A stretch of 64,000 bases of DNA, from contig NZ_CP159307.1 of assembly GCF_040448695.1 (NCBI RefSeq), positions 434,001 through 498,000 of the forward strand. Reading direction: 5' to 3'. The stretch comes from Dehalogenimonas sp. 4OHTPN (GTDB taxonomy: Bacteria > Chloroflexota > Dehalococcoidia > Dehalococcoidales > Dehalococcoidaceae). The notes under the pieces were generated by a model. That model had not been told where the DNA came from. It made no database searches and was given only the letters and a program-made list of their open reading frames with translations. Positions within the stretch are counted from its first letter, which is position 1, and every line of letters starts with the position of its first letter. Shown here piece after piece: positions 1 to 64,000 of this stretch. The position numbers and the translations under genes were made by a program.

Positions 1-1
1 C

Positions 2-145
2 CTAGTACATCTAATCAGCAGCATCGGACGCATCGACCACATAAGAAGCTCGATAAAAGCTGTCCGGGAGTCTTTGCCTAATGGCGCCGTAGCAGAAGAA
101 CAACACCGGATCAAATGCGGCGACCAGCTCGCCCTGGTGGCTTGA
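2..145 (+). CDS. C-terminal end of an unidentified protein (5' truncated)
   Basis: An open frame enters from the left edge and runs 47 codons to a TGA at 143-145. The residues end in ...CGDQLALVA. No start is present, so this is the tail of a gene that begins outside the window. I do not recognise the family. A clear intrinsic terminator follows 18 bases later, which supports it being a genuine gene end. Confidence 0.55.
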   Translation, partial: LVHLISSIGRIDHIRSSIKAVRESLPNGAVAEEQHRIKCGDQLALVA

Positions 146-163
146 ATCCGGACATTCTTATTC

Positions 164-200
164 AAAAGGGGAGTTGGTGCTCGCACAACTCCCCTTTTTT
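164..200 (+). terminator. Rho-independent terminator
   Basis: A perfect 13-bp stem (164-176 with 186-198) has a 9-nt loop. It starts in A-run/GGGG and ends CCCC then six T. It terminates the truncated gene at the left edge and insulates the operon that begins at 389. Confidence 0.9.
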
Positions 201-310
201 GGTAACAATTAGTCTGAGATATTTGCCGCCTCGTGGTCCGTAGACATATTACTTAACCTCGACACGGAAACCTTGTGATGTCATTACTGAAAGTGCGATA
301 AACGCCATGA

Positions 311-339
311 TTGCTTAGGGTGCCGGGTTGGTCTACAAT
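311..339 (+). promoter_or_regulatory. Sigma-70-like promoter of the putative defence operon
   Basis: TTGCTT (311-316) and TACAAT (334-339) are separated by 17 nt, about 50 bases before the ATG at 389. Only sequence resemblance supports it. Confidence 0.5.
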
Positions 340-388
340 GGGCGCTAATTGCCGAGACGTAATACCGACTGAATAGGAATCAGGGAAG

Positions 389-3300
389 ATGCCGCGAATC
401 TTCGACAACATCGAGCAAAGCCTTCTACCCGCGATAAAAGAGACTCTCGCTGTATCAGAAAAAGCCGACTTTTGTGTCGGCTTTTTCAATCTGCGTGGCT
501 GGAGCAAGATCCAAGATGGAATCGACACTTGGGAAGGCGGTGAGGGACATTGCTGCAGGCTGCTAATTGGAATGCAGAAACTCGCCGATGACGAACTCGC
601 AGAGTCATTAAGCATTTCACAATCCGGAAAAACCGTCGATGCCCCTTCATTGAAACGCCTTCAACGGCAGTTAGCCGATAGTTTCCGGAAACAGCTGATC
701 ATGGGAGCCCCGAACAATCACGATGAACAATCGCTACGAAGGTTAGTCACCCACTTAAAGAAAAAACAACTGTCGGTGAAATTGTTTTTAAAGCACCCTT
801 TACATGCCAAACTTTATCTCCTTCACCGCCATGATCTTAACAATCCGATCACCGGTTTCCTCGGAAGCAGCAACCTCACTCTCGCGGGGTTAGCCAATCA
901 AGGGGAATTAAACGTTGATGTCCTTGAGCATGATGCCTGCAACAAATTAGCCAAATGGTTCAACGATCGTTGGAACGACAATTGGTGCTTCGACATTACC
1001 GAAGAACTTATCGATATCATCGAGAACAGTTGGGCAAGACCGGAGCCACTGCCACCTTTCTACGTGTACCTCAAAATGGCATATCATCTAGCCCAGGAGG
1101 CCCGCTCAGGCTTGGACGAATTCAAGCTACCGGCCATTTTCCAAGGGCGCCTTCTTGCCTTCCAGACAAACGCGGTAAAAATCGCAGCCCACCACATTAA
1201 TAAGCGCGGCGGTGTGTTAATCGGCGATGTTGTCGGCCTGGGTAAAACCCTTATGGCCAGCGCCGTGGCGAAGCTCCTGGAAGATGACCTTAATCTTGAA
1301 ACCTTGATCATCTGCCCAAAAAACTTAGTCAAGATGTGGCAGGGTTATGTCCATCACTACCAACTCAGAGCGAAGGTGTTATCGGTTAGTAGGGTAATGA
1401 ACGACCTTCCCGAAGAGCGGCGGTATCGCATCGTGGTCATCGATGAAAGCCAGAACTTGAGAAACCGCGAGGGGAAAAAGTACCGGGTAATCCAGGAATA
1501 CATCAAACGTAACGACAGCAAGTGCATCCTACTGTCTGCGACTCCTTACAACAAGACCTATCTTGATCTGGCTTCACAACTTCAATTATTCGTGCCGCCC
1601 GATGTTGACTTGGGCATTCGCCCTGAGCGATACATTAAAGACATTGGAGAAGTTGAGTTCATCCGCCGTCATCAAGCGCTCATAAGATCGCTGGCTGCCT
1701 TCGAAAAGAGCGAATACGCGGATGACTGGCGCGACCTTATGCGTCTTTACATGGTCCGTCGCACCCGGACTTTCATCAAAGAGAACTACGCTTACACCGA
1801 CGAATCCACTGGCCGGAAATACCTGGTTTTTGAAGATGGCCGCCGATACTATTTCCCTGATCGAATCCCAAAGAAGGTCCAATTCAGGTTCAACGAGAAC
1901 GATGCGAAAGATCCCTATGCTCGTCTTTACTCCGATAAAGTTGTCGCCATTATCAATCATCTCTCACTTCCACGTTATGGGCTAGGAAACTATATCTCAA
2001 GTAATGCGCAGGCTTCTGCAAGCCGCGACGAGGCCAAACAGTTAGACAACCTTTGCAAAGCCGGCAAACGGCTCATGGGGTTTTGCCGCACCAACCTCTT
2101 CAAGCGTCTTGAAAGTAGCGGGCAATCGTTTCTTCTATCATTAGACCGGCATATCATCCGTAATTTTGTTTATTCTTACGCCATCGAACACAACCTGCCA
2201 CTACCAATCGGCATTCAGGGCGCAGAGCTACTAATGGAGAGTGTAAACGACGAGGAACCGGACATCGCAAACGAGGCTCAAACCGCTTTCGATTTTGAAG
2301 AGGACGGCGATAGCGCCGAGAACGAGCAGGTTCAAGAAGAAAGGTATCATCCCTATTCCGAGGAGTGGTACGTGGCCACAGCGAAGGCTGTCTACGAAGT
2401 ATATAGGCATTCGAAGCAGAAACGATTCAAATGGCTAAAGCCAGCCCTGTTCACCAATTCGCTTAAACAGGAACTCCTGACCGATTCCCGATCCCTGATC
2501 GCTCTCATGCAGGAGTTTGGCGAATGGAACCCCGACCGAGACACCAAGCTTTCGTCTTTGATCAAATTAGTCGGAGTCGACCATCCACAAGAAAAGGTTC
2601 TAATATTCACCCAGTTTGCTGATACGGTCCGATATTTGTCCCAGGAGCTAAAGAGAAACGGCATTGGTCAACTCGTCGGTGTTACAGGTCAGTCGGAAGA
2701 CCCCACTGAACTTGCTTGGCGTTTTTCACCTGTCAGCAATGAAAAACCCGTTAAGCCTTCCGATGAGCTTCGAGTCCTAATTGCCACCGATGTTCTCTCT
2801 GAAGGCCAGAACCTTCAGGATTCGGCGATCGTAGTCAATTACGACCTGCCTTGGGCGTTAGTCCGCCTGATACAACGCGTCGGCCGTGTCGACCGCATTG
2901 GACAGAAAGCTGAGGAGATCCGTTGTTATTCGTTCCTTCCTGCAGATGGACTTGAAAGGATTATTCGTTTACGAGCAAAGGTGAAGCAGCGGCTTCAAGA
3001 GAACAGCGAAGTAGTCGGTTCCGACGAACTCTTCTTCGAGGATGATTTCAACCAGAAGACTCTACAACATTTCTACACAGAAAAGTCTGGGATACTTGAT
3101 GCAGAGCCGGACACCGAAGTTGACTTGTCATCCTACGCCTATCAAATATGGCACAACGCTACCAGAGACAACGTGGAGCTGGCTAAAAAAGTGAAAGCCC
3201 TGCCTGATGTCGTATTTGCCACAAAAAAACATGTCGGAAGTACTCGTTCACCGGAAGGGGTTTTGGTCTACGCCAAGACTGCAGAAGGGAATGACTCGCT

Positions 3301-3796
3301 AGTATGGGTCAATAAAAAGGGCGAAAGTGTAACACAATCGCAAGTCGCCATCCTTAAAGCCGCAGAGTGTGAATTGGCAACTCCAGCGCAACAACGCTAT
3401 GAAAGTCACCACGAGTTGGTACTCCGAGGCCTGGAGCATATCTTTGAGCAGGACAAGGCTACCGGAGGACAACTCGGCCGCCCGTCGGGAGCCCGGTACA
3501 GGACCTACGAGCGTCTGAAAACCTATTACGGTGACCTGAAAAAGAACAAGCCGCTGTTTGCTACCGATGATTTATCACGAACAATCGATGACATCTACAA
3601 ATATCCCCTGCGCCCAATAGCTACAGATGCTCTGAACCGGCAGTTGAAAACGGGCGTTTCTGAAGAAACCTTTGCTAACATGGTGATTGACCTACGCAAA
3701 GAAGGCCGTCTCAGTCTTAAAGAGGAAGAAATCGAGACACAGGAACCTCGCATCATCTGCTCTTTGGGTTTATTTACTGAAGGATCGGGAGAGTAA
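389..3796 (+). CDS. PLD-like nuclease / SNF2-family helicase fusion
   Basis: This 1135-residue protein probably couples nucleic-acid cleavage to ATP-driven DNA translocation. The N-terminal domain has a phospholipase-D-like signature (HAK near residue 138, GSSN near 160); the usual Asp after HxK is not at the canonical spacing. A superfamily-2 helicase follows: GDVVGLGKT near 278 (motif I), DESQ near 351 (motif II), SATP near 383 (motif III), then the C-terminal lobe with ATDVLSEG near 800 and RVGRVDRIGQ near 830 (motif VI). The ATG at 389 has AGGGAAG just upstream. The next gene starts 2 nt after the stop, so the two are co-transcribed. PLD-SNF2 proteins beside adenine methyltransferases are typical of restriction-like islands (related in idea to DISARM drmD/drmC); that role is inferred here. 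Confidence 0.85.
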   Translation: MPRIFDNIEQSLLPAIKETLAVSEKADFCVGFFNLRGWSKIQDGIDTWEGGEGHCCRLLIGMQKLADDELAESLSISQSGKTVDAPSLKRLQRQLADSFRKQLIMGAPNNHDEQSLRRLVTHLKKKQLSVKLFLKHPLHAKLYLLHRHDLNNPITGFLGSSNLTLAGLANQGELNVDVLEHDACNKLAKWFNDRWNDNWCFDITEELIDIIENSWARPEPLPPFYVYLKMAYHLAQEARSGLDEFKLPAIFQGRLLAFQTNAVKIAAHHINKRGGVLIGDVVGLGKTLMASAVAKLLEDDLNLETLIICPKNLVKMWQGYVHHYQLRAKVLSVSRVMNDLPEERRYRIVVIDESQNLRNREGKKYRVIQEYIKRNDSKCILLSATPYNKTYLDLASQLQLFVPPDVDLGIRPERYIKDIGEVEFIRRHQALIRSLAAFEKSEYADDWRDLMRLYMVRRTRTFIKENYAYTDESTGRKYLVFEDGRRYYFPDRIPKKVQFRFNENDAKDPYARLYSDKVVAIINHLSLPRYGLGNYISSNAQASASRDEAKQLDNLCKAGKRLMGFCRTNLFKRLESSGQSFLLSLDRHIIRNFVYSYAIEHNLPLPIGIQGAELLMESVNDEEPDIANEAQTAFDFEEDGDSAENEQVQEERYHPYSEEWYVATAKAVYEVYRHSKQKRFKWLKPALFTNSLKQELLTDSRSLIALMQEFGEWNPDRDTKLSSLIKLVGVDHPQEKVLIFTQFADTVRYLSQELKRNGIGQLVGVTGQSEDPTELAWRFSPVSNEKPVKPSDELRVLIATDVLSEGQNLQDSAIVVNYDLPWALVRLIQRVGRVDRIGQKAEEIRCYSFLPADGLERIIRLRAKVKQRLQENSEVVGSDELFFEDDFNQKTLQHFYTEKSGILDAEPDTEVDLSSYAYQIWHNATRDNVELAKKVKALPDVVFATKKHVGSTRSPEGVLVYAKTAEGNDSLVWVNKKGESVTQSQVAILKAAECELATPAQQRYESHHELVLRGLEHIFEQDKATGGQLGRPSGARYRTYERLKTYYGDLKKNKPLFATDDLSRTIDDIYKYPLRPIATDALNRQLKTGVSEETFANMVIDLRKEGRLSLKEEEIETQEPRIICSLGLFTEGSGE

Positions 3797-3798
3797 AA

Positions 3799-6700
3799 AT
3801 GGGTTTAAATCTAAATCACGCTCGCGATCTTTTGCAGGATTTCGATTTTCCCAGGTTGTTTATCGAAGAGCTTGGATGGGCCAACCCTTCCAGCCGGCAA
3901 GCAATCTCTATGGATTATCAAGGAGAGCCTTTCTCGCGCAGGCAGATTGCACAACTGGCAGGTGTCGCCGTTTTTGAGATAACTGCGCCCAATGGAAGAA
4001 TCCCGGATGGTAAAACCCAGGCGGCTTTGCACAAACAGGTATCCGCCCACCACCATGAGAATCTTTTGATTTTTATCGATGGTCAGCGTACCCAGAGCCT
4101 ATGGTATTGGGTAAAGCGAGATGGCAAACATCTATTCCCTCGATTTCACCTTTACGTGAAAGGCCAGCCCGGCGACCTGTTCCTGAGTAATTTAAACAGC
4201 ATGGTTGTGGATATTTCCGAGCTCGACGATCATGGTGATATCGGCGTCGTAGAGATTGTCACCAGGTTGAAGAAAGCGCTTGACGTTGAGCGCGTGACCA
4301 AGAAATTCTACGTCGAATTCGATTCCCAACGCCTGGAATTCACAGACCTCATTCAAGGCATTGACGATGAGCGCGACCGGCACTGGTACGCCTCGGTTCT
4401 GCTCAACCGCTTGATGTTCATTTACTTCCTTCAGCGCAAGTCTTTCATAGACAACGGGAACACCGTGTACCTGCAGCAGCATCTCGCGGCTAGTCAGGCT
4501 CGCGGTACAAACCTTTATTACACCCAATTTCTCAAAGTCCTCTTTTTCGAGGGCTTCGCGAAGCCCGAAGACAAGCGCACTCATGAGGCAAAAGCGCTGC
4601 TCGGCAAAGTGCGTTATCTAAATGGCGGTTTGTTTCTTCCTCACAACGTTGAGGAAAATTTGAAATATCATATCGACGTCCCAGATGTGGCATTCGAGAA
4701 CCTGTTTAATCTCTTTGCTTCCTACAGCTGGAACCTGAATGACACTCCCAGCGGCAACGACAAAGAGATTAATCCCGATGTTCTGGGTTATATTTTTGAA
4801 AAGTACATCAACCAGAAAGCCTTCGGGGCATACTACACGCGCACCGAAATTACCGAATATCTGTGCGAGCAAACGGTTTACCGGCTGGTCCTTGAGCAAG
4901 TAAATACTGCTGGTATTCCAGGCGTCCTACCATACAGGAGGTTCGAAAGCGTCCCTAGCTTACTGATGGGTCTAGACGCTCCATTATGCCGGCAATTGTT
5001 GTTTGATGTGCTGCCGAAACTCAAGCTTCTCGACCCGGCTTGCGGCTCGGGAGCTTTCCTGGTTGCCGCCATGAAGACGTTAATAAATCTCTATACCGGT
5101 ATTATTGGCCGTATTGAATTCTTGGGCGACAAAACTTTGACCGAATGGCTGGCGAAAACGCGCTTGGCCCATCCCAGTTTGGCTTATTTCATCAAGCGAA
5201 GCATCATCACTGATAATCTGTTCGGTGTGGACATCATGGATGAAGCTACGGAAATCGCCCGCTTGCGCCTGTTCCTGGCTCTGGTGGCTTCCGTTGAAAC
5301 CGCTGACCATCTAGAGCCGCTGCCCAATATCGACTTCAATGTACTGCCCGGCAATTCCTTGATCGGTTTGCTTAGGATCGACGAAAAAGCCTTCGATAGT
5401 CAGGTCAAGCAAGGGCATATGTTCCAGAAAAGCTATCATCAACTGGTTGAGGAAAAGCGTCGCCAGTTGGACATATATCGCCACACCACGAAATACTCGA
5501 AGGACCTTCAATCCCTTCGTGACGCAATCAATGAAAGCCGTCGTGACGCGTATAAGTCCCTCAATGACCTGGAATTGAACGAGTTCGGACGGCTGGGTAT
5601 CAAGTATGAGCAGGCTATTTGGGACGCCAAAACCAAATCCGAGGGCAAGCCAATAAAGCGAGCGGTTCGTATGCCCGATATCGAGGAACTGCATCCTTTC
5701 CATTGGGGTTATGAGTTCGATGAGGTGATGAATACCCGCGGTGGTTTTGATGCCATCATCACAAATCCGCCCTGGGAGATTTTCAAACCCAACGCCAAGG
5801 AGTTTTTCGAGGAATATTCAGACTTGGTCACTAAAAAGAAGATGACCATCAAGGAGTTCGAGAAGGAGCAGGCCAAATTGCTGCAGGATCCGGATATTCG
5901 ATCCGCTTGGCTGAAATACCTCAGCGGTTTTCCGCACGTCAGTGCTTTCTATCGTTCGGCGGAGCAGTTTAAGAATCAGATCAGCATCGTGGACGGCAAG
6001 AAAACCGGAACAGACATCAACCTATATAAGCTTTTCGTAGAGCAGTGCTTTAATCTACTTCGAAAGGGTGGATACTGCGGTATCGTTATCCCGAGCGGCA
6101 TATATACTGACTTGGGGACGAAACAACTGCGCGAAATGCTCTTTGGACAGACTTCGGTGACTGGTTTGTTTGGTTTTGAAAACCGAAAAGAAATATTCGA
6201 AGGGGTTCATCGGAGCTTTAAGTTCGTAGTTTTGACCTTCGAAAAAGGAAACACTACGTCAAGTTTTCCGGCAGCATTCATGCGTCACGATGTCGAAGAG
6301 CTTGAGCGTTTTCCTCAGGAGAATGGGATAGAAATTTCTGTTGGTCTCATCCGTCGTCTCTCACCCGATTCCTTGTCCGTTATGGAATTTAAAAGCGAGA
6401 TGGATGTACGTATTGCGGAAAAAATGCTCAAATTTCCATTAATTGGCGAGGAAATTCCTGGCAAATTGAACTTGAAGCTGAGTGCTGAATTCCACATGAC
6501 AAACGATAGTTATTTGTTTAAGACCCAAAAGAGGGCAAAATGTCTTACGTTATTTGAGGGAAAAATGATGTGGCAATTCGAGCATCAACTCGAAGAACCA
6601 CGTTATTGGGTCGACGAAAATGAGGGTCGCATTGCCATTCTTGGAAAAAACAAAGATTATGGTCAGAGCCTAGATTATCAACAATACAGGCTCGCGTATC

Positions 6701-7722
6701 GGTCAATTGCGTCAAGTACGAATGAACGATCTTTCGTATGCACGATCATTCCAAGAAACGTTTTCGCAGGTCATTCTCTAAATGTATCGAGGAATAACCT
6801 CAGTTCTACTCAGTTGTTGTATGCGGCAGCACTGCTCAATAGCTTTGTTTTCGATTACTCAATACGGCAGAAAATCTCTGCCAACCTAACCCTATTTTTT
6901 ATCTATCAATCATCCATGCCTCGGATACCCGAAGCCGACCCCGCTTATGTGGCTGTAGTGAAATTGGCAGCTCAGTTGACCTGTACAACGCCCGAATTCG
7001 ATGAATTAGCAAAAGAAGCCGGTTTAAAAGGGTATCAGGATGGCGTAACCGAGCCCAATAAGCGTGCAAAGATACGCTCTGAACTCGATGCCATGATAGC
7101 CCGCCTTTACGATTTAACCGAGGAAGAATTTGCTCACGTTCTTTCCACATTCCCACTAGTGCCAGAAAAAACTAGGAAAGCTGCTTTGGAGGCTTATAAA
7201 GCGCTTATCCCGAAATCCGCTGATGTTCAGTTGGTTGCCGAAATTGTCGCCGATGAAAACCTTCATCTAGAACACAAGTCTTCGGCTCGTTGGGACCTGA
7301 AACAAAATCGCATCAACAAAGAATTAGAACATGAAATTGTAAAAACGTGTGCGGCATTTATGAATTCTGAGGGAGGGGTTTTATTTGTAGGCGTCAATGA
7401 CCAACACGAGGTCTTAGGATTGGATGCAGACTACAGGACGCTTAACAAACCTAATCGCGATGGCTTTCAAAACTGGTTGATGACACTATTATTAAACGAT
7501 TTTGGGAAAGAAGCTGCCCCGTTAATACAGTGTAGTTTCCCGGTTTCTCAAGATAAGGAAATATGCCGAGTGATGGCAAATCCATCTCCCAAGCCAGTAT
7601 ATGTTAAAAAGGATAGTGCAGAACATTTATATATCAGGGTCGGCAATTCCACACGTTTATTGACTACCAGAGAGGCTGTCGAATACTGCAGGCAACATTG
7701 GTCAAAACTCATGGTTCAATAA
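3799..7722 (+). CDS. Eco57I-like N6-adenine methyltransferase fused to an AlbA_2 (Schlafen) domain
   Basis: This 1307-residue protein has a class I N6-adenine methyltransferase core. DPACGSGAF near residue 412 is the SAM-binding motif and NPPW at about 655-658 is the catalytic motif; both match type IIG/Eco57I-like and BREX PglX-like enzymes. The C-terminal target-recognition part is followed from about residue 1150 by a segment with the AlbA_2/Schlafen signature (LEHKSS...NSEGGVLFVGV and IRVGNSTRLL). AlbA_2 domains occur in RNases and regulators. No PD-(D/E)XK endonuclease motif is obvious in the N-terminal 350 residues, so cleavage may come from the upstream PLD-helicase. It starts 2 nt after the helicase stop and lies 21 nt before the next gene. 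A methyltransferase plus AlbA_2 in one chain is the notable feature. Confidence 0.85.
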   Translation: MGLNLNHARDLLQDFDFPRLFIEELGWANPSSRQAISMDYQGEPFSRRQIAQLAGVAVFEITAPNGRIPDGKTQAALHKQVSAHHHENLLIFIDGQRTQSLWYWVKRDGKHLFPRFHLYVKGQPGDLFLSNLNSMVVDISELDDHGDIGVVEIVTRLKKALDVERVTKKFYVEFDSQRLEFTDLIQGIDDERDRHWYASVLLNRLMFIYFLQRKSFIDNGNTVYLQQHLAASQARGTNLYYTQFLKVLFFEGFAKPEDKRTHEAKALLGKVRYLNGGLFLPHNVEENLKYHIDVPDVAFENLFNLFASYSWNLNDTPSGNDKEINPDVLGYIFEKYINQKAFGAYYTRTEITEYLCEQTVYRLVLEQVNTAGIPGVLPYRRFESVPSLLMGLDAPLCRQLLFDVLPKLKLLDPACGSGAFLVAAMKTLINLYTGIIGRIEFLGDKTLTEWLAKTRLAHPSLAYFIKRSIITDNLFGVDIMDEATEIARLRLFLALVASVETADHLEPLPNIDFNVLPGNSLIGLLRIDEKAFDSQVKQGHMFQKSYHQLVEEKRRQLDIYRHTTKYSKDLQSLRDAINESRRDAYKSLNDLELNEFGRLGIKYEQAIWDAKTKSEGKPIKRAVRMPDIEELHPFHWGYEFDEVMNTRGGFDAIITNPPWEIFKPNAKEFFEEYSDLVTKKKMTIKEFEKEQAKLLQDPDIRSAWLKYLSGFPHVSAFYRSAEQFKNQISIVDGKKTGTDINLYKLFVEQCFNLLRKGGYCGIVIPSGIYTDLGTKQLREMLFGQTSVTGLFGFENRKEIFEGVHRSFKFVVLTFEKGNTTSSFPAAFMRHDVEELERFPQENGIEISVGLIRRLSPDSLSVMEFKSEMDVRIAEKMLKFPLIGEEIPGKLNLKLSAEFHMTNDSYLFKTQKRAKCLTLFEGKMMWQFEHQLEEPRYWVDENEGRIAILGKNKDYGQSLDYQQYRLAYRSIASSTNERSFVCTIIPRNVFAGHSLNVSRNNLSSTQLLYAAALLNSFVFDYSIRQKISANLTLFFIYQSSMPRIPEADPAYVAVVKLAAQLTCTTPEFDELAKEAGLKGYQDGVTEPNKRAKIRSELDAMIARLYDLTEEEFAHVLSTFPLVPEKTRKAALEAYKALIPKSADVQLVAEIVADENLHLEHKSSARWDLKQNRINKELEHEIVKTCAAFMNSEGGVLFVGVNDQHEVLGLDADYRTLNKPNRDGFQNWLMTLLLNDFGKEAAPLIQCSFPVSQDKEICRVMANPSPKPVYVKKDSAEHLYIRVGNSTRLLTTREAVEYCRQHWSKLMVQ

Positions 7723-7743
7723 TTAAACAATGAGGGGCTGAAC

Positions 7744-9048
7744 ATGGGACTTGAGTTCGAACAAGATGCCATATGTCTCAGTGGACTTACTGGTTCTAAA
7801 TTGAAATGTGAAGTACTTGGGCAATATTACCCTTTTTGGTGGGGAATAACCTCTGGCGGTCCAGCCGTCGGTCACAAATACTTGACAGGGATTGTCGAGC
7901 TCGATGCAGCAACCGGTGAAGTTTTTATCGAAGATACTGGCGAGACTGTATTAGGATCGTCTGGCCACGCACTCGCACTCAAAGCCTCAAATGCCAATGC
8001 ATATAATCTCAAAATTGTGCTTGTTGAGAAGAATCCCATATGTTTCGATCATTTAAAGAAAGTGATTCAACGACGTTGGAAATCGATAAATACCAACGCA
8101 GCTGAAGGATCGATTTCGTCGAACGGTACCGGAGTCTATCTGCTCAACAAATCTTTGGATGATGCTCTTCAAGATATCAGTCATATCAGCCTCGGCAATG
8201 CCCTATTCTTTTTCGATCCCTTGAGAAGCGCGGAGTATTCAACGATTGAACAAGTCGCCCGAGCCCGAATAGCTAGTTATTATAGAACTGGCACTGAAAT
8301 GATCGTGTTTCTTTTTACCTCCGACTGGTTCCTTGGTAGAGGTGATTTCAAAGGATTACCAACTGGATTGGATCCAAACCAGTGGTCAGATGCCGAACAA
8401 AAAGCTGTCTTGGAGGCAGACGCGCTTCTCGGCACCGTTCAATGGCGTAACCAGATCCTGAATGCCAACCCGATACATGAAAGAGAGCAGGCATTTGTCG
8501 AGTTCTACAGGCAACGACTACATAGGTGGTTTCGGTACGTATTGCCGATGCCGTTTAATCCTAAAACTAATCAAATCTTCCACTTGATTCTTTGTTCAAA
8601 TTATGAAGTTGGAGTAAGAGCTACCCGCGAATTTTATTGCAACGTTACAGGTAATCCCAAATATACACCTGACAACAAAACTGCCTTTGATAGGTTTCGG
8701 AAAGCCCATCCTGATTTGTTTATCGGCTTGAGTGGAACCAAGAGGCCTTCAGAATGGAAGATATTGTGGAGAATCATTACAGAACACGAAGAGGGAATTT
8801 GTGATAACCTGTGCAGTGATTTTTCCGACATTGGAGCCACACCCAACGATCGCCAGGGCATGCTGGAATGGCTGGAGCATGTTGGGTACATTCGTAAAAT
8901 ACCAAACAACAATGCTTGGGGGGCACTTGTTCCCTTATACCAGATAAATTGGCCGTATACTACGGACAGGCTTCAGGTCGATCCACCCGCTCAATTCAAG
9001 CCCATTTCCCTGAAACTATTATCGATGGAGGATATCAATATAAAGTGA
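7744..9048 (+). CDS. tcmP: TcmP-like three-Cys-motif partner protein
   Basis: This 434-residue protein resembles the three-Cys-motif partner family (TcmP), which has a degenerate methyltransferase-like N-terminal half. YLTGIVELDAATG sits where family members carry a YIDLFAG-type motif, GSSGHALAL follows, and FFFDPL near residue 155 matches the FxDPxG-type motif. The C-terminal half is winged-helix-like in feel but not assigned. The stop overlaps the GTG of the next gene by 4 nt (GTGA), and that product carries the matching three-Cys motif; this pairing is the strongest argument for the assignment. The biochemical role of the family is not established. Its place behind a helicase and methyltransferase suggests defence or nucleic-acid modification. 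Confidence 0.7.
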   Translation: MGLEFEQDAICLSGLTGSKLKCEVLGQYYPFWWGITSGGPAVGHKYLTGIVELDAATGEVFIEDTGETVLGSSGHALALKASNANAYNLKIVLVEKNPICFDHLKKVIQRRWKSINTNAAEGSISSNGTGVYLLNKSLDDALQDISHISLGNALFFFDPLRSAEYSTIEQVARARIASYYRTGTEMIVFLFTSDWFLGRGDFKGLPTGLDPNQWSDAEQKAVLEADALLGTVQWRNQILNANPIHEREQAFVEFYRQRLHRWFRYVLPMPFNPKTNQIFHLILCSNYEVGVRATREFYCNVTGNPKYTPDNKTAFDRFRKAHPDLFIGLSGTKRPSEWKILWRIITEHEEGICDNLCSDFSDIGATPNDRQGMLEWLEHVGYIRKIPNNNAWGALVPLYQINWPYTTDRLQVDPPAQFKPISLKLLSMEDINIK

Positions 9049-9860
9049 CAACAACTCAAATCACAAGTGCTCGCGAGATCACTTCCGGCACAAAAGAGTG
9101 GGCGGACTATAACGTCAATTGCGTAAAGGGTTGCCGACACGATTGCCGTTATTGCTACGCGAAGATAATGGCGAAACGATTCGGTAGGACTGATGAAGCA
9201 ACTTGGAAAGTGATGGTAGTCAACGATTGTGTAGTTGAAGGGAAATACAGGAAATTTCCTGGTCGGGTGATGTTTCCGAGCACCCACGATATCATCGATG
9301 ATCCAGAAATAAAAAATGCATGTTTCAAAGTAATCACCGAATTACTCAAGTCTGGGAATGACGTTCTTATCACCACTAAGCCGAGCCTGCCTGTAATCCA
9401 AGAAATCGTTACGAAATTCGCCGCATTTAGACCTCAACTACAATTCAGGTTCACTATAACATCAATTGAGAATGATCTCTTGTCCTTCTGGGAACCAGGT
9501 GCCCCAACATTTACAGAGAGGTTAACAGCATTAAAATGTGCTCATGACGCATCTTTTAGAACCAGCGTATCCGTCGAACCTTTTTTGGATCATGATCCTA
9601 GGGAATTAATTGATACTGTCCTTCCTTATGTTACCGAGTCCATCTGGGTGGGGCCAATGAACTACATAGCCCGGATGGGAGTTTCCGAATACGATGAACC
9701 ACAGTACGCCAGGATTCGGCAGATAATTGTGCGGGAGAACCTCCAGCGTATTTATGATGATTTGAAGGATATTCCCCACATTAGATTCAAAGATAGTATG
9801 CGGAATAGACTTAGCATTTCCCAAGGCGTTTCTCCTGTTGCGGAACTCGCCCGGGTATAG
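9045..9860 (+). CDS. Radical-SAM-like three-Cys-motif protein (phage Gp37/Gp68, DUF5131-like)
   Basis: This 271-residue protein has Cys residues at about 26, 30, 34 and 37. CxxxCxxC at 30/34/37, followed by YA, is the radical SAM 4Fe-4S signature, with an extra Cys before it as in the Gp37/Gp68 (DUF5131) family. I chose the GTG at 9045 because it overlaps the tcmP stop (GTGA); a frame from 8916 exists but would sit deep inside tcmP. Family members are found in phages and next to tcmP. Substrate and reaction are unknown. It is the last gene of the four-gene operon, since 179 bp without a gene follow. Confidence 0.75.
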   Translation: MTTTQITSAREITSGTKEWADYNVNCVKGCRHDCRYCYAKIMAKRFGRTDEATWKVMVVNDCVVEGKYRKFPGRVMFPSTHDIIDDPEIKNACFKVITELLKSGNDVLITTKPSLPVIQEIVTKFAAFRPQLQFRFTITSIENDLLSFWEPGAPTFTERLTALKCAHDASFRTSVSVEPFLDHDPRELIDTVLPYVTESIWVGPMNYIARMGVSEYDEPQYARIRQIIVRENLQRIYDDLKDIPHIRFKDSMRNRLSISQGVSPVAELARV

Positions 9861-10039
9861 CTAACCACGCTCGAAAACGTGCGAAGACGGTACGATCCAC
9901 CTATTATAACGCATCAAACTCGATCTCAAACACTGGAGTTCTGTCTGTCGTACACCGTAGCCCACCACCGAAGCTAACGTACGGCATCCTCTTTCTTGCC
10001 GGTAGATGACCGATTTCCCAGGACATAGCACTGGTTGAC

Positions 10040-11284
10040 ATGCTGGCTGATAATCTCTATCCGACCCACATTCTCCAGAACCTGATCCGCCGATCTCTTC
10101 TGGATGATAGATTAAGGCGCCTTTCTGGTGGAAGCGCCAGCCGAATCAGCCGGTTTCTGCGAAAAGCCGACAGCCCCGGCGTTAGCTTTTCCGTCCCGGA
10201 AATGGCGGAGTTTGTCCCCGTGTTGCTGAAATACGGATTTATCTCGTTACACCCGATGCCCGGCCGCAGCCGCTGCTCCCTTCTGGCGGTCACCGGCGTC
10301 AATTTCGAACTCACCTACGACTGCAATTTGAACTGCGCTCACTGCCTGCAGCAAGGCATCCGCCGATTCACCAGAGGGCACCTATCCGCGCAGGCGGTCA
10401 AAGGTGCGGTATTTCAAGTTTACCTTGGCGGATTATGTACATCAGGCGTCAATTTCACCGGCGGCGAAGTACTGGGTCACCGGAACGATTTCTTCGAGAT
10501 TGCCGAATATACCGGGTCGTTGGGGATACCTTATAGGTTGAACACCAACTGCTGGTGGTCCCGAAAATTCGGGCTTGAACTCTCGGGGCGGCGGTTTGAA
10601 TCTCCGCTCGACCTGGCGCACTACCTCAAATCTATCGGATTAGGGCAATTCGCCTTCAGCTACGATGAACGCATGTTGAATGCCGATCTTTTCGACAATC
10701 TGGTTGCGGCAATAAAGCTGTGCGAAATCGCGCGGATTGGCTACCAGATCATCTTTACTGGCGTTGACCCCGCTAAAATCGGGGGCATCATCAACGAACT
10801 CCGCAAGGCTGCCGGCTCATTTTTATATTACCTGGTGCCGGTCAGCGCTGAAACGATTGACATCGGCGGGTGCACCAGGGACAACGGCGCCTACGCCTGG
10901 CAGTCCAACAAAGCCGATTGCCGGGATAAAGGCTTCTATCACCCGGCATTTTTACATATCAGCCCTGATGGCAAAGTCAGGACGTGCATGTACGCGGTTG
11001 GTTCGGCAAACGTCGGTGATATCGCCGAAAATGTCTTTGCCGACCTGATCAACGGTTTCCCCGGTAACGCGACCAGCCGCTGTTTCACGAGCCCAACCAG
11101 GAAGCAGGCGGCGTTTAATAACCTTGTTGTGCCTTATCTGGCTTCGTATCGGCCTTTTATCCATGAGTGTACCCGCAATGCCGTACTGGTCAGAACCATC
11201 CAGACTCACTTCGATTACCCTGATCTGAGCCTGGCGGAAATTCACTTCCGCATCGGGCGCGATTTGAATCTGGCGCATCGATAG
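10040..11284 (+). CDS. Radical SAM protein with SPASM-like C-terminus
   Basis: This 414-residue protein has Cys95, Cys99 and Cys102 in CNLNCAHC, the canonical CxxxCxxC cluster motif. NFTGGE about 40 residues later resembles the GGEP SAM-binding motif. The C-terminal region (HISPDGKVRTCMYAV...NVGDI) resembles SPASM/twitch domains of peptide-modifying or methylating radical SAM enzymes. The ATG at 10040 has no obvious ribosome-binding site, so the start is uncertain. It is probably not part of the upstream operon. No precursor peptide was recognised; the 56-aa Cys-containing ORF at 11466 is a speculative candidate. Confidence 0.8.
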   Translation: MLADNLYPTHILQNLIRRSLLDDRLRRLSGGSASRISRFLRKADSPGVSFSVPEMAEFVPVLLKYGFISLHPMPGRSRCSLLAVTGVNFELTYDCNLNCAHCLQQGIRRFTRGHLSAQAVKGAVFQVYLGGLCTSGVNFTGGEVLGHRNDFFEIAEYTGSLGIPYRLNTNCWWSRKFGLELSGRRFESPLDLAHYLKSIGLGQFAFSYDERMLNADLFDNLVAAIKLCEIARIGYQIIFTGVDPAKIGGIINELRKAAGSFLYYLVPVSAETIDIGGCTRDNGAYAWQSNKADCRDKGFYHPAFLHISPDGKVRTCMYAVGSANVGDIAENVFADLINGFPGNATSRCFTSPTRKQAAFNNLVVPYLASYRPFIHECTRNAVLVRTIQTHFDYPDLSLAEIHFRIGRDLNLAHR

Positions 11285-11465
11285 GATGCTTCAACAAACA
11301 GACGACGCGGCTGAATTCTATGGCGTTGGGTATTTTCCCGAATTCTCTTACTGGTCAATATACCAGTGAAAAACCGTTCAAACGGCTGTTTCGTTGGCGC
11401 TGACAACGGGGGTAGATTGATGCTGCAGACGATTCTTCACGCGGTGATAGAAAAGGAGCTTTAAG

Positions 11466-11636
11466 ATGACAACAAGCAACTGCGCTGAATGTTCCATGCG
11501 AAAGAAGGCCGAGGCAAATCCCAAATCCCTGATGAGCCGAATCTGGAGATGGCATACGACATGGTGTCCGGGGTGGAAAGCGTACCGGAAATCCCTGCGG
11601 GATCAGACCTGTCAGCCGACGCATCCGGGCGGCTGA
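11466..11636 (+). CDS. Small conserved-looking Cys/Trp-rich protein (56 aa)
   Basis: The ORF begins with ATG at 11466, 8 nt after a strong AAAGGAG, and stops at 11634-11636. The product starts MTTSNCAECSMRKKAEANPK and has a CxxC plus a Trp-rich core (WRWHTTWCPGWKAY). This composition is far from random and is reminiscent of short hypothetical proteins in anaerobes. Function is unknown; the CxxC and additional Cys could bind metal. The region 11285-11465 before it holds no gene. Confidence 0.7.
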   Translation: MTTSNCAECSMRKKAEANPKSLMSRIWRWHTTWCPGWKAYRKSLRDQTCQPTHPGG

Positions 11637-11719
11637 TTAATAAGCGACGCGCCATTAAACCGCTTTGGCGATGCCAAATCGGCAGACGCTAAAACGAACC
11701 ATCCGCTGAGCCTGGCTCT

Positions 11720-12496
11720 TCAACGTTCGGTTTCGGTGTCAGCGATGGTGTTGTTGAAGGATTCCTTGAGCCTGGCGCCGAGCCGGGACATGGCGTCCCT
11801 CATCGCTTCATTGGCGACTTTTTCGGCCATCAGTTTAGCCTCCCGGCTGGCTTTTTCAAGTCGGGCGCGGGACTCTTCCTCGGCTTTACGCCGGGCTTCC
11901 TCAACAATACCGGCGGCTTCCCGGCGGGCGTCTTCGAAGATACGCTTCACCTCGGCCTTGGCGACTTCGGCTGCTTGTCTTTTGGCCCGCTCATGAGATT
12001 CGATTATGAGGTTCTCAGCCCTGTCCTGACTCTCGGCGATGATCCGGACGGCCTCCCTGTCAGCCTTCTCCCTGGCAATCTTAAGATATTCTTCCGCCGC
12101 GAAATCAGCGTTCTGCTTCGAGACAGAGGCGTAAGCCGCGATATCCCGGTCTATTTTCTCCCGGCGTTCGGCAACTATCGCCTCGATTTGCGCCTGGGCT
12201 TGCTCCCGCGCCTGGCTGAGAATACGCTCCTTCTCTTCCATCGCTTTGGCCACGATATCCACCGAGGCGACGGCGGCTTCCTGGCGGACGGATTCGGCCT
12301 GTTCCGCCAGGAAATGGAACATCATCTCCTGATATTCATGCCTGGCCCGGGCGATAATGGGCGCGGTCTCATCGCTGACTTTCTGTCGGATGCGCCCGCC
12401 TTCATCTTCAATGAACCGGCTCAGGTTCTGGCTCATCCGGTCAATCACCGAGGTAAGGTTCCCCGCGGAGTTTATCTCTTCTCTTAAATTTTCCAT
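11720..12496 (-). CDS. Long coiled-coil protein, function unknown
   Basis: This 258-residue protein is almost entirely alpha-helical: Glu/Ala/Arg/Lys-rich heptads (AREQAQAQ, ARREAAGIVEEARRKAEEE) with no transmembrane segment or signal peptide. Composition resembles stalk subunits of ATP synthases (F-type b, V/A-type E), but it stands alone with no other ATPase genes nearby, so that assignment is not made. The start has AGGTAAAAG about 8 nt upstream. It is divergent from glnN, with a 260-bp spacer containing no other gene. Long open frames on the opposite strand are shadows of this gene. Confidence 0.75.
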   Translation of the reverse strand: MENLREEINSAGNLTSVIDRMSQNLSRFIEDEGGRIRQKVSDETAPIIARARHEYQEMMFHFLAEQAESVRQEAAVASVDIVAKAMEEKERILSQAREQAQAQIEAIVAERREKIDRDIAAYASVSKQNADFAAEEYLKIAREKADREAVRIIAESQDRAENLIIESHERAKRQAAEVAKAEVKRIFEDARREAAGIVEEARRKAEEESRARLEKASREAKLMAEKVANEAMRDAMSRLGARLKESFNNTIADTETER

Positions 12497-12756
12497 TTCT
12501 TTTACCTCGAGGTGCGTTCCAAAACATGTTCTGCGTTAGCCCAGAATATACCAGACAAACCCTCCGGATACCACAATTATTTAGATTCACGCGTGTCTAC
12601 CGGTCTTAAATATTTTAGACCGGCGCCCGGTTCCGGTCTCAAAGCCAATGGTCCGGCTGGGCTTCTGCCTGTCAATGCGCTAAAATAATAAACTGTTTTA
12701 CTGGACGTTCATCGAGGCAATCCCGGAAATAAATGATGGTTAAAGGAGAGTCAGTA

Positions 12757-14868
<2,112 letters not shown>

Positions 14869-14875
14869 CATCTTC

Positions 14876-14914
14876 ATGCCTGCCGGGCGGGTTGCTCCGC
14901 CCGGCAGGCATTTC
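14876..14914 (+). terminator. Rho-independent terminator of glnN
   Basis: A 14-bp perfect GC-rich stem (14877-14890 with 14897-14910) has a 6-nt loop and a short T-run. It lies directly after the glnN stop. Confidence 0.85.
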
Positions 14915-14993
14915 TATTTACGCCGGTTAGATATGCGGCGTTCTTTCAGTGATATCACGGATATGGAACTCCGGATAGCTCTTTTCTGCTGAC

Positions 14994-15437
14994 ATGATTA
15001 TCAAACAAATTTCACCCGCTGAGATTGGGCTGCTAACAGGGTTGAACCGGGTTTTTGCCGAGGCATTTGATGAGGCGGAAACCTATCTCGGGGCGATCCC
15101 GAGTGATGAGTACTTGAAGACGCTCTTGGCAAAAGAGTGCTTTATCGCAGTGGTGGCTTTCGATGACGGCCGGGTCATCGGCGGATTGACCGCCTACGAA
15201 CTGACCAAATCTGAGCAGGAGCGGAGTGAAATCTATATTTATGACCTGGCTGTGTGTTCGGAGTACCGCAGGAAAGGCGTAGCTACCAACCTGATAAAAG
15301 AATTGAAATCCATAGCCAAAGACCGGGGAGCCTGGGTGATATTTGTTCAGGCTGACCGAGGCGATATCCCCGCGATCAAACTCTACGAATCGCTAGGGAT
15401 CAAGGAATCCGTCTATCATTTTGATATCCCAGTTTGA
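14994..15437 (+). CDS. GNAT acetyltransferase resembling AAC(3)-I aminoglycoside acetyltransferases
   Basis: This 147-residue single GNAT domain would transfer an acetyl group from acetyl-CoA to an amine. The block SEIYIYDLAV...YRRKGVATNLI, then FVQADRGDIPAIKLYESLGI and a terminal HFDI, follows the AAC(3)-I (gentamicin/fortimicin) family closely along its length; RRKGVA is the CoA pyrophosphate-binding Q/RxxGxG/A motif. Whether it modifies aminoglycosides cannot be told from sequence alone. It has no obvious ribosome-binding site and no adjacent mobile gene on its left; the integrated element begins just beyond the next gene. Confidence 0.8.
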   Translation: MIIKQISPAEIGLLTGLNRVFAEAFDEAETYLGAIPSDEYLKTLLAKECFIAVVAFDDGRVIGGLTAYELTKSEQERSEIYIYDLAVCSEYRRKGVATNLIKELKSIAKDRGAWVIFVQADRGDIPAIKLYESLGIKESVYHFDIPV

Positions 15438-15451
15438 TGTGGTCTTATAAC

Positions 15452-15991
15452 CTAATTAAGTAATTCCAGCAACTTCGTCGTGGTGTTCCAGTTCCGGATG
15501 GTCATGGATTTGTATGTCGGTGACGCCATGATGGCACTAAGCCGGCTTTTAGTTCGTTGAGAGCTCAGGCGCTGGGAGTAGATCACGCCATCACCCGGCC
15601 AGACTTTGTCGACTCCCTCTCGAGGATTGAACAGGGGCATAACCGAGGCCGAATCGATGCCCATTAAAAAGAGAACATCGCTGTGGTATTTTTCAGGCTG
15701 CTCACCGAAGCCTCCAGGTTTATTATCAACGATGGCCTGGAGTTGGGGTCGGGTCAGTACCAGGACTTTGACGAGGGCGTCATCGAGTTCGAATCGTTCG
15801 GGCAGCCCTTTTTCAAGCTGAACTTTTATTTCATCCGCAGACTTGTCGGATTCAAGAATCACATTACCGCTGGCAATGTAGGTAGAAACGTTAGAAAGCC
15901 CCATTTCTTTCAGGCTTGTTCTCAGGCCGGCCATAGGTACGATATTTTTACCGCCGACGTTGATGCCGCGGAGCAGGGCGACATACCTCAT
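15452..15991 (-). CDS. DUF1697 family protein
   Basis: The 179-residue protein begins MRYVALLRGINVGGKN, the hallmark N-terminus of DUF1697, followed by a conserved ASGNVI segment. Biochemical function of the family is unknown. Its ATG overlaps the stop of the upstream serine recombinase (ATGA, 15988-15991), which suggests that the integrated element joined the chromosome at or just before this start codon, so expression may now depend on the element. It converges with the acetyltransferase gene, whose stop lies 14 nt away. Confidence 0.85.
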   Translation of the reverse strand: MRYVALLRGINVGGKNIVPMAGLRTSLKEMGLSNVSTYIASGNVILESDKSADEIKVQLEKGLPERFELDDALVKVLVLTRPQLQAIVDNKPGGFGEQPEKYHSDVLFLMGIDSASVMPLFNPREGVDKVWPGDGVIYSQRLSSQRTKSRLSAIMASPTYKSMTIRNWNTTTKLLELLN

Positions 15992-17601
15992 AGTGAAATC
16001 ATACCACCAACCCCGGGTAAATGATGTTGGAAAAATGAAAATGGAGCTGAAGAGACGATATCGAGAACCGAGACCGTCTCCCTCTTCACGTTATCCGGTG
16101 GGAAGGGGATCGTGTACTCCACCGTTATTTTATCATCTTCGACCTTGATGTTTTCAACAAACGACCTGAGTATAGCCTTCCGTTCGATGATACCCCTGGT
16201 ATCCAGAAACTCGCGCAATTGGGCCACGTAGGAGAGCACCTTTTGCGGGTCAAGGAGCTTTGCCCGCTGTAACGTATAATTCTCCTCCATGTCCAGCTTG
16301 GTCTGTTTCAATTCCTTGATTCGGTCCTGAAGTTCGGCAATGCGCTCTGCCATTCGGCCGGGATCGATCGCCCGTGTCTCAACGAACTCGTAGAGCCGGT
16401 CCAAGCGCTGCCGCCATTCCTCAATCTCCCGGTCGAGGGCTTCCATTTTCTCGGTGTGCTTCTGGCTGGCCTTTCCAAACTCGAGATTTGATTGCTTGAT
16501 CAGTTCCAGAAGATTCTCGTCAGAAAGAACGAATTTTTTGACCTTGGAAACGATGAAGCTCTCCACTTTCTCTTTGGGCAAATGCTGGCTCTGGCAGGTT
16601 TCTTTGCCCTTGCTGTAGGTCGTGCCGCAGACGTAATAATGAAATTGGCCGGACTTGGCGCCGTATCCGATGTAGGCGGCGCCGCACTTCTGACATTTGA
16701 TCATTCCACTCAGCAAGTAGGTGCTGCCCGTAACTCTGGGGTGGGTGACCTTCGGCGCCCTTGAGGCTAGAATCATCTGGACTTTTTCGAAGTGGGTTTT
16801 CTCGATAATCGCCGGCCACGCATCATCCTTGATGACAGGCGGCAGGTTGTTTTTGCCTTTGTGGAACTTGCCCCAGATGAGTCTGCCGACGTAGGCTTCG
16901 TTAGTGAGTATTTTGTGCAGACGCTGTTTGCCCCACTTGCCGCCGCAAGGAGCTGATAGTCCTTCGCTGTTGAGTGCTTTGGCGATTTCTTTGAGCCCTT
17001 TCCCGTTGGAGATGTCGCTGAATATCCTTTGCACGATTGGACCTTGCTCAGGATGGGGAACAAGGGTATTGCGCTCTTTATCGCCATCCCGGACCTTCAT
17101 CCTGGAATACCCGTAGGGAGAACGGCTGCAGTTGTAGAAACCCCTCGACGCATTCTCGCGAAGACCTCGAGTAATATCCTGGGCAAGGTTTGAGGAATAG
17201 AATTCATCTATGACCTCGATGATACCTTCCATTAGCCGGCCTGTCGGGGTGTCCTCGATCGGTTCGTTAATCGACACTACCTGTACGCCCTGTTTCCTGA
17301 GCAAGGACTTGTAGATAATTGAGTCTTCACGGTTCCGGGCGAACCGCGAGAGTTTCCAGACGAGGATCATTTCGAAAGGATGTTGTTTGGCCCGGGCAAG
17401 GCTGATCATTTCGCGAAAAGCCGGGCGGGCGGTGCTGCGGCCGCTCTCGGCCTCATCGACGAATTCCTTTATGATCGGGTAACCATGCTTGGAGGCATAT
17501 TCCCGAAGGGCTTTTAATTGTGCCGTTATGGACAGGTCAACGTCCTGGCGGTCCGAAGATACCCGGGCATACACCACCACTTTCTTAGTTTCGGTCAACA
17601 T
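15988..17601 (-). CDS. Large serine recombinase (integrase) of the 16-39 kb element
   Basis: This 537-residue protein catalyses site-specific DNA integration. The N-terminal resolvase domain starts VVVYARVSSDRQ, with the nucleophilic Ser at about residue 15 and LSRFARN nearer residue 85. A recombinase domain follows (about 170-270), then a zinc ribbon (CQKCG...C...C near 345-380) and a long coiled coil, the standard order of phiC31/TP901-type integrases. It lies at the left end of the element next to DUF1697 and is followed in the same direction, upstream, by ImmA and XRE genes. The directionality factor encoded at 19666 fits this integrase class. Confidence 0.93.
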   Translation of the reverse strand: MLTETKKVVVYARVSSDRQDVDLSITAQLKALREYASKHGYPIIKEFVDEAESGRSTARPAFREMISLARAKQHPFEMILVWKLSRFARNREDSIIYKSLLRKQGVQVVSINEPIEDTPTGRLMEGIIEVIDEFYSSNLAQDITRGLRENASRGFYNCSRSPYGYSRMKVRDGDKERNTLVPHPEQGPIVQRIFSDISNGKGLKEIAKALNSEGLSAPCGGKWGKQRLHKILTNEAYVGRLIWGKFHKGKNNLPPVIKDDAWPAIIEKTHFEKVQMILASRAPKVTHPRVTGSTYLLSGMIKCQKCGAAYIGYGAKSGQFHYYVCGTTYSKGKETCQSQHLPKEKVESFIVSKVKKFVLSDENLLELIKQSNLEFGKASQKHTEKMEALDREIEEWRQRLDRLYEFVETRAIDPGRMAERIAELQDRIKELKQTKLDMEENYTLQRAKLLDPQKVLSYVAQLREFLDTRGIIERKAILRSFVENIKVEDDKITVEYTIPFPPDNVKRETVSVLDIVSSAPFSFFQHHLPGVGGMISL

Positions 17602-17619
17602 TGTCAGCGTCTCCTGAAT

Positions 17620-18537
17620 TTAGAAACTCCCGAGATACCCTTCTATTTCAACAGGGCATATGCGGTCGAGCTGAGGCTCGAGTTTGTCCCGGTCGGTGCG
17701 AAGTATCGCCGTAAGCACCGCCTTCACCGGCTCATCCGAGATAACAAGCGGCCTTGCCAGAGCCAGCAGTTCGATGTCTTCATCATGGCCAAGCGCGATC
17801 CGTCCCAAGTGGGGCCTCCCGGTTTTCAATGCCAAGTCAACAATCGAATCGGCGGTGACGCTGCGGCCTTTTCTGGGAAAAAGGCCATTGGCCGAATAGA
17901 CGTTGGCTTCGGGTTCCTCTTCGTTTGAACAACCCGTCCAGTATGAAACCGACCAGCCGCCGGGATCGTTCGCGGGCTCGTAGAGAGCCGTATAAAGAAA
18001 TAGCCTCCCCTGGAGGACTTCGCCCATCCGAAGCAGCACCTGGGCGCAGCTCTTGGAGTAGAGGGAGGCCAGGTCGATGACATCAAGGCCGGTTTCATAA
18101 ACCTTCTTCATGAAATCATCTTTGGGTAAAAGAACCGCAGTGGCGAAGGAATTCGCCGCCATGTGTCGGGCGCTTGTCCTGAGCGGCTCGTAGCTTGAGT
18201 CGGTTTCAGAGAAAAGCGTCTCCATCATCTCCCGGATCTCGTGAAGAATGGTGTTCTGAATACCTGAGACAGTGTCGTCTTTTCGGAAATAGATGTTCTT
18301 CCGGCTGCCGATGACCTCGTGGTAGCCCCGAAGATTGTGCGGCATCCGTTCGATTTCTTGCAGGTCGATGCCGCAGGCGAAGGCTACAGCTCTAAGCGTC
18401 CGCATGTTCAAGGGCAATTTTTTAAGATAGACGCTCCTGAATTCATCGGCCTTTTGCTCTTCGGAAAGAGCCCGCGGATTGCCGTACTTTCTGGCTAAGA
18501 GATAGCAGAAGCAGCGGAGATCGCTTGAGATTTTCAT
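17620..18537 (-). CDS. ImmA/IrrE-type metallopeptidase-like protein with a degenerate zinc motif
   Basis: The 305-residue protein carries the DUF955/ImmA-IrrE layout: a helical N-terminus, ILHEIREMMETLF near residue 99, then NSFATAVLLP. In active members the motif is HExxH; here it reads HEIRE (His99-Glu100-x-x-Glu103), so the second zinc His appears replaced by Glu and catalysis is in doubt. Such proteins normally cleave or de-repress the XRE repressor encoded beside them, which here lies 3 nt upstream (18541-18933). With the integrase it forms the element's control module. Confidence 0.75.
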   Translation of the reverse strand: MKISSDLRCFCYLLARKYGNPRALSEEQKADEFRSVYLKKLPLNMRTLRAVAFACGIDLQEIERMPHNLRGYHEVIGSRKNIYFRKDDTVSGIQNTILHEIREMMETLFSETDSSYEPLRTSARHMAANSFATAVLLPKDDFMKKVYETGLDVIDLASLYSKSCAQVLLRMGEVLQGRLFLYTALYEPANDPGGWSVSYWTGCSNEEEPEANVYSANGLFPRKGRSVTADSIVDLALKTGRPHLGRIALGHDEDIELLALARPLVISDEPVKAVLTAILRTDRDKLEPQLDRICPVEIEGYLGSF

Positions 18538-18540
18538 CCC

Positions 18541-18933
18541 TTACGCTCCGGGAAGCAGCTTCTTGCCGGTGGCCTTTTCGTACATCTCGACGATGAAACG
18601 CTTCACATCGGTAGTGAGCTCGCCAGACAGGCGGGTGCCCGACTTGTAACGAGGATCGTTCATGACATATCGAAAGGCCATCTCCACCTCCAATTCTTCA
18701 CTGAGATCGCCTACCGCTTCTTCCAGATACCCGGCGGCCTTCATCAGATCGCGTATGGGCACGTCGTAGACGGGGGCGAGTTTCTTGAGTATCTCGGCGC
18801 TGGGCTTGTGTTTGTGCCCCTGCTCGATCTGGGCAAGGTAAGAGCCGGAGACGCCGGACCGGGCCTGGACATCCCGGAGCGATAGGTCCTTCTCTTTTCT
18901 GAGGCTTCTTAGGTACTGCCCGAATTCTGCCAT
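18541..18933 (-). CDS. XRE-family HTH repressor of the element
   Basis: This 130-residue protein has an N-terminal Cro/CI helix-turn-helix (LRSLRKEKDLSLRDVQARSG, then GSYLAQIEQG) and a C-terminal helical part. I chose the ATG at 18933 because a GGAGG site sits 6-10 nt upstream; an in-frame extension to 18981 would cross the intergenic operator-like region. It pairs with the downstream ImmA-like gene and faces the divergent HTH gene at 19090, a classic lysogeny/ICE-style switch. Confidence 0.85.
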   Translation of the reverse strand: MAEFGQYLRSLRKEKDLSLRDVQARSGVSGSYLAQIEQGHKHKPSAEILKKLAPVYDVPIRDLMKAAGYLEEAVGDLSEELEVEMAFRYVMNDPRYKSGTRLSGELTTDVKRFIVEMYEKATGKKLLPGA

Positions 18934-18962
18934 AGTTCTACCCTCCTCCGGGAGTATAGCAT

Positions 18963-18971
18963 ACAGTGTAC
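18963..18971. promoter_or_regulatory. Candidate operator palindrome TACAGTGTA
   Basis: A perfect inverted repeat (TACA-G-TGTA) lies in the 156-bp spacer between the two divergent HTH genes, with related half-sites (ATACA) near 19071. It is a plausible binding site for the XRE repressor or the small HTH protein. Position and symmetry are the only evidence. Confidence 0.35.
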
Positions 18972-19025
18972 AGATTAGCAAACTATTTAGAACACAAATA
19001 GAAACAATATGGCGACAGTTCCCGC

Positions 19026-19054
19026 TTGACGACTTAATGACCGATGTTTATACT
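19026..19054 (+). promoter_or_regulatory. Sigma-70-like promoter of the rightward early operon
   Basis: TTGACG (19026-19031), a 17-nt spacer and TATACT (19049-19054) lie 36 nt before the GTG at 19090. It is a near-consensus promoter that would drive the HTH, RDF and replication genes. Confidence 0.65.
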
Positions 19055-19089
19055 ACACAGCATACAAAACGCTTGCTAGGGAGAATACA

Positions 19090-19326
19090 GTGGTCAAGGT
19101 GAGGCTCAAGCGACAGGAGTTCGACGTAGCCCTGGTCAAGCGAAACCTGTCTCAGCGCCGTCTTGCCATCAAACTCGGAATGTCTCGCGCGTATCTTTCC
19201 CAGATCGTCACCGGCAAGCGGCAGCCCTCAGCCTTCATGAGGGAGCGCCTTCTCGATTTTTTCAAGGGGTATTCTTTTGACGACCTGTTTGCTATCGAAG
19301 AAAACGGACAGCAAACAAATGATTGA
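19090..19326 (+). CDS. Small HTH (Cro-like) DNA-binding protein
   Basis: The 78-residue protein has an HTH motif in residues about 15-45 (LSQRRLAIKLGMSRAYLSQI). It uses a GTG start at 19090 behind a promoter-like TTGACG-N17-TATACT; AGGGAGAA lies 6 nt before the GTG. It sits opposite the XRE repressor and is probably the Cro- or activator-type partner of the element's switch. The following ORF starts inside its end (ATGATTGA). Confidence 0.8.
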   Translation: MVKVRLKRQEFDVALVKRNLSQRRLAIKLGMSRAYLSQIVTGKRQPSAFMRERLLDFFKGYSFDDLFAIEENGQQTND

Positions 19327-19558
19327 ATACACGCCACAAAACGGGCTCAAGATGCTCGCCAGGATGATCGCCGAAGCCTACATGGAAGAGTTGGCTGAGG
19401 AAGCGAGGCAGATAAGAATCGCAAAACAGAAGGAGGCTAATGATGCCAAACGAGGAGACCAGCAGGCGCATCAGGTTGGACAGGGCGAACAAGGACAGTC
19501 CAGGCCCAAAGAAAGAGCTTGGCGAGAGCTCGGAAACAGGGTTGGTGAGCGAGACTGA
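19319..19558 (+). CDS. Small helical protein of unknown function (copy A)
   Basis: This 79-residue ORF overlaps the stop of the HTH gene. The core GLKMLARMIAEAYMEEL is amphipathic helix and closely matches RGLRILARMIARLYLLDL in the next ORF, so the two are paralogues. From the next gene's ribosome-binding site (GGAGG near 19432) onward its frame merely continues inside that gene for 119 nt, so the natural protein may end near there if a frameshift is present. Function is unknown. Confidence 0.45.
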   Translation: MIEYTPQNGLKMLARMIAEAYMEELAEEARQIRIAKQKEANDAKRGDQQAHQVGQGEQGQSRPKERAWRELGNRVGERD

Positions 19559-19748
19559 CGAAGAAGTCATGGACAGGGGGCTGAGGATACTCGCCCGCAT
19601 GATAGCACGCTTGTATCTATTGGATCTTGCGAGACTAAAGGATATTGAAATGGAGGAAGAAGGAAATGCCAATCAAAGGAGTCACCGGGGTAATCAGGCT
19701 GCCGAGGTTGGGCAAAATCAGGATGGGGCTGCAGAGGGAGTCGAGTGA
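19440..19748 (+). CDS. Small helical protein of unknown function (copy B)
   Basis: This 102-residue ORF starts ATGATG at 19440/19443 behind GGAGG. It shares the (I/M)LARMIAxxYxxxL helix with copy A just upstream. Its last 27 codons overlap the start of the RDF gene at 19666. Two tandem paralogues that both run on into the following gene are unusual. No known family was recognised. Confidence 0.5.
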   Translation: MMPNEETSRRIRLDRANKDSPGPKKELGESSETGLVSETDEEVMDRGLRILARMIARLYLLDLARLKDIEMEEEGNANQRSHRGNQAAEVGQNQDGAAEGVE

Positions 19749-20643
19749 AGGGTTCTCCTACCCAGTCCCGACCGACTACTTCGTCTGCCCGGACGAGGTG
19801 AAGAAAGTCTTCGGTACACGTCCCACCGAGCTTTCGGTCATGCTGCCGACCGAAGACCCTAACCAGTGGGCCGGCCAATACCTTAGATGTTACTCGGCTT
19901 ACCGCGGCCTTATCTGCCGCGGCGACGGCGAGACGGCGGTGGCCAGGGTGAACACAAAGACGGGACAGATCGCCACCCATGAGGACCTTGAGACCGAGCT
20001 CAGGGAGATCGCCTGCGCCCCTAAGTCGTGCCACCATTACGAGACTGGACGTTGTAAGCGGGTGATGAACCTTCAGTTCCTTGTCCCCGACTGCCCCGGC
20101 ATCGGCGTCTACCAGCTCGACACCGGCTCGTTTCATTCCATCGTCAACGTAAACTCAAGTCTCGACCTGATCAAGAGGGCTTGCGGGCGGCTGTCGATGA
20201 TCCCGCTGTCGCTCAGGCTTATCGAGAAAGAGGTCGATGTCGAGGGCAAGAAGAAATCGGTCCGGGTTCTATCCTTGACCTCTCCTTCTACGCTCGCCGA
20301 GATCCAGAAGCTCGCTCAACTACCGCCGAGTGAGGTGCTGCTCCTGCCGCCGCCCGACAGCGCGGCGCCGGACGATCTTTTCCCAGAAGAAGTTCTTGGT
20401 AAAGGCTTTGTGAAGCTCGAAGAGGGCCTCACCGAAAAGGACCTGATCACACTCTGGGACAGGGCCAAGAGCAAGGTCTGGCAGCTCGACATCAGGGAGC
20501 ACCAACTCAAGGCTTGGTTCGAGAAGAACTGCCATATAAGCGTCTACCTGGACGACTTCAACTGGCCGCTGCCGCCGGCGAAATTCAGCGCCGAAGCCCT
20601 GAACCGCTTCCTTAAGGCCGTCGACCGCGACGCCGCTTGCTAA
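19666..20643 (+). CDS. Recombination directionality factor, phiC31 Gp3-like
   Basis: The 325-residue protein resembles Gp3-like factors that make large serine integrases excise. It shows IRLPRLGKIRMGLQ, then PVPTDYFVCPDEV, a block ending YRGLICRGDGETAVAR, and Cys-rich CAPKSCHHYETGRC; the order P...DYFVC / LxCxGDGE / C...C matches the family. The ATG at 19666 follows GAGGAAGAAGG; an in-frame ATG at 19645 is less well supported. Finding it on the same element as a large serine integrase gives a functional pair. The C-terminal 100 residues carry a Pro-rich linker (LLLPPPDSAAPDD) and have no assigned role. Confidence 0.7.
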   Translation: MPIKGVTGVIRLPRLGKIRMGLQRESSEGFSYPVPTDYFVCPDEVKKVFGTRPTELSVMLPTEDPNQWAGQYLRCYSAYRGLICRGDGETAVARVNTKTGQIATHEDLETELREIACAPKSCHHYETGRCKRVMNLQFLVPDCPGIGVYQLDTGSFHSIVNVNSSLDLIKRACGRLSMIPLSLRLIEKEVDVEGKKKSVRVLSLTSPSTLAEIQKLAQLPPSEVLLLPPPDSAAPDDLFPEEVLGKGFVKLEEGLTEKDLITLWDRAKSKVWQLDIREHQLKAWFEKNCHISVYLDDFNWPLPPAKFSAEALNRFLKAVDRDAAC

Positions 20644-20649
20644 TCAACC

Positions 20650-22908
20650 ATGGCCATGAAAGACATGAGCGGTGAAAAGGCCGCTAGCGGAGGCGTGTTC
20701 TCCGAGGCCGTGCCGGAGCTTCTGGAAAGTCACCTGAAGCATCTTTTGCAAGAAACCGGCCTCGACCTCGACATCATCCGGGAGCGGAAGTACCGGAGCA
20801 TCGTGTGCAAAGCCGAGCTGGGAAGGTTCGGCTTTGCCTCGACGCAACAACGGGTGCCTGGCCTTTTAATTCCCTTATGGGGCGTCGATGGGCAGCCGGC
20901 CGGCTACCAGTTCCGGTCCGATAACCCTCGCACCAACACCCAGGGTAAGACGGTCAAGTACGAACTGCCGGCCGGTTCGGGAAACCGACTCGACTGCCCG
21001 CCGCGATGTCAGAAGTCCCTCGGCAACCCCAAGGTCCCCCTCTGGATCACCGAGGGCTCCAAGAAAGCCGACGCCCTGGCAACACACGGCGCTTGTGCTG
21101 TCTCGGTGACCGGAGTTTGGGGCTTCAAGGGCAAGAACGAATTCGGTGGCGTGACCTTCCTGGCCGACTGGGACCACATCGCAGTCAAAGACCGGAAGGT
21201 GTTTCTCGCCTTCGACTCGGACATCGTTATCAAAGAGCCGGTTAGGAAGGCGCTTTCGCACATCGCCGAACATCTTCGGCGCAAAGGGGCAAATCTCCAG
21301 ATCGTCCAGCTACCGCAGCTAGACGGCCAGACGAAGACCGGCATCGATGATTATCTCTTGAAGCACTCCCTTTCTGACGCCGAGGCGCTGGTAGGCGAAT
21401 TCCGGCTCGATGAAGAGGACAAGGAGCGGTATGTCGCCGGCTTTATCCTCCGCGACGGCACCATCGGCGAGATGGTCGTCGACGACGAAGACCGTTATTT
21501 CATGGTCGCTTCGAATGGCACGGTCAAGAAGTCTTATGTGTACGAAACGCCTAAGGCGACCTACCTGCCAACATCGGACCTCCTGGTCGGCCATGTAGTG
21601 CACTTCGCGCCGGGAGCATCGCCATACGATTCCCAAGCCAGGCTGTTCGCCGAGATCAGGCGCTTCATCCACTACTACCTCGAGCTGCCGGCGGACTTCG
21701 AAGAGATCGCCTCGCTCTACGTTCTCCTCTCCTGGGTCTATGAGTTCGCCCCCTCCATTCCCTACCTTCGGGTGATCGGCGACTGGGGAACCGGCAAGAC
21801 ACGCTTTCTCCAGGTGGTCGGCAGCATTTGTTTCCGGCCGATGTTCGCCTCCGGCGCCACCACGCCGTCGCCGATCTTCCGCATCCTCGAACAGTTCCGG
21901 GGGACGCTTGTCCTGGATGAGGCTGATTTCAAAGACTCGACCGCCTGGGCAGAGATGGTGAAGCTACTGAATAACGGCTACCGACCGGGCATGCCGGTGC
22001 TTCGGGCCGACAAGGAGAACGGTAAGTGGTTTCCCCGCGGCTACCAGGTGTTCGGGCCCAAGATTCTCTCTACAAGGTTTCCTTTTGGCGACGAAGCCCT
22101 GGAGAGCCGCTGCCTGACATCCGAGATGATGCCGCTCACCCGCGACGACATCCCCCGGGTGCTGCCGGCATATTTCGACAAAGAGGTCGGGACCCTGCGC
22201 TCAAAGCTCTTGACCTTTCGTCTTCAAAATCTTTGCCGTCTCAGGGGCAAGACCTTCGGCAACGAACTGCTCGAACCGAACCTGCAGCCGCGCCTCCAGG
22301 AGATACTAATTCCCATGAAGGCCATGCTTAACGGCGACCACACCATGGCGGAGGCCCTCGGCAGCTTCGTCCACCGGCTGCAGGAATCCCTTTATGCCCG
22401 GCGCCGGGAGAGCGACGCCGGACGGGTGCTTGCCGCCATGATCGAGCTTGTCGGAGAGGGCGGCGAGCTAACATCGAGGAGCATCGCCACGCGGGCTAAC
22501 CGGCTCGACGAAGAGGCGTCCGAGCTGACGGCGGAGCGGGTGGGGCATCTGACCAAGAGGCTCGGGTTTGCCAAGGACCGGGTCGGCAAAGGCCGCCAGA
22601 GGCTGATCCGCTGGGAGCCTGAGCGGGCTCAAAGGATCGCCTCGATGTACGGCATGAAACAGGATATCCCCGTATCCCCTGAAAAACCGTCCGCTCCGTC
22701 CGAACCGTCCGCTTTAGATACAAATTCGGCGGACGGTTTTGAAGACGGTTTAGTAAACCGTCCGCCGGCTGAAGCTAAATCCCCTGATTTGGCGGACGGT
22801 TTGGCTGAACGCCCTACAAACCGTCCGCCAAGCTCCAAAGCTAAGCCCAATCGTGAGGCGGACAGTGCGGACGGTTCGGACGGTTTGGGCGGGGATAAGA
22901 GGGATTAA
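20650..22908 (+). CDS. Replication protein: DUF3854/TOPRIM-like primase fused to a helicase-like ATPase
   Basis: The 752-residue protein probably starts replication of the element. The N-terminal part (about 40-260) has the DUF3854/TOPRIM-like arrangement: WITEGSKKADAL, VFLAFDSDI and TGIDDYLL. A P-loop follows near residue 376 (GDWGTGKTRFLQ), with LVLDEADF as Walker B, like plasmid and phage D5-type helicases. A winged-helix-like region (about 590-660) precedes a low-complexity Pro/Ser/Asp tail. At DNA level that tail is a cluster of inverted repeats (22685-22886). It follows the RDF by 6 nt in one operon. Confidence 0.75.
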   Translation: MAMKDMSGEKAASGGVFSEAVPELLESHLKHLLQETGLDLDIIRERKYRSIVCKAELGRFGFASTQQRVPGLLIPLWGVDGQPAGYQFRSDNPRTNTQGKTVKYELPAGSGNRLDCPPRCQKSLGNPKVPLWITEGSKKADALATHGACAVSVTGVWGFKGKNEFGGVTFLADWDHIAVKDRKVFLAFDSDIVIKEPVRKALSHIAEHLRRKGANLQIVQLPQLDGQTKTGIDDYLLKHSLSDAEALVGEFRLDEEDKERYVAGFILRDGTIGEMVVDDEDRYFMVASNGTVKKSYVYETPKATYLPTSDLLVGHVVHFAPGASPYDSQARLFAEIRRFIHYYLELPADFEEIASLYVLLSWVYEFAPSIPYLRVIGDWGTGKTRFLQVVGSICFRPMFASGATTPSPIFRILEQFRGTLVLDEADFKDSTAWAEMVKLLNNGYRPGMPVLRADKENGKWFPRGYQVFGPKILSTRFPFGDEALESRCLTSEMMPLTRDDIPRVLPAYFDKEVGTLRSKLLTFRLQNLCRLRGKTFGNELLEPNLQPRLQEILIPMKAMLNGDHTMAEALGSFVHRLQESLYARRRESDAGRVLAAMIELVGEGGELTSRSIATRANRLDEEASELTAERVGHLTKRLGFAKDRVGKGRQRLIRWEPERAQRIASMYGMKQDIPVSPEKPSAPSEPSALDTNSADGFEDGLVNRPPAEAKSPDLADGLAERPTNRPPSSKAKPNREADSADGSDGLGGDKRD
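22685..22886. repeat. Iteron-like cluster of AACCGTCCGC / GCGGACGGTT repeats
   Basis: The 10-mer AACCGTCCGC occurs at 22685, 22703, 22756 and 22819. Its complement GCGGACGGTT occurs at 22729, 22792 and 22867. Partial copies lie at about 22697, 22744 and 22877. All sit in the 3' end of the replication gene. The mix of orientations can form several hairpins or act as initiator binding sites. Alternatively it is only a coding repeat (ADGL / NRPP), but the 10-base identity in both orientations exceeds what the peptide needs. Confidence 0.7.
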
Positions 22909-22953
22909 TTTCGATACTGATGATAATCAAGAAGAGTCTTCGGTGAGGGTGAA

Positions 22954-23199
22954 ATGAAGAAAAGGCGATCGCTTTACGACTGCAACCATGCCCGGGTGCT
23001 GGGGGCTCGCATTTATTGCCGCAGAGGCTACCCGCTGTCCTTCAAGGCGGGAACCGGCAGCCTGGATTTAAAACGCCTCGCCCGCGGCGAACCCCTGGTG
23101 CTCGACATCTGCCAGGCCTGCCCTGACTGCGACAATCTGACCCCAACCATTCCCCAGGAGGACCGTGGCTGGCTGAAACCGAAAGGAGGCAAGAAGTGA
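22954..23199 (+). CDS. Small Cys-rich protein, unknown function
   Basis: This 81-residue, basic ORF starts at ATG 22954 behind GGTGAGGGTG. It has Cys at about 10, 23, 50, 53 and 56 (CQACPDC), suggesting a zinc or Fe-S site. It overlaps the next gene by 4 nt (GTGA), so it belongs to the same operon. No family was recognised. Confidence 0.65.
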   Translation: MKKRRSLYDCNHARVLGARIYCRRGYPLSFKAGTGSLDLKRLARGEPLVLDICQACPDCDNLTPTIPQEDRGWLKPKGGKK

Positions 23200-23417
23200 T
23201 CGATTTTCTGGGAAGGCTTTATGAAAGCCTGTGGCGCCGGGTCGGCGGCAGGCCGTGGACTGAGATCATCCGCGACGACCAGAAGAAATCGCCGCTCGTC
23301 TTCATGCTCATCTTCCTCGGGCTGGGATTACTTCTCGCCAGAGTCGGCGGCAAATACTGGTGGCAGATCCTCTTCGGCTTCTTCCTGGGCATCTTATGCG
23401 GACATTTCTGGTGGTAA
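23196..23417 (+). CDS. Small membrane protein, unknown function
   Basis: This 73-residue ORF has a GTG start at 23196 overlapping the previous stop, with GGAGG 7 nt upstream. One or two transmembrane segments are visible (FMLIFLGLGLLLA and ILFGFFLGILCG). The N-terminal 30 residues are polar and basic. It sits between a Cys-rich protein and a J-domain protein. Function is unknown. Confidence 0.65.
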   Translation: MIDFLGRLYESLWRRVGGRPWTEIIRDDQKKSPLVFMLIFLGLGLLLARVGGKYWWQILFGFFLGILCGHFWW

Positions 23418-23419
23418 TC

Positions 23420-23779
23420 ATGGAAGAGCGTTTCAACCGGATCAAACGGATGCAGCGGGAACTGGCATACGAGCTTCAGTCCTTCATGGCTGACCTCTTT
23501 ACCAATGCTGCGGACCCGGCCGTCATCATCGGTTTCGCCCAGAGGCTCGGCATGGACATTTCGGCGGCTGAAAGAGTTATGGCGTCCCCTCAGCCGGCTT
23601 TTGACCCCTACCGCATCCTCGGTTGCGACCGGTCCATGCCGCAAGAACAGGTGCGGCGGCGTTACCTGGACCTCCTCCGAAAGGTCCATCCCGACACCGC
23701 CGGCATCAAGGGTACCGAGTACCTGACCCAGCTTGTCACCGAGGCTTTCAAGAAAGTTTCCAAAGAAAGGGGGTGGTAG
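23420..23779 (+). CDS. J-domain (DnaJ-like) protein
   Basis: The 119-residue protein has a C-terminal J domain: YRILGCDRSMPQEQVRRRYL...KVHPD, with the essential HPD near residue 94. The N-terminal 60 residues are helical and unassigned. I chose the ATG at 23420, just after the previous stop, over 23360, which would overlap the membrane protein. J proteins stimulate Hsp70 ATPase; no dnaK is nearby, so it would use the host DnaK, perhaps in replication-complex remodelling as with lambda O/P. Confidence 0.75.
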   Translation: MEERFNRIKRMQRELAYELQSFMADLFTNAADPAVIIGFAQRLGMDISAAERVMASPQPAFDPYRILGCDRSMPQEQVRRRYLDLLRKVHPDTAGIKGTEYLTQLVTEAFKKVSKERGW

Positions 23780-23781
23780 CG

Positions 23782-24696
23782 ATGAAGGACGACAACGCCC
23801 TGGAGCTTCTTTCGGAGATCGCACGGTTTGAAGAATCGGTCGACATGGACAAGGACTACCGCATCGGCTGGGGCTGGCGGCAGGTCCGCATCTGGCCGGC
23901 GACGCTCTCCCGGCTTTTCAAGGACGGTTACCTCGAAAACGTCTTCCGCTCCAACTCCCATACCGGCTACCGGTTGAGCGAAGTGGGCAAAAGCCTTCTT
24001 TCAGCCGAAAACGCGCCGCCCCAGGCGCACCAGGAGCCAAAACTAGCCGGGGCCGATTCTCTTTTCGGGGACATCATCGGCCATGACGGCGTAAAAGAGC
24101 TTCTGAGGGCGTCGCTCCTGGCCGAAAAGCCGGTGCACGTCCTTCTGACCGGTCCGCCGGCGCTGGCCAAGACGCTCTTTCTGTGGGACATCGAAAGGGC
24201 TGGCGGCGAGAAAGCCATCTGGCTGGTGGGGTCGGCGACATCGAAGGCCGGGCTATGGGACCTGGTGGCCGAGCGGGAGCCGGGGATTCTTCTTATCGAC
24301 GAGATCGACAAGATGAACGCCGCCGACACCGCGGCCCTTCTAACCATGATGGAGGGCGGGCGGCTCGTTCGGGCTAAAAGAGGCCGCGAGCTCAACCTGA
24401 GTAATCCCATTCGAGTGATCGCCGCATCGAACCGCTGCGAAAAACTGTCGCCGGAGCTGAGGTCGCGGTTCGCCATCCGGCAACTCTTTCCTTACGGCCG
24501 GGCGGAGTATCTCACTGTGGTGAAGGGCGTGCTGGTGCGATGCGAAGGCTTAAGCCCCGAGCTTGCCGGAGAGATCGCCTGCCGCCTGGACGGCCTCACC
24601 CAGAATGTCCGCGACGCCATCAGGGTGGCGCGCCTCGCCCCTCAACTCGGCGTAGAAAAGGCAATCGAGTTACTTTTAGAAGGAGGAACAAAATGA
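23782..24696 (+). CDS. AAA+ ATPase (RuvB/MoxR-like)
   Basis: The 304-residue protein has an N-terminal winged-helix-like region (SRLFKDGYLENVFRSNSHTG), then an AAA+ core: GPPALAKT at about 124-131 (Walker A, with Ala in place of the usual Gly), LLIDEIDKM near 170 (Walker B), AASNR near 213 (sensor 1) and ELRSRF (Arg finger). I chose the ATG at 23782, 2 nt after the J-domain stop. The substrate could be DNA (helicase loader or branch migration) or a protein complex (MoxR type). Confidence 0.8.
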   Translation: MKDDNALELLSEIARFEESVDMDKDYRIGWGWRQVRIWPATLSRLFKDGYLENVFRSNSHTGYRLSEVGKSLLSAENAPPQAHQEPKLAGADSLFGDIIGHDGVKELLRASLLAEKPVHVLLTGPPALAKTLFLWDIERAGGEKAIWLVGSATSKAGLWDLVAEREPGILLIDEIDKMNAADTAALLTMMEGGRLVRAKRGRELNLSNPIRVIAASNRCEKLSPELRSRFAIRQLFPYGRAEYLTVVKGVLVRCEGLSPELAGEIACRLDGLTQNVRDAIRVARLAPQLGVEKAIELLLEGGTK

Positions 24697-24851
24697 GTTC
24701 TGGACGACTCGCCGGACGATGGGGAGGGGGTGACCCCCGGGGGCGAAGAGTCCGGGACATGAGGGCAATTTCGGGTATCTACAGGCGGGTATTTACAGCG
24801 GGTATCTACACTGTAGTCACGGCCTGTACGTTCCACAGGATGTTTTATTAA
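24693..24851 (+). CDS. Possible 52-aa basic protein
   Basis: ATG 24693 overlaps the AAA+ stop (ATGA) and has a strong AGAAGGAGG 7 nt upstream. The product is Arg/Gly-rich at the N-terminus and hydrophobic later (GIYTVVTACTF). The translation signals are good, but composition is atypical and no family is recognised. Confidence 0.4.
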   Translation: MSSGRLAGRWGGGDPRGRRVRDMRAISGIYRRVFTAGIYTVVTACTFHRMFY

Positions 24852-24890
24852 CCTTTTACCCGGCGCGGCACCGGTCACAGGAGGCAGGAA

Positions 24891-25676
24891 GTGTACACAT
24901 GCAAGATCTGCAACAGAAAATTCAAATCGATTAAGGCCCTCGGCGGTCATACGTCGGGCGCCCACCCGGTGAATAAGGATGAACAGCCCATGAGCGAAGA
25001 CCAGACCGCCGAACAGGTGGAAGTAAAGGTCGATGAAGAAAGCATCGCCGCCGAGATCCGGGAGTACCTGGGCCAGGGTTACAGCTTCGAGCAACTCACC
25101 AAAGACCTTCATTTCAAAGAAAGAACGGTTCGGCAGGAACTGGCCAAGATGATCCCGGCGGCCGACGCCCAATCAAGTGCCCTGCCGGCGACGTACAAAC
25201 AGAGCGAGGTCATCTCCCCGGAGGCGGTCCTGCGTCGTTACATGGGCGACAGCTACGAAGAGGAGTGCGAACTCCGGGGCATGATGAAGCTCCGGTCGTC
25301 GATGCTGCTTGTGATGGAGCTCGCCCAGATCCAAAAGACGCAGGCCGAAGCCGAGGCCAAACGTTTCGAGCCGCTTCTTCGGATGCTGAACGCCTCTCGC
25401 GAAGAGCTCGATGCCGCCGCGGCCAGGGCCCGGGGCGCCAGTTCGGAAATGGCCAGGGAAGCAGCCCAAGAGGCGGTTGGCGGTGTTTTGGGCTACATCG
25501 AGGAGAAATTGCCCAAAGGACCGCCGCCGAAGACGGTCGATGAGGCTTACGCTAAAAGGATCGACAAGGTGATGGACATGGTGTGGGGCATGATGGAGCA
25601 GCAGATGTTCCCGGGCCGGGGCGGTGGCGGCGTGCCGGAAGGCTGGGAAACCGAACAACAGAAAGGAGGCACGTAA
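24891..25676 (+). CDS. C2H2 zinc-finger protein with helical C-terminal region
   Basis: This 261-residue protein has a GTG start at 24891 behind AGGAGG. Residues 2-25 form a C2H2 finger (C-x2-C-x12-H-x4-H) with the core KALGGH, similar to the plant QALGGH type and rare in bacteria. A segment near 45-85 resembles an HTH (YSFEQLTKDLHFKERTVRQE). The rest is long helices (about 120-220). Probably a DNA-binding regulator of the element. It overlaps the next gene by 1 nt (TAATG). Confidence 0.7.
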   Translation: MYTCKICNRKFKSIKALGGHTSGAHPVNKDEQPMSEDQTAEQVEVKVDEESIAAEIREYLGQGYSFEQLTKDLHFKERTVRQELAKMIPAADAQSSALPATYKQSEVISPEAVLRRYMGDSYEEECELRGMMKLRSSMLLVMELAQIQKTQAEAEAKRFEPLLRMLNASREELDAAAARARGASSEMAREAAQEAVGGVLGYIEEKLPKGPPPKTVDEAYAKRIDKVMDMVWGMMEQQMFPGRGGGGVPEGWETEQQKGGT

Positions 25677-25921
25677 TGTTTAATCCGGGAATGGCCGGCA
25701 TCAACCGGCAGCAAATGGAGCAGGCCCAGGAGGTCGGGCGGCATATGGGCATGGAGATCACCAAGCGCCGGAAGGAAGGCCGGCTCGAGGTCAGGTTCTA
25801 TCTTCTGGACCAAAGCGAGAAACTCGACCTAGGTGAGCCGGTGGACAAGCTCTGCGAGCAGTTGGCCTGGGGTTTTTCCACGATGTTCGGCATCAAGGGC
25901 AAGATCATCAATGTGGAATAA
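25676..25921 (+). CDS. Small protein of unknown function (81 aa)
   Basis: The ORF starts at ATG 25676 overlapping the zinc-finger gene stop, with AAAGGAGG upstream. It is Met-rich at the N-terminus and forms one compact alpha/beta-looking unit (LEVRFYLLDQSEKLDLGEPV...GIKGKIINVE). The next ORF begins within its last codons. No family was recognised. Confidence 0.6.
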   Translation: MFNPGMAGINRQQMEQAQEVGRHMGMEITKRRKEGRLEVRFYLLDQSEKLDLGEPVDKLCEQLAWGFSTMFGIKGKIINVE

Positions 25922-26141
25922 CTACTTCACCTTGCTTGCTTTCGCTGCGCTCCTGAGGGCTGATTACGAGATGCGAAGACCACCGGTGGAGACGTCTCCT
26001 CCGGTGGCTTCTCAATCCCAAACTAAAGGCGTGCTGGCGGATAGACAGAAGGAGTGGGCGACAAAGGCCGTGAAGCGTTACGCCGAGTCCCAGGATAAAA
26101 AATGGCGGAAATGGAATCAGGCGATGTTCGAGGTAAAATAA
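25911..26141 (+). CDS. Small protein ending in QAMFEVK (element-specific C-terminal motif)
   Basis: This 76-residue ORF starts at ATG 25911 inside the end of the previous gene. It has a short hydrophobic N-terminus (NNYFTLLAFAALL), a Pro/Ser linker and a basic helix ending KWRKWNQAMFEVK. The terminal W..xQAMF motif recurs in the proteins at 28386 and 36717, which links the two halves of the element. No gene was seen in 26142-26384; that spacer holds an inverted repeat GTTCGTGT (26167-26174) / ACACGAAC (26253-26260). Confidence 0.5.
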   Translation: MWNNYFTLLAFAALLRADYEMRRPPVETSPPVASQSQTKGVLADRQKEWATKAVKRYAESQDKKWRKWNQAMFEVK

Positions 26142-26384
26142 GCCAATTAACGGGGTTGAATCCACTGTTCGTGTAGTTGTTGGCTCACCGCCAATGAAGT
26201 GCGAGTTAAAAAGAACGTGACGCTGTGAACACTCCGGCGCTCTTTGACGACCACACGAACCCTTCAGGCTCAAAGCAGTGACGCTAAACTCTGATTTTAC
26301 TACCCTCTGTTTCACAGAAGTCAGATGGCCGGTTCTATCCTATTATTGGCCTTAGTATTAGAAGCGACAAATACTTGGTAACTC

Positions 26385-26870
26385 TCATGGTTTTATTACT
26401 CCCAAATTCCAGCAGGCTAACACAGCTACATAAATAATCACGAATATATATACAACCAAAGTAACTGCTTCTAAAAATCCGCCCGCTTTTGGGTCGTCTG
26501 TTGTGATAAGAACATTTTCGTTTTGAGGTATTACATTTCTCTGAAGCCGTTCAGCGATCTGCCTATAACGATTCTCTACTCTGACTCCATGGGACATGAA
26601 GTATATCCAAACCAAACACAAAGCAATCCCTGCGGCGATTAAAATATATATAAACCATGAATCGATATGAACTCTATCAGTGATAACTAATCCAATAACA
26701 GCAAGAATTATACTGTTGCCGGTAAGCATAGCTGCGAATCTATGATATATTTGTTCGCTCGCCAACTTCCACATTTCGATCGCTGTATTGAAAGCGATAG
26801 TCGCTTTCTGAAATTCCCTTGGTTCAGACGCACCTTCTTCTTGTTCAAATAAGTGAAAAACAATTCTCAT
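26385..26870 (-). CDS. Membrane protein of unknown function in an AT-rich cargo patch
   Basis: This 161-residue protein has three hydrophobic segments (SIILAVIGLVI near 50, WFIYILIAAGIALCLVWIYF near 75, LEAVTLVVYIFVIIYVAVLA near 135) and an N-terminal cytoplasmic helix. It lies on the strand opposite to the surrounding element genes, and its DNA is clearly more AT-rich than theirs, which suggests separate acquisition. Small three-helix membrane proteins next to a nuclease-like gene occur in defence cassettes; that is only inference. Confidence 0.6.
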   Translation of the reverse strand: MRIVFHLFEQEEGASEPREFQKATIAFNTAIEMWKLASEQIYHRFAAMLTGNSIILAVIGLVITDRVHIDSWFIYILIAAGIALCLVWIYFMSHGVRVENRYRQIAERLQRNVIPQNENVLITTDDPKAGGFLEAVTLVVYIFVIIYVAVLACWNLGVIKP

Positions 26871-27082
26871 GATCCTGCAACCCCCTTTCCTTTAGAATTT
26901 GTTAAAATGAGGCGACTTGCGCCAGGGAAACATTTTTCACGCGCGCCACAATCGACTTGCCCAATTATGGACAAAAGCCAACCCATAGGCAAATAGTGTT
27001 GCACAAGTCTGAGCTTAGTCAGTAAAATACCCGAAAATGAAATGACCCTAGGATTGCGTAACACTGACAGTGGGGCTGGTTT

Positions 27083-27916
27083 TTGACGCTCGAAGACTTT
27101 GACTATTACGAGGCTCCAGAGGGATACGAGGAAGCACCCCCTCCTCCGGACGGGTACTTCGTCGAGGCTCAGAAGAGAATTAGGAACTTATTCGATGGCG
27201 ATAGATCCGGCGTATATTACTTGCGTCAACTCCAACTAATGTTTGAAAAGGATTATTTTCACTGGGTCACAAATAATGCTTTGGTCGGTCTCATAAAAAT
27301 TGGTTACTTAAAGGAACAGAGAGTGTCAGGAGTATCAGGGAGAACGACGAGATATTTCATGCATCGTTCCCATAGGTACCCAATGAGGCAAATAAATAAT
27401 ATTGAATCGTTAATAAACGAATACTCTCAAGATCACATTACCAAAAGTTGCGGTAGAATTGCGGAAGATCTATTCCTCAAAGCGCTATCGTTGAATGGAT
27501 TCTTGCCTATCGGAATGAAGGTCAAAGAATTTGATGGAAAGAAGTGGGAAGAAACCGGTCACGACCTCGACTTTGTATTTTCGAAAGATGGCATGAATTA
27601 CGGATGCGAAATCAAAAACACACTAGGTTACATAGACAAGGACGAACTTGATGTTAAGATCAGAATGTGCGGATTCTTTGGGATAAAACCATTATTTATA
27701 TTAAGGAATTCACCGAAATCGTATATTAATCAAGTACGTATCAAAGGAGGGTATACAATGATATACGAAACACAAATATATGACGTAAGCCAAACAGAAT
27801 TGGTAGATAAAATAAAAAACCAGTTGGGGTTGCCTGTGGTGTGCTCTAAAGGGATCCCGAGCGGTATCATCAATAGATTTCAGACCTGGCATGATAGAAC
27901 GAAGGCTGTGGTTTGA
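27083..27916 (+). CDS. Putative PD-(D/E)XK nuclease-like protein
   Basis: This 277-residue protein has GHDLDFVFSKDGMNYGCEIK near residues 156-177, with an acidic residue about 17 positions before E-I-K, matching the PD-(D/E)XK catalytic core. The N-terminal 100 residues look like a winged helix (YYLRQLQLMFEKDYFHWVTN...). The start is uncertain: the frame opens at a TTG at 27083 without a clear ribosome-binding site. It is divergent from the membrane protein at 26385. AT-rich codon use differs from the flanking element. Likely restriction or defence cargo. Confidence 0.55.
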   Translation: MTLEDFDYYEAPEGYEEAPPPPDGYFVEAQKRIRNLFDGDRSGVYYLRQLQLMFEKDYFHWVTNNALVGLIKIGYLKEQRVSGVSGRTTRYFMHRSHRYPMRQINNIESLINEYSQDHITKSCGRIAEDLFLKALSLNGFLPIGMKVKEFDGKKWEETGHDLDFVFSKDGMNYGCEIKNTLGYIDKDELDVKIRMCGFFGIKPLFILRNSPKSYINQVRIKGGYTMIYETQIYDVSQTELVDKIKNQLGLPVVCSKGIPSGIINRFQTWHDRTKAVV

Positions 27917-28154
27917 AATACGAATTCACACAGAGATGCCTTTTTTAGCTTTGGTTTGGTCAACCCCTATGAATACAATAATGCCTACCAGAGCCTGAGA
28001 ATTATTTGGAAAGTCAAATGGCTATCCTTCATGTCCTTGCCTTCGGCCTTCTGGATTCAAACAAGTGTGACTTTGATTCTCGGTTGATAAGAGAAAGGCT
28101 CATTAAAAAATCGACTTGCGATATAGTATCCAAAGCTAAAATACCCTCACTCTA
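27917..28154. other. Gene-free AT-rich spacer
   Basis: No ORF with credible start signals was found between the nuclease-like gene and the promoter at 28155. The composition is AT-rich like the cargo, so its right boundary may lie here. Confidence 0.4.
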
Positions 28155-28182
28155 TTGACAGTCCGAATACAGCCTGTATAAT
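28155..28182 (+). promoter_or_regulatory. Consensus sigma-70 promoter of the 28-38 kb operon
   Basis: TTGACA (28155-28160), a 16-nt spacer and TATAAT (28177-28182) are both exact consensus hexamers. Transcription would begin near 28189, immediately before a strong hairpin, and continue into an operon of more than 20 genes. Confidence 0.85.
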
Positions 28183-28192
28183 CTAAAAACGT

Positions 28193-28243
28193 AAGCCTCG
28201 TGAGCTTGCCGGAAAAACCCGGCTCACGAGGCTCGTTGTTTTT
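28193..28243 (+). terminator. Promoter-proximal hairpin with U-tract (attenuator or short RNA end)
   Basis: GCCTCGTGAGC (28195-28205) pairs perfectly with GCTCACGAGGC (28222-28232), followed by TCGTTGTTTTT. It starts only about 6 nt after the predicted transcription start, so it would either end a ~50-nt RNA or act as an attenuator for the operon. Confidence 0.65.
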
Positions 28244-28266
28244 CACGGCAGCTCATAGGCTTCGAT

Positions 28267-28310
28267 AAGGGGTCAGCACTCTGGATCGGCAAGGTTCAGG
28301 CTGACCCCTT
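28267..28310 (+). terminator. Second leader hairpin
   Basis: AAGGGGTCAGC (28267-28277) pairs with GCTGACCCCTT (28300-28310), with a 22-nt loop and then TTGCCTTT. Together with the first hairpin it forms a tandem leader structure ahead of the ATG at 28386. Confidence 0.55.
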
Positions 28311-28385
28311 TGCCTTTCCGGCCAGGGTGCACCCCAAATACTGTCCCGGCCGCGAACGGACCGAGACTAACAAGGAGGTGCCCGT

Positions 28386-28598
28386 ATGGGTAAGTACGCC
28401 AGCTGGAACGACCTGGAAAAGAATGTCCCCGTCGCCTATCAGGAGAAAGCCACCCCCGAAGCCTTCCGCACCGGCATGAACGGCATCGCGCCGTCCGGCC
28501 TGAAGGTCAAAGAGGGCCGGGTAAGCCACTATCGCGACGGCGTCGACGGCAAGGGTCCGGTCATGGTTAGCGGCTACAAGCGCGCCATGTTCGAATAG
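28386..28598 (+). CDS. Small element protein (70 aa), paralogue of 36717 product
   Basis: ATG 28386 has AAGGAGG 6-12 nt upstream. The sequence MGKYASWNDLEKNVPVAYQE aligns with MGRYANHEEFGVNAPVNYRE of the 36717 gene, and both continue GM..IAP.G. It ends GYKRAMFE, matching the AMF motif of 25911. The family is unknown to me. A small soluble protein at the head of the structural operon could be a scaffold, adaptor or processing substrate. Confidence 0.7.
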   Translation: MGKYASWNDLEKNVPVAYQEKATPEAFRTGMNGIAPSGLKVKEGRVSHYRDGVDGKGPVMVSGYKRAMFE

Positions 28599-28617
28599 CG
28601 CCACCTTCGCCTGGCGC

Positions 28618-28690
28618 CCTCCCCTGGAAGCTTGTTTTAGATCCCTTACCGCCGTCGCGGCGGCGGTGAGGGTGAAAGCCCGAGGGGAGG
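28618..28690 (+). ncRNA. Structured intercistronic RNA segment
   Basis: Outer stem CCTCCCCT (28618-28625) / AGGGGAGG (28683-28690) encloses an inner 12-bp hairpin, CCCTTACCGCCG (28643-28654) / CGGCGGTGAGGG (28661-28672), with one G-U pair. It lies between two genes of one operon and could be a processing or stability element that separates the first gene from the highly repeated Met-rich genes. Confidence 0.45.
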
Positions 28691-28742
28691 CGACGCCGGG
28701 CTAGCGCGTAAGAATCGATCGAGGGTTATAAGGAGAAAAACG

Positions 28743-28946
28743 ATGTACAACGCACAGCAAGTGAGCGGGCCGTTCGCGCCAGGCCAGGCGGGTCCGATGC
28801 AGGTGGCCGGACCTTCGGCCTACTACCCGTCCCAGACCACCGATCCCTTCTCGGGGATGTTTTCCGCCATGATGCCCATGATCATGATGGTGATGATGAT
28901 GGCTATCATCATGCCCATGATGAAGGGCGTCACGTCCAAGGACTGA
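28743..28946 (+). CDS. Met-rich single-pass membrane protein (copy 1)
   Basis: The 67-residue protein has AAGGAG 8 nt before ATG 28743. A Gln/Pro/Gly-rich N-terminus is followed by one transmembrane segment dominated by Met (MFSAMMPMIMMVMMMAI) and a short basic tail. It is a close tandem paralogue of the next gene. Size, single helix and duplication resemble small virion coat or membrane proteins; that is inference, as no family was recognised. Confidence 0.75.
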   Translation: MYNAQQVSGPFAPGQAGPMQVAGPSAYYPSQTTDPFSGMFSAMMPMIMMVMMMAIIMPMMKGVTSKD

Positions 28947-28982
28947 ACCAAAACGAAAGTGACTACAGGAGGTAGCTAAGAA

Positions 28983-29177
28983 ATGTATCCCGCCCAGCAG
29001 TTCAACACCCAGCAGGTCCGGCCGCAGCAGTACCAGTACGGCACCGTCGGCGGCTACTATCCACTTCAGACCACCGACATGACCGGCATGTTCTCGGCGA
29101 TGATGCCGATGATCATGATGGTGATGATGATGGCCATCCTGATGCCGATGATGAAGGGCATCACTTCAAAGTCCTAG
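28983..29177 (+). CDS. Met-rich single-pass membrane protein (copy 2)
   Basis: The 64-residue protein has ACAGGAGG upstream of ATG 28983. The same Met-rich helix (MFSAMMPMIMMVMMMAIL) and tail (MPMMKGITSK) appear as in copy 1; the N-terminal parts differ but both are Gln/Tyr-rich and carry YYPxQTTD. High-level expression is suggested by the strong ribosome-binding sites and position near the promoter. Confidence 0.75.
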   Translation: MYPAQQFNTQQVRPQQYQYGTVGGYYPLQTTDMTGMFSAMMPMIMMVMMMAILMPMMKGITSKS

Positions 29178-29208
29178 GCGAGCCCGCAAGACAGGAGGAA
29201 CGAAATTC

Positions 29209-29796
29209 ATGACGAAAGAGAATATCCCGCAGCAGTACCCGGGCTACCCCGGGGCGCGGCCTCCCAAGGGCTGGGTGCCTCCCCTGGGGCAGTCCCTCGC
29301 CCTGCTCGGCGTCTACGACAACGAGTCCGGCGCCTGGATGGGTCTGCCGCTCCAGGTCCTCCGGGAAGCCCTGCTTAACGCCGAGGCCATCCACACCGAG
29401 GACAGGATCGACGAACGCGACAAGGTCGAGGTGACGGTACCCGACGCATCCGCCCAGGACACGGTCAAGACCGTCGAACTGGAAGTACCGGCCGGCGAGG
29501 TCTGGTTCCTGAACCGCCTAAACCTCGTCACCGAGGCCGAAGTATCCGGCAACATCCGCGTCTCGAAGTTCCCGAAGACGGACGCCATCGACAAGAAGTA
29601 CCTGGCCACCGACCAGGCAGCCGGAAATGACGAAGCCTACGACCTGGCCGAAGCCGGCCAGTTAGGGGCTGATCTCCGGCTTGTCGGCGGCGACAAACTG
29701 ACGGTGGTCGCCACGGTGACTGCCGCCGGCGGTACCACCGCCGCCCGCAAGGTGATCCTCAGTCCATTCGGCCGCAAGGCCAGGCGGCTAGTCTAA
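29209..29796 (+). CDS. Putative structural protein, beta-rich
   Basis: The 195-residue protein starts at ATG 29209 behind ACAGGAGG. It has a Pro/Gly-rich N-terminus (YPGYPGARPPKGWVPP), a short helix, then a beta-rich domain (VEVTVPDASAQDTVKTVELE...VWFLNRLNLVTEA). There is no signal peptide or membrane segment. It resembles virion or appendage proteins in composition only. Confidence 0.6.
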   Translation: MTKENIPQQYPGYPGARPPKGWVPPLGQSLALLGVYDNESGAWMGLPLQVLREALLNAEAIHTEDRIDERDKVEVTVPDASAQDTVKTVELEVPAGEVWFLNRLNLVTEAEVSGNIRVSKFPKTDAIDKKYLATDQAAGNDEAYDLAEAGQLGADLRLVGGDKLTVVATVTAAGGTTAARKVILSPFGRKARRLV

Positions 29797-29813
29797 GCGT
29801 AGGGAGGCTTCCC

Positions 29814-30314
29814 ATGCCCTATGCGATGGTGCCGCCGGGCTACCGGGCGATACCTCTGGGAATTGCCGGCAGCATTGAAGGATTGGGCGCCTTCGCCTCG
29901 CTCGAAGAGAGATCAGACGAAGGCGCTCTTTTCTTAGCCCGGCTCGATTTCGAGGCATTCCCCTCGGCCGAGACTTTGGCGCAGATCGAGCAGGCTTTTA
30001 CCGATGCCGGCGTCGAGCACTGGCCCGGCTACAGCTTTATCGTCCATGCCGATCCCGATAAACCTGCCGTCTATCTGGCCTGGCAGAAGGGTATGGCCTG
30101 GCTGCCGGTTATCGCCGGCATTATCGGCTTCATCGCCCTGCCGCCGCTAGTTGGTACGGTCATCTGGTGGCTCATCCCGGAGGACGTGAAAAACCTCATT
30201 TCAAGCCTCATCAACATGGGCATGATGCTTCTGGTCATGTTCATCTTGATGCAGGTGATGAAGCCGCTTACGGCGCCCGCTAAGACCAAGAAACTACCCG
30301 AGGCTAAATCGTGA
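29814..30314 (+). CDS. Membrane protein of the structural operon
   Basis: The 166-residue protein has GTAGGGAGG before ATG 29814. The N-terminal 90 residues form an alpha/beta domain. Two hydrophobic segments follow (LPVIAGIIGFIALPPLVGTV near 100 and a Met-rich LINMGMMLLVMFILMQVM near 140). The tail is Lys-rich. The stop overlaps the GTG of the next small gene. Function is unknown. Confidence 0.65.
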   Translation: MPYAMVPPGYRAIPLGIAGSIEGLGAFASLEERSDEGALFLARLDFEAFPSAETLAQIEQAFTDAGVEHWPGYSFIVHADPDKPAVYLAWQKGMAWLPVIAGIIGFIALPPLVGTVIWWLIPEDVKNLISSLINMGMMLLVMFILMQVMKPLTAPAKTKKLPEAKS

Positions 30315-30472
30315 CCAGCTATCCCACAGAGTACAACAACTATCAACCGATGTTCTGGCAGGCGGCGTTTTCGGCCGTCATAGGTGTCGCCATGATGATC
30401 GCCCTGGGCGCCTGGGCTCTGTCCACGGTGAGAAAAGCCCTGAAGGGCGAGGACGTGGAGTTTCCGCTGTGA
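30311..30472 (+). CDS. Small single-pass membrane protein (53 aa)
   Basis: GTG 30311 overlaps the previous stop (GTGA), and the stop overlaps the GTG of the next gene in the same way, so the frame is locked between two coupled genes. One transmembrane helix (FWQAAFSAVIGVAMMIALGA) is followed by a basic region and an acidic tail. No family was recognised. Confidence 0.7.
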   Translation: MTSYPTEYNNYQPMFWQAAFSAVIGVAMMIALGAWALSTVRKALKGEDVEFPL

Positions 30473-31035
30473 GCCAGGCGTCATCGGTTATGGGCGGAAT
30501 GCTAGGCGACGTCTTCTGGGATTTGCCGCCATGGCTTTATTACAGCCCGGGCTACGACCTCGGCCTTTCCGTCTATGTGGCCAATCCCACGGACGTCGAC
30601 AAAGAGTATGCCCTCTTAGCCAGGCTGTCGCGGGACACGACTCAGATCAGCGAAGAGGCCCTGCCGGTCTTCGGTTATACCTGGTTCACGGTCGAACCGG
30701 GGGATGTCGCCAGGCTTAAAGGCGCTTTACGTTTTTCCGAGACCAACGCGGTTCTTACGCTGCTTCTACACGAGAAAGATTCCGGCGAGGTCATCGATTC
30801 GGTGGCCACCGTGCTGGTAGCGACTAGCAGTTCGCCCCTTCCGCCTGCTTGGCCGGGAGCGCCGGTGAACACCGGCTCTTCGGGCTTCGACTTGAGCCAA
30901 ATGATGGGCATGATATTGCCCGTTTTGATTCTGGGTATGGTGGCATCGGCGATGAAGCACAAAAAGGATGAAACCAAACGGCTAGAACCGGGAAAAGAGC
31001 CGGTGAAACAGCTGCCGCCAGGGAGGGGAAGCTGA
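30469..31035 (+). CDS. Membrane-anchored beta-rich protein
   Basis: The 188-residue protein has GTG 30469 overlapping the previous stop. A beta-sandwich-like domain (about 30-115) is followed by a Pro linker and a Met-rich transmembrane segment (MMGMILPVLILGMVASAM near 145), then a Lys/Pro tail. The architecture suggests a surface-exposed domain held by the C-terminal helix. It overlaps the next ATG by 1 nt. Confidence 0.65.
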   Translation: MSQASSVMGGMLGDVFWDLPPWLYYSPGYDLGLSVYVANPTDVDKEYALLARLSRDTTQISEEALPVFGYTWFTVEPGDVARLKGALRFSETNAVLTLLLHEKDSGEVIDSVATVLVATSSSPLPPAWPGAPVNTGSSGFDLSQMMGMILPVLILGMVASAMKHKKDETKRLEPGKEPVKQLPPGRGS

Positions 31036-31502
31036 TGCCGGGCGAGTTCTACATCGAGGGCAGCAAAACAAAGGTCTCTCTGAAGGCTATCGAGGCGGCC
31101 ATCGTCAGCCTCGAGGCGAGGCTGGAGGCGGTGAGAAACCAGACCGACAAGCTGTCCGGTGAGGTGCCTTACATAGGTTTCGCCGTTGCCGACTGGCAAG
31201 CCTCTGAAAGCAACCTGATCGTCGTGGGTGGGCCTGGCGCGAAATACAAGCTGCACGACCTTTCGCTCGGCATCCAGAACCTCACCGGGACCCAGGTAAC
31301 AGTCCGGCTGTACAAGAAGATAAACGGCGCCGAGCGAAGAGTGTACGAGCAGTCTTTCGATGCCGCCGCCGACGGGCCGGGCCTGCCGGTGGTGAACGGA
31401 AGTTGGGCGATCCACGACACACTCAGGGTAACGGTCCAGAGCAACGACCCGGCCGACAACGGCAAGGCGGTCGATTACGACTTTCTGCTGGAGGCGATGT
31501 AG
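31035..31502 (+). CDS. Hypothetical protein with N-terminal coiled coil and beta domain
   Basis: The 155-residue protein starts at ATG 31035 with GGGAGGGGAAGC upstream. Residues 10-40 are a short coiled coil (IEAAIVSLEARLEAVRNQTD); the rest is beta-rich (QVTVRLYKKINGAERRVYEQ). It resembles trimeric fibre or connector proteins in layout. No family was recognised. Confidence 0.6.
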   Translation: MPGEFYIEGSKTKVSLKAIEAAIVSLEARLEAVRNQTDKLSGEVPYIGFAVADWQASESNLIVVGGPGAKYKLHDLSLGIQNLTGTQVTVRLYKKINGAERRVYEQSFDAAADGPGLPVVNGSWAIHDTLRVTVQSNDPADNGKAVDYDFLLEAM

Positions 31503-32006
31503 GTGAGCCTTTTCGTAAGAGCAAAATCGGGAGTATCCAAGCTCTCGGAAATCGAGATCGATGCCGACAAAGACTGGGGCGGCAAGCTCATCCGCAACCT
31601 GGGCGGGATCGACTCGCTTATGCAGCCGGGCGACATCATCTACCGCGGCCAGGCCGTCTTCGAACGGCTGCCCATCCAGTACGGCACCGGCTACAACGTC
31701 CTCAAGGCGCTTAACCAGGGCGGAGGGCGGCCGGGCTGGCTGGATATCCAGGAACTCATCGCCTACATGACCGGCGCGGTCAACCGGGTTGCCGATCCGC
31801 CGCTACTCGTCATCCCGAGACCGTCCATGGTCATTGTGGCCGCCGAAGATCATTCAGGCGGTGCCTTTACAGCCGGGAAGGCGCTTTCTGTTGCGGCGCC
31901 GGTTATCACGGTATCGAGCGAAGCCAATGTCGATTTGGCTCAAAGCAGATCTATGACGCTAACAATCCCGGCGCCGGGCATCGGTGTGACAGCACAACTT
32001 GTTTAG
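31503..32006 (+). CDS. Hypothetical structural-operon protein
   Basis: The 167-residue protein starts at GTG 31503 directly after the previous stop. It has a compact N-terminal domain (residues 1-100) and a C-terminal beta domain (SMVIVAAEDHSGGAFTAGKA...). It is soluble and of unknown function. Its position between putative surface proteins suggests a virion or particle role. Confidence 0.6.
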   Translation: MSLFVRAKSGVSKLSEIEIDADKDWGGKLIRNLGGIDSLMQPGDIIYRGQAVFERLPIQYGTGYNVLKALNQGGGRPGWLDIQELIAYMTGAVNRVADPPLLVIPRPSMVIVAAEDHSGGAFTAGKALSVAAPVITVSSEANVDLAQSRSMTLTIPAPGIGVTAQLV

Positions 32007-32013
32007 GAGAGAA

Positions 32014-32775
32014 ATGGAAATGACCGAACGATTCTACATTGAAGACCCAAAGCTGGAAACCAAGTATCGCCGTTTCGAAAAGCTGGGCACCGAACTAAAG
32101 TTGCCCGTTTTCAAGACCTTCCTTGAAATGGAGGTCCTGGACCGTGATGGCAAAACCATCCATGCTCACAAGCAGCGGAGTCACTCTTGGAACCGCAACG
32201 CCTACAACTTCCTGTTTTCCCAGATGGCTGCCTACGGCCTAACTGGAACCAATTTATTCGAAGCCGGCGCCATATCCCTCAAGTGGACGAACGGCAACAT
32301 CTACCCCAATAGCTCCGGCTGGGCTCTTAACCAGGTCGCCGGTTTGGATGAAGGCGTTAACGTAAACGACCGCTCAACCAATACCGGGTTTCTGGCCACG
32401 GCCGGCGCAACGGACAAAGGCATCATCGTCGGCACCAATAACTTTCCCGAATCGTTCGACGGATACGTATTGGGAGCTCCGATCGGCAATGGCTCGGGAG
32501 CGGGCCAGATGGACTATGCCCAATCGGACCTCCACTCGATTACGTATGACGCTCCCACCAAAACCTTCACCGACACTTTAATCCGTTATATCAACAACAA
32601 CTCCGGCGCGGACATCGGAGTGAACGAGGTCGCCCTGTACGGCAAGGTCAAGTTCACTTCGGCCGGGACAGGCACCATCATGTTTTCCCGCGACCTCCTG
32701 GCATCAACCGTCACCGTGCCCAACACCGGCCAGCTCAAAGTGACCTACACCATCCAGCTGGCCTATCCGGCATAA
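32014..32775 (+). CDS. Putative major structural or fibre protein (253 aa)
   Basis: The start at ATG 32014 has TAGGAGAG 5 nt upstream, giving a 253-residue protein that is one of the largest non-enzymatic products of the operon. The N-terminal segment SHSWNRNAYNFLFSQMAA resembles tail or appendage proteins of phages. The remainder is rich in Gly/Asn/Thr with beta-strand character (ADIGVNEVALYGKVKF, LKVTYTIQLAYPA). No membrane segment is present. Capsid or receptor-binding function is possible but unproven. Confidence 0.6.
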   Translation: MEMTERFYIEDPKLETKYRRFEKLGTELKLPVFKTFLEMEVLDRDGKTIHAHKQRSHSWNRNAYNFLFSQMAAYGLTGTNLFEAGAISLKWTNGNIYPNSSGWALNQVAGLDEGVNVNDRSTNTGFLATAGATDKGIIVGTNNFPESFDGYVLGAPIGNGSGAGQMDYAQSDLHSITYDAPTKTFTDTLIRYINNNSGADIGVNEVALYGKVKFTSAGTGTIMFSRDLLASTVTVPNTGQLKVTYTIQLAYPA

Positions 32776-32784
32776 GGAGATGAA

Positions 32785-34041
32785 ATGCGCTACGCCATCA
32801 TTCCAAAAGGTAAAAGCCTGACCGATATCGAGGTCGAAGCAAAAAAGATCGGCGCCCGGAACCTGAAAAAGGCGGAGGTCATCGGCCAGGTCTTCTGTGA
32901 ACTGGACCAAGCCCAGGCCGGGAAATTGGCCGCGGTCCCGGGTCTGGTGCTTAAGCCCCTCAAGGAGTACGGCACCAGTCAGATGACCGCCCAGGCACCG
33001 TCGGCCGAGAGCATCTCGGATGTCTTCTATTTTCTGCGGAGCTATTTCGCTCCGCCGATCACCGGCACCGGCCTGACTGTGGCGGTGATCGATAGCGGCG
33101 TCCGTAAGACCCACCGGTCGCTTCAGGGCAAGGTGGTCTATGAGGCCAACTTCACCGAGTCGCCGACCGCTGCCGATGTCTTCGGCCATGGCACCCAGGT
33201 GGCCTTCACCATCGCCGGTGGAATGCACGCACTGGGTGAAAACGCCGGTGTCTCACCCGGCGCCGTCATCATGAACATCAAGGTCATCGGTGACGAGGGC
33301 ATCGCCTCGGACGAAGCCATTGTTCTGGGCATCGACCGGGTGTGCGACCTGGCCGAGCAGGCAAGAACCTCCGGGCTTTTACCGACCGACGACCTCTATC
33401 CCAATGTGATAAACCTCTCCCTCGGCGGTGAGGATGACGGAGATCCCGACAACCCGGTCCGGGTTGCCTGCCGCATGGCAAGCGTCGAATACGGACTCGA
33501 TGTCGTCGCCGCGGCCGGCAACACCGGCCCCAAGATGACAACAGTGATGCTTCCTGCCTGTGAACCGGAGGTCATCGCCGTAGGGGCGGTGGAAACGTTC
33601 GGCGAGCTTCTTGTCTGGGAGAGGTCCTCGCGCGGCCCGACCGTCCAGGGCGAGACCAAGCCGGATTTCGTCATCTGGGGCACCAACCTCGAGATGGCCT
33701 CCGATAAAAACGACGAGGACTTCCTGGTGAAGTCGGGAACGAGCTTTGCCGCGCCGATGCTTGCAGGCCTCACCGGTCTTCTCTGGGAAAGCGGCCGCAG
33801 GGCTTATGGCGAGGGTTGGCAGTACCGCTGGACGGCGGCCAGGGAGGTCGCGCCTTACTTTTCGACCAAGCCCCAAGATGCGCCACTGGGCAAGGACAAT
33901 GCCTACGGCTTCGGACTGCCGGCCATGGGCGCCATGCTCGGCCAGGTGATGAGTAACGCTTCACCCAATGCCCAGACAACGGAAATGGTTCAAATGATGA
34001 CGGCCGTGATGATGATGGCCGGCGTAATGGGAGCGATATAG
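32785..34041 (+). CDS. Subtilisin-like (S8) serine protease with Met-rich C-terminal helix
   Basis: The 418-residue protein has the S8 triad: Asp103 (VIDSG), His135 (FGHGTQ) and Ser320 (SGTSFAAP), with the oxyanion-region NAAGN-type AAGNTG present near 250. The first 80 residues may be an inhibitor-like prodomain. The C-terminus ends in MVQMMTAVMMMAGVMGAI, the Met-rich helix type seen in other proteins of this operon. No classical signal peptide is present. It probably matures or processes co-encoded structural proteins, analogous to virion proteases. Start ATG 32785 with AAGGAG upstream. Confidence 0.85.
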   Translation: MRYAIIPKGKSLTDIEVEAKKIGARNLKKAEVIGQVFCELDQAQAGKLAAVPGLVLKPLKEYGTSQMTAQAPSAESISDVFYFLRSYFAPPITGTGLTVAVIDSGVRKTHRSLQGKVVYEANFTESPTAADVFGHGTQVAFTIAGGMHALGENAGVSPGAVIMNIKVIGDEGIASDEAIVLGIDRVCDLAEQARTSGLLPTDDLYPNVINLSLGGEDDGDPDNPVRVACRMASVEYGLDVVAAAGNTGPKMTTVMLPACEPEVIAVGAVETFGELLVWERSSRGPTVQGETKPDFVIWGTNLEMASDKNDEDFLVKSGTSFAAPMLAGLTGLLWESGRRAYGEGWQYRWTAAREVAPYFSTKPQDAPLGKDNAYGFGLPAMGAMLGQVMSNASPNAQTTEMVQMMTAVMMMAGVMGAI

Positions 34042-34233
34042 ATGAACAAAGGAATGATTGCAGCCATCGTCATTGAGCTTGTGGGCATCGGCGCCACTGG
34101 CGTCGGCATCGGCATCGAGCTGGCAAGTTCTGTCGATTTCGGCCTGGTGGTCACCACCAGCGGCAGCTGCCTCATCGCCATGGGCGGCGTTATCTGGGGC
34201 AAGTTCATCTGCATTAACCGAAAGAAGGACTGA
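34042..34233 (+). CDS. Small two-pass membrane protein (63 aa)
   Basis: ATG 34042 directly follows the protease stop. Two hydrophobic helices (IAAIVIELVGIGATGVGIGI and LVVTTSGSCLIAMGGVIWG) are joined by a short acidic loop, with a basic tail. It overlaps the next gene by 1 nt (TGATG). It could act as a holin-like or scaffold membrane protein. No family was recognised. Confidence 0.6.
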   Translation: MNKGMIAAIVIELVGIGATGVGIGIELASSVDFGLVVTTSGSCLIAMGGVIWGKFICINRKKD

Positions 34234-34547
34234 TGGCCATGGAGAGACTGTTTATCGCATTGGCAGCCCTCTTCGGAGGTATTGTCGCCGCGGCCCTCGG
34301 CTGGCTTGAAAGCAAAGAGGCCTTCGACCTGCGGAAGTTCGGCGGCTCTATCGTCCGGTCACTGATCGCCGGGGTGGTGTTGGCTCTTGGCTCAAGCCTT
34401 GCCGGTCCGGTCGACATAGCCGCACTCTTTTATGCCTTCCTGGGCGGCGCCGGGGTCGACGTCATCGGCAACAGGCTCTCCGGCAACTTCGGCAACGGCA
34501 GTTTCCCTGTGACGCAAAAACCTCCGGAAGATGTTGAGGAGATCTAG
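34233..34547 (+). CDS. Membrane protein, holin-like in size and topology
   Basis: The 104-residue protein has two to three transmembrane helices (LFIALAALFGGIVAAALGWL, SLIAGVVLALGSSLAG, LFYAFLGGAGVDVIG) and a Pro/Glu tail. Class I/II holins have similar size, but no lysin gene is adjacent, so the name is descriptive. ATG 34233 overlaps the previous stop; ATG 34239 is an alternative. Confidence 0.55.
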   Translation: MAMERLFIALAALFGGIVAAALGWLESKEAFDLRKFGGSIVRSLIAGVVLALGSSLAGPVDIAALFYAFLGGAGVDVIGNRLSGNFGNGSFPVTQKPPEDVEEI

Positions 34548-34934
34548 ATGGCGCAGTACGCAGATATCATCTCCATCGATGCGCCGCCCGAGGCCTCTTC
34601 AGGCAGCCGGGTGGATCTTACCATTCGGGTGAAGAATACCTATTCAGCGCCGATCGCCATCAAAGTGGCGGCGACGCTGGAATACGGCTCTCCGCCTTAC
34701 CCGGGCGCCGTTATCCCGGTGGACTGGGCCAACGTCGATGCAGGGGTTACCTGGCCGTTTTCCGGCTATTTTTACATGCCCGGACAGAAGGTAACTGTTC
34801 GCGCTAAAAGCTTCTGGTACGGCGCCGACGGAGTGTGGTATGCCGACGACGAGATGACAAAGACGGCGAGTCTCGCTTCGGTCGAATCCCCAAATATCTC
34901 GGACTTTCGCATCGCCGATTTTGCCAAAACATAG
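34548..34934 (+). CDS. Ig-like/CARDB-like protein with C-terminal ISDFRIADFAKT tag
   Basis: The 128-residue protein is one beta-sandwich-like domain (VDLTIRVKNTYSAPIAIKVA...), as in CARDB-type repeats. It ends SPNISDFRIADFAKT, and the next protein ends in the near-identical TISEFKISDFAKV, so both carry a shared C-terminal tag. It has no signal peptide or membrane helix. Likely a structural or surface protein. Confidence 0.6.
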   Translation: MAQYADIISIDAPPEASSGSRVDLTIRVKNTYSAPIAIKVAATLEYGSPPYPGAVIPVDWANVDAGVTWPFSGYFYMPGQKVTVRAKSFWYGADGVWYADDEMTKTASLASVESPNISDFRIADFAKT

Positions 34935-34943
34935 GAGGAACAC

Positions 34944-35546
34944 ATGGCTCTCAAGAAACTGGAACTCGAACTGAAGCCCTTTACCGCTCAGGGAGAAGGC
35001 GCAGTTGCCCTTGCCGAAGACCCGACATTGCCCGGCTGGTATGTCGATCCGGCGACCGGCCAACGCGTCTTTTTCGATCCGGTGGCCGGCAAGTTCTTCA
35101 CCGCCGCGGGCGGCGTCTACATCCCCCTCGGCTACATGAATCCGGCGCCGAAGCAGGTGGCCGTCGCCCCCGGCGACCGGCTGATGGTGTCCATTTCATT
35201 CAAGTACACCGGACCGGCAATCTCCGGCGTCACCGGCTACTACTGCATCGGCACGAACGGGATGTTCGGCTTCGACGAAAAGCTGGTGCAGTTGACGACG
35301 TTTTCCATCCCGCAGGTGACCACGCCGCCGTCATATCCCAACGTCACCAACTCCTATATCTTCACCATCCCGTCGAACGTCGACACCAACTGGGACGACA
35401 TCTACGTGAAAATCTTCGGCGGCACGCCCTCCATCGGCGGCCAGGCGACCACGAATTACCTGTTCGGATATGAGAACGCCCTCCTTGTCGCCGGCATCCA
35501 GCCGACGATCTCGGAGTTCAAGATCTCGGACTTCGCCAAGGTGTAG
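34944..35546 (+). CDS. Structural-operon protein with WW-like motif and C-terminal ISEFKISDFAKV tag
   Basis: The 200-residue protein starts at ATG 34944 behind TAGGAGG. It has an Asp/Pro/Gly/aromatic segment (GWYVDPATGQRVFFDPVAGK) reminiscent of WW-type repeats near residues 30-52, then a beta-rich domain, and the same C-terminal tag as the preceding protein. The shared tag in tandem genes suggests a common docking or processing partner, possibly the co-encoded S8 protease. Confidence 0.6.
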   Translation: MALKKLELELKPFTAQGEGAVALAEDPTLPGWYVDPATGQRVFFDPVAGKFFTAAGGVYIPLGYMNPAPKQVAVAPGDRLMVSISFKYTGPAISGVTGYYCIGTNGMFGFDEKLVQLTTFSIPQVTTPPSYPNVTNSYIFTIPSNVDTNWDDIYVKIFGGTPSIGGQATTNYLFGYENALLVAGIQPTISEFKISDFAKV

Positions 35547-35555
35547 GAGATAGTC

Positions 35556-36026
35556 GTGGTACTCGATATCGCCTTTGCGCCGATGGCTCTAGCGCCTACC
35601 ACCTTCAATGCCGGGGACTCCGTCCGGGTGACGGTGTCCTTCAAGTACGTTGTCGGCGTAACGAAGACGGTGAAGCTCTTGGCCGGTCCTTATTCGACCA
35701 ATCTCTTCGGCAAGCACTTGGTGAACGCCTGTGTCGGCCAGGCCGACCTCTCCCTTCCGGCCAGCTCGACGCCGGCCGAAGGGACCGGCTCGGTCGACTT
35801 CCTGCTGGTACCCAAGTCAAGCGGCGGCATCGACGACGGCACCTTCGGCCTTCGCGTTTGGATCGAAGACACGAGCGCCGTAGCCGAACAGGACGCCGTC
35901 ATCATTGTGGCCGGCAATGCTTCGGGCGGCGACATGCTCTCCGGGATGATGCCGATGCTCATGATGCTTCTTATGATGGGCATGATCTTGCCCATGACGC
36001 AAAATCTGGGTGAGGAGTCGGGCTAG
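35556..36026 (+). CDS. Beta-rich protein with Met-rich C-terminal membrane anchor
   Basis: The 156-residue protein starts at GTG 35556 (AGGAGATA upstream). Its beta-sandwich-like body (DSVRVTVSFKYVVGVTKTVK) matches in style the preceding two proteins. The end carries MLSGMMPMLMMLLMMGMILP, again the Met-rich helix. Overlaps the recombinase GTG by 1 nt. It may be the membrane-anchored member of the tagged set. Confidence 0.6.
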   Translation: MVLDIAFAPMALAPTTFNAGDSVRVTVSFKYVVGVTKTVKLLAGPYSTNLFGKHLVNACVGQADLSLPASSTPAEGTGSVDFLLVPKSSGGIDDGTFGLRVWIEDTSAVAEQDAVIIVAGNASGGDMLSGMMPMLMMLLMMGMILPMTQNLGEESG

Positions 36027-36739
36027 TGGGCAAGGCTTACCTGGAACCAGGCGACGTGGCCAGGCTCGAAGACGCGGCGCAGTACCTCCGGGACCGCCTG
36101 CTCATCCGGCTCCTGTTTCACCTCGGCTGCCGGGTATCCGAAGCCCTCGCCCTTCGGCTCAAGGACATCGACATTAGACGCGGCACGGTGACCATCGAGC
36201 ACCTGAAGTCTCGGGTTCATCTATCTTGCCCGGGCTGCGGCTCGCGCCTGGGTAAAGGCCACAGGTTTTGTCCGGGCTGCGGGCAAGGGGTCGAGAAGGC
36301 GGTCGCCCAGGAGAAAGAGCATCACCGTTACCGGACGATCCCGGTGGATGAAACGACCTTATCAATGCTCGGGGAGTACATCGGCCGCGGCGGCGCTGTA
36401 GAGAGGAACGGCGAAAAGCATCTGTTTGATCTCCGGCGCAACCGCGCCTGGCAGATCGTGAAAGAGTGCGCCGAGCGCGCCCGTCTTCCCCGACTGGTTA
36501 ACGCCGAAAGTGGGAAGACCCACAACGTCTCTCCCCACCGGCTACGGGACGCCTTCGCCGTTAATGCGGTCAAGGCGGACGACTCCGGCGACGGGCTTCG
36601 GCTGCTGCAGGAGCACCTCGGCCACCGAAGCATCGTCACCACGATGAAGTACCGCAAGGTCTCGGGTGAAGAGCAGAAGGAATGGTATCGGAAACTCTGG
36701 CAAGGAGGAGAAGCAAATGGGCAGATATGCCAATCATGA
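36026..36739 (+). CDS. Minimal tyrosine recombinase with zinc-ribbon insertion
   Basis: This 237-residue protein lacks the usual N-terminal core-binding domain. The catalytic domain is recognisable: Arg in GCRVSEAL near residue 36, HRLRD near 172, GHRS near 200 and Tyr209 in MKYRKV. Between the first Arg block and the HxxR it has two CPGCG knuckles about 15 residues apart (near 69-88), an inserted zinc ribbon. A truncated relative lies at 39037. It may resolve multimers or invert DNA, since integration is presumably done by the serine integrase. GTG start overlaps the previous stop. Confidence 0.85.
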   Translation: MGKAYLEPGDVARLEDAAQYLRDRLLIRLLFHLGCRVSEALALRLKDIDIRRGTVTIEHLKSRVHLSCPGCGSRLGKGHRFCPGCGQGVEKAVAQEKEHHRYRTIPVDETTLSMLGEYIGRGGAVERNGEKHLFDLRRNRAWQIVKECAERARLPRLVNAESGKTHNVSPHRLRDAFAVNAVKADDSGDGLRLLQEHLGHRSIVTTMKYRKVSGEEQKEWYRKLWQGGEANGQICQS

Positions 36740-37025
36740 AGAGTTCGGGGTGAACGCTCCCGTAAACTACCGCGAGGACACGACAAGCGAGGTCTATCTC
36801 GAAGGCATGTCGGCGATCGCGCCGCCTGGTATGAGGCCGAGAAAAAGCCGCGGTGAGAAGTTCGAGGAGAAGACTGACTTCAAGGCCTCAGCCCGTTGGC
36901 ACCGTAATTTCGATCAGGCCATGTTCGGCGGATCGGATATCGGAGATACAGACTTCGAAAGCCGGCAGATGGGGCTTGAGAGCAAGCGAAACGGTATCAA
37001 GCGGATCCCCGGGAGGCGCGGGTGA
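36717..37025 (+). CDS. Small element protein, paralogue of 28386 product
   Basis: This 102-residue ORF has ATG 36717 with AAGGAGG 7 nt upstream, inside the end of the recombinase gene. MGRYANHEEFGVNAPVNYRE and GMSAIAPPGMRP align with the 28386 product. The motif WHRNFDQAMF near residue 70 matches the C-terminus of the 25911 product, after which this protein has an extra basic tail. It is coupled to the following gene (GTGA overlap). Unknown family, probably element-specific. Confidence 0.65.
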   Translation: MGRYANHEEFGVNAPVNYREDTTSEVYLEGMSAIAPPGMRPRKSRGEKFEEKTDFKASARWHRNFDQAMFGGSDIGDTDFESRQMGLESKRNGIKRIPGRRG

Positions 37026-38497
37026 GCGGTCAGGTAAAGATAACCATCAAGGACAGGGAGTGGATCGCCGCCGTGGCGGCCACCCCCTGGGAATTGACCC
37101 AGGGACTGGGCGGGCTACCCGGGCTAGCGGTTGGGACCGGAATGCTCTTTGACCTGGGGACTTCCCGGGCTATCGAGGTGACGACGGCGCCGATGCTTTT
37201 CCCGCTGGACATCGCCTTTCTCTCCGGGGACTTCACCATAAAAGAGATCTATCGTGACGTCTCGCCTGGCTACCTGGTTAGTTCGACTTCGCCAGTCCGT
37301 TACTTTATTGAGTTGAATGCCGGCGAGCTGGCGGGAAACGAGGTTGGCGACGAGGCCTCGGTAAGCTGGCTTCCGCTCCAGGAATCACCGCCGGCAACTC
37401 CGGATTGGCCAAGCACGGTTGCTTTGCTTGGCGGGTCTCTGGCGGCCGGGGTATTTCTGATCGGCTTGTCCCGCCATTTCACCGATTCAGTTATCGGCTC
37501 ATCCGGTTCCGTCCTGCAATCTGCGGCCGGGAGCCTGCCGACCAAGTGCGAGATCGTCACCCCTCGAAGCTACGACCTGATGAGCTGGGTCGGTGCTCCG
37601 GTGCCGGATTACAGCTTTTCCATTGAACCCGAGGCCAAAGAACGCCGCATTGATGAGGTCTTGAAAAAGCTCAAGGATGGCGTCGATACCATCCAGTCCA
37701 GTAGTCATTTCCGGAACTTCCTGCTCACCATGTCGAAATTCCACGACTATTCTATCGGCAATCTCATTCTCATTGCGTCCCAGAATCCGAGCGCCACCCG
37801 GGTGGCCGGATTCAACACCTGGAAGGACCTCGGCCGGTGGGTCAAGAAGGGCGAGAAGGGCATTGCCATCTTGGCGCCGTGCCTGCCACCAAAGTCATCT
37901 TTGAAAGCCGAACCGGTTGATGAACTCGAGTGTAAGAAAGACGACGAGGAAGAGGAGAAACAGGAATTTATGCGGCCGATCTACTTCAAGGTCGTCTATG
38001 TCTTCGATCTCAGTCAGACCGAGGGCAAACCGCTGCCCGAATTCGAGGTGCCTGTGCTTACCGGCGAAGCCAACGAGGGGCTTTTCGATGGCATCGTTCA
38101 TCTTGTAATTGGTGAGGGCGTAACCGTTGGTTTCAACACACGACCGTACGAGGATCCGGCCATAAAGGGTTTCTTCTCCGGCAAGGAAATCTGGGTCAGG
38201 CCCGAGGAATCGCGAGCCCAGCAGCTGAAGACGCTGATCCACGAGGTAGCCCACTACTATTCGGAGGGAGTCTTCCACATCCCGAGGCGCGACGCCGAAA
38301 CTATCGCTGAGAGCGTCGCCTTTGCCGTCGGTGCTCACTTCGGCTTCGATACCGGAACCAGATCTTTCCCCTACGTCGCCATCTGGGCACAGGATAAGAA
38401 GGTCCTTGAGCGAAATCTGGCCTCGATCCGCCAGGTGACCACCAGAATCATCGAAGGCCTCGAATCCCTTGCGAAAAAGCCGGCAGGGGTGGCTTAG
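37022..38497 (+). CDS. ArdC-like antirestriction/metallopeptidase-domain protein with N-terminal membrane extension
   Basis: This 491-residue protein has a central ArdC N-terminal (DUF1738-like, ssDNA-binding) domain: FHDYSIGNLILIASQNP, then FNTWKDLGRWVKKGEKGIAI and FKVVYVFDLSQTEGKPLPEF. A zincin-like domain follows with HEVAH (His407, Glu408, His411) and a downstream AETIAESVAF block. The first 180 residues are extra, with a transmembrane-like segment near 130-150 (VALLGGSLAAGVFLIGL). ArdC protects incoming plasmid DNA from restriction. The extension suggests membrane or particle association here. GTG 37022 overlaps the previous stop. Confidence 0.8.
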   Translation: MSGQVKITIKDREWIAAVAATPWELTQGLGGLPGLAVGTGMLFDLGTSRAIEVTTAPMLFPLDIAFLSGDFTIKEIYRDVSPGYLVSSTSPVRYFIELNAGELAGNEVGDEASVSWLPLQESPPATPDWPSTVALLGGSLAAGVFLIGLSRHFTDSVIGSSGSVLQSAAGSLPTKCEIVTPRSYDLMSWVGAPVPDYSFSIEPEAKERRIDEVLKKLKDGVDTIQSSSHFRNFLLTMSKFHDYSIGNLILIASQNPSATRVAGFNTWKDLGRWVKKGEKGIAILAPCLPPKSSLKAEPVDELECKKDDEEEEKQEFMRPIYFKVVYVFDLSQTEGKPLPEFEVPVLTGEANEGLFDGIVHLVIGEGVTVGFNTRPYEDPAIKGFFSGKEIWVRPEESRAQQLKTLIHEVAHYYSEGVFHIPRRDAETIAESVAFAVGAHFGFDTGTRSFPYVAIWAQDKKVLERNLASIRQVTTRIIEGLESLAKKPAGVA

Positions 38498-38506
38498 AGC
38501 GCCTCT

Positions 38507-39040
38507 ATGGAGATGGAACTGAGACCGAGCAGGGGTGGCTTCCTCCGGCCGTTCGGCTGCGGCTGGTTTATCCGAGAGTATCTCCTGGGGAACGGGCCGG
38601 AGGGTTCGCCCCAGATCGATCTGGAGCGCGGCGCCCCGCAGGCGGATATCAACTACGAATACAAAGAAGCCCTGGCCAGGGCGACGGCCAGGGAGCGGGC
38701 GGAGCGAATCATCAGCAGGCAAGTAGTCCGGGGCGTAGATGTCACCGAGGAACATGCCGAGGATATCTATCAGAAGCAGCTCCGGAAGGTGTCAAGGAAG
38801 TTTACCCACATGCGGTATCACTCATTCTTGATGTATTTCGGGGTCCTGAAGCGATTGGGATGGGTTGAGGCGACCGAAAGGATGGAACCTTCAGCAATTC
38901 AAGACAATTATCCCGATGCTCCGAAACGGACGTATTACCGACTGACCCGGGAAGGGATCTCGGCTAATGACCGGTCTTGGGCAAATCCACTATTCACTTT
39001 GTATCCCGAAATCGGACCGAACCACCTGAAAAACAATTGA
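38507..39040 (+). CDS. Hypothetical protein, possible winged-helix C-terminal half
   Basis: This 177-residue protein has residues 60-120 helical and basic (EYKEALARATARERAERII), then a segment like a winged helix (SFLMYFGVLKRLGWVEATER...YYRLTREG). It is the last complete gene of the element. The stop overlaps the TTG of the recombinase remnant. Function is unknown. Confidence 0.6.
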   Translation: MEMELRPSRGGFLRPFGCGWFIREYLLGNGPEGSPQIDLERGAPQADINYEYKEALARATARERAERIISRQVVRGVDVTEEHAEDIYQKQLRKVSRKFTHMRYHSFLMYFGVLKRLGWVEATERMEPSAIQDNYPDAPKRTYYRLTREGISANDRSWANPLFTLYPEIGPNHLKNN

Positions 39041-39414
39041 CCACAAAAAGCTATCTCGAACCGCAAGATATTGGCTGCTTGATTAGCGCCGCCAACAATT
39101 TACGCGACAGGCTGCTGGCCACCATGTTATTCCATCTTAGCTGCCGGATTTCAGAAGCGTTGGGAATAACGGTCGATGATATTGACCTCAACAACCGGAC
39201 CGTCACCATCAAGCACTTGAAATCCCGCATCAAGCTGAAATGTCCGACTCGATGGGTGTATTTCGGGGGATGTTGTTTTTTCAGAGCGAGCAGGTTTCTG
39301 GAGGATATATTGGCAAAGACGGAATTTTATATCCTGCATAATAACGTATCCCCGAGGCTTCTTGAAGCCTCGGGGATTCTGACCTTGAATATTTTCCTTG
39401 GTAACTTGCCCTAA
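39037..39414 (+). pseudogene. Truncated tyrosine recombinase remnant
   Basis: Residues encoded from TTG 39037 to about 39242 (YLEPQDIGCLISAANNLRDR..., LSCRISEALGI, HLKSRIKLKCP) match the N-terminus of the 36026 recombinase. The match stops at the first zinc-knuckle Cys, and what follows is unrelated and without HxxR or Tyr. It is a non-functional fragment that marks the right edge of recognisable element DNA, next to an rdhA gene. Confidence 0.8.
39348..39377. terminator. Hairpin between the element end and rdhA
   Basis: ATCCCCGAGGCTT (39348-39360) and AAGCCTCGGGGAT (39365-39377) form a perfect 13-bp stem with a 4-nt loop. The U-tract is weak on both strands. It is likely the 3' end of the leftward rdhA transcript, or a bidirectional barrier. 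Confidence 0.55.
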
Positions 39415-40898
39415 TATCCGCCGTGGTGTGAGCCTATCGTAGTATCATAGCCATATACCGGCAACTCATGGTCCCACCATTGCTCCTTTTCTTCGTCCGC
39501 AGTTAATCCGTAGCCAAAAGCCTTGTCTGCTTTCCAGAGGAAGTCGTTGAATAGACTTGTTGTACCAATCGTTGATCTCACAATGTTATGAATAGACGCG
39601 ACATCATTAGTATTGAAGGTGCAGGTGCCCATACATATACCACAGAATGGATAGCCCCACTTTGTGAAGCACTTCGGGACATCAGTGTGAAACAGCTTTT
39701 TACCCGTAACAGACCAACTCGGATCAGCATTCGGGATCAGTTCCGAGTTTGGGATTTCCCAGGATGTCTCCGAGTCATGTGATATTGCGCCAGTGGGGCA
39801 AGCGTCCGCGCATTTTCGACAAGTATGACAAAATCTGAAGATGCCGGCATCGATGGGTGGGGTTGGAGCTAGAGGTAAATCGGTTAACAGACTGAAATAT
39901 CCCGTAATTGTTCCATATTCAGGGCTGATGCAAATGTTGTTGTTTCTCCCTATCTCGGCGAAACCGGTTAGTATGGCATCAGCCATAGCCGGCATTAAAC
40001 CCCAATGGCGAATCGGGTACCCCAGTCCCTGATATCCTAGCCCGTTTAAAAACCCCTGAGCGCGCGCTTGGACCCCTGCCCAAACGTAGTATCGGCTTCC
40101 GTTCGCGCAGGTGCGTAAGATACTGTCGCCTTGTCGCCAAAGCTCCTTGCTCATTTGAATTGTTACCGCGATGATATACAGAGGTTTTTCTGGAATCACG
40201 AATTTATCGCTTGTTTCATAGCCCTTCTCAACGGACTCGAATACAATATCCTTAGGTATCCGAACATGTCGGGAGAAAATGAGTTTTTTCTCGTTTTCGC
40301 CCAGTTCAGAGAATTGGACTTGAGAAGCTCCCATAAACCTCATGGCAGCCCGGACCATTCTAGAGTTTTCCTCCGGCGAGCCTCTATATTGTGTAGCATC
40401 GAAAAACTCTGGCGGAGGCGCAGCCGACCACATATATACCGGTGGCGCCGTCTCAAGCTTCATATTAGCTGGAACTTGGACAAATTGAGTTGGGCCATGC
40501 AAAGCGGCACCTACAGCGGATAAAAGAGCAACATCTTTCAAGGTATGCCCCGGTTTGTTCGTCTTGATCCCTTCGCGGATATTGCTGTTTGCACCGCTAA
40601 GCCATTGCTGAAAGCCCTCTTTCCCGACTAGATTTAGCCAGGTTGTCTCTCCATGCATGCACAATCTGTTATCCATGCGTTTTATTTGTCCCCAATCCAC
40701 TTCACAGGTTGGATCACCGAAGTTTCTATCTTTAACCCACCACGGTCTCTTAAAACTCGCAGTCGCTGATGACATGACTTCGTCTAAGTCCTGGAATAGA
40801 TCAGCGGATGTAGCGGTTGTGTATCCGATTCCCCCTCCGATCAAGCCTAAAGCCTTCATAAAATCTCTTCGGGTTACAGTGGTATGATGCTGAGACAT
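39411..40898 (-). CDS. rdhA: Reductive dehalogenase catalytic subunit (orphan)
   Basis: The 495-residue protein is a corrinoid and Fe-S enzyme that removes halogen from organohalides as terminal respiratory reductase outside the membrane. The N-terminal Tat signal is RRDFMK at 10-15, followed by a hydrophobic Gly-rich stretch. Near residue 355 is FCHTCRKCADACP (4Fe-4S, CxxCxxCxxxCP), and near 415 GICMGTC belongs to the second cluster. AAAGGAGGAAA lies before the ATG. No rdhB gene follows: the next DNA is the recombinase remnant of the element. Divergent kinase/regulator genes at 41067 and 42249 probably control it. Substrate cannot be read from sequence. Confidence 0.93.
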   Translation of the reverse strand: MSQHHTTVTRRDFMKALGLIGGGIGYTTATSADLFQDLDEVMSSATASFKRPWWVKDRNFGDPTCEVDWGQIKRMDNRLCMHGETTWLNLVGKEGFQQWLSGANSNIREGIKTNKPGHTLKDVALLSAVGAALHGPTQFVQVPANMKLETAPPVYMWSAAPPPEFFDATQYRGSPEENSRMVRAAMRFMGASQVQFSELGENEKKLIFSRHVRIPKDIVFESVEKGYETSDKFVIPEKPLYIIAVTIQMSKELWRQGDSILRTCANGSRYYVWAGVQARAQGFLNGLGYQGLGYPIRHWGLMPAMADAILTGFAEIGRNNNICISPEYGTITGYFSLLTDLPLAPTPPIDAGIFRFCHTCRKCADACPTGAISHDSETSWEIPNSELIPNADPSWSVTGKKLFHTDVPKCFTKWGYPFCGICMGTCTFNTNDVASIHNIVRSTIGTTSLFNDFLWKADKAFGYGLTADEEKEQWWDHELPVYGYDTTIGSHHGGY

Positions 40899-40990
40899 AA
40901 ATTTTCCTCCTTCTACTCCTTACTGAAAGACTATCTAACAATGGCTCCCGAATCGATAGATGACCGGTGATAAAACGGTTAATGTTAGTT

Positions 40991-41004
40991 ATTATTTGCA
41001 TAAT
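40991..41004. promoter_or_regulatory. Palindrome ATTAT-TTGC-ATAAT in the rdhA / kinase divergent spacer
   Basis: A perfect inverted repeat with a 4-nt centre lies in the 168-bp spacer between rdhA (39411-40898, leftward) and the kinase at 41067 (rightward). Candidate binding site for the adjacent OmpR-type regulator. Only symmetry and position support it. Confidence 0.35.
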
Positions 41005-41066
41005 GAGCGACTTAGGTCTCTCGAAAAACGCCTTTGTCTGGTGTACAATGCCTCTAGGTGAGGTTG

Positions 41067-42245
41067 ATGGACGAATACTTGAATGACGATGAAGCGAAGG
41101 AACTTGTCTCCGATGCAAGCCTGAGGGAACGGCCGGATTTTCATCGAGCTCTGTATAACATGAGTTCTGAGCCCATGCTCGTTTCAAGGCGCGTTCGACC
41201 GCCATCGGATATCTCTAGGCGAGTCATCGAAGTCAATGAAGCTTTTCTTAGAATGACAGGGTTAGCAAAAGATGAGGTCATTGGAAAAAGCGTCGAGAGG
41301 GTCCTGGGGATCACTTCACAGACACTGGTCAAATACGGAATTGAAATTGAGAACAAGGGCGAGATCACCATTCCAACTACCTTGAGAACAAAGACAGGTC
41401 ACGAATTATCGATTGAGATACATGTGTCTAAATTCGAATTCGACACTAAGAATCTTCATTTCGCCATTATTCATGACGTTGAGAAGCATATCGAGACTCA
41501 AAAGCGAATAAAGCACCTTTTGGAAAAAGAACATCGAGCAAAAAAGCGGTTAGAAAAAGAAACGGCCTCGCGGTCTCACTTCACTAGACTCCTCGTACAC
41601 GAATTAAAAACACAATTAACACCGATGATCTCGGCAAGCGACGCTCTAACCGTTGGTTTGAAAGATGAGCCATGGATAACCCTAGCCCTCCAATTGAATC
41701 AAAGTTGCTGCGATTTGAATAATAGAGTCGAAGAACTAATTGATCTTGCAAAAGGTGAGGTAGGTTTACTTAAACTGGATCCACAATTCGTAGATATAGC
41801 TGACTTGATGAACAGTGTGATCGATTTTGCCCAACCTCATGCTTCTAAGAATAAACAACGGTTGAAGTTGACGATTGATCAATCATTGCTTGGAAAGAGG
41901 ATTAAGCTCGATAAAGACCGATTCAAACAAATTGTTATTAACCTAGTTTCCAACTCAATGAAATACACACCGGATAACGGTGCAATAGTATTAAAGGTCG
42001 GCCAAGACGGCGGTTATCTCGTCGCCAGAGTAATTGATTCCGGTTGTGGTATTAGCCGAGCACGTTTGGATCATATGTATGAACCTTATTATCAGGAAGA
42101 TAGCTCCCACTTATCCAAAGGCTTGGGTATAGGTCTTTTTCTGTCGAACATGATCGCAAAACTCCATGGAGGAGATATTAAAATATCCAGCATTGAAAAG
42201 CGTGGCACGGTTTGTCGCATTCGAATCCCGATGGAAGTTGGTTGA
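41067..42245 (+). CDS. PAS-domain histidine kinase, probable rdh regulator
   Basis: This 392-residue soluble kinase has a PAS domain at about 30-135 (VIEVNEAFLRMTGLAKDEVIGKSVERV), a coiled coil, then HisKA with the phospho-accepting His near 178 in LLVHELKTQLTPMISASDAL, and an HATPase with NLVSNSMKYTP, DSGCGI and GLGIGLFLS. It lacks transmembrane segments, so it senses a cytoplasmic signal. I chose ATG 41067 (GGTGAGG upstream) over GTG 41058. It is coupled to the response regulator 3 nt downstream. Cytoplasmic PAS kinases next to rdhA are typical of Dehalococcoidia. Confidence 0.88.
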   Translation: MDEYLNDDEAKELVSDASLRERPDFHRALYNMSSEPMLVSRRVRPPSDISRRVIEVNEAFLRMTGLAKDEVIGKSVERVLGITSQTLVKYGIEIENKGEITIPTTLRTKTGHELSIEIHVSKFEFDTKNLHFAIIHDVEKHIETQKRIKHLLEKEHRAKKRLEKETASRSHFTRLLVHELKTQLTPMISASDALTVGLKDEPWITLALQLNQSCCDLNNRVEELIDLAKGEVGLLKLDPQFVDIADLMNSVIDFAQPHASKNKQRLKLTIDQSLLGKRIKLDKDRFKQIVINLVSNSMKYTPDNGAIVLKVGQDGGYLVARVIDSGCGISRARLDHMYEPYYQEDSSHLSKGLGIGLFLSNMIAKLHGGDIKISSIEKRGTVCRIRIPMEVG

Positions 42246-42248
42246 TTG

Positions 42249-42929
42249 GTGAAGATACTAATTATCGAAGACGATCAGAAAATAATCGATAATATCTCGG
42301 TGATTATCAAGATCGGCTGCTCCGGGGTGACTATTGAATCCTCACAAAGGGGCGACCGGGGTCTTCAACTTATCGAGAAAGAGTATCCTGACCTTGTGAT
42401 CTTAGATTTACGATTACCAGACATGAGTGGATTTGACGTATTGAAAGAATTGCGGAAGTTCAGCAGGGTCCCTGTCTTAGTTGTCAGCGTGATGGTCGAG
42501 GAAAAAGACATTGTTCAAGCCCTTGAACTCGGGGCGAATGACTATATAACTAAACCCTTCAGACAGATGGAATTAGTCGCGAGAGTAAGGAATCTAATTA
42601 GAAGACAACCTATACCTGAAGAAATAATCAACATACAGTGTAAAAAGCTTAGGTTCGGCACTTCGATAAGGCAGTTGTTTCTAGAAGACAAGGAAATCGG
42701 TCTCACCAAAACTGAAGGGCGCATTCTACAACGTTTGATACAAGAAAAAGGTCGGGTAGTGACTTATCAGGAGATCGCGTATGTACTCTGGGGTGATTCA
42801 CTGCCAACCGCTTTACCGAGTATAAAGGTATACATACGTCACTTAAGGAAGAAAATAGAAAGGAACCCTAGCAGACCGGAGTTAATTCAGAATGTGCCTC
42901 AAATGGGTTATATTCTAGTGAGCGAATGA
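42249..42929 (+). CDS. OmpR-family response regulator
   Basis: The 226-residue protein has a receiver domain (KILIIEDDQKIID, phospho-acceptor Asp in LVILDLRLPDMSG, Lys in ITKPFRQMEL) and a C-terminal winged-helix DNA-binding domain (LTKTEGRILQRLIQEKGRVV). GTG 42249 gives the same N-terminus as its two paralogues in this window; a TTG at 42246 is possible. It is the partner of the PAS kinase, and probably binds the spacer upstream of rdhA. Confidence 0.9.
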   Translation: MKILIIEDDQKIIDNISVIIKIGCSGVTIESSQRGDRGLQLIEKEYPDLVILDLRLPDMSGFDVLKELRKFSRVPVLVVSVMVEEKDIVQALELGANDYITKPFRQMELVARVRNLIRRQPIPEEIINIQCKKLRFGTSIRQLFLEDKEIGLTKTEGRILQRLIQEKGRVVTYQEIAYVLWGDSLPTALPSIKVYIRHLRKKIERNPSRPELIQNVPQMGYILVSE

Positions 42930-42996
42930 TTCTTATGGTTCTCGTTTCATGTCTAACGCTACCCGATGTCATTGAACATCTTAAACCAAGGCTCTG

Positions 42997-45900
42997 GTGA
43001 GAGATATGCGTTCATTATTTAGATTATTATTCTCGGGAATGTTGATATTCGGTATTAATTCCGTTACACCTTATAGGATTTCTGCCCAATCAGATAACCT
43101 CTATTTTAAACAACTGTCAGTGGACGAGGGCTTACCACACAACCTAGTTTATTCCGTTATCCAAGACGACTTTGGCTTTTTATGGTTTGGCACATACGGA
43201 GGTCTATCCCGATATGACGGAATCAAATTCCGAACCTATGACCATAATCCCACAAATGACGCCTCTCTTTCGAGCAATTCGGTATACGTGCTTTTTCTCG
43301 ACTCCACTGGCAGAATATGGGTGGGCACCGATGGCGGTGGACTAAACTTGTTCGATCCACAGAGTGATGGTTTCAAGCGGTTTCAGTCTAGTTCTGACCA
43401 CACAAGTATCAGTAATAATCAAATAAGAGCAATAGCTGAAGACAAGAACGGTAATATATGGATTGGAACAGCAGAGGGACTAAATAGGTTAGATCCGAAA
43501 CTTGGTACGTTTCAACGGTATTATAATACCAACGATCTTGGGGCTATTAGCAGTAATAACATTTATAGCCTTTTAGTCGATAGTGATCACGATTTGTGGA
43601 TAGGGACTTCAAATGGCTTAAACCGGTATTTGCCTGACTCAGACTCATTCGTTCGGTATATCCATGACCCACTGAAAGATTATAGCATCAGCGACGGACC
43701 TGTTGTTTCATTATATGAAGACGATTCAGGTAAGCTATGGATCGGATCATTTATAGGAGGGCTTGATTTACATAATCCGGACACAAACACATTCAAGCAC
43801 TTTCGATCCGGTCAAAGCGAGCACAGTTTAAGTGATAATACCGTATATGCCATCTGTCAAGATGAACTCGGTATGATGTGGATTGGAACGGCGAACGGAT
43901 TAAATCATTTAGATCCATTCACTGAACAATTTACTACCTATAAAAACAGGCCCGGCGATGCTGCGAGTTTAAGTAACAACAGGATAAGAGCTATTTGTCA
44001 AGATAATAGCGGGATTCTTTGGATCGGTACGTATGGTGGCGGAATTTGTAAACTCGATCTGAAAAGAAGCGCTTTCACTCTATACTACAATGTCGCTGGT
44101 GATACAGATAGCTTGAACAACAATTTGGTGTTTGCTTTGCTAGAAGATGGACCCGGGTCTATTTGGATTGGGACCGATGGTGGAGGTTTGAATTTACTCG
44201 CGCCGGATAAGACTATTGAGCATTTCCTCTTTAAAGCTGAAAATTTGTTTCAAACCAACATTAACTCCATTAGAGCTCTGTCCTACCAGAGTTCTTCAGA
44301 CGTCCTGTGGATTGGGACGTTGGCAGGATTGATAAAATTCAATCCCGCTACAGGGTGTTACAAACACTATCCGCTCGGTGGCTTGCTAGGGAACTCAGTA
44401 CGAACGATATTCGAAGACAGCTCAGGGAGGATTTGGCTGGGAACATTCACCGGAGGGCTGGCCTTATTTGATCCTTCTAAAGAAAGTTTTACTTTTTATA
44501 GTCACAAGCCTGAAAACACCGATAGTATCAGTAATAATACTGTATATTCGATCGTAGAAGGCGACAATGGTACGTTGTGGGTAGCTACCGGAGATGGATT
44601 AAACAGGTTCGATCCGATGTCAGGCATCTTCCGCAGCTACAAGTATCAAAAGGACATTGCCAACGGGTTAGCCAATAACCATATTTTCGATTTGTATAAA
44701 TCTAGCGAAGGTTACCTTTATTTAGCGACTAACGGTGGCGGCTTGTCGATATTTGATCCAGTTACGCAACGTTTTGAGACGTATACCACGGATGACGGGC
44801 TCGCGAGTAATATCGTTTACAGTGTTATTGGAGATGATCGCAGCAAATTGTGGTTAGCAACGAATCGTGGGTTGACCCGCTACGTACCTGATACTCGTCA
44901 ATTCATTAATTTTACGCCATATGCCGGCTTAAAGGAGAGCGTATTTAACTGGGGCGCATGCACCAAAGACAGTGAAGGAAAGATGTATTTCGGGGGTGAT
45001 AACGGATTCGTTATTATCGACCCTGACTTACTTGAGACAAACAGTCATGCTCCTCCCGTTCATATTACGGATGTTATTGTTAACGACGCCACCCGACACT
45101 TTTCCAGTTTGGTTGCCGACTATTCCACAATCAACCTAAAACATACAGAGAATTCGGTTTCAATTAACTTCGCTGCTCTTGATTATACTGATCCTGCTAA
45201 GAATACCTACCGTTATATCCTTGAAGGTTTTAACAACACCTGGCATTTTACCGACTATAGCCAACCGTTTGCCACCTACACCAACCTTGACCCCGGCACG
45301 TATGTGTTCAAAGTTTGGGGATCGAACAATGATGGTGTTTGGAATGAGATCAGCACTGATCTAACTATCAACATTGCCTACCCATTTTGGCAGACATGGT
45401 GGTTTTCACTGTTAACAGGTTGTGTCGTTTTAGGCATCATCTACTCTGGGTACCGACTGAGACTAAAAGCCCTTTCCGATCAACGTAACCGCCTAGAAGC
45501 TAAAGTGACAGAACGCACACACGAACTTGAGCAACAGTACGAGAAAGAAAGGGCGCTCCACGAAGAGCTAGAAAGGGAGATCAAACGACGAATTCAGTTC
45601 ACCCGCGCTTTGGTACATGAGCTTAAAACACCGTTGACTCCAATGGTCTCCGCAAGTGATGCTTTGGCGAACGGACTTCAGGCACCCCTATGGCACAACT
45701 TAGCTGAGCAGCTGAGACAAGGAGCCGTCAGCCTTAATCACAGGATCGATGAACTTCTTGATCTGGCGAAGGGAGAAATTGGGATTCTTACCATTACTCC
45801 GGAGCCAACGGACATTAAAGAGCTGCTTGAGGATATTACAGCTTTTATGTTCGTTCAAGCCCAAAAACAGCATCATTCGCTCTCGCTGGAGTTGACAGAA

Positions 45901-46272
45901 CCTATCCCGCAAATTTCGTTAGATCGGGAACGTATTTGGCAGGTGATCTTGAATCTGCTGAATAATGCATTCAAATTTACGCCAGACGGGGGAGAGATTC
46001 GTCTGCACGCGGAAGTAAAGGGAAATATGCTCGTTGTAGCGGTGGATGATAACGGATCAGGCTTTACATCGGAACAACAGAAAAGGTTGTTCGAACCGTA
46101 TCACCAAAACACTTACGACCGGGAAAGATTGAGCGGCCTTGGAATAGGATTAGCTTTATCGAAGATTCTCGTTGAACTACACGGAGGAACTATTGAAGTA
46201 CATAGTATTCGGAATAAAGGTAGCCGCGTCTGGTTCAATCTCCCGATAAATTGGCAAAACAATGGCGGATGA
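42997..46272 (+). CDS. Membrane sensor histidine kinase with periplasmic beta-propeller
   Basis: The 1091-residue protein has an N-terminal signal segment (LFRLLFSGMLIFGI), about fourteen Reg_prop repeats of the type lWIGTxxGLNRxD, a Y_Y_Y domain (about 700-790), and one transmembrane helix near 801-820 (WWFSLLTGCVVLGIIYSGY). A coiled coil, HisKA with His near 872 (ALVHELKTPLTPMVSASDAL) and an HATPase (NLLNNAFKFTP, GLGIGLALS) follow. Such sensors bind ligands outside the cell. It is coupled to the regulator at 46276. The H-box is almost identical to those of the other two kinases here. Confidence 0.92.
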   Translation: MRDMRSLFRLLFSGMLIFGINSVTPYRISAQSDNLYFKQLSVDEGLPHNLVYSVIQDDFGFLWFGTYGGLSRYDGIKFRTYDHNPTNDASLSSNSVYVLFLDSTGRIWVGTDGGGLNLFDPQSDGFKRFQSSSDHTSISNNQIRAIAEDKNGNIWIGTAEGLNRLDPKLGTFQRYYNTNDLGAISSNNIYSLLVDSDHDLWIGTSNGLNRYLPDSDSFVRYIHDPLKDYSISDGPVVSLYEDDSGKLWIGSFIGGLDLHNPDTNTFKHFRSGQSEHSLSDNTVYAICQDELGMMWIGTANGLNHLDPFTEQFTTYKNRPGDAASLSNNRIRAICQDNSGILWIGTYGGGICKLDLKRSAFTLYYNVAGDTDSLNNNLVFALLEDGPGSIWIGTDGGGLNLLAPDKTIEHFLFKAENLFQTNINSIRALSYQSSSDVLWIGTLAGLIKFNPATGCYKHYPLGGLLGNSVRTIFEDSSGRIWLGTFTGGLALFDPSKESFTFYSHKPENTDSISNNTVYSIVEGDNGTLWVATGDGLNRFDPMSGIFRSYKYQKDIANGLANNHIFDLYKSSEGYLYLATNGGGLSIFDPVTQRFETYTTDDGLASNIVYSVIGDDRSKLWLATNRGLTRYVPDTRQFINFTPYAGLKESVFNWGACTKDSEGKMYFGGDNGFVIIDPDLLETNSHAPPVHITDVIVNDATRHFSSLVADYSTINLKHTENSVSINFAALDYTDPAKNTYRYILEGFNNTWHFTDYSQPFATYTNLDPGTYVFKVWGSNNDGVWNEISTDLTINIAYPFWQTWWFSLLTGCVVLGIIYSGYRLRLKALSDQRNRLEAKVTERTHELEQQYEKERALHEELEREIKRRIQFTRALVHELKTPLTPMVSASDALANGLQAPLWHNLAEQLRQGAVSLNHRIDELLDLAKGEIGILTITPEPTDIKELLEDITAFMFVQAQKQHHSLSLELTEPIPQISLDRERIWQVILNLLNNAFKFTPDGGEIRLHAEVKGNMLVVAVDDNGSGFTSEQQKRLFEPYHQNTYDRERLSGLGIGLALSKILVELHGGTIEVHSIRNKGSRVWFNLPINWQNNGG

Positions 46273-46275
46273 AAG

Positions 46276-46971
46276 ATGAAGTTTCTTATTATTGAAGATG
46301 ATCAGGCAATCATCGAAAATGTGACATTAATTCTGCAAATGGGCTGGCCGACAATTGAGATCATCCCGGCTCGCCTAGCCAGCCGAGGTCTTCAGCTCAT
46401 TGAAATAAAGAAACCCGATCTGGTGATCTTGGATCTCGGGCTACCCGATATGAGTGGTTTTGATACTCTGAAGCAAATTCGATTATTTTCTCGAATTCCG
46501 GTGTTAATACTTACCGTTCGCGGGGATGAAAAGGATGTTGTTCAAGGCCTGGCATTGGGAGCTGATGATTATATTGTCAAACCGTTCAGGCAGATGGAAT
46601 TATTAGCACGAGTGAAAGCTTTACTGAGGCGTACTTCCGTACCCGAGGAAGACATAGGAATTAGGGTTGGTCACTTAAGATTTGGCCGTTCGATTACGGA
46701 ATTGCTTTCTGATGGTCACCGGGTACAGTTGACAGTGACTGAAGGGAAGATAATTCATCACTTAATGCAGAAGGCTGGCCAAGTGGTTACATATAAATCG
46801 CTCGCCGAGACTCTTTGGGGCGAAGAATATCCAGGTGCACGGCAGAGCTTGAAGGTATATGTAAATCATCTGCGAAAGAAGCTCGAATTAATAGGTGGTC
46901 AACAAGCCATTATACAAAACGAAGCTGGCATCGGGTATATCCTCGTAACCGATTCGCCCTCTTTACACTAA
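46276..46971 (+). CDS. OmpR-family response regulator
   Basis: The 231-residue protein has receiver and winged-helix domains (FLIIEDDQAIIE; LVILDLGLPDMSG; VKPFRQMEL; VTEGKIIHHLMQKAGQVV). It starts 3 nt after the propeller kinase. Its stop codon (46969-46971) directly abuts the terminal repeat of the older IS3 element. Before the composite insertion it would have faced the rdh cassette that now begins at about 60 kb, so it may regulate that cassette. Confidence 0.9.
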   Translation: MKFLIIEDDQAIIENVTLILQMGWPTIEIIPARLASRGLQLIEIKKPDLVILDLGLPDMSGFDTLKQIRLFSRIPVLILTVRGDEKDVVQGLALGADDYIVKPFRQMELLARVKALLRRTSVPEEDIGIRVGHLRFGRSITELLSDGHRVQLTVTEGKIIHHLMQKAGQVVTYKSLAETLWGEEYPGARQSLKVYVNHLRKKLELIGGQQAIIQNEAGIGYILVTDSPSLH

Positions 46972-47173
46972 TGACCTCTCCCGTCTTTGGTAGCATTCCG
47001 GTGTAGAGTTCTGCGGTCGTTTCAGCATACTCCCTGGGTGCCCTGCCTTTCAATGAGCTATGTGGTTTGACTTCGTTATAATCCCTCCTCCATTCTTCGA
47101 TGATTTCCCTGGCATGTTTCAAACTCAGAAACCAATTCTCGTTCAGACATTCTCCCCGAACCTGCTGTTGAAG
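46972..47173 (-). mobile_element. Left part of an older IS3-family element, split by the composite transposon
   Basis: The segment begins TGACCTCTCCC, a diverged IS3-type terminal repeat. On the minus strand it encodes the transposase C-terminus (NENWFLSLKHAREIIEEW, EVKPHSSLKGRAPREYAETT). It lacks everything upstream of that and ends exactly where the composite transposon starts. The missing front part is at 58813-59708. A 1-nt deletion near the RFRGEC region shows that it was already inactive. Confidence 0.85.
47171..47173. repeat. Target-site duplication AAG (left)
   Basis: AAG directly precedes the left end (TGACC) of the composite element. The same AAG follows its right end at 58813-58815. 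Removing one copy and the 11,639-bp insert restores the transposase frame across the ...ESFN... segment. Three bp is the usual duplication of IS3-family elements. Confidence 0.8.
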
Positions 47174-48364
47174 TGACCTTCCCCCCGAAAACCGCTAAAC
47201 CCTGACTTAGAGTCCTCCGGCGTATTAAAATGCGTAAGGAGGAATCACCATGAAAGCCAAGCATTACACTGAGGAGCAGATCATCGCCGTGCTGAAAGAG
47301 GGTGAGGCCGGCGCCAAGGTCGCCGACCTTTGCCGCAAGTACGGCGTGAGTGAAGCCACCTACTACAACTGGAAGACCAAGTATGCCGGCTTAACCGTCG
47401 GCGAACTTAAGCGGCTGAAAACCCTCGAAGAAGAAAACCGGCGTCTGAAACAGATTGTAGCCGACCAGGCGCTCGATATCCGTGCCCTGACTGCTCTCAA
47501 AAAACTTCTAAAGCCCAAGGTTAAGTGTTTGGCGGTCTCTCACATCAGAGAGAGCCTTGGGCTGAGCGAGAGGAGAGCTTGCATGCTGGTCGATATTTCG
47601 TCGTCGGTCTACCGGTACCAGCCGAAGCCGGATGATGACGCGCAGTTGCGGAAACGTCTCAGGGAGCTGGCGGAGCAGCGAAAGCGTTTCGGCAGTCCCC
47701 GACTGCACATCATGCTCAAGCGGGAGGGTCTGGTGGTCAATCACAAGCGGACCGAACGAATCTACCGGGAGGAAGGTCTGGCGCTCCGGAAGAAGCGGCG
47801 GAGAAAAGGCGCGGCTGGGGCCAGGGTAGTCATGCCAACGGCACAGGGGGTAAACGAGCGCTGGTCCATGGATTTCGTCACCGACAGCATCGTCAATGGC
47901 CGCCGATTCCGTTCTCTCACCATCGTCGACGACTACTCCCGGGAGTGTCCCAGGATAGAGGTGGACACATCTCTCGGCGGCCGCCGGGTGGTCGGTGTCC
48001 TTGATCAGCTTGCCGAGATCCGCGGACTGCCGGAGATCATCACCATCGACAATGGGCCGGAATTTGCCGGTAAAGCTCTGGATGAGTGGGCTTACCGCCA
48101 CGGCGTGAAGTTGAATTTCATCCGGCTAGGAAAACCGATCGAGAATGCCTATGCAGAAAGCTTCAACGGCAGATTCAGAGATGAGTGCCTGAATACGAAT
48201 TGGTTTCTTAGCTTGAAACATGCCCGGGAAGTCATCGAAGAATGGAGGAGGGATTACAACGAGGTTAGACCGCACAGCTCATTGAAAGGATTCACCCCGA
48301 AAGAGTATGCTGAAACGACCGTGGGGCTCTAATCCAGGGTGTAGCTGCTCGTGGGGGAAGGTCA
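47174..48364 (+). mobile_element. IS3-family insertion sequence, copy 1
   Basis: 1,191 bp with terminal inverted repeats beginning TGACCTTCCCCC at both ends. It encodes one fused transposase. Copy 2 (57622-58812) has the same length and the same translations in all frames, so the two are effectively identical and recent. Confidence 0.9.
47250..48332 (+). CDS. IS3-family transposase (OrfAB in one frame), copy 1
   Basis: The 360-residue protein has an N-terminal HTH (TEEQIIAVLKEGEAGAKVAD, YGVSEATYYNWKTKY) and a leucine-zipper-like helix, as OrfA, joined without frameshift to an OrfB part. The rve integrase core has the DDE residues in SMDFVTD, TIDNGPEF and the Glu of NAYAESFNGRFRDE. ATG 47250 has AAGGAGG upstream. 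Most IS3 elements need -1 frameshifting; here the fusion is direct. Confidence 0.93.
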   Translation: MKAKHYTEEQIIAVLKEGEAGAKVADLCRKYGVSEATYYNWKTKYAGLTVGELKRLKTLEEENRRLKQIVADQALDIRALTALKKLLKPKVKCLAVSHIRESLGLSERRACMLVDISSSVYRYQPKPDDDAQLRKRLRELAEQRKRFGSPRLHIMLKREGLVVNHKRTERIYREEGLALRKKRRRKGAAGARVVMPTAQGVNERWSMDFVTDSIVNGRRFRSLTIVDDYSRECPRIEVDTSLGGRRVVGVLDQLAEIRGLPEIITIDNGPEFAGKALDEWAYRHGVKLNFIRLGKPIENAYAESFNGRFRDECLNTNWFLSLKHAREVIEEWRRDYNEVRPHSSLKGFTPKEYAETTVGL

Positions 48365-48365
48365 A

Positions 48366-48596
48366 TGGAACGAAGCGACAATCGAAGAAAGGAGACGACT
48401 GGTGAACACGCTAATCGAAATGGTTTACGTCGATTTGGAAACCAAGAAGGTCACGGCTCTGATCCCAACTCTGGCTTTCGGTGCCTTGCTCGATAGAGCA
48501 ATGGAGGTGGCGCCCGATAAGCCTTTATTTCTAACTCCCCTGAAACAGGAGAGTGTTGGAGTTGGTGGAGACGGGGGAGAGTCGAACTCTGCCTGA
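48366..48596 (+). pseudogene. 3' remnant of an ssrA-type serine recombinase
   Basis: Residues from WNEATIEERRRLVNTLIEMV to the stop resemble the extreme C-terminus of large serine recombinases (EERRRLVxxLIExV). The gene is cut at its 5' side by IS copy 1. Its last codons read into a sequence that, on the minus strand, matches the 3' end of tmRNA. In Dehalococcoides, serine recombinases of rdh islands lie in exactly this position beside ssrA. Confidence 0.65.
48563..48586 (-). other. Attachment-site-like copy of the ssrA (tmRNA) 3' end
   Basis: Read on the minus strand the sequence is TTCGACTCTCCCC followed by CGTCTCCACCA, the typical T-loop/acceptor end of tmRNA with CCA. The 5' half of a tmRNA T-stem does not pair, so this is a half-site rather than a gene. 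Such repeats mark the ends of rdh islands integrated in ssrA. Confidence 0.65.
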
Positions 48597-48683
48597 AACA
48601 ATCAGTGATATCTGTGCTTGGCTGAGAGCAAATGAGACCGAGGGGCTGGTGAAGAAAGAAGGGCGTCGCCAAAGGCCCTTTCG

Positions 48684-49409
48684 TTACTTGCGATTATCGG
48701 AGTCGGTTTGAGGCAATTCGGTGAAATTAGGTGATAGAGGGATAGTGTATCCAATGCCCCGGCGACTGATAATAATTTTAGGGTTATTGGGATCATCTTC
48801 GATTTTCTTCCGTAAGCGGCATATATAGTTTTTAATGCTTTCTGACGAACCTGGAATGAATTCACCCCAAATCATTTCTGCAAGCTCAACTTTTGTGACG
48901 ATCTTCCCCGCCCTTTTTAGCAGGTGGTAAAACAGCCTACCTTCCGTAGAGGTCAGTTCCCGCTTGATATTCCCAATGTAAACCTCATTGATGGAAGAAC
49001 CATAGTGTATATTATTACATGATATCGTTAGGTCCTCTTCAAGAAAAGAGCGTTTTTTCATTGCAGATTTTAGTCTAGCTATCAACTCCATTTGTCTAAA
49101 AGGTTTGACGAGATAGTCATCCGCATTCATCTCAAAAGCTTTAATCAGGGCTGTCTCTTCATCTCTTACTGTAATTATGATTGTCGGAATCCTTGTAAAG
49201 GCACGTATCTGTTTCAGAACCTCATATCCATCAATATCTGGGAGACCAAGATCGAGAAGAATTGCATCAGGCACGTGTTTCTCAACTAATTCAATTCCCT
49301 TTTTGCCATAAGGAGTTGAAAACAAAGCGAGATCCGGCCAAACTAAACGTAGTACTAGTGAGACCGTATCGACAATTCGCTGGTCATCCTCGATAATTAA
49401 TACTTTCAC
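48684..49409 (-). CDS. OmpR-family response regulator
   Basis: The 241-residue protein has a receiver (KVLIIEDDQRIVD, AILLDLGLPDIDG, VKPFRQMEL) and winged helix (LTSTEGRLFYHLLKRAGKIV). GTG 49409 aligns with paralogues and overlaps the kinase stop by 26 nt. The 3' flank has AAGGGC...GCCCTTT near 48660-48680, a possible terminator. It is the last gene of a leftward operon with the kinase and the corrinoid-binding-like protein. Confidence 0.88.
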   Translation of the reverse strand: MKVLIIEDDQRIVDTVSLVLRLVWPDLALFSTPYGKKGIELVEKHVPDAILLDLGLPDIDGYEVLKQIRAFTRIPTIIITVRDEETALIKAFEMNADDYLVKPFRQMELIARLKSAMKKRSFLEEDLTISCNNIHYGSSINEVYIGNIKRELTSTEGRLFYHLLKRAGKIVTKVELAEMIWGEFIPGSSESIKNYICRLRKKIEDDPNNPKIIISRRGIGYTIPLSPNFTELPQTDSDNRK

Positions 49410-51180
49410 TAACAACCTTTTGAGTATTGGGTGTAACTAAGGCTGGGAGGGTAAAATAAAATGCGCAGCCACTGCGTTGATTGTTAACTACCCACATCTT
49501 TCCTTCATGGAGCTCGACAATCTTTTTAGAAAGTGCGAGTCCTATTCCGAGACCACTGAGTTTATTTGTACCTTTATAGGGGATAAACAGGTCCTGTTGT
49601 CTTTCCTCAGGAATTCCTGGACCATCATCTTGTACCATAACGACCAACTTTTCGTTCAACATGCTGGTACTAAAGATGATGGTTGAACATTCACCAGAAT
49701 ATTTGATGGCATTATCAATCAGATTCATGAGAACCTGTTTTATTCGTTTGCTATCTGCCATCGCTACGGGAATAGTTTTATCCAGTCTTTGTAATAGGCG
49801 CTGGTTGTTATTCTTAGCCCGTAGTGCAAAGGAGTGTACTATTTCTGAAATCAAATCGTTTATACTAAAAGGCGAACACTCTATAGTCAATATACCGACT
49901 TCACCTCGAGCTAAATCCAGAAATTCATCAATTCTGCCACTTAAATCGGTGGCTCCTTTGTTGATACACTCAACTAATGGAAGCCATTGTTTCTCCCCAA
50001 TATTATTAGCAAGCGTATCGCTTGCTAATAATATTGGGGTTAAAGGGGTTTTCAATTCATGGACCAAAGCCCGAGTGAATTCTATGCGTTTGTTAATTTC
50101 ATTCTGTAACGCAGCCTTTGCTAAAGCCTCCTGTTCATATAGGTCCTTTAAATTAAGTTCAACACTCTTCCAATGTGAAATATCTTCCAGCTTTCCTTGG
50201 AAACGGTTATTAATACTACCATCATCATTATAACGTGGATATATGTGTTCTTTAATCCATATTAATTCCCCGGTTTTACGTTTTGCTTTGTATTCGATGG
50301 ATAATGGTAACTGTATACCTTTAGAGATACAATTAGCTATGAATGTGTATCTTTGCGATGTAATTTGGGTTTGAGTATCGCTATCGTAGTAATAATCAAG
50401 CTCAGGGTCACTGACAAAATATTTTACAAATTCAGAGGGCGTAAAACCCAATAGTTGGGTTACTTTTGGGCTGACAAACGTAATATATTTAGAACAAATG
50501 TTAAATTGAAATCCAACATCGCATATTTCGCCAGGTATTTGAAATTCTATTTTAGGGATTACAGTAGGTGTTTTTACCACAGAACTTTCAAGAGTTAATT
50601 TATGACGCGTATCATTGATTCCCTGCTGAACTAAAGCTTTAAAATGTGTGAGGTTACACTCAACAATTTGAGGGGGAGTTTCAAAGGCTTTTGCGAAAGA
50701 GTACACTTCAGAATCTCGTGGTTTCTCGGGCTCAAACCTACATGCTGTGATTTTATTTGTGTTACAACCTTTTACCAGGTTGAAATCTGGGTTAGAAGCC
50801 CCATAAGCAAGAAAGGTTTCGCTGCGCCATTCGTTACAAACAGCAGTTCTTAAAAGCCAACTTCCCTCATCGACATAGTCTCGGAAGGTTTCTCTCCCTA
50901 ATAGCATTTCCCAACAATTATCGCCCGGGATTTTTACAACTTGATCCTTATATTCCTCGAATATTGCAGGTAAATCCTTGTGGCAATACCCATAGGCGAC
51001 AAGTGAGATCCGATTCTCGATGGATGCTTGATCGAACACATGGCGGATTAAACTTGGGGATACTTTGAACAGACAGGCCGGTACTAATGGATATATTTTA
51101 AATCCATCGTTATTCGATATTACAGATTTGACATGCTTAAGTATGAACGAACAAGATATGATACCGATTTTATTAGGCAT
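49384..51180 (-). CDS. Histidine kinase with DUF1638-like sensor and PAS domains
   Basis: This 598-residue soluble kinase has an N-terminal 200 residues (NKIGIISCSFILKHVKSVI, LVAYGYCHKDL, WEMLLGRETFRDYVDEGSWLL) resembling DUF1638, a family found with corrinoid methyltransferases. A PAS domain follows at about 225-350, then HisKA with His near 373 (ALVHELKTPLTPILLASDTL) and an HATPase (NLIDNAIKYSG, GLGIGLALS). ATG 51180 overlaps the stop of the upstream gene (ATGCCTAA). The HisKA coding DNA contains a perfect 45-bp palindrome. A corrinoid or methylated-compound signal is inferred. Confidence 0.85.
   Translation of the reverse strand: MPNKIGIISCSFILKHVKSVISNNDGFKIYPLVPACLFKVSPSLIRHVFDQASIENRISLVAYGYCHKDLPAIFEEYKDQVVKIPGDNCWEMLLGRETFRDYVDEGSWLLRTAVCNEWRSETFLAYGASNPDFNLVKGCNTNKITACRFEPEKPRDSEVYSFAKAFETPPQIVECNLTHFKALVQQGINDTRHKLTLESSVVKTPTVIPKIEFQIPGEICDVGFQFNICSKYITFVSPKVTQLLGFTPSEFVKYFVSDPELDYYYDSDTQTQITSQRYTFIANCISKGIQLPLSIEYKAKRKTGELIWIKEHIYPRYNDDGSINNRFQGKLEDISHWKSVELNLKDLYEQEALAKAALQNEINKRIEFTRALVHELKTPLTPILLASDTLANNIGEKQWLPLVECINKGATDLSGRIDEFLDLARGEVGILTIECSPFSINDLISEIVHSFALRAKNNNQRLLQRLDKTIPVAMADSKRIKQVLMNLIDNAIKYSGECSTIIFSTSMLNEKLVVMVQDDGPGIPEERQQDLFIPYKGTNKLSGLGIGLALSKKIVELHEGKMWVVNNQRSGCAFYFTLPALVTPNTQKVVSESINYRG
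49995..50039. repeat. Perfect 21-bp inverted repeat with 3-nt loop inside the kinase gene
   Basis: The arms 49995-50015 and 50019-50039 are exact reverse complements (beginning CCCCAATATTATTAGC), separated by TAT. The sequence still encodes the conserved HisKA segment (PILLASDTLANNIG), so it is not an insertion. In RNA or single-stranded DNA it would form a very stable hairpin in the middle of an ORF. Confidence 0.95.
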
Positions 51181-51757
51181 TGACTTTAATCTCCAGTAAA
51201 TCAACTAAACTAGACAAATCTAACGGGAAAGCCACTCCCGGTAGCAAGTTTTTCATTTCCGGTTTCAAGTCAAATGCCACTCCACCAGCGTAATAAGCGG
51301 TCTCAAGAGATAATAGGTCATTTATCCTGGCACTAACCATTTCGATAAAATGAAATAGTGAAAAACTAAATATCACAGCTGATGGAGCACTTGAGGCGGT
51401 TGTCTTGATCAATAGGTCTAGGTCAGTTGGGTACGTAATATTTATCAGTCTCACATCAAACAACCTGACTTTTAAGAACACCTTACTGAGCAAAGCTCCC
51501 ATCGTGATGATTGGAGAAAAGGAACATACAAGCACCGGTTTTGCATTGCGATAAGGCTGGGTGATTTGATCTACTCTTTTATCGATTAAAGTCATTATTG
51601 AAAATAGTTGAGATGGCAACATGCTATTGCTTTGCCATGCAGATATAGCTTGATCTAACAACGATATTAACCCAACTCGTTCATATGAGTTGATCTCTTC
51701 AAGAAGGACTTGGAAACTTCTATTGTATGGACTATCAGACTGAGCGATCTCTAGCAT
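51173..51757 (-). CDS. Corrinoid-binding-like sensor protein
   Basis: The 194-residue protein has a helical first part (about 1-65), then a Rossmann-like domain (VLVCSFSPIITMGALLSKVFL, VIFSFSLFHFIEMV, YYAGGVAFDL) laid out like B12-binding domains of MerR/CarH-type regulators and corrinoid proteins. The DxHxxG cobalt-ligand motif is absent, so it may bind corrinoid base-on, or not at all. It is first in the operon with the DUF1638-like kinase and regulator, divergent from the rdh cassette. Confidence 0.6.
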   Translation of the reverse strand: MLEIAQSDSPYNRSFQVLLEEINSYERVGLISLLDQAISAWQSNSMLPSQLFSIMTLIDKRVDQITQPYRNAKPVLVCSFSPIITMGALLSKVFLKVRLFDVRLINITYPTDLDLLIKTTASSAPSAVIFSFSLFHFIEMVSARINDLLSLETAYYAGGVAFDLKPEMKNLLPGVAFPLDLSSLVDLLEIKVNA

Positions 51758-52166
51758 ACACTCATTCTACAACCTTAACGATATTAACCCAGTACCACTA
51801 TGTACCAATAAGGTAAATATCGGTTAAAAGACTATCAGATACCAAGGTTAAAGCAGTCTATAAGGACGACATCCACCCTCTGTTTATATCCAGATCAATT
51901 TGCCCCTCAAAATCTGGAACACCTTGCTAACGCTGGTAATACAATAGCACAAGGTGCCTGTGGTTACCAATACTAACCATGCTTGACTTCTTGCTTCGAA
52001 AAACATTCGTAATTCGTATGTACCATACCTCGAGTCTAATAAAGTTACAAAAACCAACTAAACAATTACCCATAAATACCATTTAGGTATCATACATAAC
52101 CGTCTCGAATACATTCACAATGTAGTATTTGGTTGTCTGGTCAATATTGTGGTGATAAAAAGGGGC
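51758..52166. promoter_or_regulatory. Divergent regulatory spacer with two TACC-N5-GGTA palindromes
   Basis: The spacer is 409 bp without a gene. TACC-AATAA-GGTA at 51803-51815 and ATACC-ATTTA-GGTAT at 52076-52090 share the same half-site and 5-nt centre. They lie near each of the two divergent transcription units (sensor operon left, rdh cassette right). They are candidate operators for the response regulator encoded at 48684. Confidence 0.5.
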
Positions 52167-52262
52167 ATGCCATTGATCGAATTCATAGTTACTTCTGCCA
52201 TTCTTATCGTATGCGCTCTAGGAGCAAAACTTATCAACAATTCTAATGCGTCAGGTGGGTAG
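52167..52262 (+). CDS. 31-aa single-pass membrane peptide
   Basis: ATG 52167 follows AAAAAGGGG. The product is one hydrophobic helix (IEFIVTSAILIVCALGAKLI) with a short polar tail (NNSNASGG). A similar peptide in the same position of the second cassette (60035) supports it being translated. No known family. It could associate with RdhA/RdhB in the membrane, which is speculation. Confidence 0.55.
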   Translation: MPLIEFIVTSAILIVCALGAKLINNSNASGG

Positions 52263-52294
52263 CGATGGTGCTGCTACTTTCCACTCTCGAGGGA

Positions 52295-52458
52295 GTCGTC
52301 ACTCGGGCAAGCCTCACGGTGGGGGAAACCAGGGCGCCGGCTGTTGCGACCAGCCTGCTTAATATGCTGTGAAACCCCTCCCGTGAGCTCCCTGGGTGTA
52401 ATCGGGGTTCACCGCGGGGCTTGCCCTCTCTTAAAGCCTTTCCTCTATAGGAGAGAAA
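52295..52458 (+). ncRNA. Structured leader RNA upstream of nrdJ-like gene, copy 1
   Basis: Several perfect helices are possible. GGGCAAGCC (52305-52313) pairs with 52418-52426 and closes the domain; CTCACGG (52313-52319) pairs with 52381-52387; CCAGGG (52329-52334) with 52390-52395; AACCCC (52373-52378) with 52404-52409. The second and third cross each other, so a pseudoknot or switching fold is implied. The end is followed by the ribosome-binding site. It may sense a corrinoid (downstream nrdJ and rdhA need B12), but the canonical cobalamin B12 box is not clear. Confidence 0.6.
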
Positions 52459-54140
52459 ATGGTCATCGACATAATTAAAGAAACCAAGCCGGCGCTTACT
52501 CCCAATGCCCTCAGGGTACTGGAGAAGCGCTACCTCCGGCGTAACCGCCGGGGCGAGCTTATCGAGACGCCGGAAGAGATGTTCCGCCGCGTCGCCCAGG
52601 CTGTGGCCGCAGCCGAGCTCATCTATGACCCATTGGCCGATACCGACATCATGGCCGGCGAGTTCTACCGGCTGATGAGTTCGCTTGAATTCCTGCCCAA
52701 CTCCCCCACCCTCCTTAACGCCGGCACCGAGGTCGGCCAGCTGTCATCCTGCTTCGTCCTGCCGGTGCCCGATTCGATTGAGGAGACCTTCGACGCGGTG
52801 AAGTACACCGCTCTCATCCATAAAAGCGGCGGCGGCATAGGCTTCGATGTCTCCAAAGTCCGGCCCAGGGGCGCCGCGGTGGGCGAGCACCTTGACGCCG
52901 CCGGCGGCCCGGTAGCGCTAATCCATGTCATCGCCGGCGCGGCTGATTACATCCGCCAGGGCGGCGTCCGACGCGGCTGCAACTCGGTGGTCATGAGCGT
53001 CACCCACCCGGACATCCTCCATTTCATCAAAGCCAAGTCCGATCCCAACGTCCTGACCAACTTCTACAACTCCGTCTCGGTCACCGATGACTTCATGACC
53101 CGGGTCAGGGATGGATCGGATTACGCCTTGATCGACCCCAACACCGGAGAGGAAACCGGCCGCCTTAACGCCCGGTCGGTATTTGCGCGTATCATTGACC
53201 AGTCCTGGCGCACCGGCGATCCCGGCCTCGTCTTCACCGACCGGGTCAACCGCGACAACCCCACCCCCTGCCTCGGCCGCATGGAGACGGTCACCGGCTG
53301 CGGCGAGCAGGCATTACTGCCCTACGAGTCCTGCAACCTCGGCTCCATCAACCTCGTCCGCATGCTGCGCCGGGACAACGGCACTCTCTCTATTGATAAC
53401 GACCGGCTGGCGCGGGTGGTTAAGACCGCCGTCAGATTCCTCGACAACGTCATCGATATCAACAAGTTCCCGGTGCCCGCTGTAGAGGCGGCCACCAGGC
53501 GCACCAGGAAGATCGGCCTCGGGGTCATGGGCTTTGCCGACATGCTCATCCGCCTGGGTATCCCCTACAACTCCACCCGGGCTATCTCCGTCGCCGAAGA
53601 GGTCATGGAGTTCATTAACGATAAAGCCCATGAGGCCTCCCGTGAACTGGCACTTGCCCGCGGCGCCTTCCCCGCCTGGGAGGGCAGCGTCTATGAAAAG
53701 CGCGGTGTCCCGATGCGCAACGCCTGCTGCACCACCATCGCCCCCACCGGCACCCTGTCGATCATCGCCGGGGTGTCATCGGGGATAGAGCCGATCTTCG
53801 CTACCGTGTTTGTGAGAAACATTCTCGACGGCGAGAATCTCCTTGAGGTCAATCCCTACTTCGAGGAAGTCGCCAGGGAGCGGGGCTTCTTCACCCCGGA
53901 GCTTATCGAGCAGCTGGTCACCTCCAACCACCTCCAGGACCGAAAAGACGTCCCGGAAGATGTCCGGAAGGTCTTCGTCACCGCCCACCGGGTGTCGCCG
54001 CAGTGGCACGTCCGCATCCAGGCCGCCTTCCAGCGCCACACCGACAACGCTGTGTCCAAGACGGTCAATTTCCCCCATGAGGTCAGGCGAGAGGATATCG
54101 CCAGGGTGTTCGAGATGGCCTGGGATTGGGGTCTGAAAGG
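52295..54140 (+). repeat. 1,846-bp direct repeat, copy 1 (leader plus most of nrdJ-like gene)
   Basis: This segment matches 60463-62308 with a constant offset of 8,168. Translations are the same in all reading frames that I could compare, which implies near-complete nucleotide identity. Identity starts abruptly at GTCGTCACTC and ends abruptly 100 bases before the stop of the gene. Confidence 0.9.
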
Positions 54141-54240
54141 AATCACAGTCTATCGGGACCAAAGTCGTCAGTCACAACCCCTACGTACTAGTAAAACAGG
54201 GGTGGAACTGGTGAAGGATCTGTTTACAGAGAAGCGGTAG
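52459..54240 (+). CDS. nrdJ: NrdJ-like (class II, B12-dependent) ribonucleotide reductase, tail-less variant, copy 1
   Basis: The 593-residue protein follows the class II RNR barrel: LSSCFVLPVPDSIEE (Cys98), GGGIGFDVSKVRPRGA, LPYESCNLGSINL and APTGTLSIIAGVSSGIEP. In class II enzymes the radical-site motif is N-P-C-G-E; here it reads TGCGE (Thr279, Cys281, Glu283), so the usual Asn is absent. The protein ends shortly after GITVYRD without the C-terminal CxxC tail that thioredoxin reduces. It may be inactive, regulatory, or a corrinoid-binding protein. AGGAGAG precedes the ATG, and DUF2795, rdhA and rdhB follow. Confidence 0.85.
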   Translation: MVIDIIKETKPALTPNALRVLEKRYLRRNRRGELIETPEEMFRRVAQAVAAAELIYDPLADTDIMAGEFYRLMSSLEFLPNSPTLLNAGTEVGQLSSCFVLPVPDSIEETFDAVKYTALIHKSGGGIGFDVSKVRPRGAAVGEHLDAAGGPVALIHVIAGAADYIRQGGVRRGCNSVVMSVTHPDILHFIKAKSDPNVLTNFYNSVSVTDDFMTRVRDGSDYALIDPNTGEETGRLNARSVFARIIDQSWRTGDPGLVFTDRVNRDNPTPCLGRMETVTGCGEQALLPYESCNLGSINLVRMLRRDNGTLSIDNDRLARVVKTAVRFLDNVIDINKFPVPAVEAATRRTRKIGLGVMGFADMLIRLGIPYNSTRAISVAEEVMEFINDKAHEASRELALARGAFPAWEGSVYEKRGVPMRNACCTTIAPTGTLSIIAGVSSGIEPIFATVFVRNILDGENLLEVNPYFEEVARERGFFTPELIEQLVTSNHLQDRKDVPEDVRKVFVTAHRVSPQWHVRIQAAFQRHTDNAVSKTVNFPHEVRREDIARVFEMAWDWGLKGITVYRDQSRQSQPLRTSKTGVELVKDLFTEKR

Positions 54241-54252
54241 GAGGAATCCGAT

Positions 54253-54513
54253 ATGACCATGATTTTAGATAAAGCACCCTTTAAGGAAAGGACATCACCA
54301 GGCTTCAGCCGTAGCTTGGACATGAGCGTTGCGGAACTGGAGCAATCCCTAAGTGGTATCGCTTTCCCGGCGACGAAGAAGGATCTAATCGTAAAGGCTA
54401 TGAGTAATGGTGCTGCGGAAGACGTTTTGACCTTTATTCATCTTTTACCAGACTTAAAATATTGCCAATTCCATGATATCACCTTCCTAGTTTGGTCATA
54501 TGTGGTCTGTTAG
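54253..54513 (+). CDS. DUF2795-like small protein
   Basis: The 86-residue protein has TAGGAGG before the ATG, 12 nt after the nrdJ-like stop. The core (LEQSLSGIAFPATKKDLIVKA then LTFIHLLPDLKYCQFHDI) matches DUF2795 (YPATKxDL...LPDxxY). Two paralogues lie in the second cassette. DUF2795 proteins are small and of unknown role, often predicted to bind nucleic acid or act as helpers. Here the constant position before rdhA suggests a dehalogenase-related task. Confidence 0.75.
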   Translation: MTMILDKAPFKERTSPGFSRSLDMSVAELEQSLSGIAFPATKKDLIVKAMSNGAAEDVLTFIHLLPDLKYCQFHDITFLVWSYVVC

Positions 54514-54627
54514 GAGTGTTTGTTGGTACGAAAGGAGGGACGAGCTACTTAACGAAAAGTTGACGCCCAGAAAGAGACCGGGAATTCACAATAGAGACCG
54601 AAAAAATTGTATTGAAAGGGATTAGTT

Positions 54628-56076
54628 ATGCTCATCAAAAACAAACTGAATGAAAAGGAGAGAGGCTACAGTCGGAGAGAATTCTTGAAGGTTGCGGGTG
54701 GGGCGGGTATCGGTGGAGCTTCATTAGCCGCCGTAGCTGCGATTAAAGAACTGCCCGGTGCTAATCAAGATATGCTCTATAATAGCCGTCTTAAAGAACC
54801 CTATTTGCCCCAGTATCCAAGCGAATACCCTTGGTGGGTGAAAGAGATAGATGACACCGCGAATTCGTTGGGCACGACAGAAATCGTACCGGGTGAACTT
54901 GTTTTGGGATCAACAAAAATTAACGGCCAATACCAAGCCTTTACCGATGGGCGACAAGACGGTTTTCAGGCTGTAGGTAACGCCGCTACGAATCAAGACT
55001 GGTCGGGGGAATGGGGTAAAATCGCACAAGAGGCAGTTACCGCTCGCAATGAATGGATCGCCAATATGACACCGGAAGAATTGCATGATTACCGTTTTGG
55101 GACAGCGATAGTCCAGGCTTCGGATCATTGGCATGTAAACACTGCAGAAAAGAACTGGATTAAACTCCCGGTTAACGCGGCGAAGGTTGAAGTTTCTGCC
55201 GAAGAGATGACTGCGAAATTAAAAGGTGTGGCCCATTGGTTTGGCGTAGATCAAATTCGTGTTTGTGCAATTGACGACAAAATGAAACCATTCTTTTACA
55301 AAATTGCAGCAACCTCAGGCACGTTACGTGGTTACCGTCCCAAAGGATGGGTTGATCCTGGCAGACCAGTGGCCTGGCCCTATCCCTATAAATACGCTAT
55401 CTCCATGGGAATTTTTACAAGTTTACCGACTCATCGAGCTGGGGTGGGCCCCCTCGCCAATGCTTCAACAGCAACAACTTGCAGTGATCAAGATCTTTTT
55501 TCCAAATACATGGAATCCACGATCCGAGGCTTGGGTTACGAAGCTTATGGAATGATTATTGCAGATGAGGATTGCTGCGAAACCCCATTGGCTATTAGAG
55601 CGGGATTGGCTGAAGCTGGGCGGTCCGGTCTTGCTATTGCGCCTTGGGGTGCTGGATTACGTACGATAATCGTAGCAACAAACGCTCCCCTGGTCCCCGA
55701 CAAACCGATAGATTTTGGTTTGCAAGAATTCTGCAAAGTATGTGGTCGATGCTCGGACAATTGCTTAGCACAAGTCATTGGGAAGGATCCAGAACCATCT
55801 TTAATTAACGGTGCCTATAAGTGGGAATACGATGGGTTGCTATGCATGAAGCAAAGAACAGCATTTGGCTGTCAATTTTGCGTCAGTGTATGTCCGTGGA
55901 GTGCGCCAGACACTCCTGCTCATGATTTTGGTCGTGTTTTAGCCAGTATACCGATGTTTGCACCAATGATGGTCAAGGTGGCGGATATTACTTACGGTAA
56001 GTATCCTAGAGGTGAAGATGCCTCTAAATGGCAACCTTGGCATACACCTGCGGAATGGGCACCCTGGCGGACTTAG
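54628..56076 (+). CDS. rdhA: Reductive dehalogenase catalytic subunit inside the transposon
   Basis: The 482-residue protein is a Tat-exported corrinoid/Fe-S dehalogenase. The twin-Arg motif RREFLK is at residues 16-21, followed by GGAGIGGASLAAVAA. The first cluster motif near 368 is CKVCGRCSDNCL (final Cys not followed by the usual Pro), and the second near 415 is CQFCVSVCPW. It is more divergent from the other two rdhA genes in this window than they are from each other. rdhB follows 28 nt later. AAAGGGA precedes the ATG. Confidence 0.93.
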   Translation: MLIKNKLNEKERGYSRREFLKVAGGAGIGGASLAAVAAIKELPGANQDMLYNSRLKEPYLPQYPSEYPWWVKEIDDTANSLGTTEIVPGELVLGSTKINGQYQAFTDGRQDGFQAVGNAATNQDWSGEWGKIAQEAVTARNEWIANMTPEELHDYRFGTAIVQASDHWHVNTAEKNWIKLPVNAAKVEVSAEEMTAKLKGVAHWFGVDQIRVCAIDDKMKPFFYKIAATSGTLRGYRPKGWVDPGRPVAWPYPYKYAISMGIFTSLPTHRAGVGPLANASTATTCSDQDLFSKYMESTIRGLGYEAYGMIIADEDCCETPLAIRAGLAEAGRSGLAIAPWGAGLRTIIVATNAPLVPDKPIDFGLQEFCKVCGRCSDNCLAQVIGKDPEPSLINGAYKWEYDGLLCMKQRTAFGCQFCVSVCPWSAPDTPAHDFGRVLASIPMFAPMMVKVADITYGKYPRGEDASKWQPWHTPAEWAPWRT

Positions 56077-56104
56077 TTAAACTAAAAATTGAAAGGAAAT
56101 TTAT

Positions 56105-56374
56105 ATGAGCCTGTTAGTATTCTTAGGAGGAATCGTACTCACCGTTCTGGTAGGTTTAATCATGATGGCAAATAAACAATTCCGAATACTTTGGTGGCAT
56201 TACATTCTTGTTGCAGGAGTCGCAGTTTGGACTGCAATCGGAGTTGTGATTACGTTTGACTTGGCAATTGAAAGAGCGCAGGGGGCGTGGCTTGTCGCTC
56301 TTATTTTTGGATTAGTGGCACTCATAGTCGCAATCCCGACGGTGCGTTCGGTGTTACATAGTAAAAAAGTGTAA
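56105..56374 (+). CDS. rdhB: Reductive dehalogenase membrane anchor
   Basis: The 89-residue protein has three transmembrane helices (LVFLGGIVLTVLVGLIMM, WWHYILVAGVAVWTAIGVVI, WLVALIFGLVALIVAIPTV), the usual RdhB size and topology. It would hold RdhA at the outer face of the cytoplasmic membrane. It is the only rdhB in the window. A strong terminator follows the stop. Confidence 0.9.
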   Translation: MSLLVFLGGIVLTVLVGLIMMANKQFRILWWHYILVAGVAVWTAIGVVITFDLAIERAQGAWLVALIFGLVALIVAIPTVRSVLHSKKV

Positions 56375-56386
56375 ACTTCATCTAGG

Positions 56387-56427
56387 ATAAAGGCTCCTTT
56401 GTGATTGTGTCACAGGGGAGCCTTTAT
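56387..56427. terminator. Bidirectional terminator after rdhB
   Basis: ATAAAGGCTCC (56387-56397) pairs with GGAGCCTTTAT (56417-56427), an 11-bp perfect stem with T-rich tails on both strands. It lies between convergent rdhB and the transporter gene. Confidence 0.85.
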
Positions 56428-56430
56428 CTA

Positions 56431-57363
56431 TTATCGAAAACTAGTGTCGCTTCTAATATTCTTATGAAAACGTATCGAAAGAAATAAATAATAAAGAAAA
56501 CCGATGACTAAAGCAGTTATCGCAGGCACGGAGGCTTTTGGTCCCAACAGTACGTAAGCGATGGCACTTGCTCCTGCCCATTTTTTCATTGAACCAAGAA
56601 GCATATAACTGATAGACGTTGGCGGTGGAATATTTAATAACCTACTTATACGATAAATCGATTCCCCAAGAACAAATATTGTGGCAAAAGCAACGATAGT
56701 TGCAACTAAAAGGTTGTTTGAGTATGTAGTGAGTAATTCACGATTTAATCCTATTAGGGTAAAACACACGATAGCAACGCACCAATTTATAATATGGCCG
56801 TTATATGGTTGTATAAGTATAGATTGTTTTAATTTTCTGATAATGCGGGACAATATCAGCGGTAAAATAATGATTTGGAATATTACATTGAATAGATCTG
56901 CTCCCCAATAGATACTACTAAGAAAAACATATACCAATAACGGCAAGATCAAGATGGATAAAAAATAACATGCAATGGTACTTAAAAATGAAAAGGATAC
57001 ATCGCCCTTGATATTATACGTACAAGGTGCGATTAAAAGTGATGGGGGAGCTCCAGCTAAAATGACTAAACCAGCAATTATATACTTGTCATCCGTTAAT
57101 AGGTAACCCAGTACAATATTCAGGCCACCTAAAAGAATAAAATTGAGCAAAAAACCCACAGTGGTCGCCTTGAGTATTTTTTTTGGTAGTAACAGGTCTC
57201 TAGTAAGATCGATATGACTTAAAGACAAAGACATGGCAATGATGAGTAAAGAGATGATCCAACTTTCGGTGCGTTGAGCTAGCGGCGCCATATAGAAGCC
57301 AGCGAATATGGCGAAAATGAGTATAAAATTATGCTGGTGAATTAGTATTTTTAAAATAGACAT
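56431..57363 (-). CDS. Bile acid:sodium symporter-like (BASS) membrane transporter
   Basis: The 310-residue protein has about nine to ten transmembrane helices. The segment GLVILAGAPPSLLIAPCTYN followed by GDVSFSFLSTIACY resembles the conserved GxxLxxxxPP...GD...S region of the BASS superfamily. It shares the AT-rich composition of the transposon cargo. No partner gene is evident; it may carry an organic anion related to dehalogenation, which is inference. Confidence 0.65.
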   Translation of the reverse strand: MSILKILIHQHNFILIFAIFAGFYMAPLAQRTESWIISLLIIAMSLSLSHIDLTRDLLLPKKILKATTVGFLLNFILLGGLNIVLGYLLTDDKYIIAGLVILAGAPPSLLIAPCTYNIKGDVSFSFLSTIACYFLSILILPLLVYVFLSSIYWGADLFNVIFQIIILPLILSRIIRKLKQSILIQPYNGHIINWCVAIVCFTLIGLNRELLTTYSNNLLVATIVAFATIFVLGESIYRISRLLNIPPPTSISYMLLGSMKKWAGASAIAYVLLGPKASVPAITALVIGFLYYLFLSIRFHKNIRSDTSFR

Positions 57364-57446
57364 GAGTGTTATGATTCAAGATTGTAGCTAGAGCGAGTGT
57401 GCACTTGCAATGAGTATGAACTACTTGAACTAATAATACCAATTGT

Positions 57447-57621
57447 TACGAATATTCACGGCTGTGGCACTTCCCCAGATGGTCTTCTGCACTTAACCAC
57501 ATACAAATACTTGTCTCCACCCAGGTCATAACATCCAGTCATAAAATTGATCGCCTGATGATGGGCGGTGTCAATGTCAGCATCCGTTTTGACAGCCCAA
57601 CCCTGATATGGCTTGCCAGGG
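57447..57621 (-). pseudogene. Truncated ORF cut by IS copy 2
   Basis: An open frame of 57 codons runs from the IS boundary to TAA at 57447-57449, reading GKPYQGWAVKTDADIDTAHH and ending HSREYS. Composition is protein-like. It appears to be the 3' end of a gene whose front was lost when the IS arrived. Family not recognised. Confidence 0.4.
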
Positions 57622-58812
57622 TGACCTTCCCCCACGAGCAGCTACACCCTGGATTAGAGCCCCACGGTCGTTTCAGCATACTCTTTCGGGGTGAATCCTT
57701 TCAATGAGCTGTGCGGTCTAACCTCGTTGTAATCCCTCCTCCATTCTTCGATGACTTCCCGGGCATGTTTCAAGCTAAGAAACCAATTCGTATTCAGGCA
57801 CTCATCTCTGAATCTGCCGTTGAAGCTTTCTGCATAGGCATTCTCGATCGGTTTTCCTAGCCGGATGAAATTCAACTTCACGCCGTGGCGGTAAGCCCAC
57901 TCATCCAGAGCTTTACCGGCAAATTCCGGCCCATTGTCGATGGTGATGATCTCCGGCAGTCCGCGGATCTCGGCAAGCTGATCAAGGACACCGACCACCC
58001 GGCGGCCGCCGAGAGATGTGTCCACCTCTATCCTGGGACACTCCCGGGAGTAGTCGTCGACGATGGTGAGAGAACGGAATCGGCGGCCATTGACGATGCT
58101 GTCGGTGACGAAATCCATGGACCAGCGCTCGTTTACCCCCTGTGCCGTTGGCATGACTACCCTGGCCCCAGCCGCGCCTTTTCTCCGCCGCTTCTTCCGG
58201 AGCGCCAGACCTTCCTCCCGGTAGATTCGTTCGGTCCGCTTGTGATTGACCACCAGACCCTCCCGCTTGAGCATGATGTGCAGTCGGGGACTGCCGAAAC
58301 GCTTTCGCTGCTCCGCCAGCTCCCTGAGACGTTTCCGCAACTGCGCGTCATCATCCGGCTTCGGCTGGTACCGGTAGACCGACGACGAAATATCGACCAG
58401 CATGCAAGCTCTCCTCTCGCTCAGCCCAAGGCTCTCTCTGATGTGAGAGACCGCCAAACACTTAACCTTGGGCTTTAGAAGTTTTTTGAGAGCAGTCAGG
58501 GCACGGATATCGAGCGCCTGGTCGGCTACAATCTGTTTCAGACGCCGGTTTTCTTCTTCGAGGGTTTTCAGCCGCTTAAGTTCGCCGACGGTTAAGCCGG
58601 CATACTTGGTCTTCCAGTTGTAGTAGGTGGCTTCACTCACGCCGTACTTGCGGCAAAGGTCGGCGACCTTGGCGCCGGCCTCACCCTCTTTCAGCACGGC
58701 GATGATCTGCTCCTCAGTGTAATGCTTGGCTTTCATGGTGATTCCTCCTTACGCATTTTAATACGCCGGAGGACTCTAAGTCAGGGTTTAGCGGTTTTCG
58801 GGGGGAAGGTCA
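57622..58812 (-). mobile_element. IS3-family insertion sequence, copy 2 (inverted)
   Basis: 1,191 bp with the same ends as copy 1 (TGACCTTCCCCC), in opposite orientation. Its outer end abuts AAG and the right part of the older IS3 element. Its inner end cuts the ORF at 57447. Confidence 0.9.
57654..58736 (-). CDS. IS3-family transposase (OrfAB in one frame), copy 2
   Basis: The 360-residue protein is residue-for-residue the same as copy 1 (HTH plus rve DDE core). Two intact transposases in the same unit mean the composite could still be mobile. Confidence 0.93.
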   Translation of the reverse strand: MKAKHYTEEQIIAVLKEGEAGAKVADLCRKYGVSEATYYNWKTKYAGLTVGELKRLKTLEEENRRLKQIVADQALDIRALTALKKLLKPKVKCLAVSHIRESLGLSERRACMLVDISSSVYRYQPKPDDDAQLRKRLRELAEQRKRFGSPRLHIMLKREGLVVNHKRTERIYREEGLALRKKRRRKGAAGARVVMPTAQGVNERWSMDFVTDSIVNGRRFRSLTIVDDYSRECPRIEVDTSLGGRRVVGVLDQLAEIRGLPEIITIDNGPEFAGKALDEWAYRHGVKLNFIRLGKPIENAYAESFNGRFRDECLNTNWFLSLKHAREVIEEWRRDYNEVRPHSSLKGFTPKEYAETTVGL

Positions 58813-59634
58813 AAGCTCTCGACGGGGGCGTTCTCAACCGGCTTGCCCGGCCGGATGAAGTTCAGCTTCACGCCGCGACGATAAGCCCACTCATCCAAGG
58901 CCCGGCCGGCGAATTCCGGCCCGTTGTCAATGGTGATGACCTCAGGCAACCCGCGAATATCGGCCAGCCTGTCCAGCACGCCGACCACTCTTTGGCCACC
59001 AAGGGAGGTATCCACCTCGATCGCCGGACATTCCCTGGAATAGTCATCGACAATAGCCAGGGCGCGAAACCGCCGCCCTGTAATGATGCTGTCGGTTATG
59101 AAGTCCATGCTCCATCTTTGATTCGGCCGTTCGGGCGTCTCCAGGATTATTCGATTAGCGGCCGTGCCTTTACGCCGCCGTTTTCGCCTGAGTGACAATC
59201 CCTCTTCTCTATAAAGCCTTTCGGTCCGCTTGTGATTCACCACCAGACCTTCTCTCTTAAGCAGGATATGAAGCCGCGGGCTGCCGAACCGTTTTCTTTG
59301 GCAAGCCAATTCTCTAAGACGCTGGCGCAGGACCTCATTGTCGTCCTCGTTGGGCTTGTAACGATAGGCCGATGGTGAAATTCCGGCCGGTTCGCGGACC
59401 TTCAGGGTCATATTGTCCAACGCTTGGTCGGCGAAGATCGCGTCGGCATTCCTCTTCGAGGGTTTTGAGCCTCTTGAGCTCACTGATAGACAATCCGGCG
59501 TACTTGGCCTTCCACTTGTAGTAGGTGGTGTCACTCATCCCATATTTGCCGCAGAGATCGGCGGTTTTAGCGCCGGCTTCGTCCTCTTTGAGCACCGTGA
59601 TGATCTGTTCTTCGGTGAACCTCTTGCGGACCAT
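58813..59634 (-). pseudogene. Disrupted IS3 transposase (5' and central part)
   Basis: The frame from ATG 59634 encodes the HTH (FTEEQIITVLKEDEAGAKTA, YGMSDTTYYKWKAKYAGLS). It suffers a frameshift and an internal deletion near 59430-59450, then continues in another frame with the rve core (SMDFITDSIITGRRF, TIDNGPEFAGRALDEW) up to ENAPVESF. Dead both from its own mutations and from the insertion. Confidence 0.85.
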
Positions 59635-59708
59635 GAGCCTTCCTTAATCATTCCTATTTTACCGGAGGACTCTACTTCATGTTGATACTAATTACGGAGG
59701 GAGGGTCA
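58813..59708 (-). mobile_element. Right part of the older IS3-family element
   Basis: The segment ends at 59708 with GGAGGGAGGGTCA, a terminal repeat related to that at 46972. It contains the N-terminal and central parts of a transposase related to the intact copies (about 1.1 kb when joined to 46972-47173). The break falls inside the codons for ESFN, precisely at the composite transposon boundary. Confidence 0.85.
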
Positions 59709-60034
59709 ATACCGCTCCTTATTGTTAGCCGGATGAAAGTGCCTCGTCGGTATTCTGGTGGGAGGGAAGGTGGTCCCCTTTTCCCGAATGCCCCATGGGT
59801 TGCTGAGGTGGTCTTTGCACTTCGACTTCTATCCATTCACCGTCATACGCTATCGATTTACAACCCGACCATTACCATATCATTACTTAATATTACCGGT
59901 TAGTTCTTAGTCATTGAATATACTTATTGCCAGACGTCATATTGCTTCAACTAATGCAAGTGCGATTTTAGTTCCCTTTATCGAAACCGTTGCGGGGCAT
60001 CAGGCATTCCGCCCGCAGTTAAAAGGAGGTTCCA
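59709..60034. other. Gene-free upstream region of the second rdh cassette
   Basis: 326 bp with no credible ORF. It is AT-rich towards 59850-59950 and probably contains the promoter for the membrane peptide, DUF2795 and nrdJ-like genes. I did not find the TACC-N5-GGTA palindrome of the other cassette here. Confidence 0.4.
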
Positions 60035-60133
60035 ATGATAGTAGAAGTGGTGCTGGTCTGTTTCATGATCGGTGTTTCAATGGTAGCTGCCGCCCACATC
60101 CGCAATGAATCCGTCCGCCGCGGCGGCGTCTAG
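60035..60133 (+). CDS. 32-aa single-pass membrane peptide
   Basis: ATG 60035 has a strong AAAAGGAGG 5 nt upstream. The product is one hydrophobic helix (MIVEVVLVCFMIGVSMVAAA) followed by a basic tail (HIRNESVRRGGV). It matches the peptide at 52167 in size, topology and place ahead of the leader/nrdJ unit. Confidence 0.6.
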   Translation: MIVEVVLVCFMIGVSMVAAAHIRNESVRRGGV

Positions 60134-60164
60134 CCGGGAATAAAAGACAGTGAGGAATAACGCC

Positions 60165-60443
60165 ATGATGATTATGGAAAAGCCGGCCTTCAAGGTTGAA
60201 AATCGCGCCGCCGAGGCCTTGCTTGAGCCGCCGAAGATGAACTCGGTCACCCTGGAATACTATCTCCGGGGCCTTCATTATCCCGCCGGAAAAGCTGAGA
60301 TCATCGCCCATGCCGAAGCCGGCGGTGCGCCCTGCAACGTCATGGCCTTCTTCATCAACCGCCTGCCGTCGCGGCAATTCCGCTCAGTGGCGGACATCAG
60401 TTTCACTGTCTTCGTCAGCTCTTACATGTTCGGTCAGGACTAG
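60165..60443 (+). CDS. DUF2795-like small protein (upstream copy)
   Basis: The 92-residue protein has its start chosen at ATG 60165 (GAGG about 10 nt upstream), rather than GTG 60150. The core is LEYYLRGLHYPAGKAEIIAHA then MAFFINRLPSRQFRSVADI, matching the paralogues at 54253 and 62418. Unlike the other cassette, this one has a DUF2795 gene on both sides of the leader/nrdJ unit. Confidence 0.75.
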   Translation: MMIMEKPAFKVENRAAEALLEPPKMNSVTLEYYLRGLHYPAGKAEIIAHAEAGGAPCNVMAFFINRLPSRQFRSVADISFTVFVSSYMFGQD

Positions 60444-60462
60444 TTACCTTAACAACTTAATC

Positions 60463-60626
60463 GTCGTCACTCGGGCAAGCCTCACGGTGGGGGAAACCAG
60501 GGCGCCGGCTGTTGCGACCAGCCTGCTTAATATGCTGTGAAACCCCTCCCGTGAGCTCCCTGGGTGTAATCGGGGTTCACCGCGGGGCTTGCCCTCTCTT
60601 AAAGCCTTTCCTCTATAGGAGAGAAA
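60463..60626 (+). ncRNA. Structured leader RNA upstream of nrdJ-like gene, copy 2
   Basis: The sequence matches the leader at 52295-52458, with all helices at an offset of 8,168. Preservation of the complete fold in both copies suggests it is part of the functional cassette, although recent duplication alone could explain it. Confidence 0.6.
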
Positions 60627-62308
60627 ATGGTCATCGACATAATTAAAGAAACCAAGCCGGCGCTTACTCCCAATGCCCTCAGGGTACTGGAGAAGCGCTA
60701 CCTCCGGCGTAACCGCCGGGGCGAGCTTATCGAGACGCCGGAAGAGATGTTCCGCCGCGTCGCCCAGGCTGTGGCCGCAGCCGAGCTCATCTATGACCCA
60801 TTGGCCGATACCGACATCATGGCCGGCGAGTTCTACCGGCTGATGAGTTCGCTTGAATTCCTGCCCAACTCCCCCACCCTCCTTAACGCCGGCACCGAGG
60901 TCGGCCAGCTGTCATCCTGCTTCGTCCTGCCGGTGCCCGATTCGATTGAGGAGACCTTCGACGCGGTGAAGTACACCGCTCTCATCCATAAAAGCGGCGG
61001 CGGCATAGGCTTCGATGTCTCCAAAGTCCGGCCCAGGGGCGCCGCGGTGGGCGAGCACCTTGACGCCGCCGGCGGCCCGGTAGCGCTAATCCATGTCATC
61101 GCCGGCGCGGCTGATTACATCCGCCAGGGCGGCGTCCGACGCGGCTGCAACTCGGTGGTCATGAGCGTCACCCACCCGGACATCCTCCATTTCATCAAAG
61201 CCAAGTCCGATCCCAACGTCCTGACCAACTTCTACAACTCCGTCTCGGTCACCGATGACTTCATGACCCGGGTCAGGGATGGATCGGATTACGCCTTGAT
61301 CGACCCCAACACCGGAGAGGAAACCGGCCGCCTTAACGCCCGGTCGGTATTTGCGCGTATCATTGACCAGTCCTGGCGCACCGGCGATCCCGGCCTCGTC
61401 TTCACCGACCGGGTCAACCGCGACAACCCCACCCCCTGCCTCGGCCGCATGGAGACGGTCACCGGCTGCGGCGAGCAGGCATTACTGCCCTACGAGTCCT
61501 GCAACCTCGGCTCCATCAACCTCGTCCGCATGCTGCGCCGGGACAACGGCACTCTCTCTATTGATAACGACCGGCTGGCGCGGGTGGTTAAGACCGCCGT
61601 CAGATTCCTCGACAACGTCATCGATATCAACAAGTTCCCGGTGCCCGCTGTAGAGGCGGCCACCAGGCGCACCAGGAAGATCGGCCTCGGGGTCATGGGC
61701 TTTGCCGACATGCTCATCCGCCTGGGTATCCCCTACAACTCCACCCGGGCTATCTCCGTCGCCGAAGAGGTCATGGAGTTCATTAACGATAAAGCCCATG
61801 AGGCCTCCCGTGAACTGGCACTTGCCCGCGGCGCCTTCCCCGCCTGGGAGGGCAGCGTCTATGAAAAGCGCGGTGTCCCGATGCGCAACGCCTGCTGCAC
61901 CACCATCGCCCCCACCGGCACCCTGTCGATCATCGCCGGGGTGTCATCGGGGATAGAGCCGATCTTCGCTACCGTGTTTGTGAGAAACATTCTCGACGGC
62001 GAGAATCTCCTTGAGGTCAATCCCTACTTCGAGGAAGTCGCCAGGGAGCGGGGCTTCTTCACCCCGGAGCTTATCGAGCAGCTGGTCACCTCCAACCACC
62101 TCCAGGACCGAAAAGACGTCCCGGAAGATGTCCGGAAGGTCTTCGTCACCGCCCACCGGGTGTCGCCGCAGTGGCACGTCCGCATCCAGGCCGCCTTCCA
62201 GCGCCACACCGACAACGCTGTGTCCAAGACGGTCAATTTCCCCCATGAGGTCAGGCGAGAGGATATCGCCAGGGTGTTCGAGATGGCCTGGGATTGGGGT
62301 CTGAAAGG
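60463..62308 (+). repeat. 1,846-bp direct repeat, copy 2
   Basis: Matches 52295-54140. After 62308 the two nrdJ-like 3' ends diverge at many third positions (encoding ...RSRNSQPLCTSETG versus ...QSRQSQPLRTSKTG). An older duplication thus seems to have been homogenised up to this point. Confidence 0.9.
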
Positions 62309-62396
62309 CATTACCGTCTACCGTGATCGAAGTCGTAACTCACAGCCGCTTTGCACGAGCGAGACCGGGCTGGAATTGGTGAAAGCTGTATTTTAA
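60627..62396 (+). CDS. nrdJ: NrdJ-like (class II) ribonucleotide reductase, tail-less variant, copy 2
   Basis: The 589-residue protein matches copy 1 from the ATG through GITVYRD, including the TGCGE variation of the radical-site motif, then ends ELVKAVF without a CxxC tail. Both copies end within a few residues of the same place, which argues that lack of the tail is a shared property and not a random truncation. DUF2795 and rdhA genes follow. Confidence 0.85.
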   Translation: MVIDIIKETKPALTPNALRVLEKRYLRRNRRGELIETPEEMFRRVAQAVAAAELIYDPLADTDIMAGEFYRLMSSLEFLPNSPTLLNAGTEVGQLSSCFVLPVPDSIEETFDAVKYTALIHKSGGGIGFDVSKVRPRGAAVGEHLDAAGGPVALIHVIAGAADYIRQGGVRRGCNSVVMSVTHPDILHFIKAKSDPNVLTNFYNSVSVTDDFMTRVRDGSDYALIDPNTGEETGRLNARSVFARIIDQSWRTGDPGLVFTDRVNRDNPTPCLGRMETVTGCGEQALLPYESCNLGSINLVRMLRRDNGTLSIDNDRLARVVKTAVRFLDNVIDINKFPVPAVEAATRRTRKIGLGVMGFADMLIRLGIPYNSTRAISVAEEVMEFINDKAHEASRELALARGAFPAWEGSVYEKRGVPMRNACCTTIAPTGTLSIIAGVSSGIEPIFATVFVRNILDGENLLEVNPYFEEVARERGFFTPELIEQLVTSNHLQDRKDVPEDVRKVFVTAHRVSPQWHVRIQAAFQRHTDNAVSKTVNFPHEVRREDIARVFEMAWDWGLKGITVYRDRSRNSQPLCTSETGLELVKAVF

Positions 62397-62417
62397 AGCT
62401 CATAAGGAGGCACGCAT

Positions 62418-62678
62418 ATGACGATTAAACTGGACCGCAGTCTAGAAAAAAACCTGACGTCGCCCGCGTTCCACTACTGTCTGGATATGTCCATCGCCGA
62501 TCTGGAAACTTGCCTCAACGGCATCTCCTACCCGGCCACCAGGCATGATCTGGTGAGCCAGGCCCGCCGCAATGGGGCTAAACCGGATGTCCTGGCTTTC
62601 CTTCACCTGCTGCCGGAAAACAAATACCCTCAGTTCCATGATATCGCTTTTATGGCCTGGGCATTCCTTTTGGTCTAA
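62418..62678 (+). CDS. DUF2795-like small protein (downstream copy)
   Basis: The 86-residue protein has AAGGAGG before the ATG. It is the same length as, and clearly a paralogue of, the 54253 product (LDMSIADLETCLNGISYPAT, then LAFLHLLPENKYPQFHDIAF). Same position between nrdJ-like and rdhA genes. Confidence 0.75.
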   Translation: MTIKLDRSLEKNLTSPAFHYCLDMSIADLETCLNGISYPATRHDLVSQARRNGAKPDVLAFLHLLPENKYPQFHDIAFMAWAFLLV

Positions 62679-62854
62679 ACATCGTGGGGTATTCCGACAC
62701 TCAATAGTGCCCAAAGGATGTCGGGAAAAAATAAAACGAAGGAGGGCAATAATCATTCATAGCGTACAATGCCAAGCGATTCCATAGCACGACAGGGTTT
62801 ATTCTCGCGCCGTAAAAGCTTAGACCTAATAAATTGGAGAAGAAAAGGAGATCC

Positions 62855-64000
62855 ATGTTTCATACAACGCTAAGCCGCAGAGATTTCATGAAAGCCTTGG
62901 GGGTATCCGGGGCAGGCATAGGTGTCAGTTCGTTAACCCCGGTCTTTCGAGATTTAGACGAGGTAATGGCCGCTCCTTCCGCAAATCTTAATAGACCTTG
63001 GTGGGTAAAAGAACGAGAAATTGGTAATCCAACGGTCGAGGTTGATTGGTCATTAATCAATCGTCATGATAACACCAAGGCACTCGTGGGCGGAGGATTT
63101 GGACCGATTGTTGGCGCTGAATTGCAGGCAAAGTTGAAGGCTGAGAGCAACGCATTGCAGTTATCCGATGTGAAAAATAATACGCCCGGGGCAACCCACA
63201 AGGATTGGGCTTTGTACTCTGCATGTGGTTCCTTTGTTGAACAATCAGTGATGAACTATGTTCAGGCAACAGCAAACTGGCAGCCTGGTACTGCCCCCCA
63301 AGTTTTCACCTGGACCACACCACCTACCCCAGATTACTTCGGGACTACCCAGTTCAAAGGAACGCCCGAAGAAAATTCCCGAATGCTCAGGGCTGCCATG
63401 CGTTTTATGGGAGCTTCACAGGTAATGTTTGGGGAGCTTGCTGACCACGAGAAAAAGTTGATATTCACCAAGCACAACCGCACGAAAAAAGAAATCGTCT
63501 TTGAAAACGTTGAAAAGGGATACGAGACAGACAAGAAACACGTTGTGCCTGATAAACCTCTTTGGATCGTGTCAGTAGCAATACAGATGTCTAAAGAGCT
63601 TTTCCGCCAAGGCAGAAGCCCCCTCCGCACAGCAGCTAATGGAAGCCGGTATTACCAATGGAAAGGTGTTCAGGCTAGAACGCAGGCATTTTTGAATGTC
63701 CTGGGTTACCAGGGGATAGGATATCCAGAGTTTAGTACTGGAGTGATGCCATCCCAGGCCGATGCCATTCTTTGTGGTTTTTCGGAAGGCGCGAGAAACA
63801 ACAATGTAACGATCAGTCCGGAGTTTGGCACAGTTGTCGGATACTTCAGTCTCTTAACAGATCTACCACTCGCTCCTAACAACCCGATCGACGCTGGTTA
63901 TTTTAGGTTCTGCCATACTTGCCGAAAATGCGCTAATGAATGCCCCACTCAAGCGATTTCTCATGAATCTGAACCGAGTTGGGATATTCCTAAGTCTTCT
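62855..64000 (+). CDS. rdhA: Reductive dehalogenase catalytic subunit (3' end outside window)
   Basis: Open from ATG 62855 (AAAAGGAG upstream) to the window edge, 382 codons. Tat motif RRDFMK at residues 8-13, a hydrophobic Gly-rich stretch, RPWWVKEREIGNPTVEVDW near 45-65, and the first Fe-S motif FCHTCRKCANECP near 352. It is more similar to the orphan rdhA at 39411 (shared SRMxRAAMRFMGASQV, TCRKCA.xCPTxAISHxSE) than to the transposon-borne rdhA. The missing part should contain the second cluster motif. Confidence 0.92.
   Translation, partial: MFHTTLSRRDFMKALGVSGAGIGVSSLTPVFRDLDEVMAAPSANLNRPWWVKEREIGNPTVEVDWSLINRHDNTKALVGGGFGPIVGAELQAKLKAESNALQLSDVKNNTPGATHKDWALYSACGSFVEQSVMNYVQATANWQPGTAPQVFTWTTPPTPDYFGTTQFKGTPEENSRMLRAAMRFMGASQVMFGELADHEKKLIFTKHNRTKKEIVFENVEKGYETDKKHVVPDKPLWIVSVAIQMSKELFRQGRSPLRTAANGSRYYQWKGVQARTQAFLNVLGYQGIGYPEFSTGVMPSQADAILCGFSEGARNNNVTISPEFGTVVGYFSLLTDLPLAPNNPIDAGYFRFCHTCRKCANECPTQAISHESEPSWDIPKSS

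Follow-up and report, generated by a model that had tools for sequence, protein, structure and literature searches.

How a block of DNA bearing the hallmarks of an ssrA-integrating island came to lie between two insertion sequences, far from ssrA, is the question raised by a locus of Dehalogenimonas sp. 4OHTPN, whose 1.75-Mb genome is a single contig. The stretch of DNA analysed, here called the window, is 64,000 nt long (G000:C1:434001-498000); its features are collected in Table 1. An earlier note on the same DNA had proposed a history in which an ssrA island was captured by two insertion sequence (IS) copies and then transposed to the present locus.

Table 1. Features of the block, its attachment site and its flanks (window coordinates)
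Feature	Position	Strand	Basis
Older degraded IS3-family element (resident IS), 3' part	46972..47173	-	IS similarity; end-like motif TGACCTCTCCCG at 46972
AAG, left copy of 3-bp target repeat	47171..47173	.	outer flank of IS copy 1
IS copy 1, IS3 family, 1191 bp, ends TGACCTTCCCCC	47174..48364	+	100% identical to copy 2
DsiB-type serine recombinase gene 3' end, truncated by IS copy 1, left att arm	48365..48562	+	profile and BLAST; homologues end at tmRNA 3' ends
ssrA 3'-end attachment repeat	48563..48589	-	exact 27-bp match to own ssrA
ssrA-island right-end arm	48588..48654	-	matches four arms in own ssrA array
Response regulator	48684..49415	-	ORF list; family by sequence and synteny with NSZ-14 island
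Sensor histidine kinase	49384..51204	-	ORF list; synteny with NSZ-14 island
Conserved 194-aa protein	51173..51757	-	no Pfam/NCBIfam match; syntenic ORF in NSZ-14 island
B12-dependent ribonucleotide reductase	52459..54240	+	NCBIfam NrdJ
Reductive dehalogenase rdhA, 482 aa	54628..56076	+	TIGR02486 132 bits, below cut-off 160
Small membrane protein 3' of rdhA, possible rdhB	56105..56374	+	position and hydrophobic sequence only; no family match
Bile-acid:sodium-symporter-like transporter	56431..57363	-	Pfam SBF_like; same place in NSZ-14 island
IS copy 2, identical, inverted	57622..58812	-	comparison with copy 1
AAG, right copy of target repeat	58813..58815	.	outer flank of IS copy 2
Resident IS3-family element, 5' part, frameshifted transposase	58816..59708	-	alignment across joined flanks

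The attachment repeat and its two arms

Regarding the attachment site, the earlier note had staked its reading beforehand on a match between this sequence and the 3' end of the genome's own ssrA. The tmRNA gene was located at G000:1405105-1405457 with Rfam RF00023 and ARAGORN, and the minus strand of window positions 48589-48563, GAGTTCGACTCTCCCCCGTCTCCACCA, is the same as its 3' end (G000:1405431-1405457) at 27 of 27 bp; about 1e-11 exact matches of this length are expected by chance in the window. The repeat (genome position 482563) is 923 kb away from ssrA (1405457), and not within the 100 kb downstream of it; no second ssrA repeat was found in the window on the other side of the block, leaving a single att copy.

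The two sides of the repeat differ. On the low-coordinate side, coding sequence for the C-terminus of a recombinase is present; on the other, the sequence is not the ssrA body and carries the TTCAG motif reported upstream of the repeats of Dehalococcoides ssrA islands (PMC3146451). This right-end arm has counterparts in the genome's own ssrA array, with 88% identity over 92 bp at 1442221-1442312 and 93% over 75 bp at 1414547-1414621, and further matches at 1431649-1431723 and 1439838-1439899. Since an integrase arm and a right-end arm meet at one repeat, the junction is of the kind found in an excised circle or between tandem islands. The remnant of an ssrA island that the earlier note had seen is borne out by the att repeat, the arm, the DsiB end and the island cargo, but the site is two-armed and not the end of one island. 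The arms may come from two different islands, in which case the site would not be assignable to a single one.

The array beside ssrA extends over 70 kb, with exact or near copies of the repeat at 1475693-1475717 and 1442288-1442312, and has the tandem-island layout described in Dehalococcoides (PMC3146451); among its genes are a DsiA-like resolvase and a complete DsiB-type recombinase with a frame of 576 aa (DsiA/DsiB at G000:1405390-1407881), other module-like genes and numerous rdhA. Within it, the stretches G000:1422983-1427587 and 1467000-1471604 agree in their ORFs and in the ORF lengths (598, 321 and 507 aa), which suggests a duplicated multi-gene block.

In four other Dehalogenimonas genomes, too, repeats of the ssrA end with right-end-like arms occur far away from ssrA (loci L066-L070). 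The relatives compared were strains NSZ-14 (G003), IP3-3 (G007), GP (G004), W (G001), BL-DC-9 (G002) and WBC-2 (G005), and the sites are G007:1043110 (already published for IP3-3, PMC4918011), G004:267731 and 332832, G001:769990, and G002:1139403. In strain W, the hairpin sequence usually found downstream of ssrA is located 3' of the distant repeat, and not of ssrA.

The recombinase fragment

The ORF at 48345-48596 runs through the ssrA repeat and stops at 48596, in agreement with the earlier description of a C-terminal recombinase fragment reading into an ssrA-type att sequence; its 3' end has the placement looked for in a DsiB gene, overlapping or abutting the repeat in convergent orientation. 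About 70 codons, the last of the gene, are kept, the recombinase having been cut by IS copy 1 exactly at the inner border of that copy: the IS ends at 48364 and the fragment starts at 48365, one base from the start proposed before, 48366.

As for its family, the fragment scores 54.9 bits against a profile of DsiB C-termini, whereas 2000 shuffles reach 5.1 at most; when the two closest homologues then known were left out of the profile, it scored 26.2 bits versus 7.5 for shuffles. Pfam and NCBIfam scans of the short fragment found no domain. With no more than the last ~70 codons of the gene left, the Resolvase and Recombinase domains are absent from it; they are present in the intact homologues, so that the family assignment rests on the latter. 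Judged by its sequence, the fragment is a remnant of a DsiB-type gene and not a working member.

The best homologues come from other orders of Dehalococcoidia, with 55% identity in genome G069 and 51% in a Chloroflexi MAG, and a search of genome contigs for further homologues gave two loci; no closer copy exists among 60 relatives. At eight of eleven class-level loci the homologue ends, convergently, at the 3' end of a tmRNA called by ARAGORN; at one it ends at a tmRNA-like 3' end without such a call, and at the other two the repeat has another arm, as at an island junction. In the tree of C-termini, a split with support 1.0 sets the group of the fragment apart from the DsiB proteins found in Dehalogenimonas and its order; the alignment is short and the inner branching consequently not reliable. 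By these comparisons the recombinase falls in a DsiB clade other than those with intact members in the Dehalogenimonas genomes compared, which is a new point: the ssrA recombinase of the earlier note is indeed DsiB-type, but neither this genome nor those relatives now carry its type at ssrA. Neither a donor site nor the N-terminal remainder of this integrase is left in the genome, where a search for the remainder gave no more than other recombinases with 28-37% identity; the donor and the order of events are therefore a matter of reconstruction.

Two further recombinase loci were observed. On a Chloroflexi MAG contig (L020, 2175-6524) a DsiB homologue is followed by three ssrA-like repeats (3666, 5009 and 6504) with one gene at a time between them, for an LLM-like oxidoreductase and for an MFS-like transporter (both named by sequence only), in a cassette-like array; the viral contigs searched with this L020 recombinase contained no relative of it. 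In the window, the minus strand of 16678-17583 matches another large serine recombinase (543-aa open frame).

Insertion sequences and cargo

The borders of the block can be read directly. The two IS copies, full-length, 100% identical and inverted, each hold a transposase ORF of 360 aa (47250-48332 in copy 1, with 303 bits to the NCBIfam IS3 transposase, cut-off 160), and they are the only full copies of this IS in the genome. Together with the cargo they make up a block of 11.6 kb, IS(+)-cargo-IS(-), at 47174-58812. The inner IS flanks, ATG and GGG, do not match, and no target repeat frames either IS by itself; the outer flanks share a 3-bp repeat, which by itself has a chance of 1 in 64. These outer flanks are the halves of one older element, of which 47014-47173 has 82.8% identity to the IS 3' end; when they are joined and one AAG is removed, the IS alignment is gap-free at the junction and the transposase continuous, so that the empty site is recovered. 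No target repeat was found for this resident IS, flanked by TAA and ATA. The outer repeat with the gap-free empty site bears the sequence signature of one composite transposition.

The cargo is homologous to ssrA-island DNA. Its rdh cassette comprises the transporter, the small membrane protein, rdhA, the ribonucleotide reductase, the sensor kinase and the response regulator. Positions 48644-57376 are collinear with 8.6 kb in NSZ-14 (G003:1392176-1400750) and IP3-3 (G007:1619984-1628558), at 81-86% nucleotide identity, and these stretches sit inside the published dcpA ssrA islands of the two strains (PMC13390414), located between ssrA and repeats of the ssrA end (in NSZ-14 at 1384296 and 1407195). 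The cassette has the same orientation relative to att in all three genomes, but the right att is 6.4 kb from it in the NSZ-14 island versus about 100 bp in the window, where the cassette is at the island end, and the donor island would therefore have been a different version. Other genes of the integration module of ssrA islands were not found in 48365-57621, which holds only the dsiB 3' end.

The window rdhA is 90% identical to the genes of the NSZ-14 and IP3-3 islands, and it is probably, by sequence, the orthologue of DEALK_17120; in the IP3-3 gene table this locus tag is the rdhA orthologue, and dcpA is DEALK_17200 (PMC4918011). That the window gene is dcpA itself was ruled out, given this correspondence and the lack of a match at 1e-60 in BL-DC-9, which carries dcpA. 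A plasmid search with rdhA returned distant matches only, none covering 80%. The sensor kinase gene contains a near-perfect 45-bp palindrome (49995-50039).

A peculiarity of the cassette is its ribonucleotide reductase, which has only about 74% identity to that of NSZ-14, compared with about 86% for the rest of the cassette. Positions 52295-54140, inside the block, and 60463-62308, outside it, are identical over 1846 bp (0 mismatches) and diverge abruptly beyond. This identity is a new point; one copy was likely converted by the other after the insertion, and an earlier conversion between other reductase copies is the alternative.

History of the locus and its meaning

The reading favoured here, with a probability of about 0.87, is that 47174-58812 is a composite transposon in which two inverted IS3-family copies surround ssrA-island DNA and which moved to its present locus. 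The history of the earlier note is thereby upheld, each step with independent evidence. An island origin is indicated because the att repeat, the right-end arm, the DsiB C-terminus and a cargo homologous to the ssrA islands of two relatives occur together; capture, because the two identical IS copies are inverted and one of them cuts the recombinase; and transposition, because a 3-bp outer repeat frames a gap-free empty site in an older IS. In this history, an ancestor or donor would have had the cassette at the right end of an island that either belonged to a tandem array at ssrA or had been excised as a circle. One IS copy would have inserted past the attachment site, within the integrase gene, and the other on the far side of the transporter gene; the sequence of island and IS steps is itself part of the reconstruction. 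The outer IS ends would then have moved jointly with everything between them, presumably by the IS transposase, to a place 923 kb from ssrA, entering the older IS that adjoins a two-component regulator gene and giving rise to the 3-bp target repeat.

Within this composite-transposon reading, capture from an excised circle and not from a tandem array is rather unlikely: an att with an integrase-side and a right-end arm has the structure of attP, but the tandem arrays in this genome would yield the same junction, and islands in the excised state are considered non-replicating (PMC3146451), which makes an IS hop onto a circle less likely.

Two other histories would do without composite transposition. 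An ssrA-type island could have integrated here through a secondary attachment site, the two IS copies inserting beside it later and independently, and the ssrA-like repeats far from ssrA in other Dehalogenimonas, including the published IP3-3 case (PMC4918011), agree with such an event. It is nevertheless very improbable, as the window has one att, with the integrase arm on one side and the island arm on the other, and not two att bounding an island, while the block is bordered by the IS ends, the two halves of a single older IS flank it, and each IS copy lacks a target repeat of its own. Scarcely probable at all is a chromosomal rearrangement, by inversion or homologous recombination between IS or reductase copies. 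Long identical repeats do exist (the IS pair, and the 1846 bp of reductase inside and outside the block), and gene order is poorly conserved within the genus (PMC13390414), but recombination between the IS copies would not place the two outer ends precisely within a single older IS and leave a 3-bp repeat there, and the reductase repeat is direct and spans IS copy 2, so that an exchange there would delete and not insert.

The composite transposon combines traits of known systems. With vcr-GI and the related ssrA islands of Dehalococcoides (PMC3146451) it shares the ssrA 3'-end repeat, a DsiB gene overlapping the repeat, a right-end motif starting with TTCAG and rdh cargo, and with their tandem arrays beside ssrA the layout found in this genome; it differs in being far from ssrA within a composite transposon, in that the six-gene module starting with dsiB at attL is reduced to the last ~70 dsiB codons, and in the clade of its DsiB. 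The collinear cassette is common to the dcpA islands of NSZ-14 and IP3-3 (PMC13390414), whereas the window is without dcpA. Tn-Dha1, the composite transposon of pceABCT in Desulfitobacterium (PMC8905343), likewise consists of an rdh operon made mobile as one unit by a pair of insertion sequences; the IS here is of the IS3 family, however, the operon is different, and the cargo holds an ssrA-island att and an integrase end.

In conclusion, two known routes of dehalogenase gene spread, site-specific ssrA islands and IS-made transposons, meet here in a new combination, at one locus with readable junctions, and the locus illustrates how rdh cassettes can exit the ssrA hot spot. It also records a past clade of ssrA integrase, none of which is intact in the Dehalogenimonas genomes compared, and offers a concrete possible source for ssrA repeats distant from ssrA. 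Because both att arms are kept, the captured site may have stayed recognisable to an ssrA integrase, although this is distinctly unlikely; if it were so, the transposon would have two means of moving or rearranging, anywhere by the IS transposase and by site-specific recombination with ssrA, and such travelling att sites could contribute to the scattered ssrA repeats of several Dehalogenimonas genomes and to their unstable gene order.
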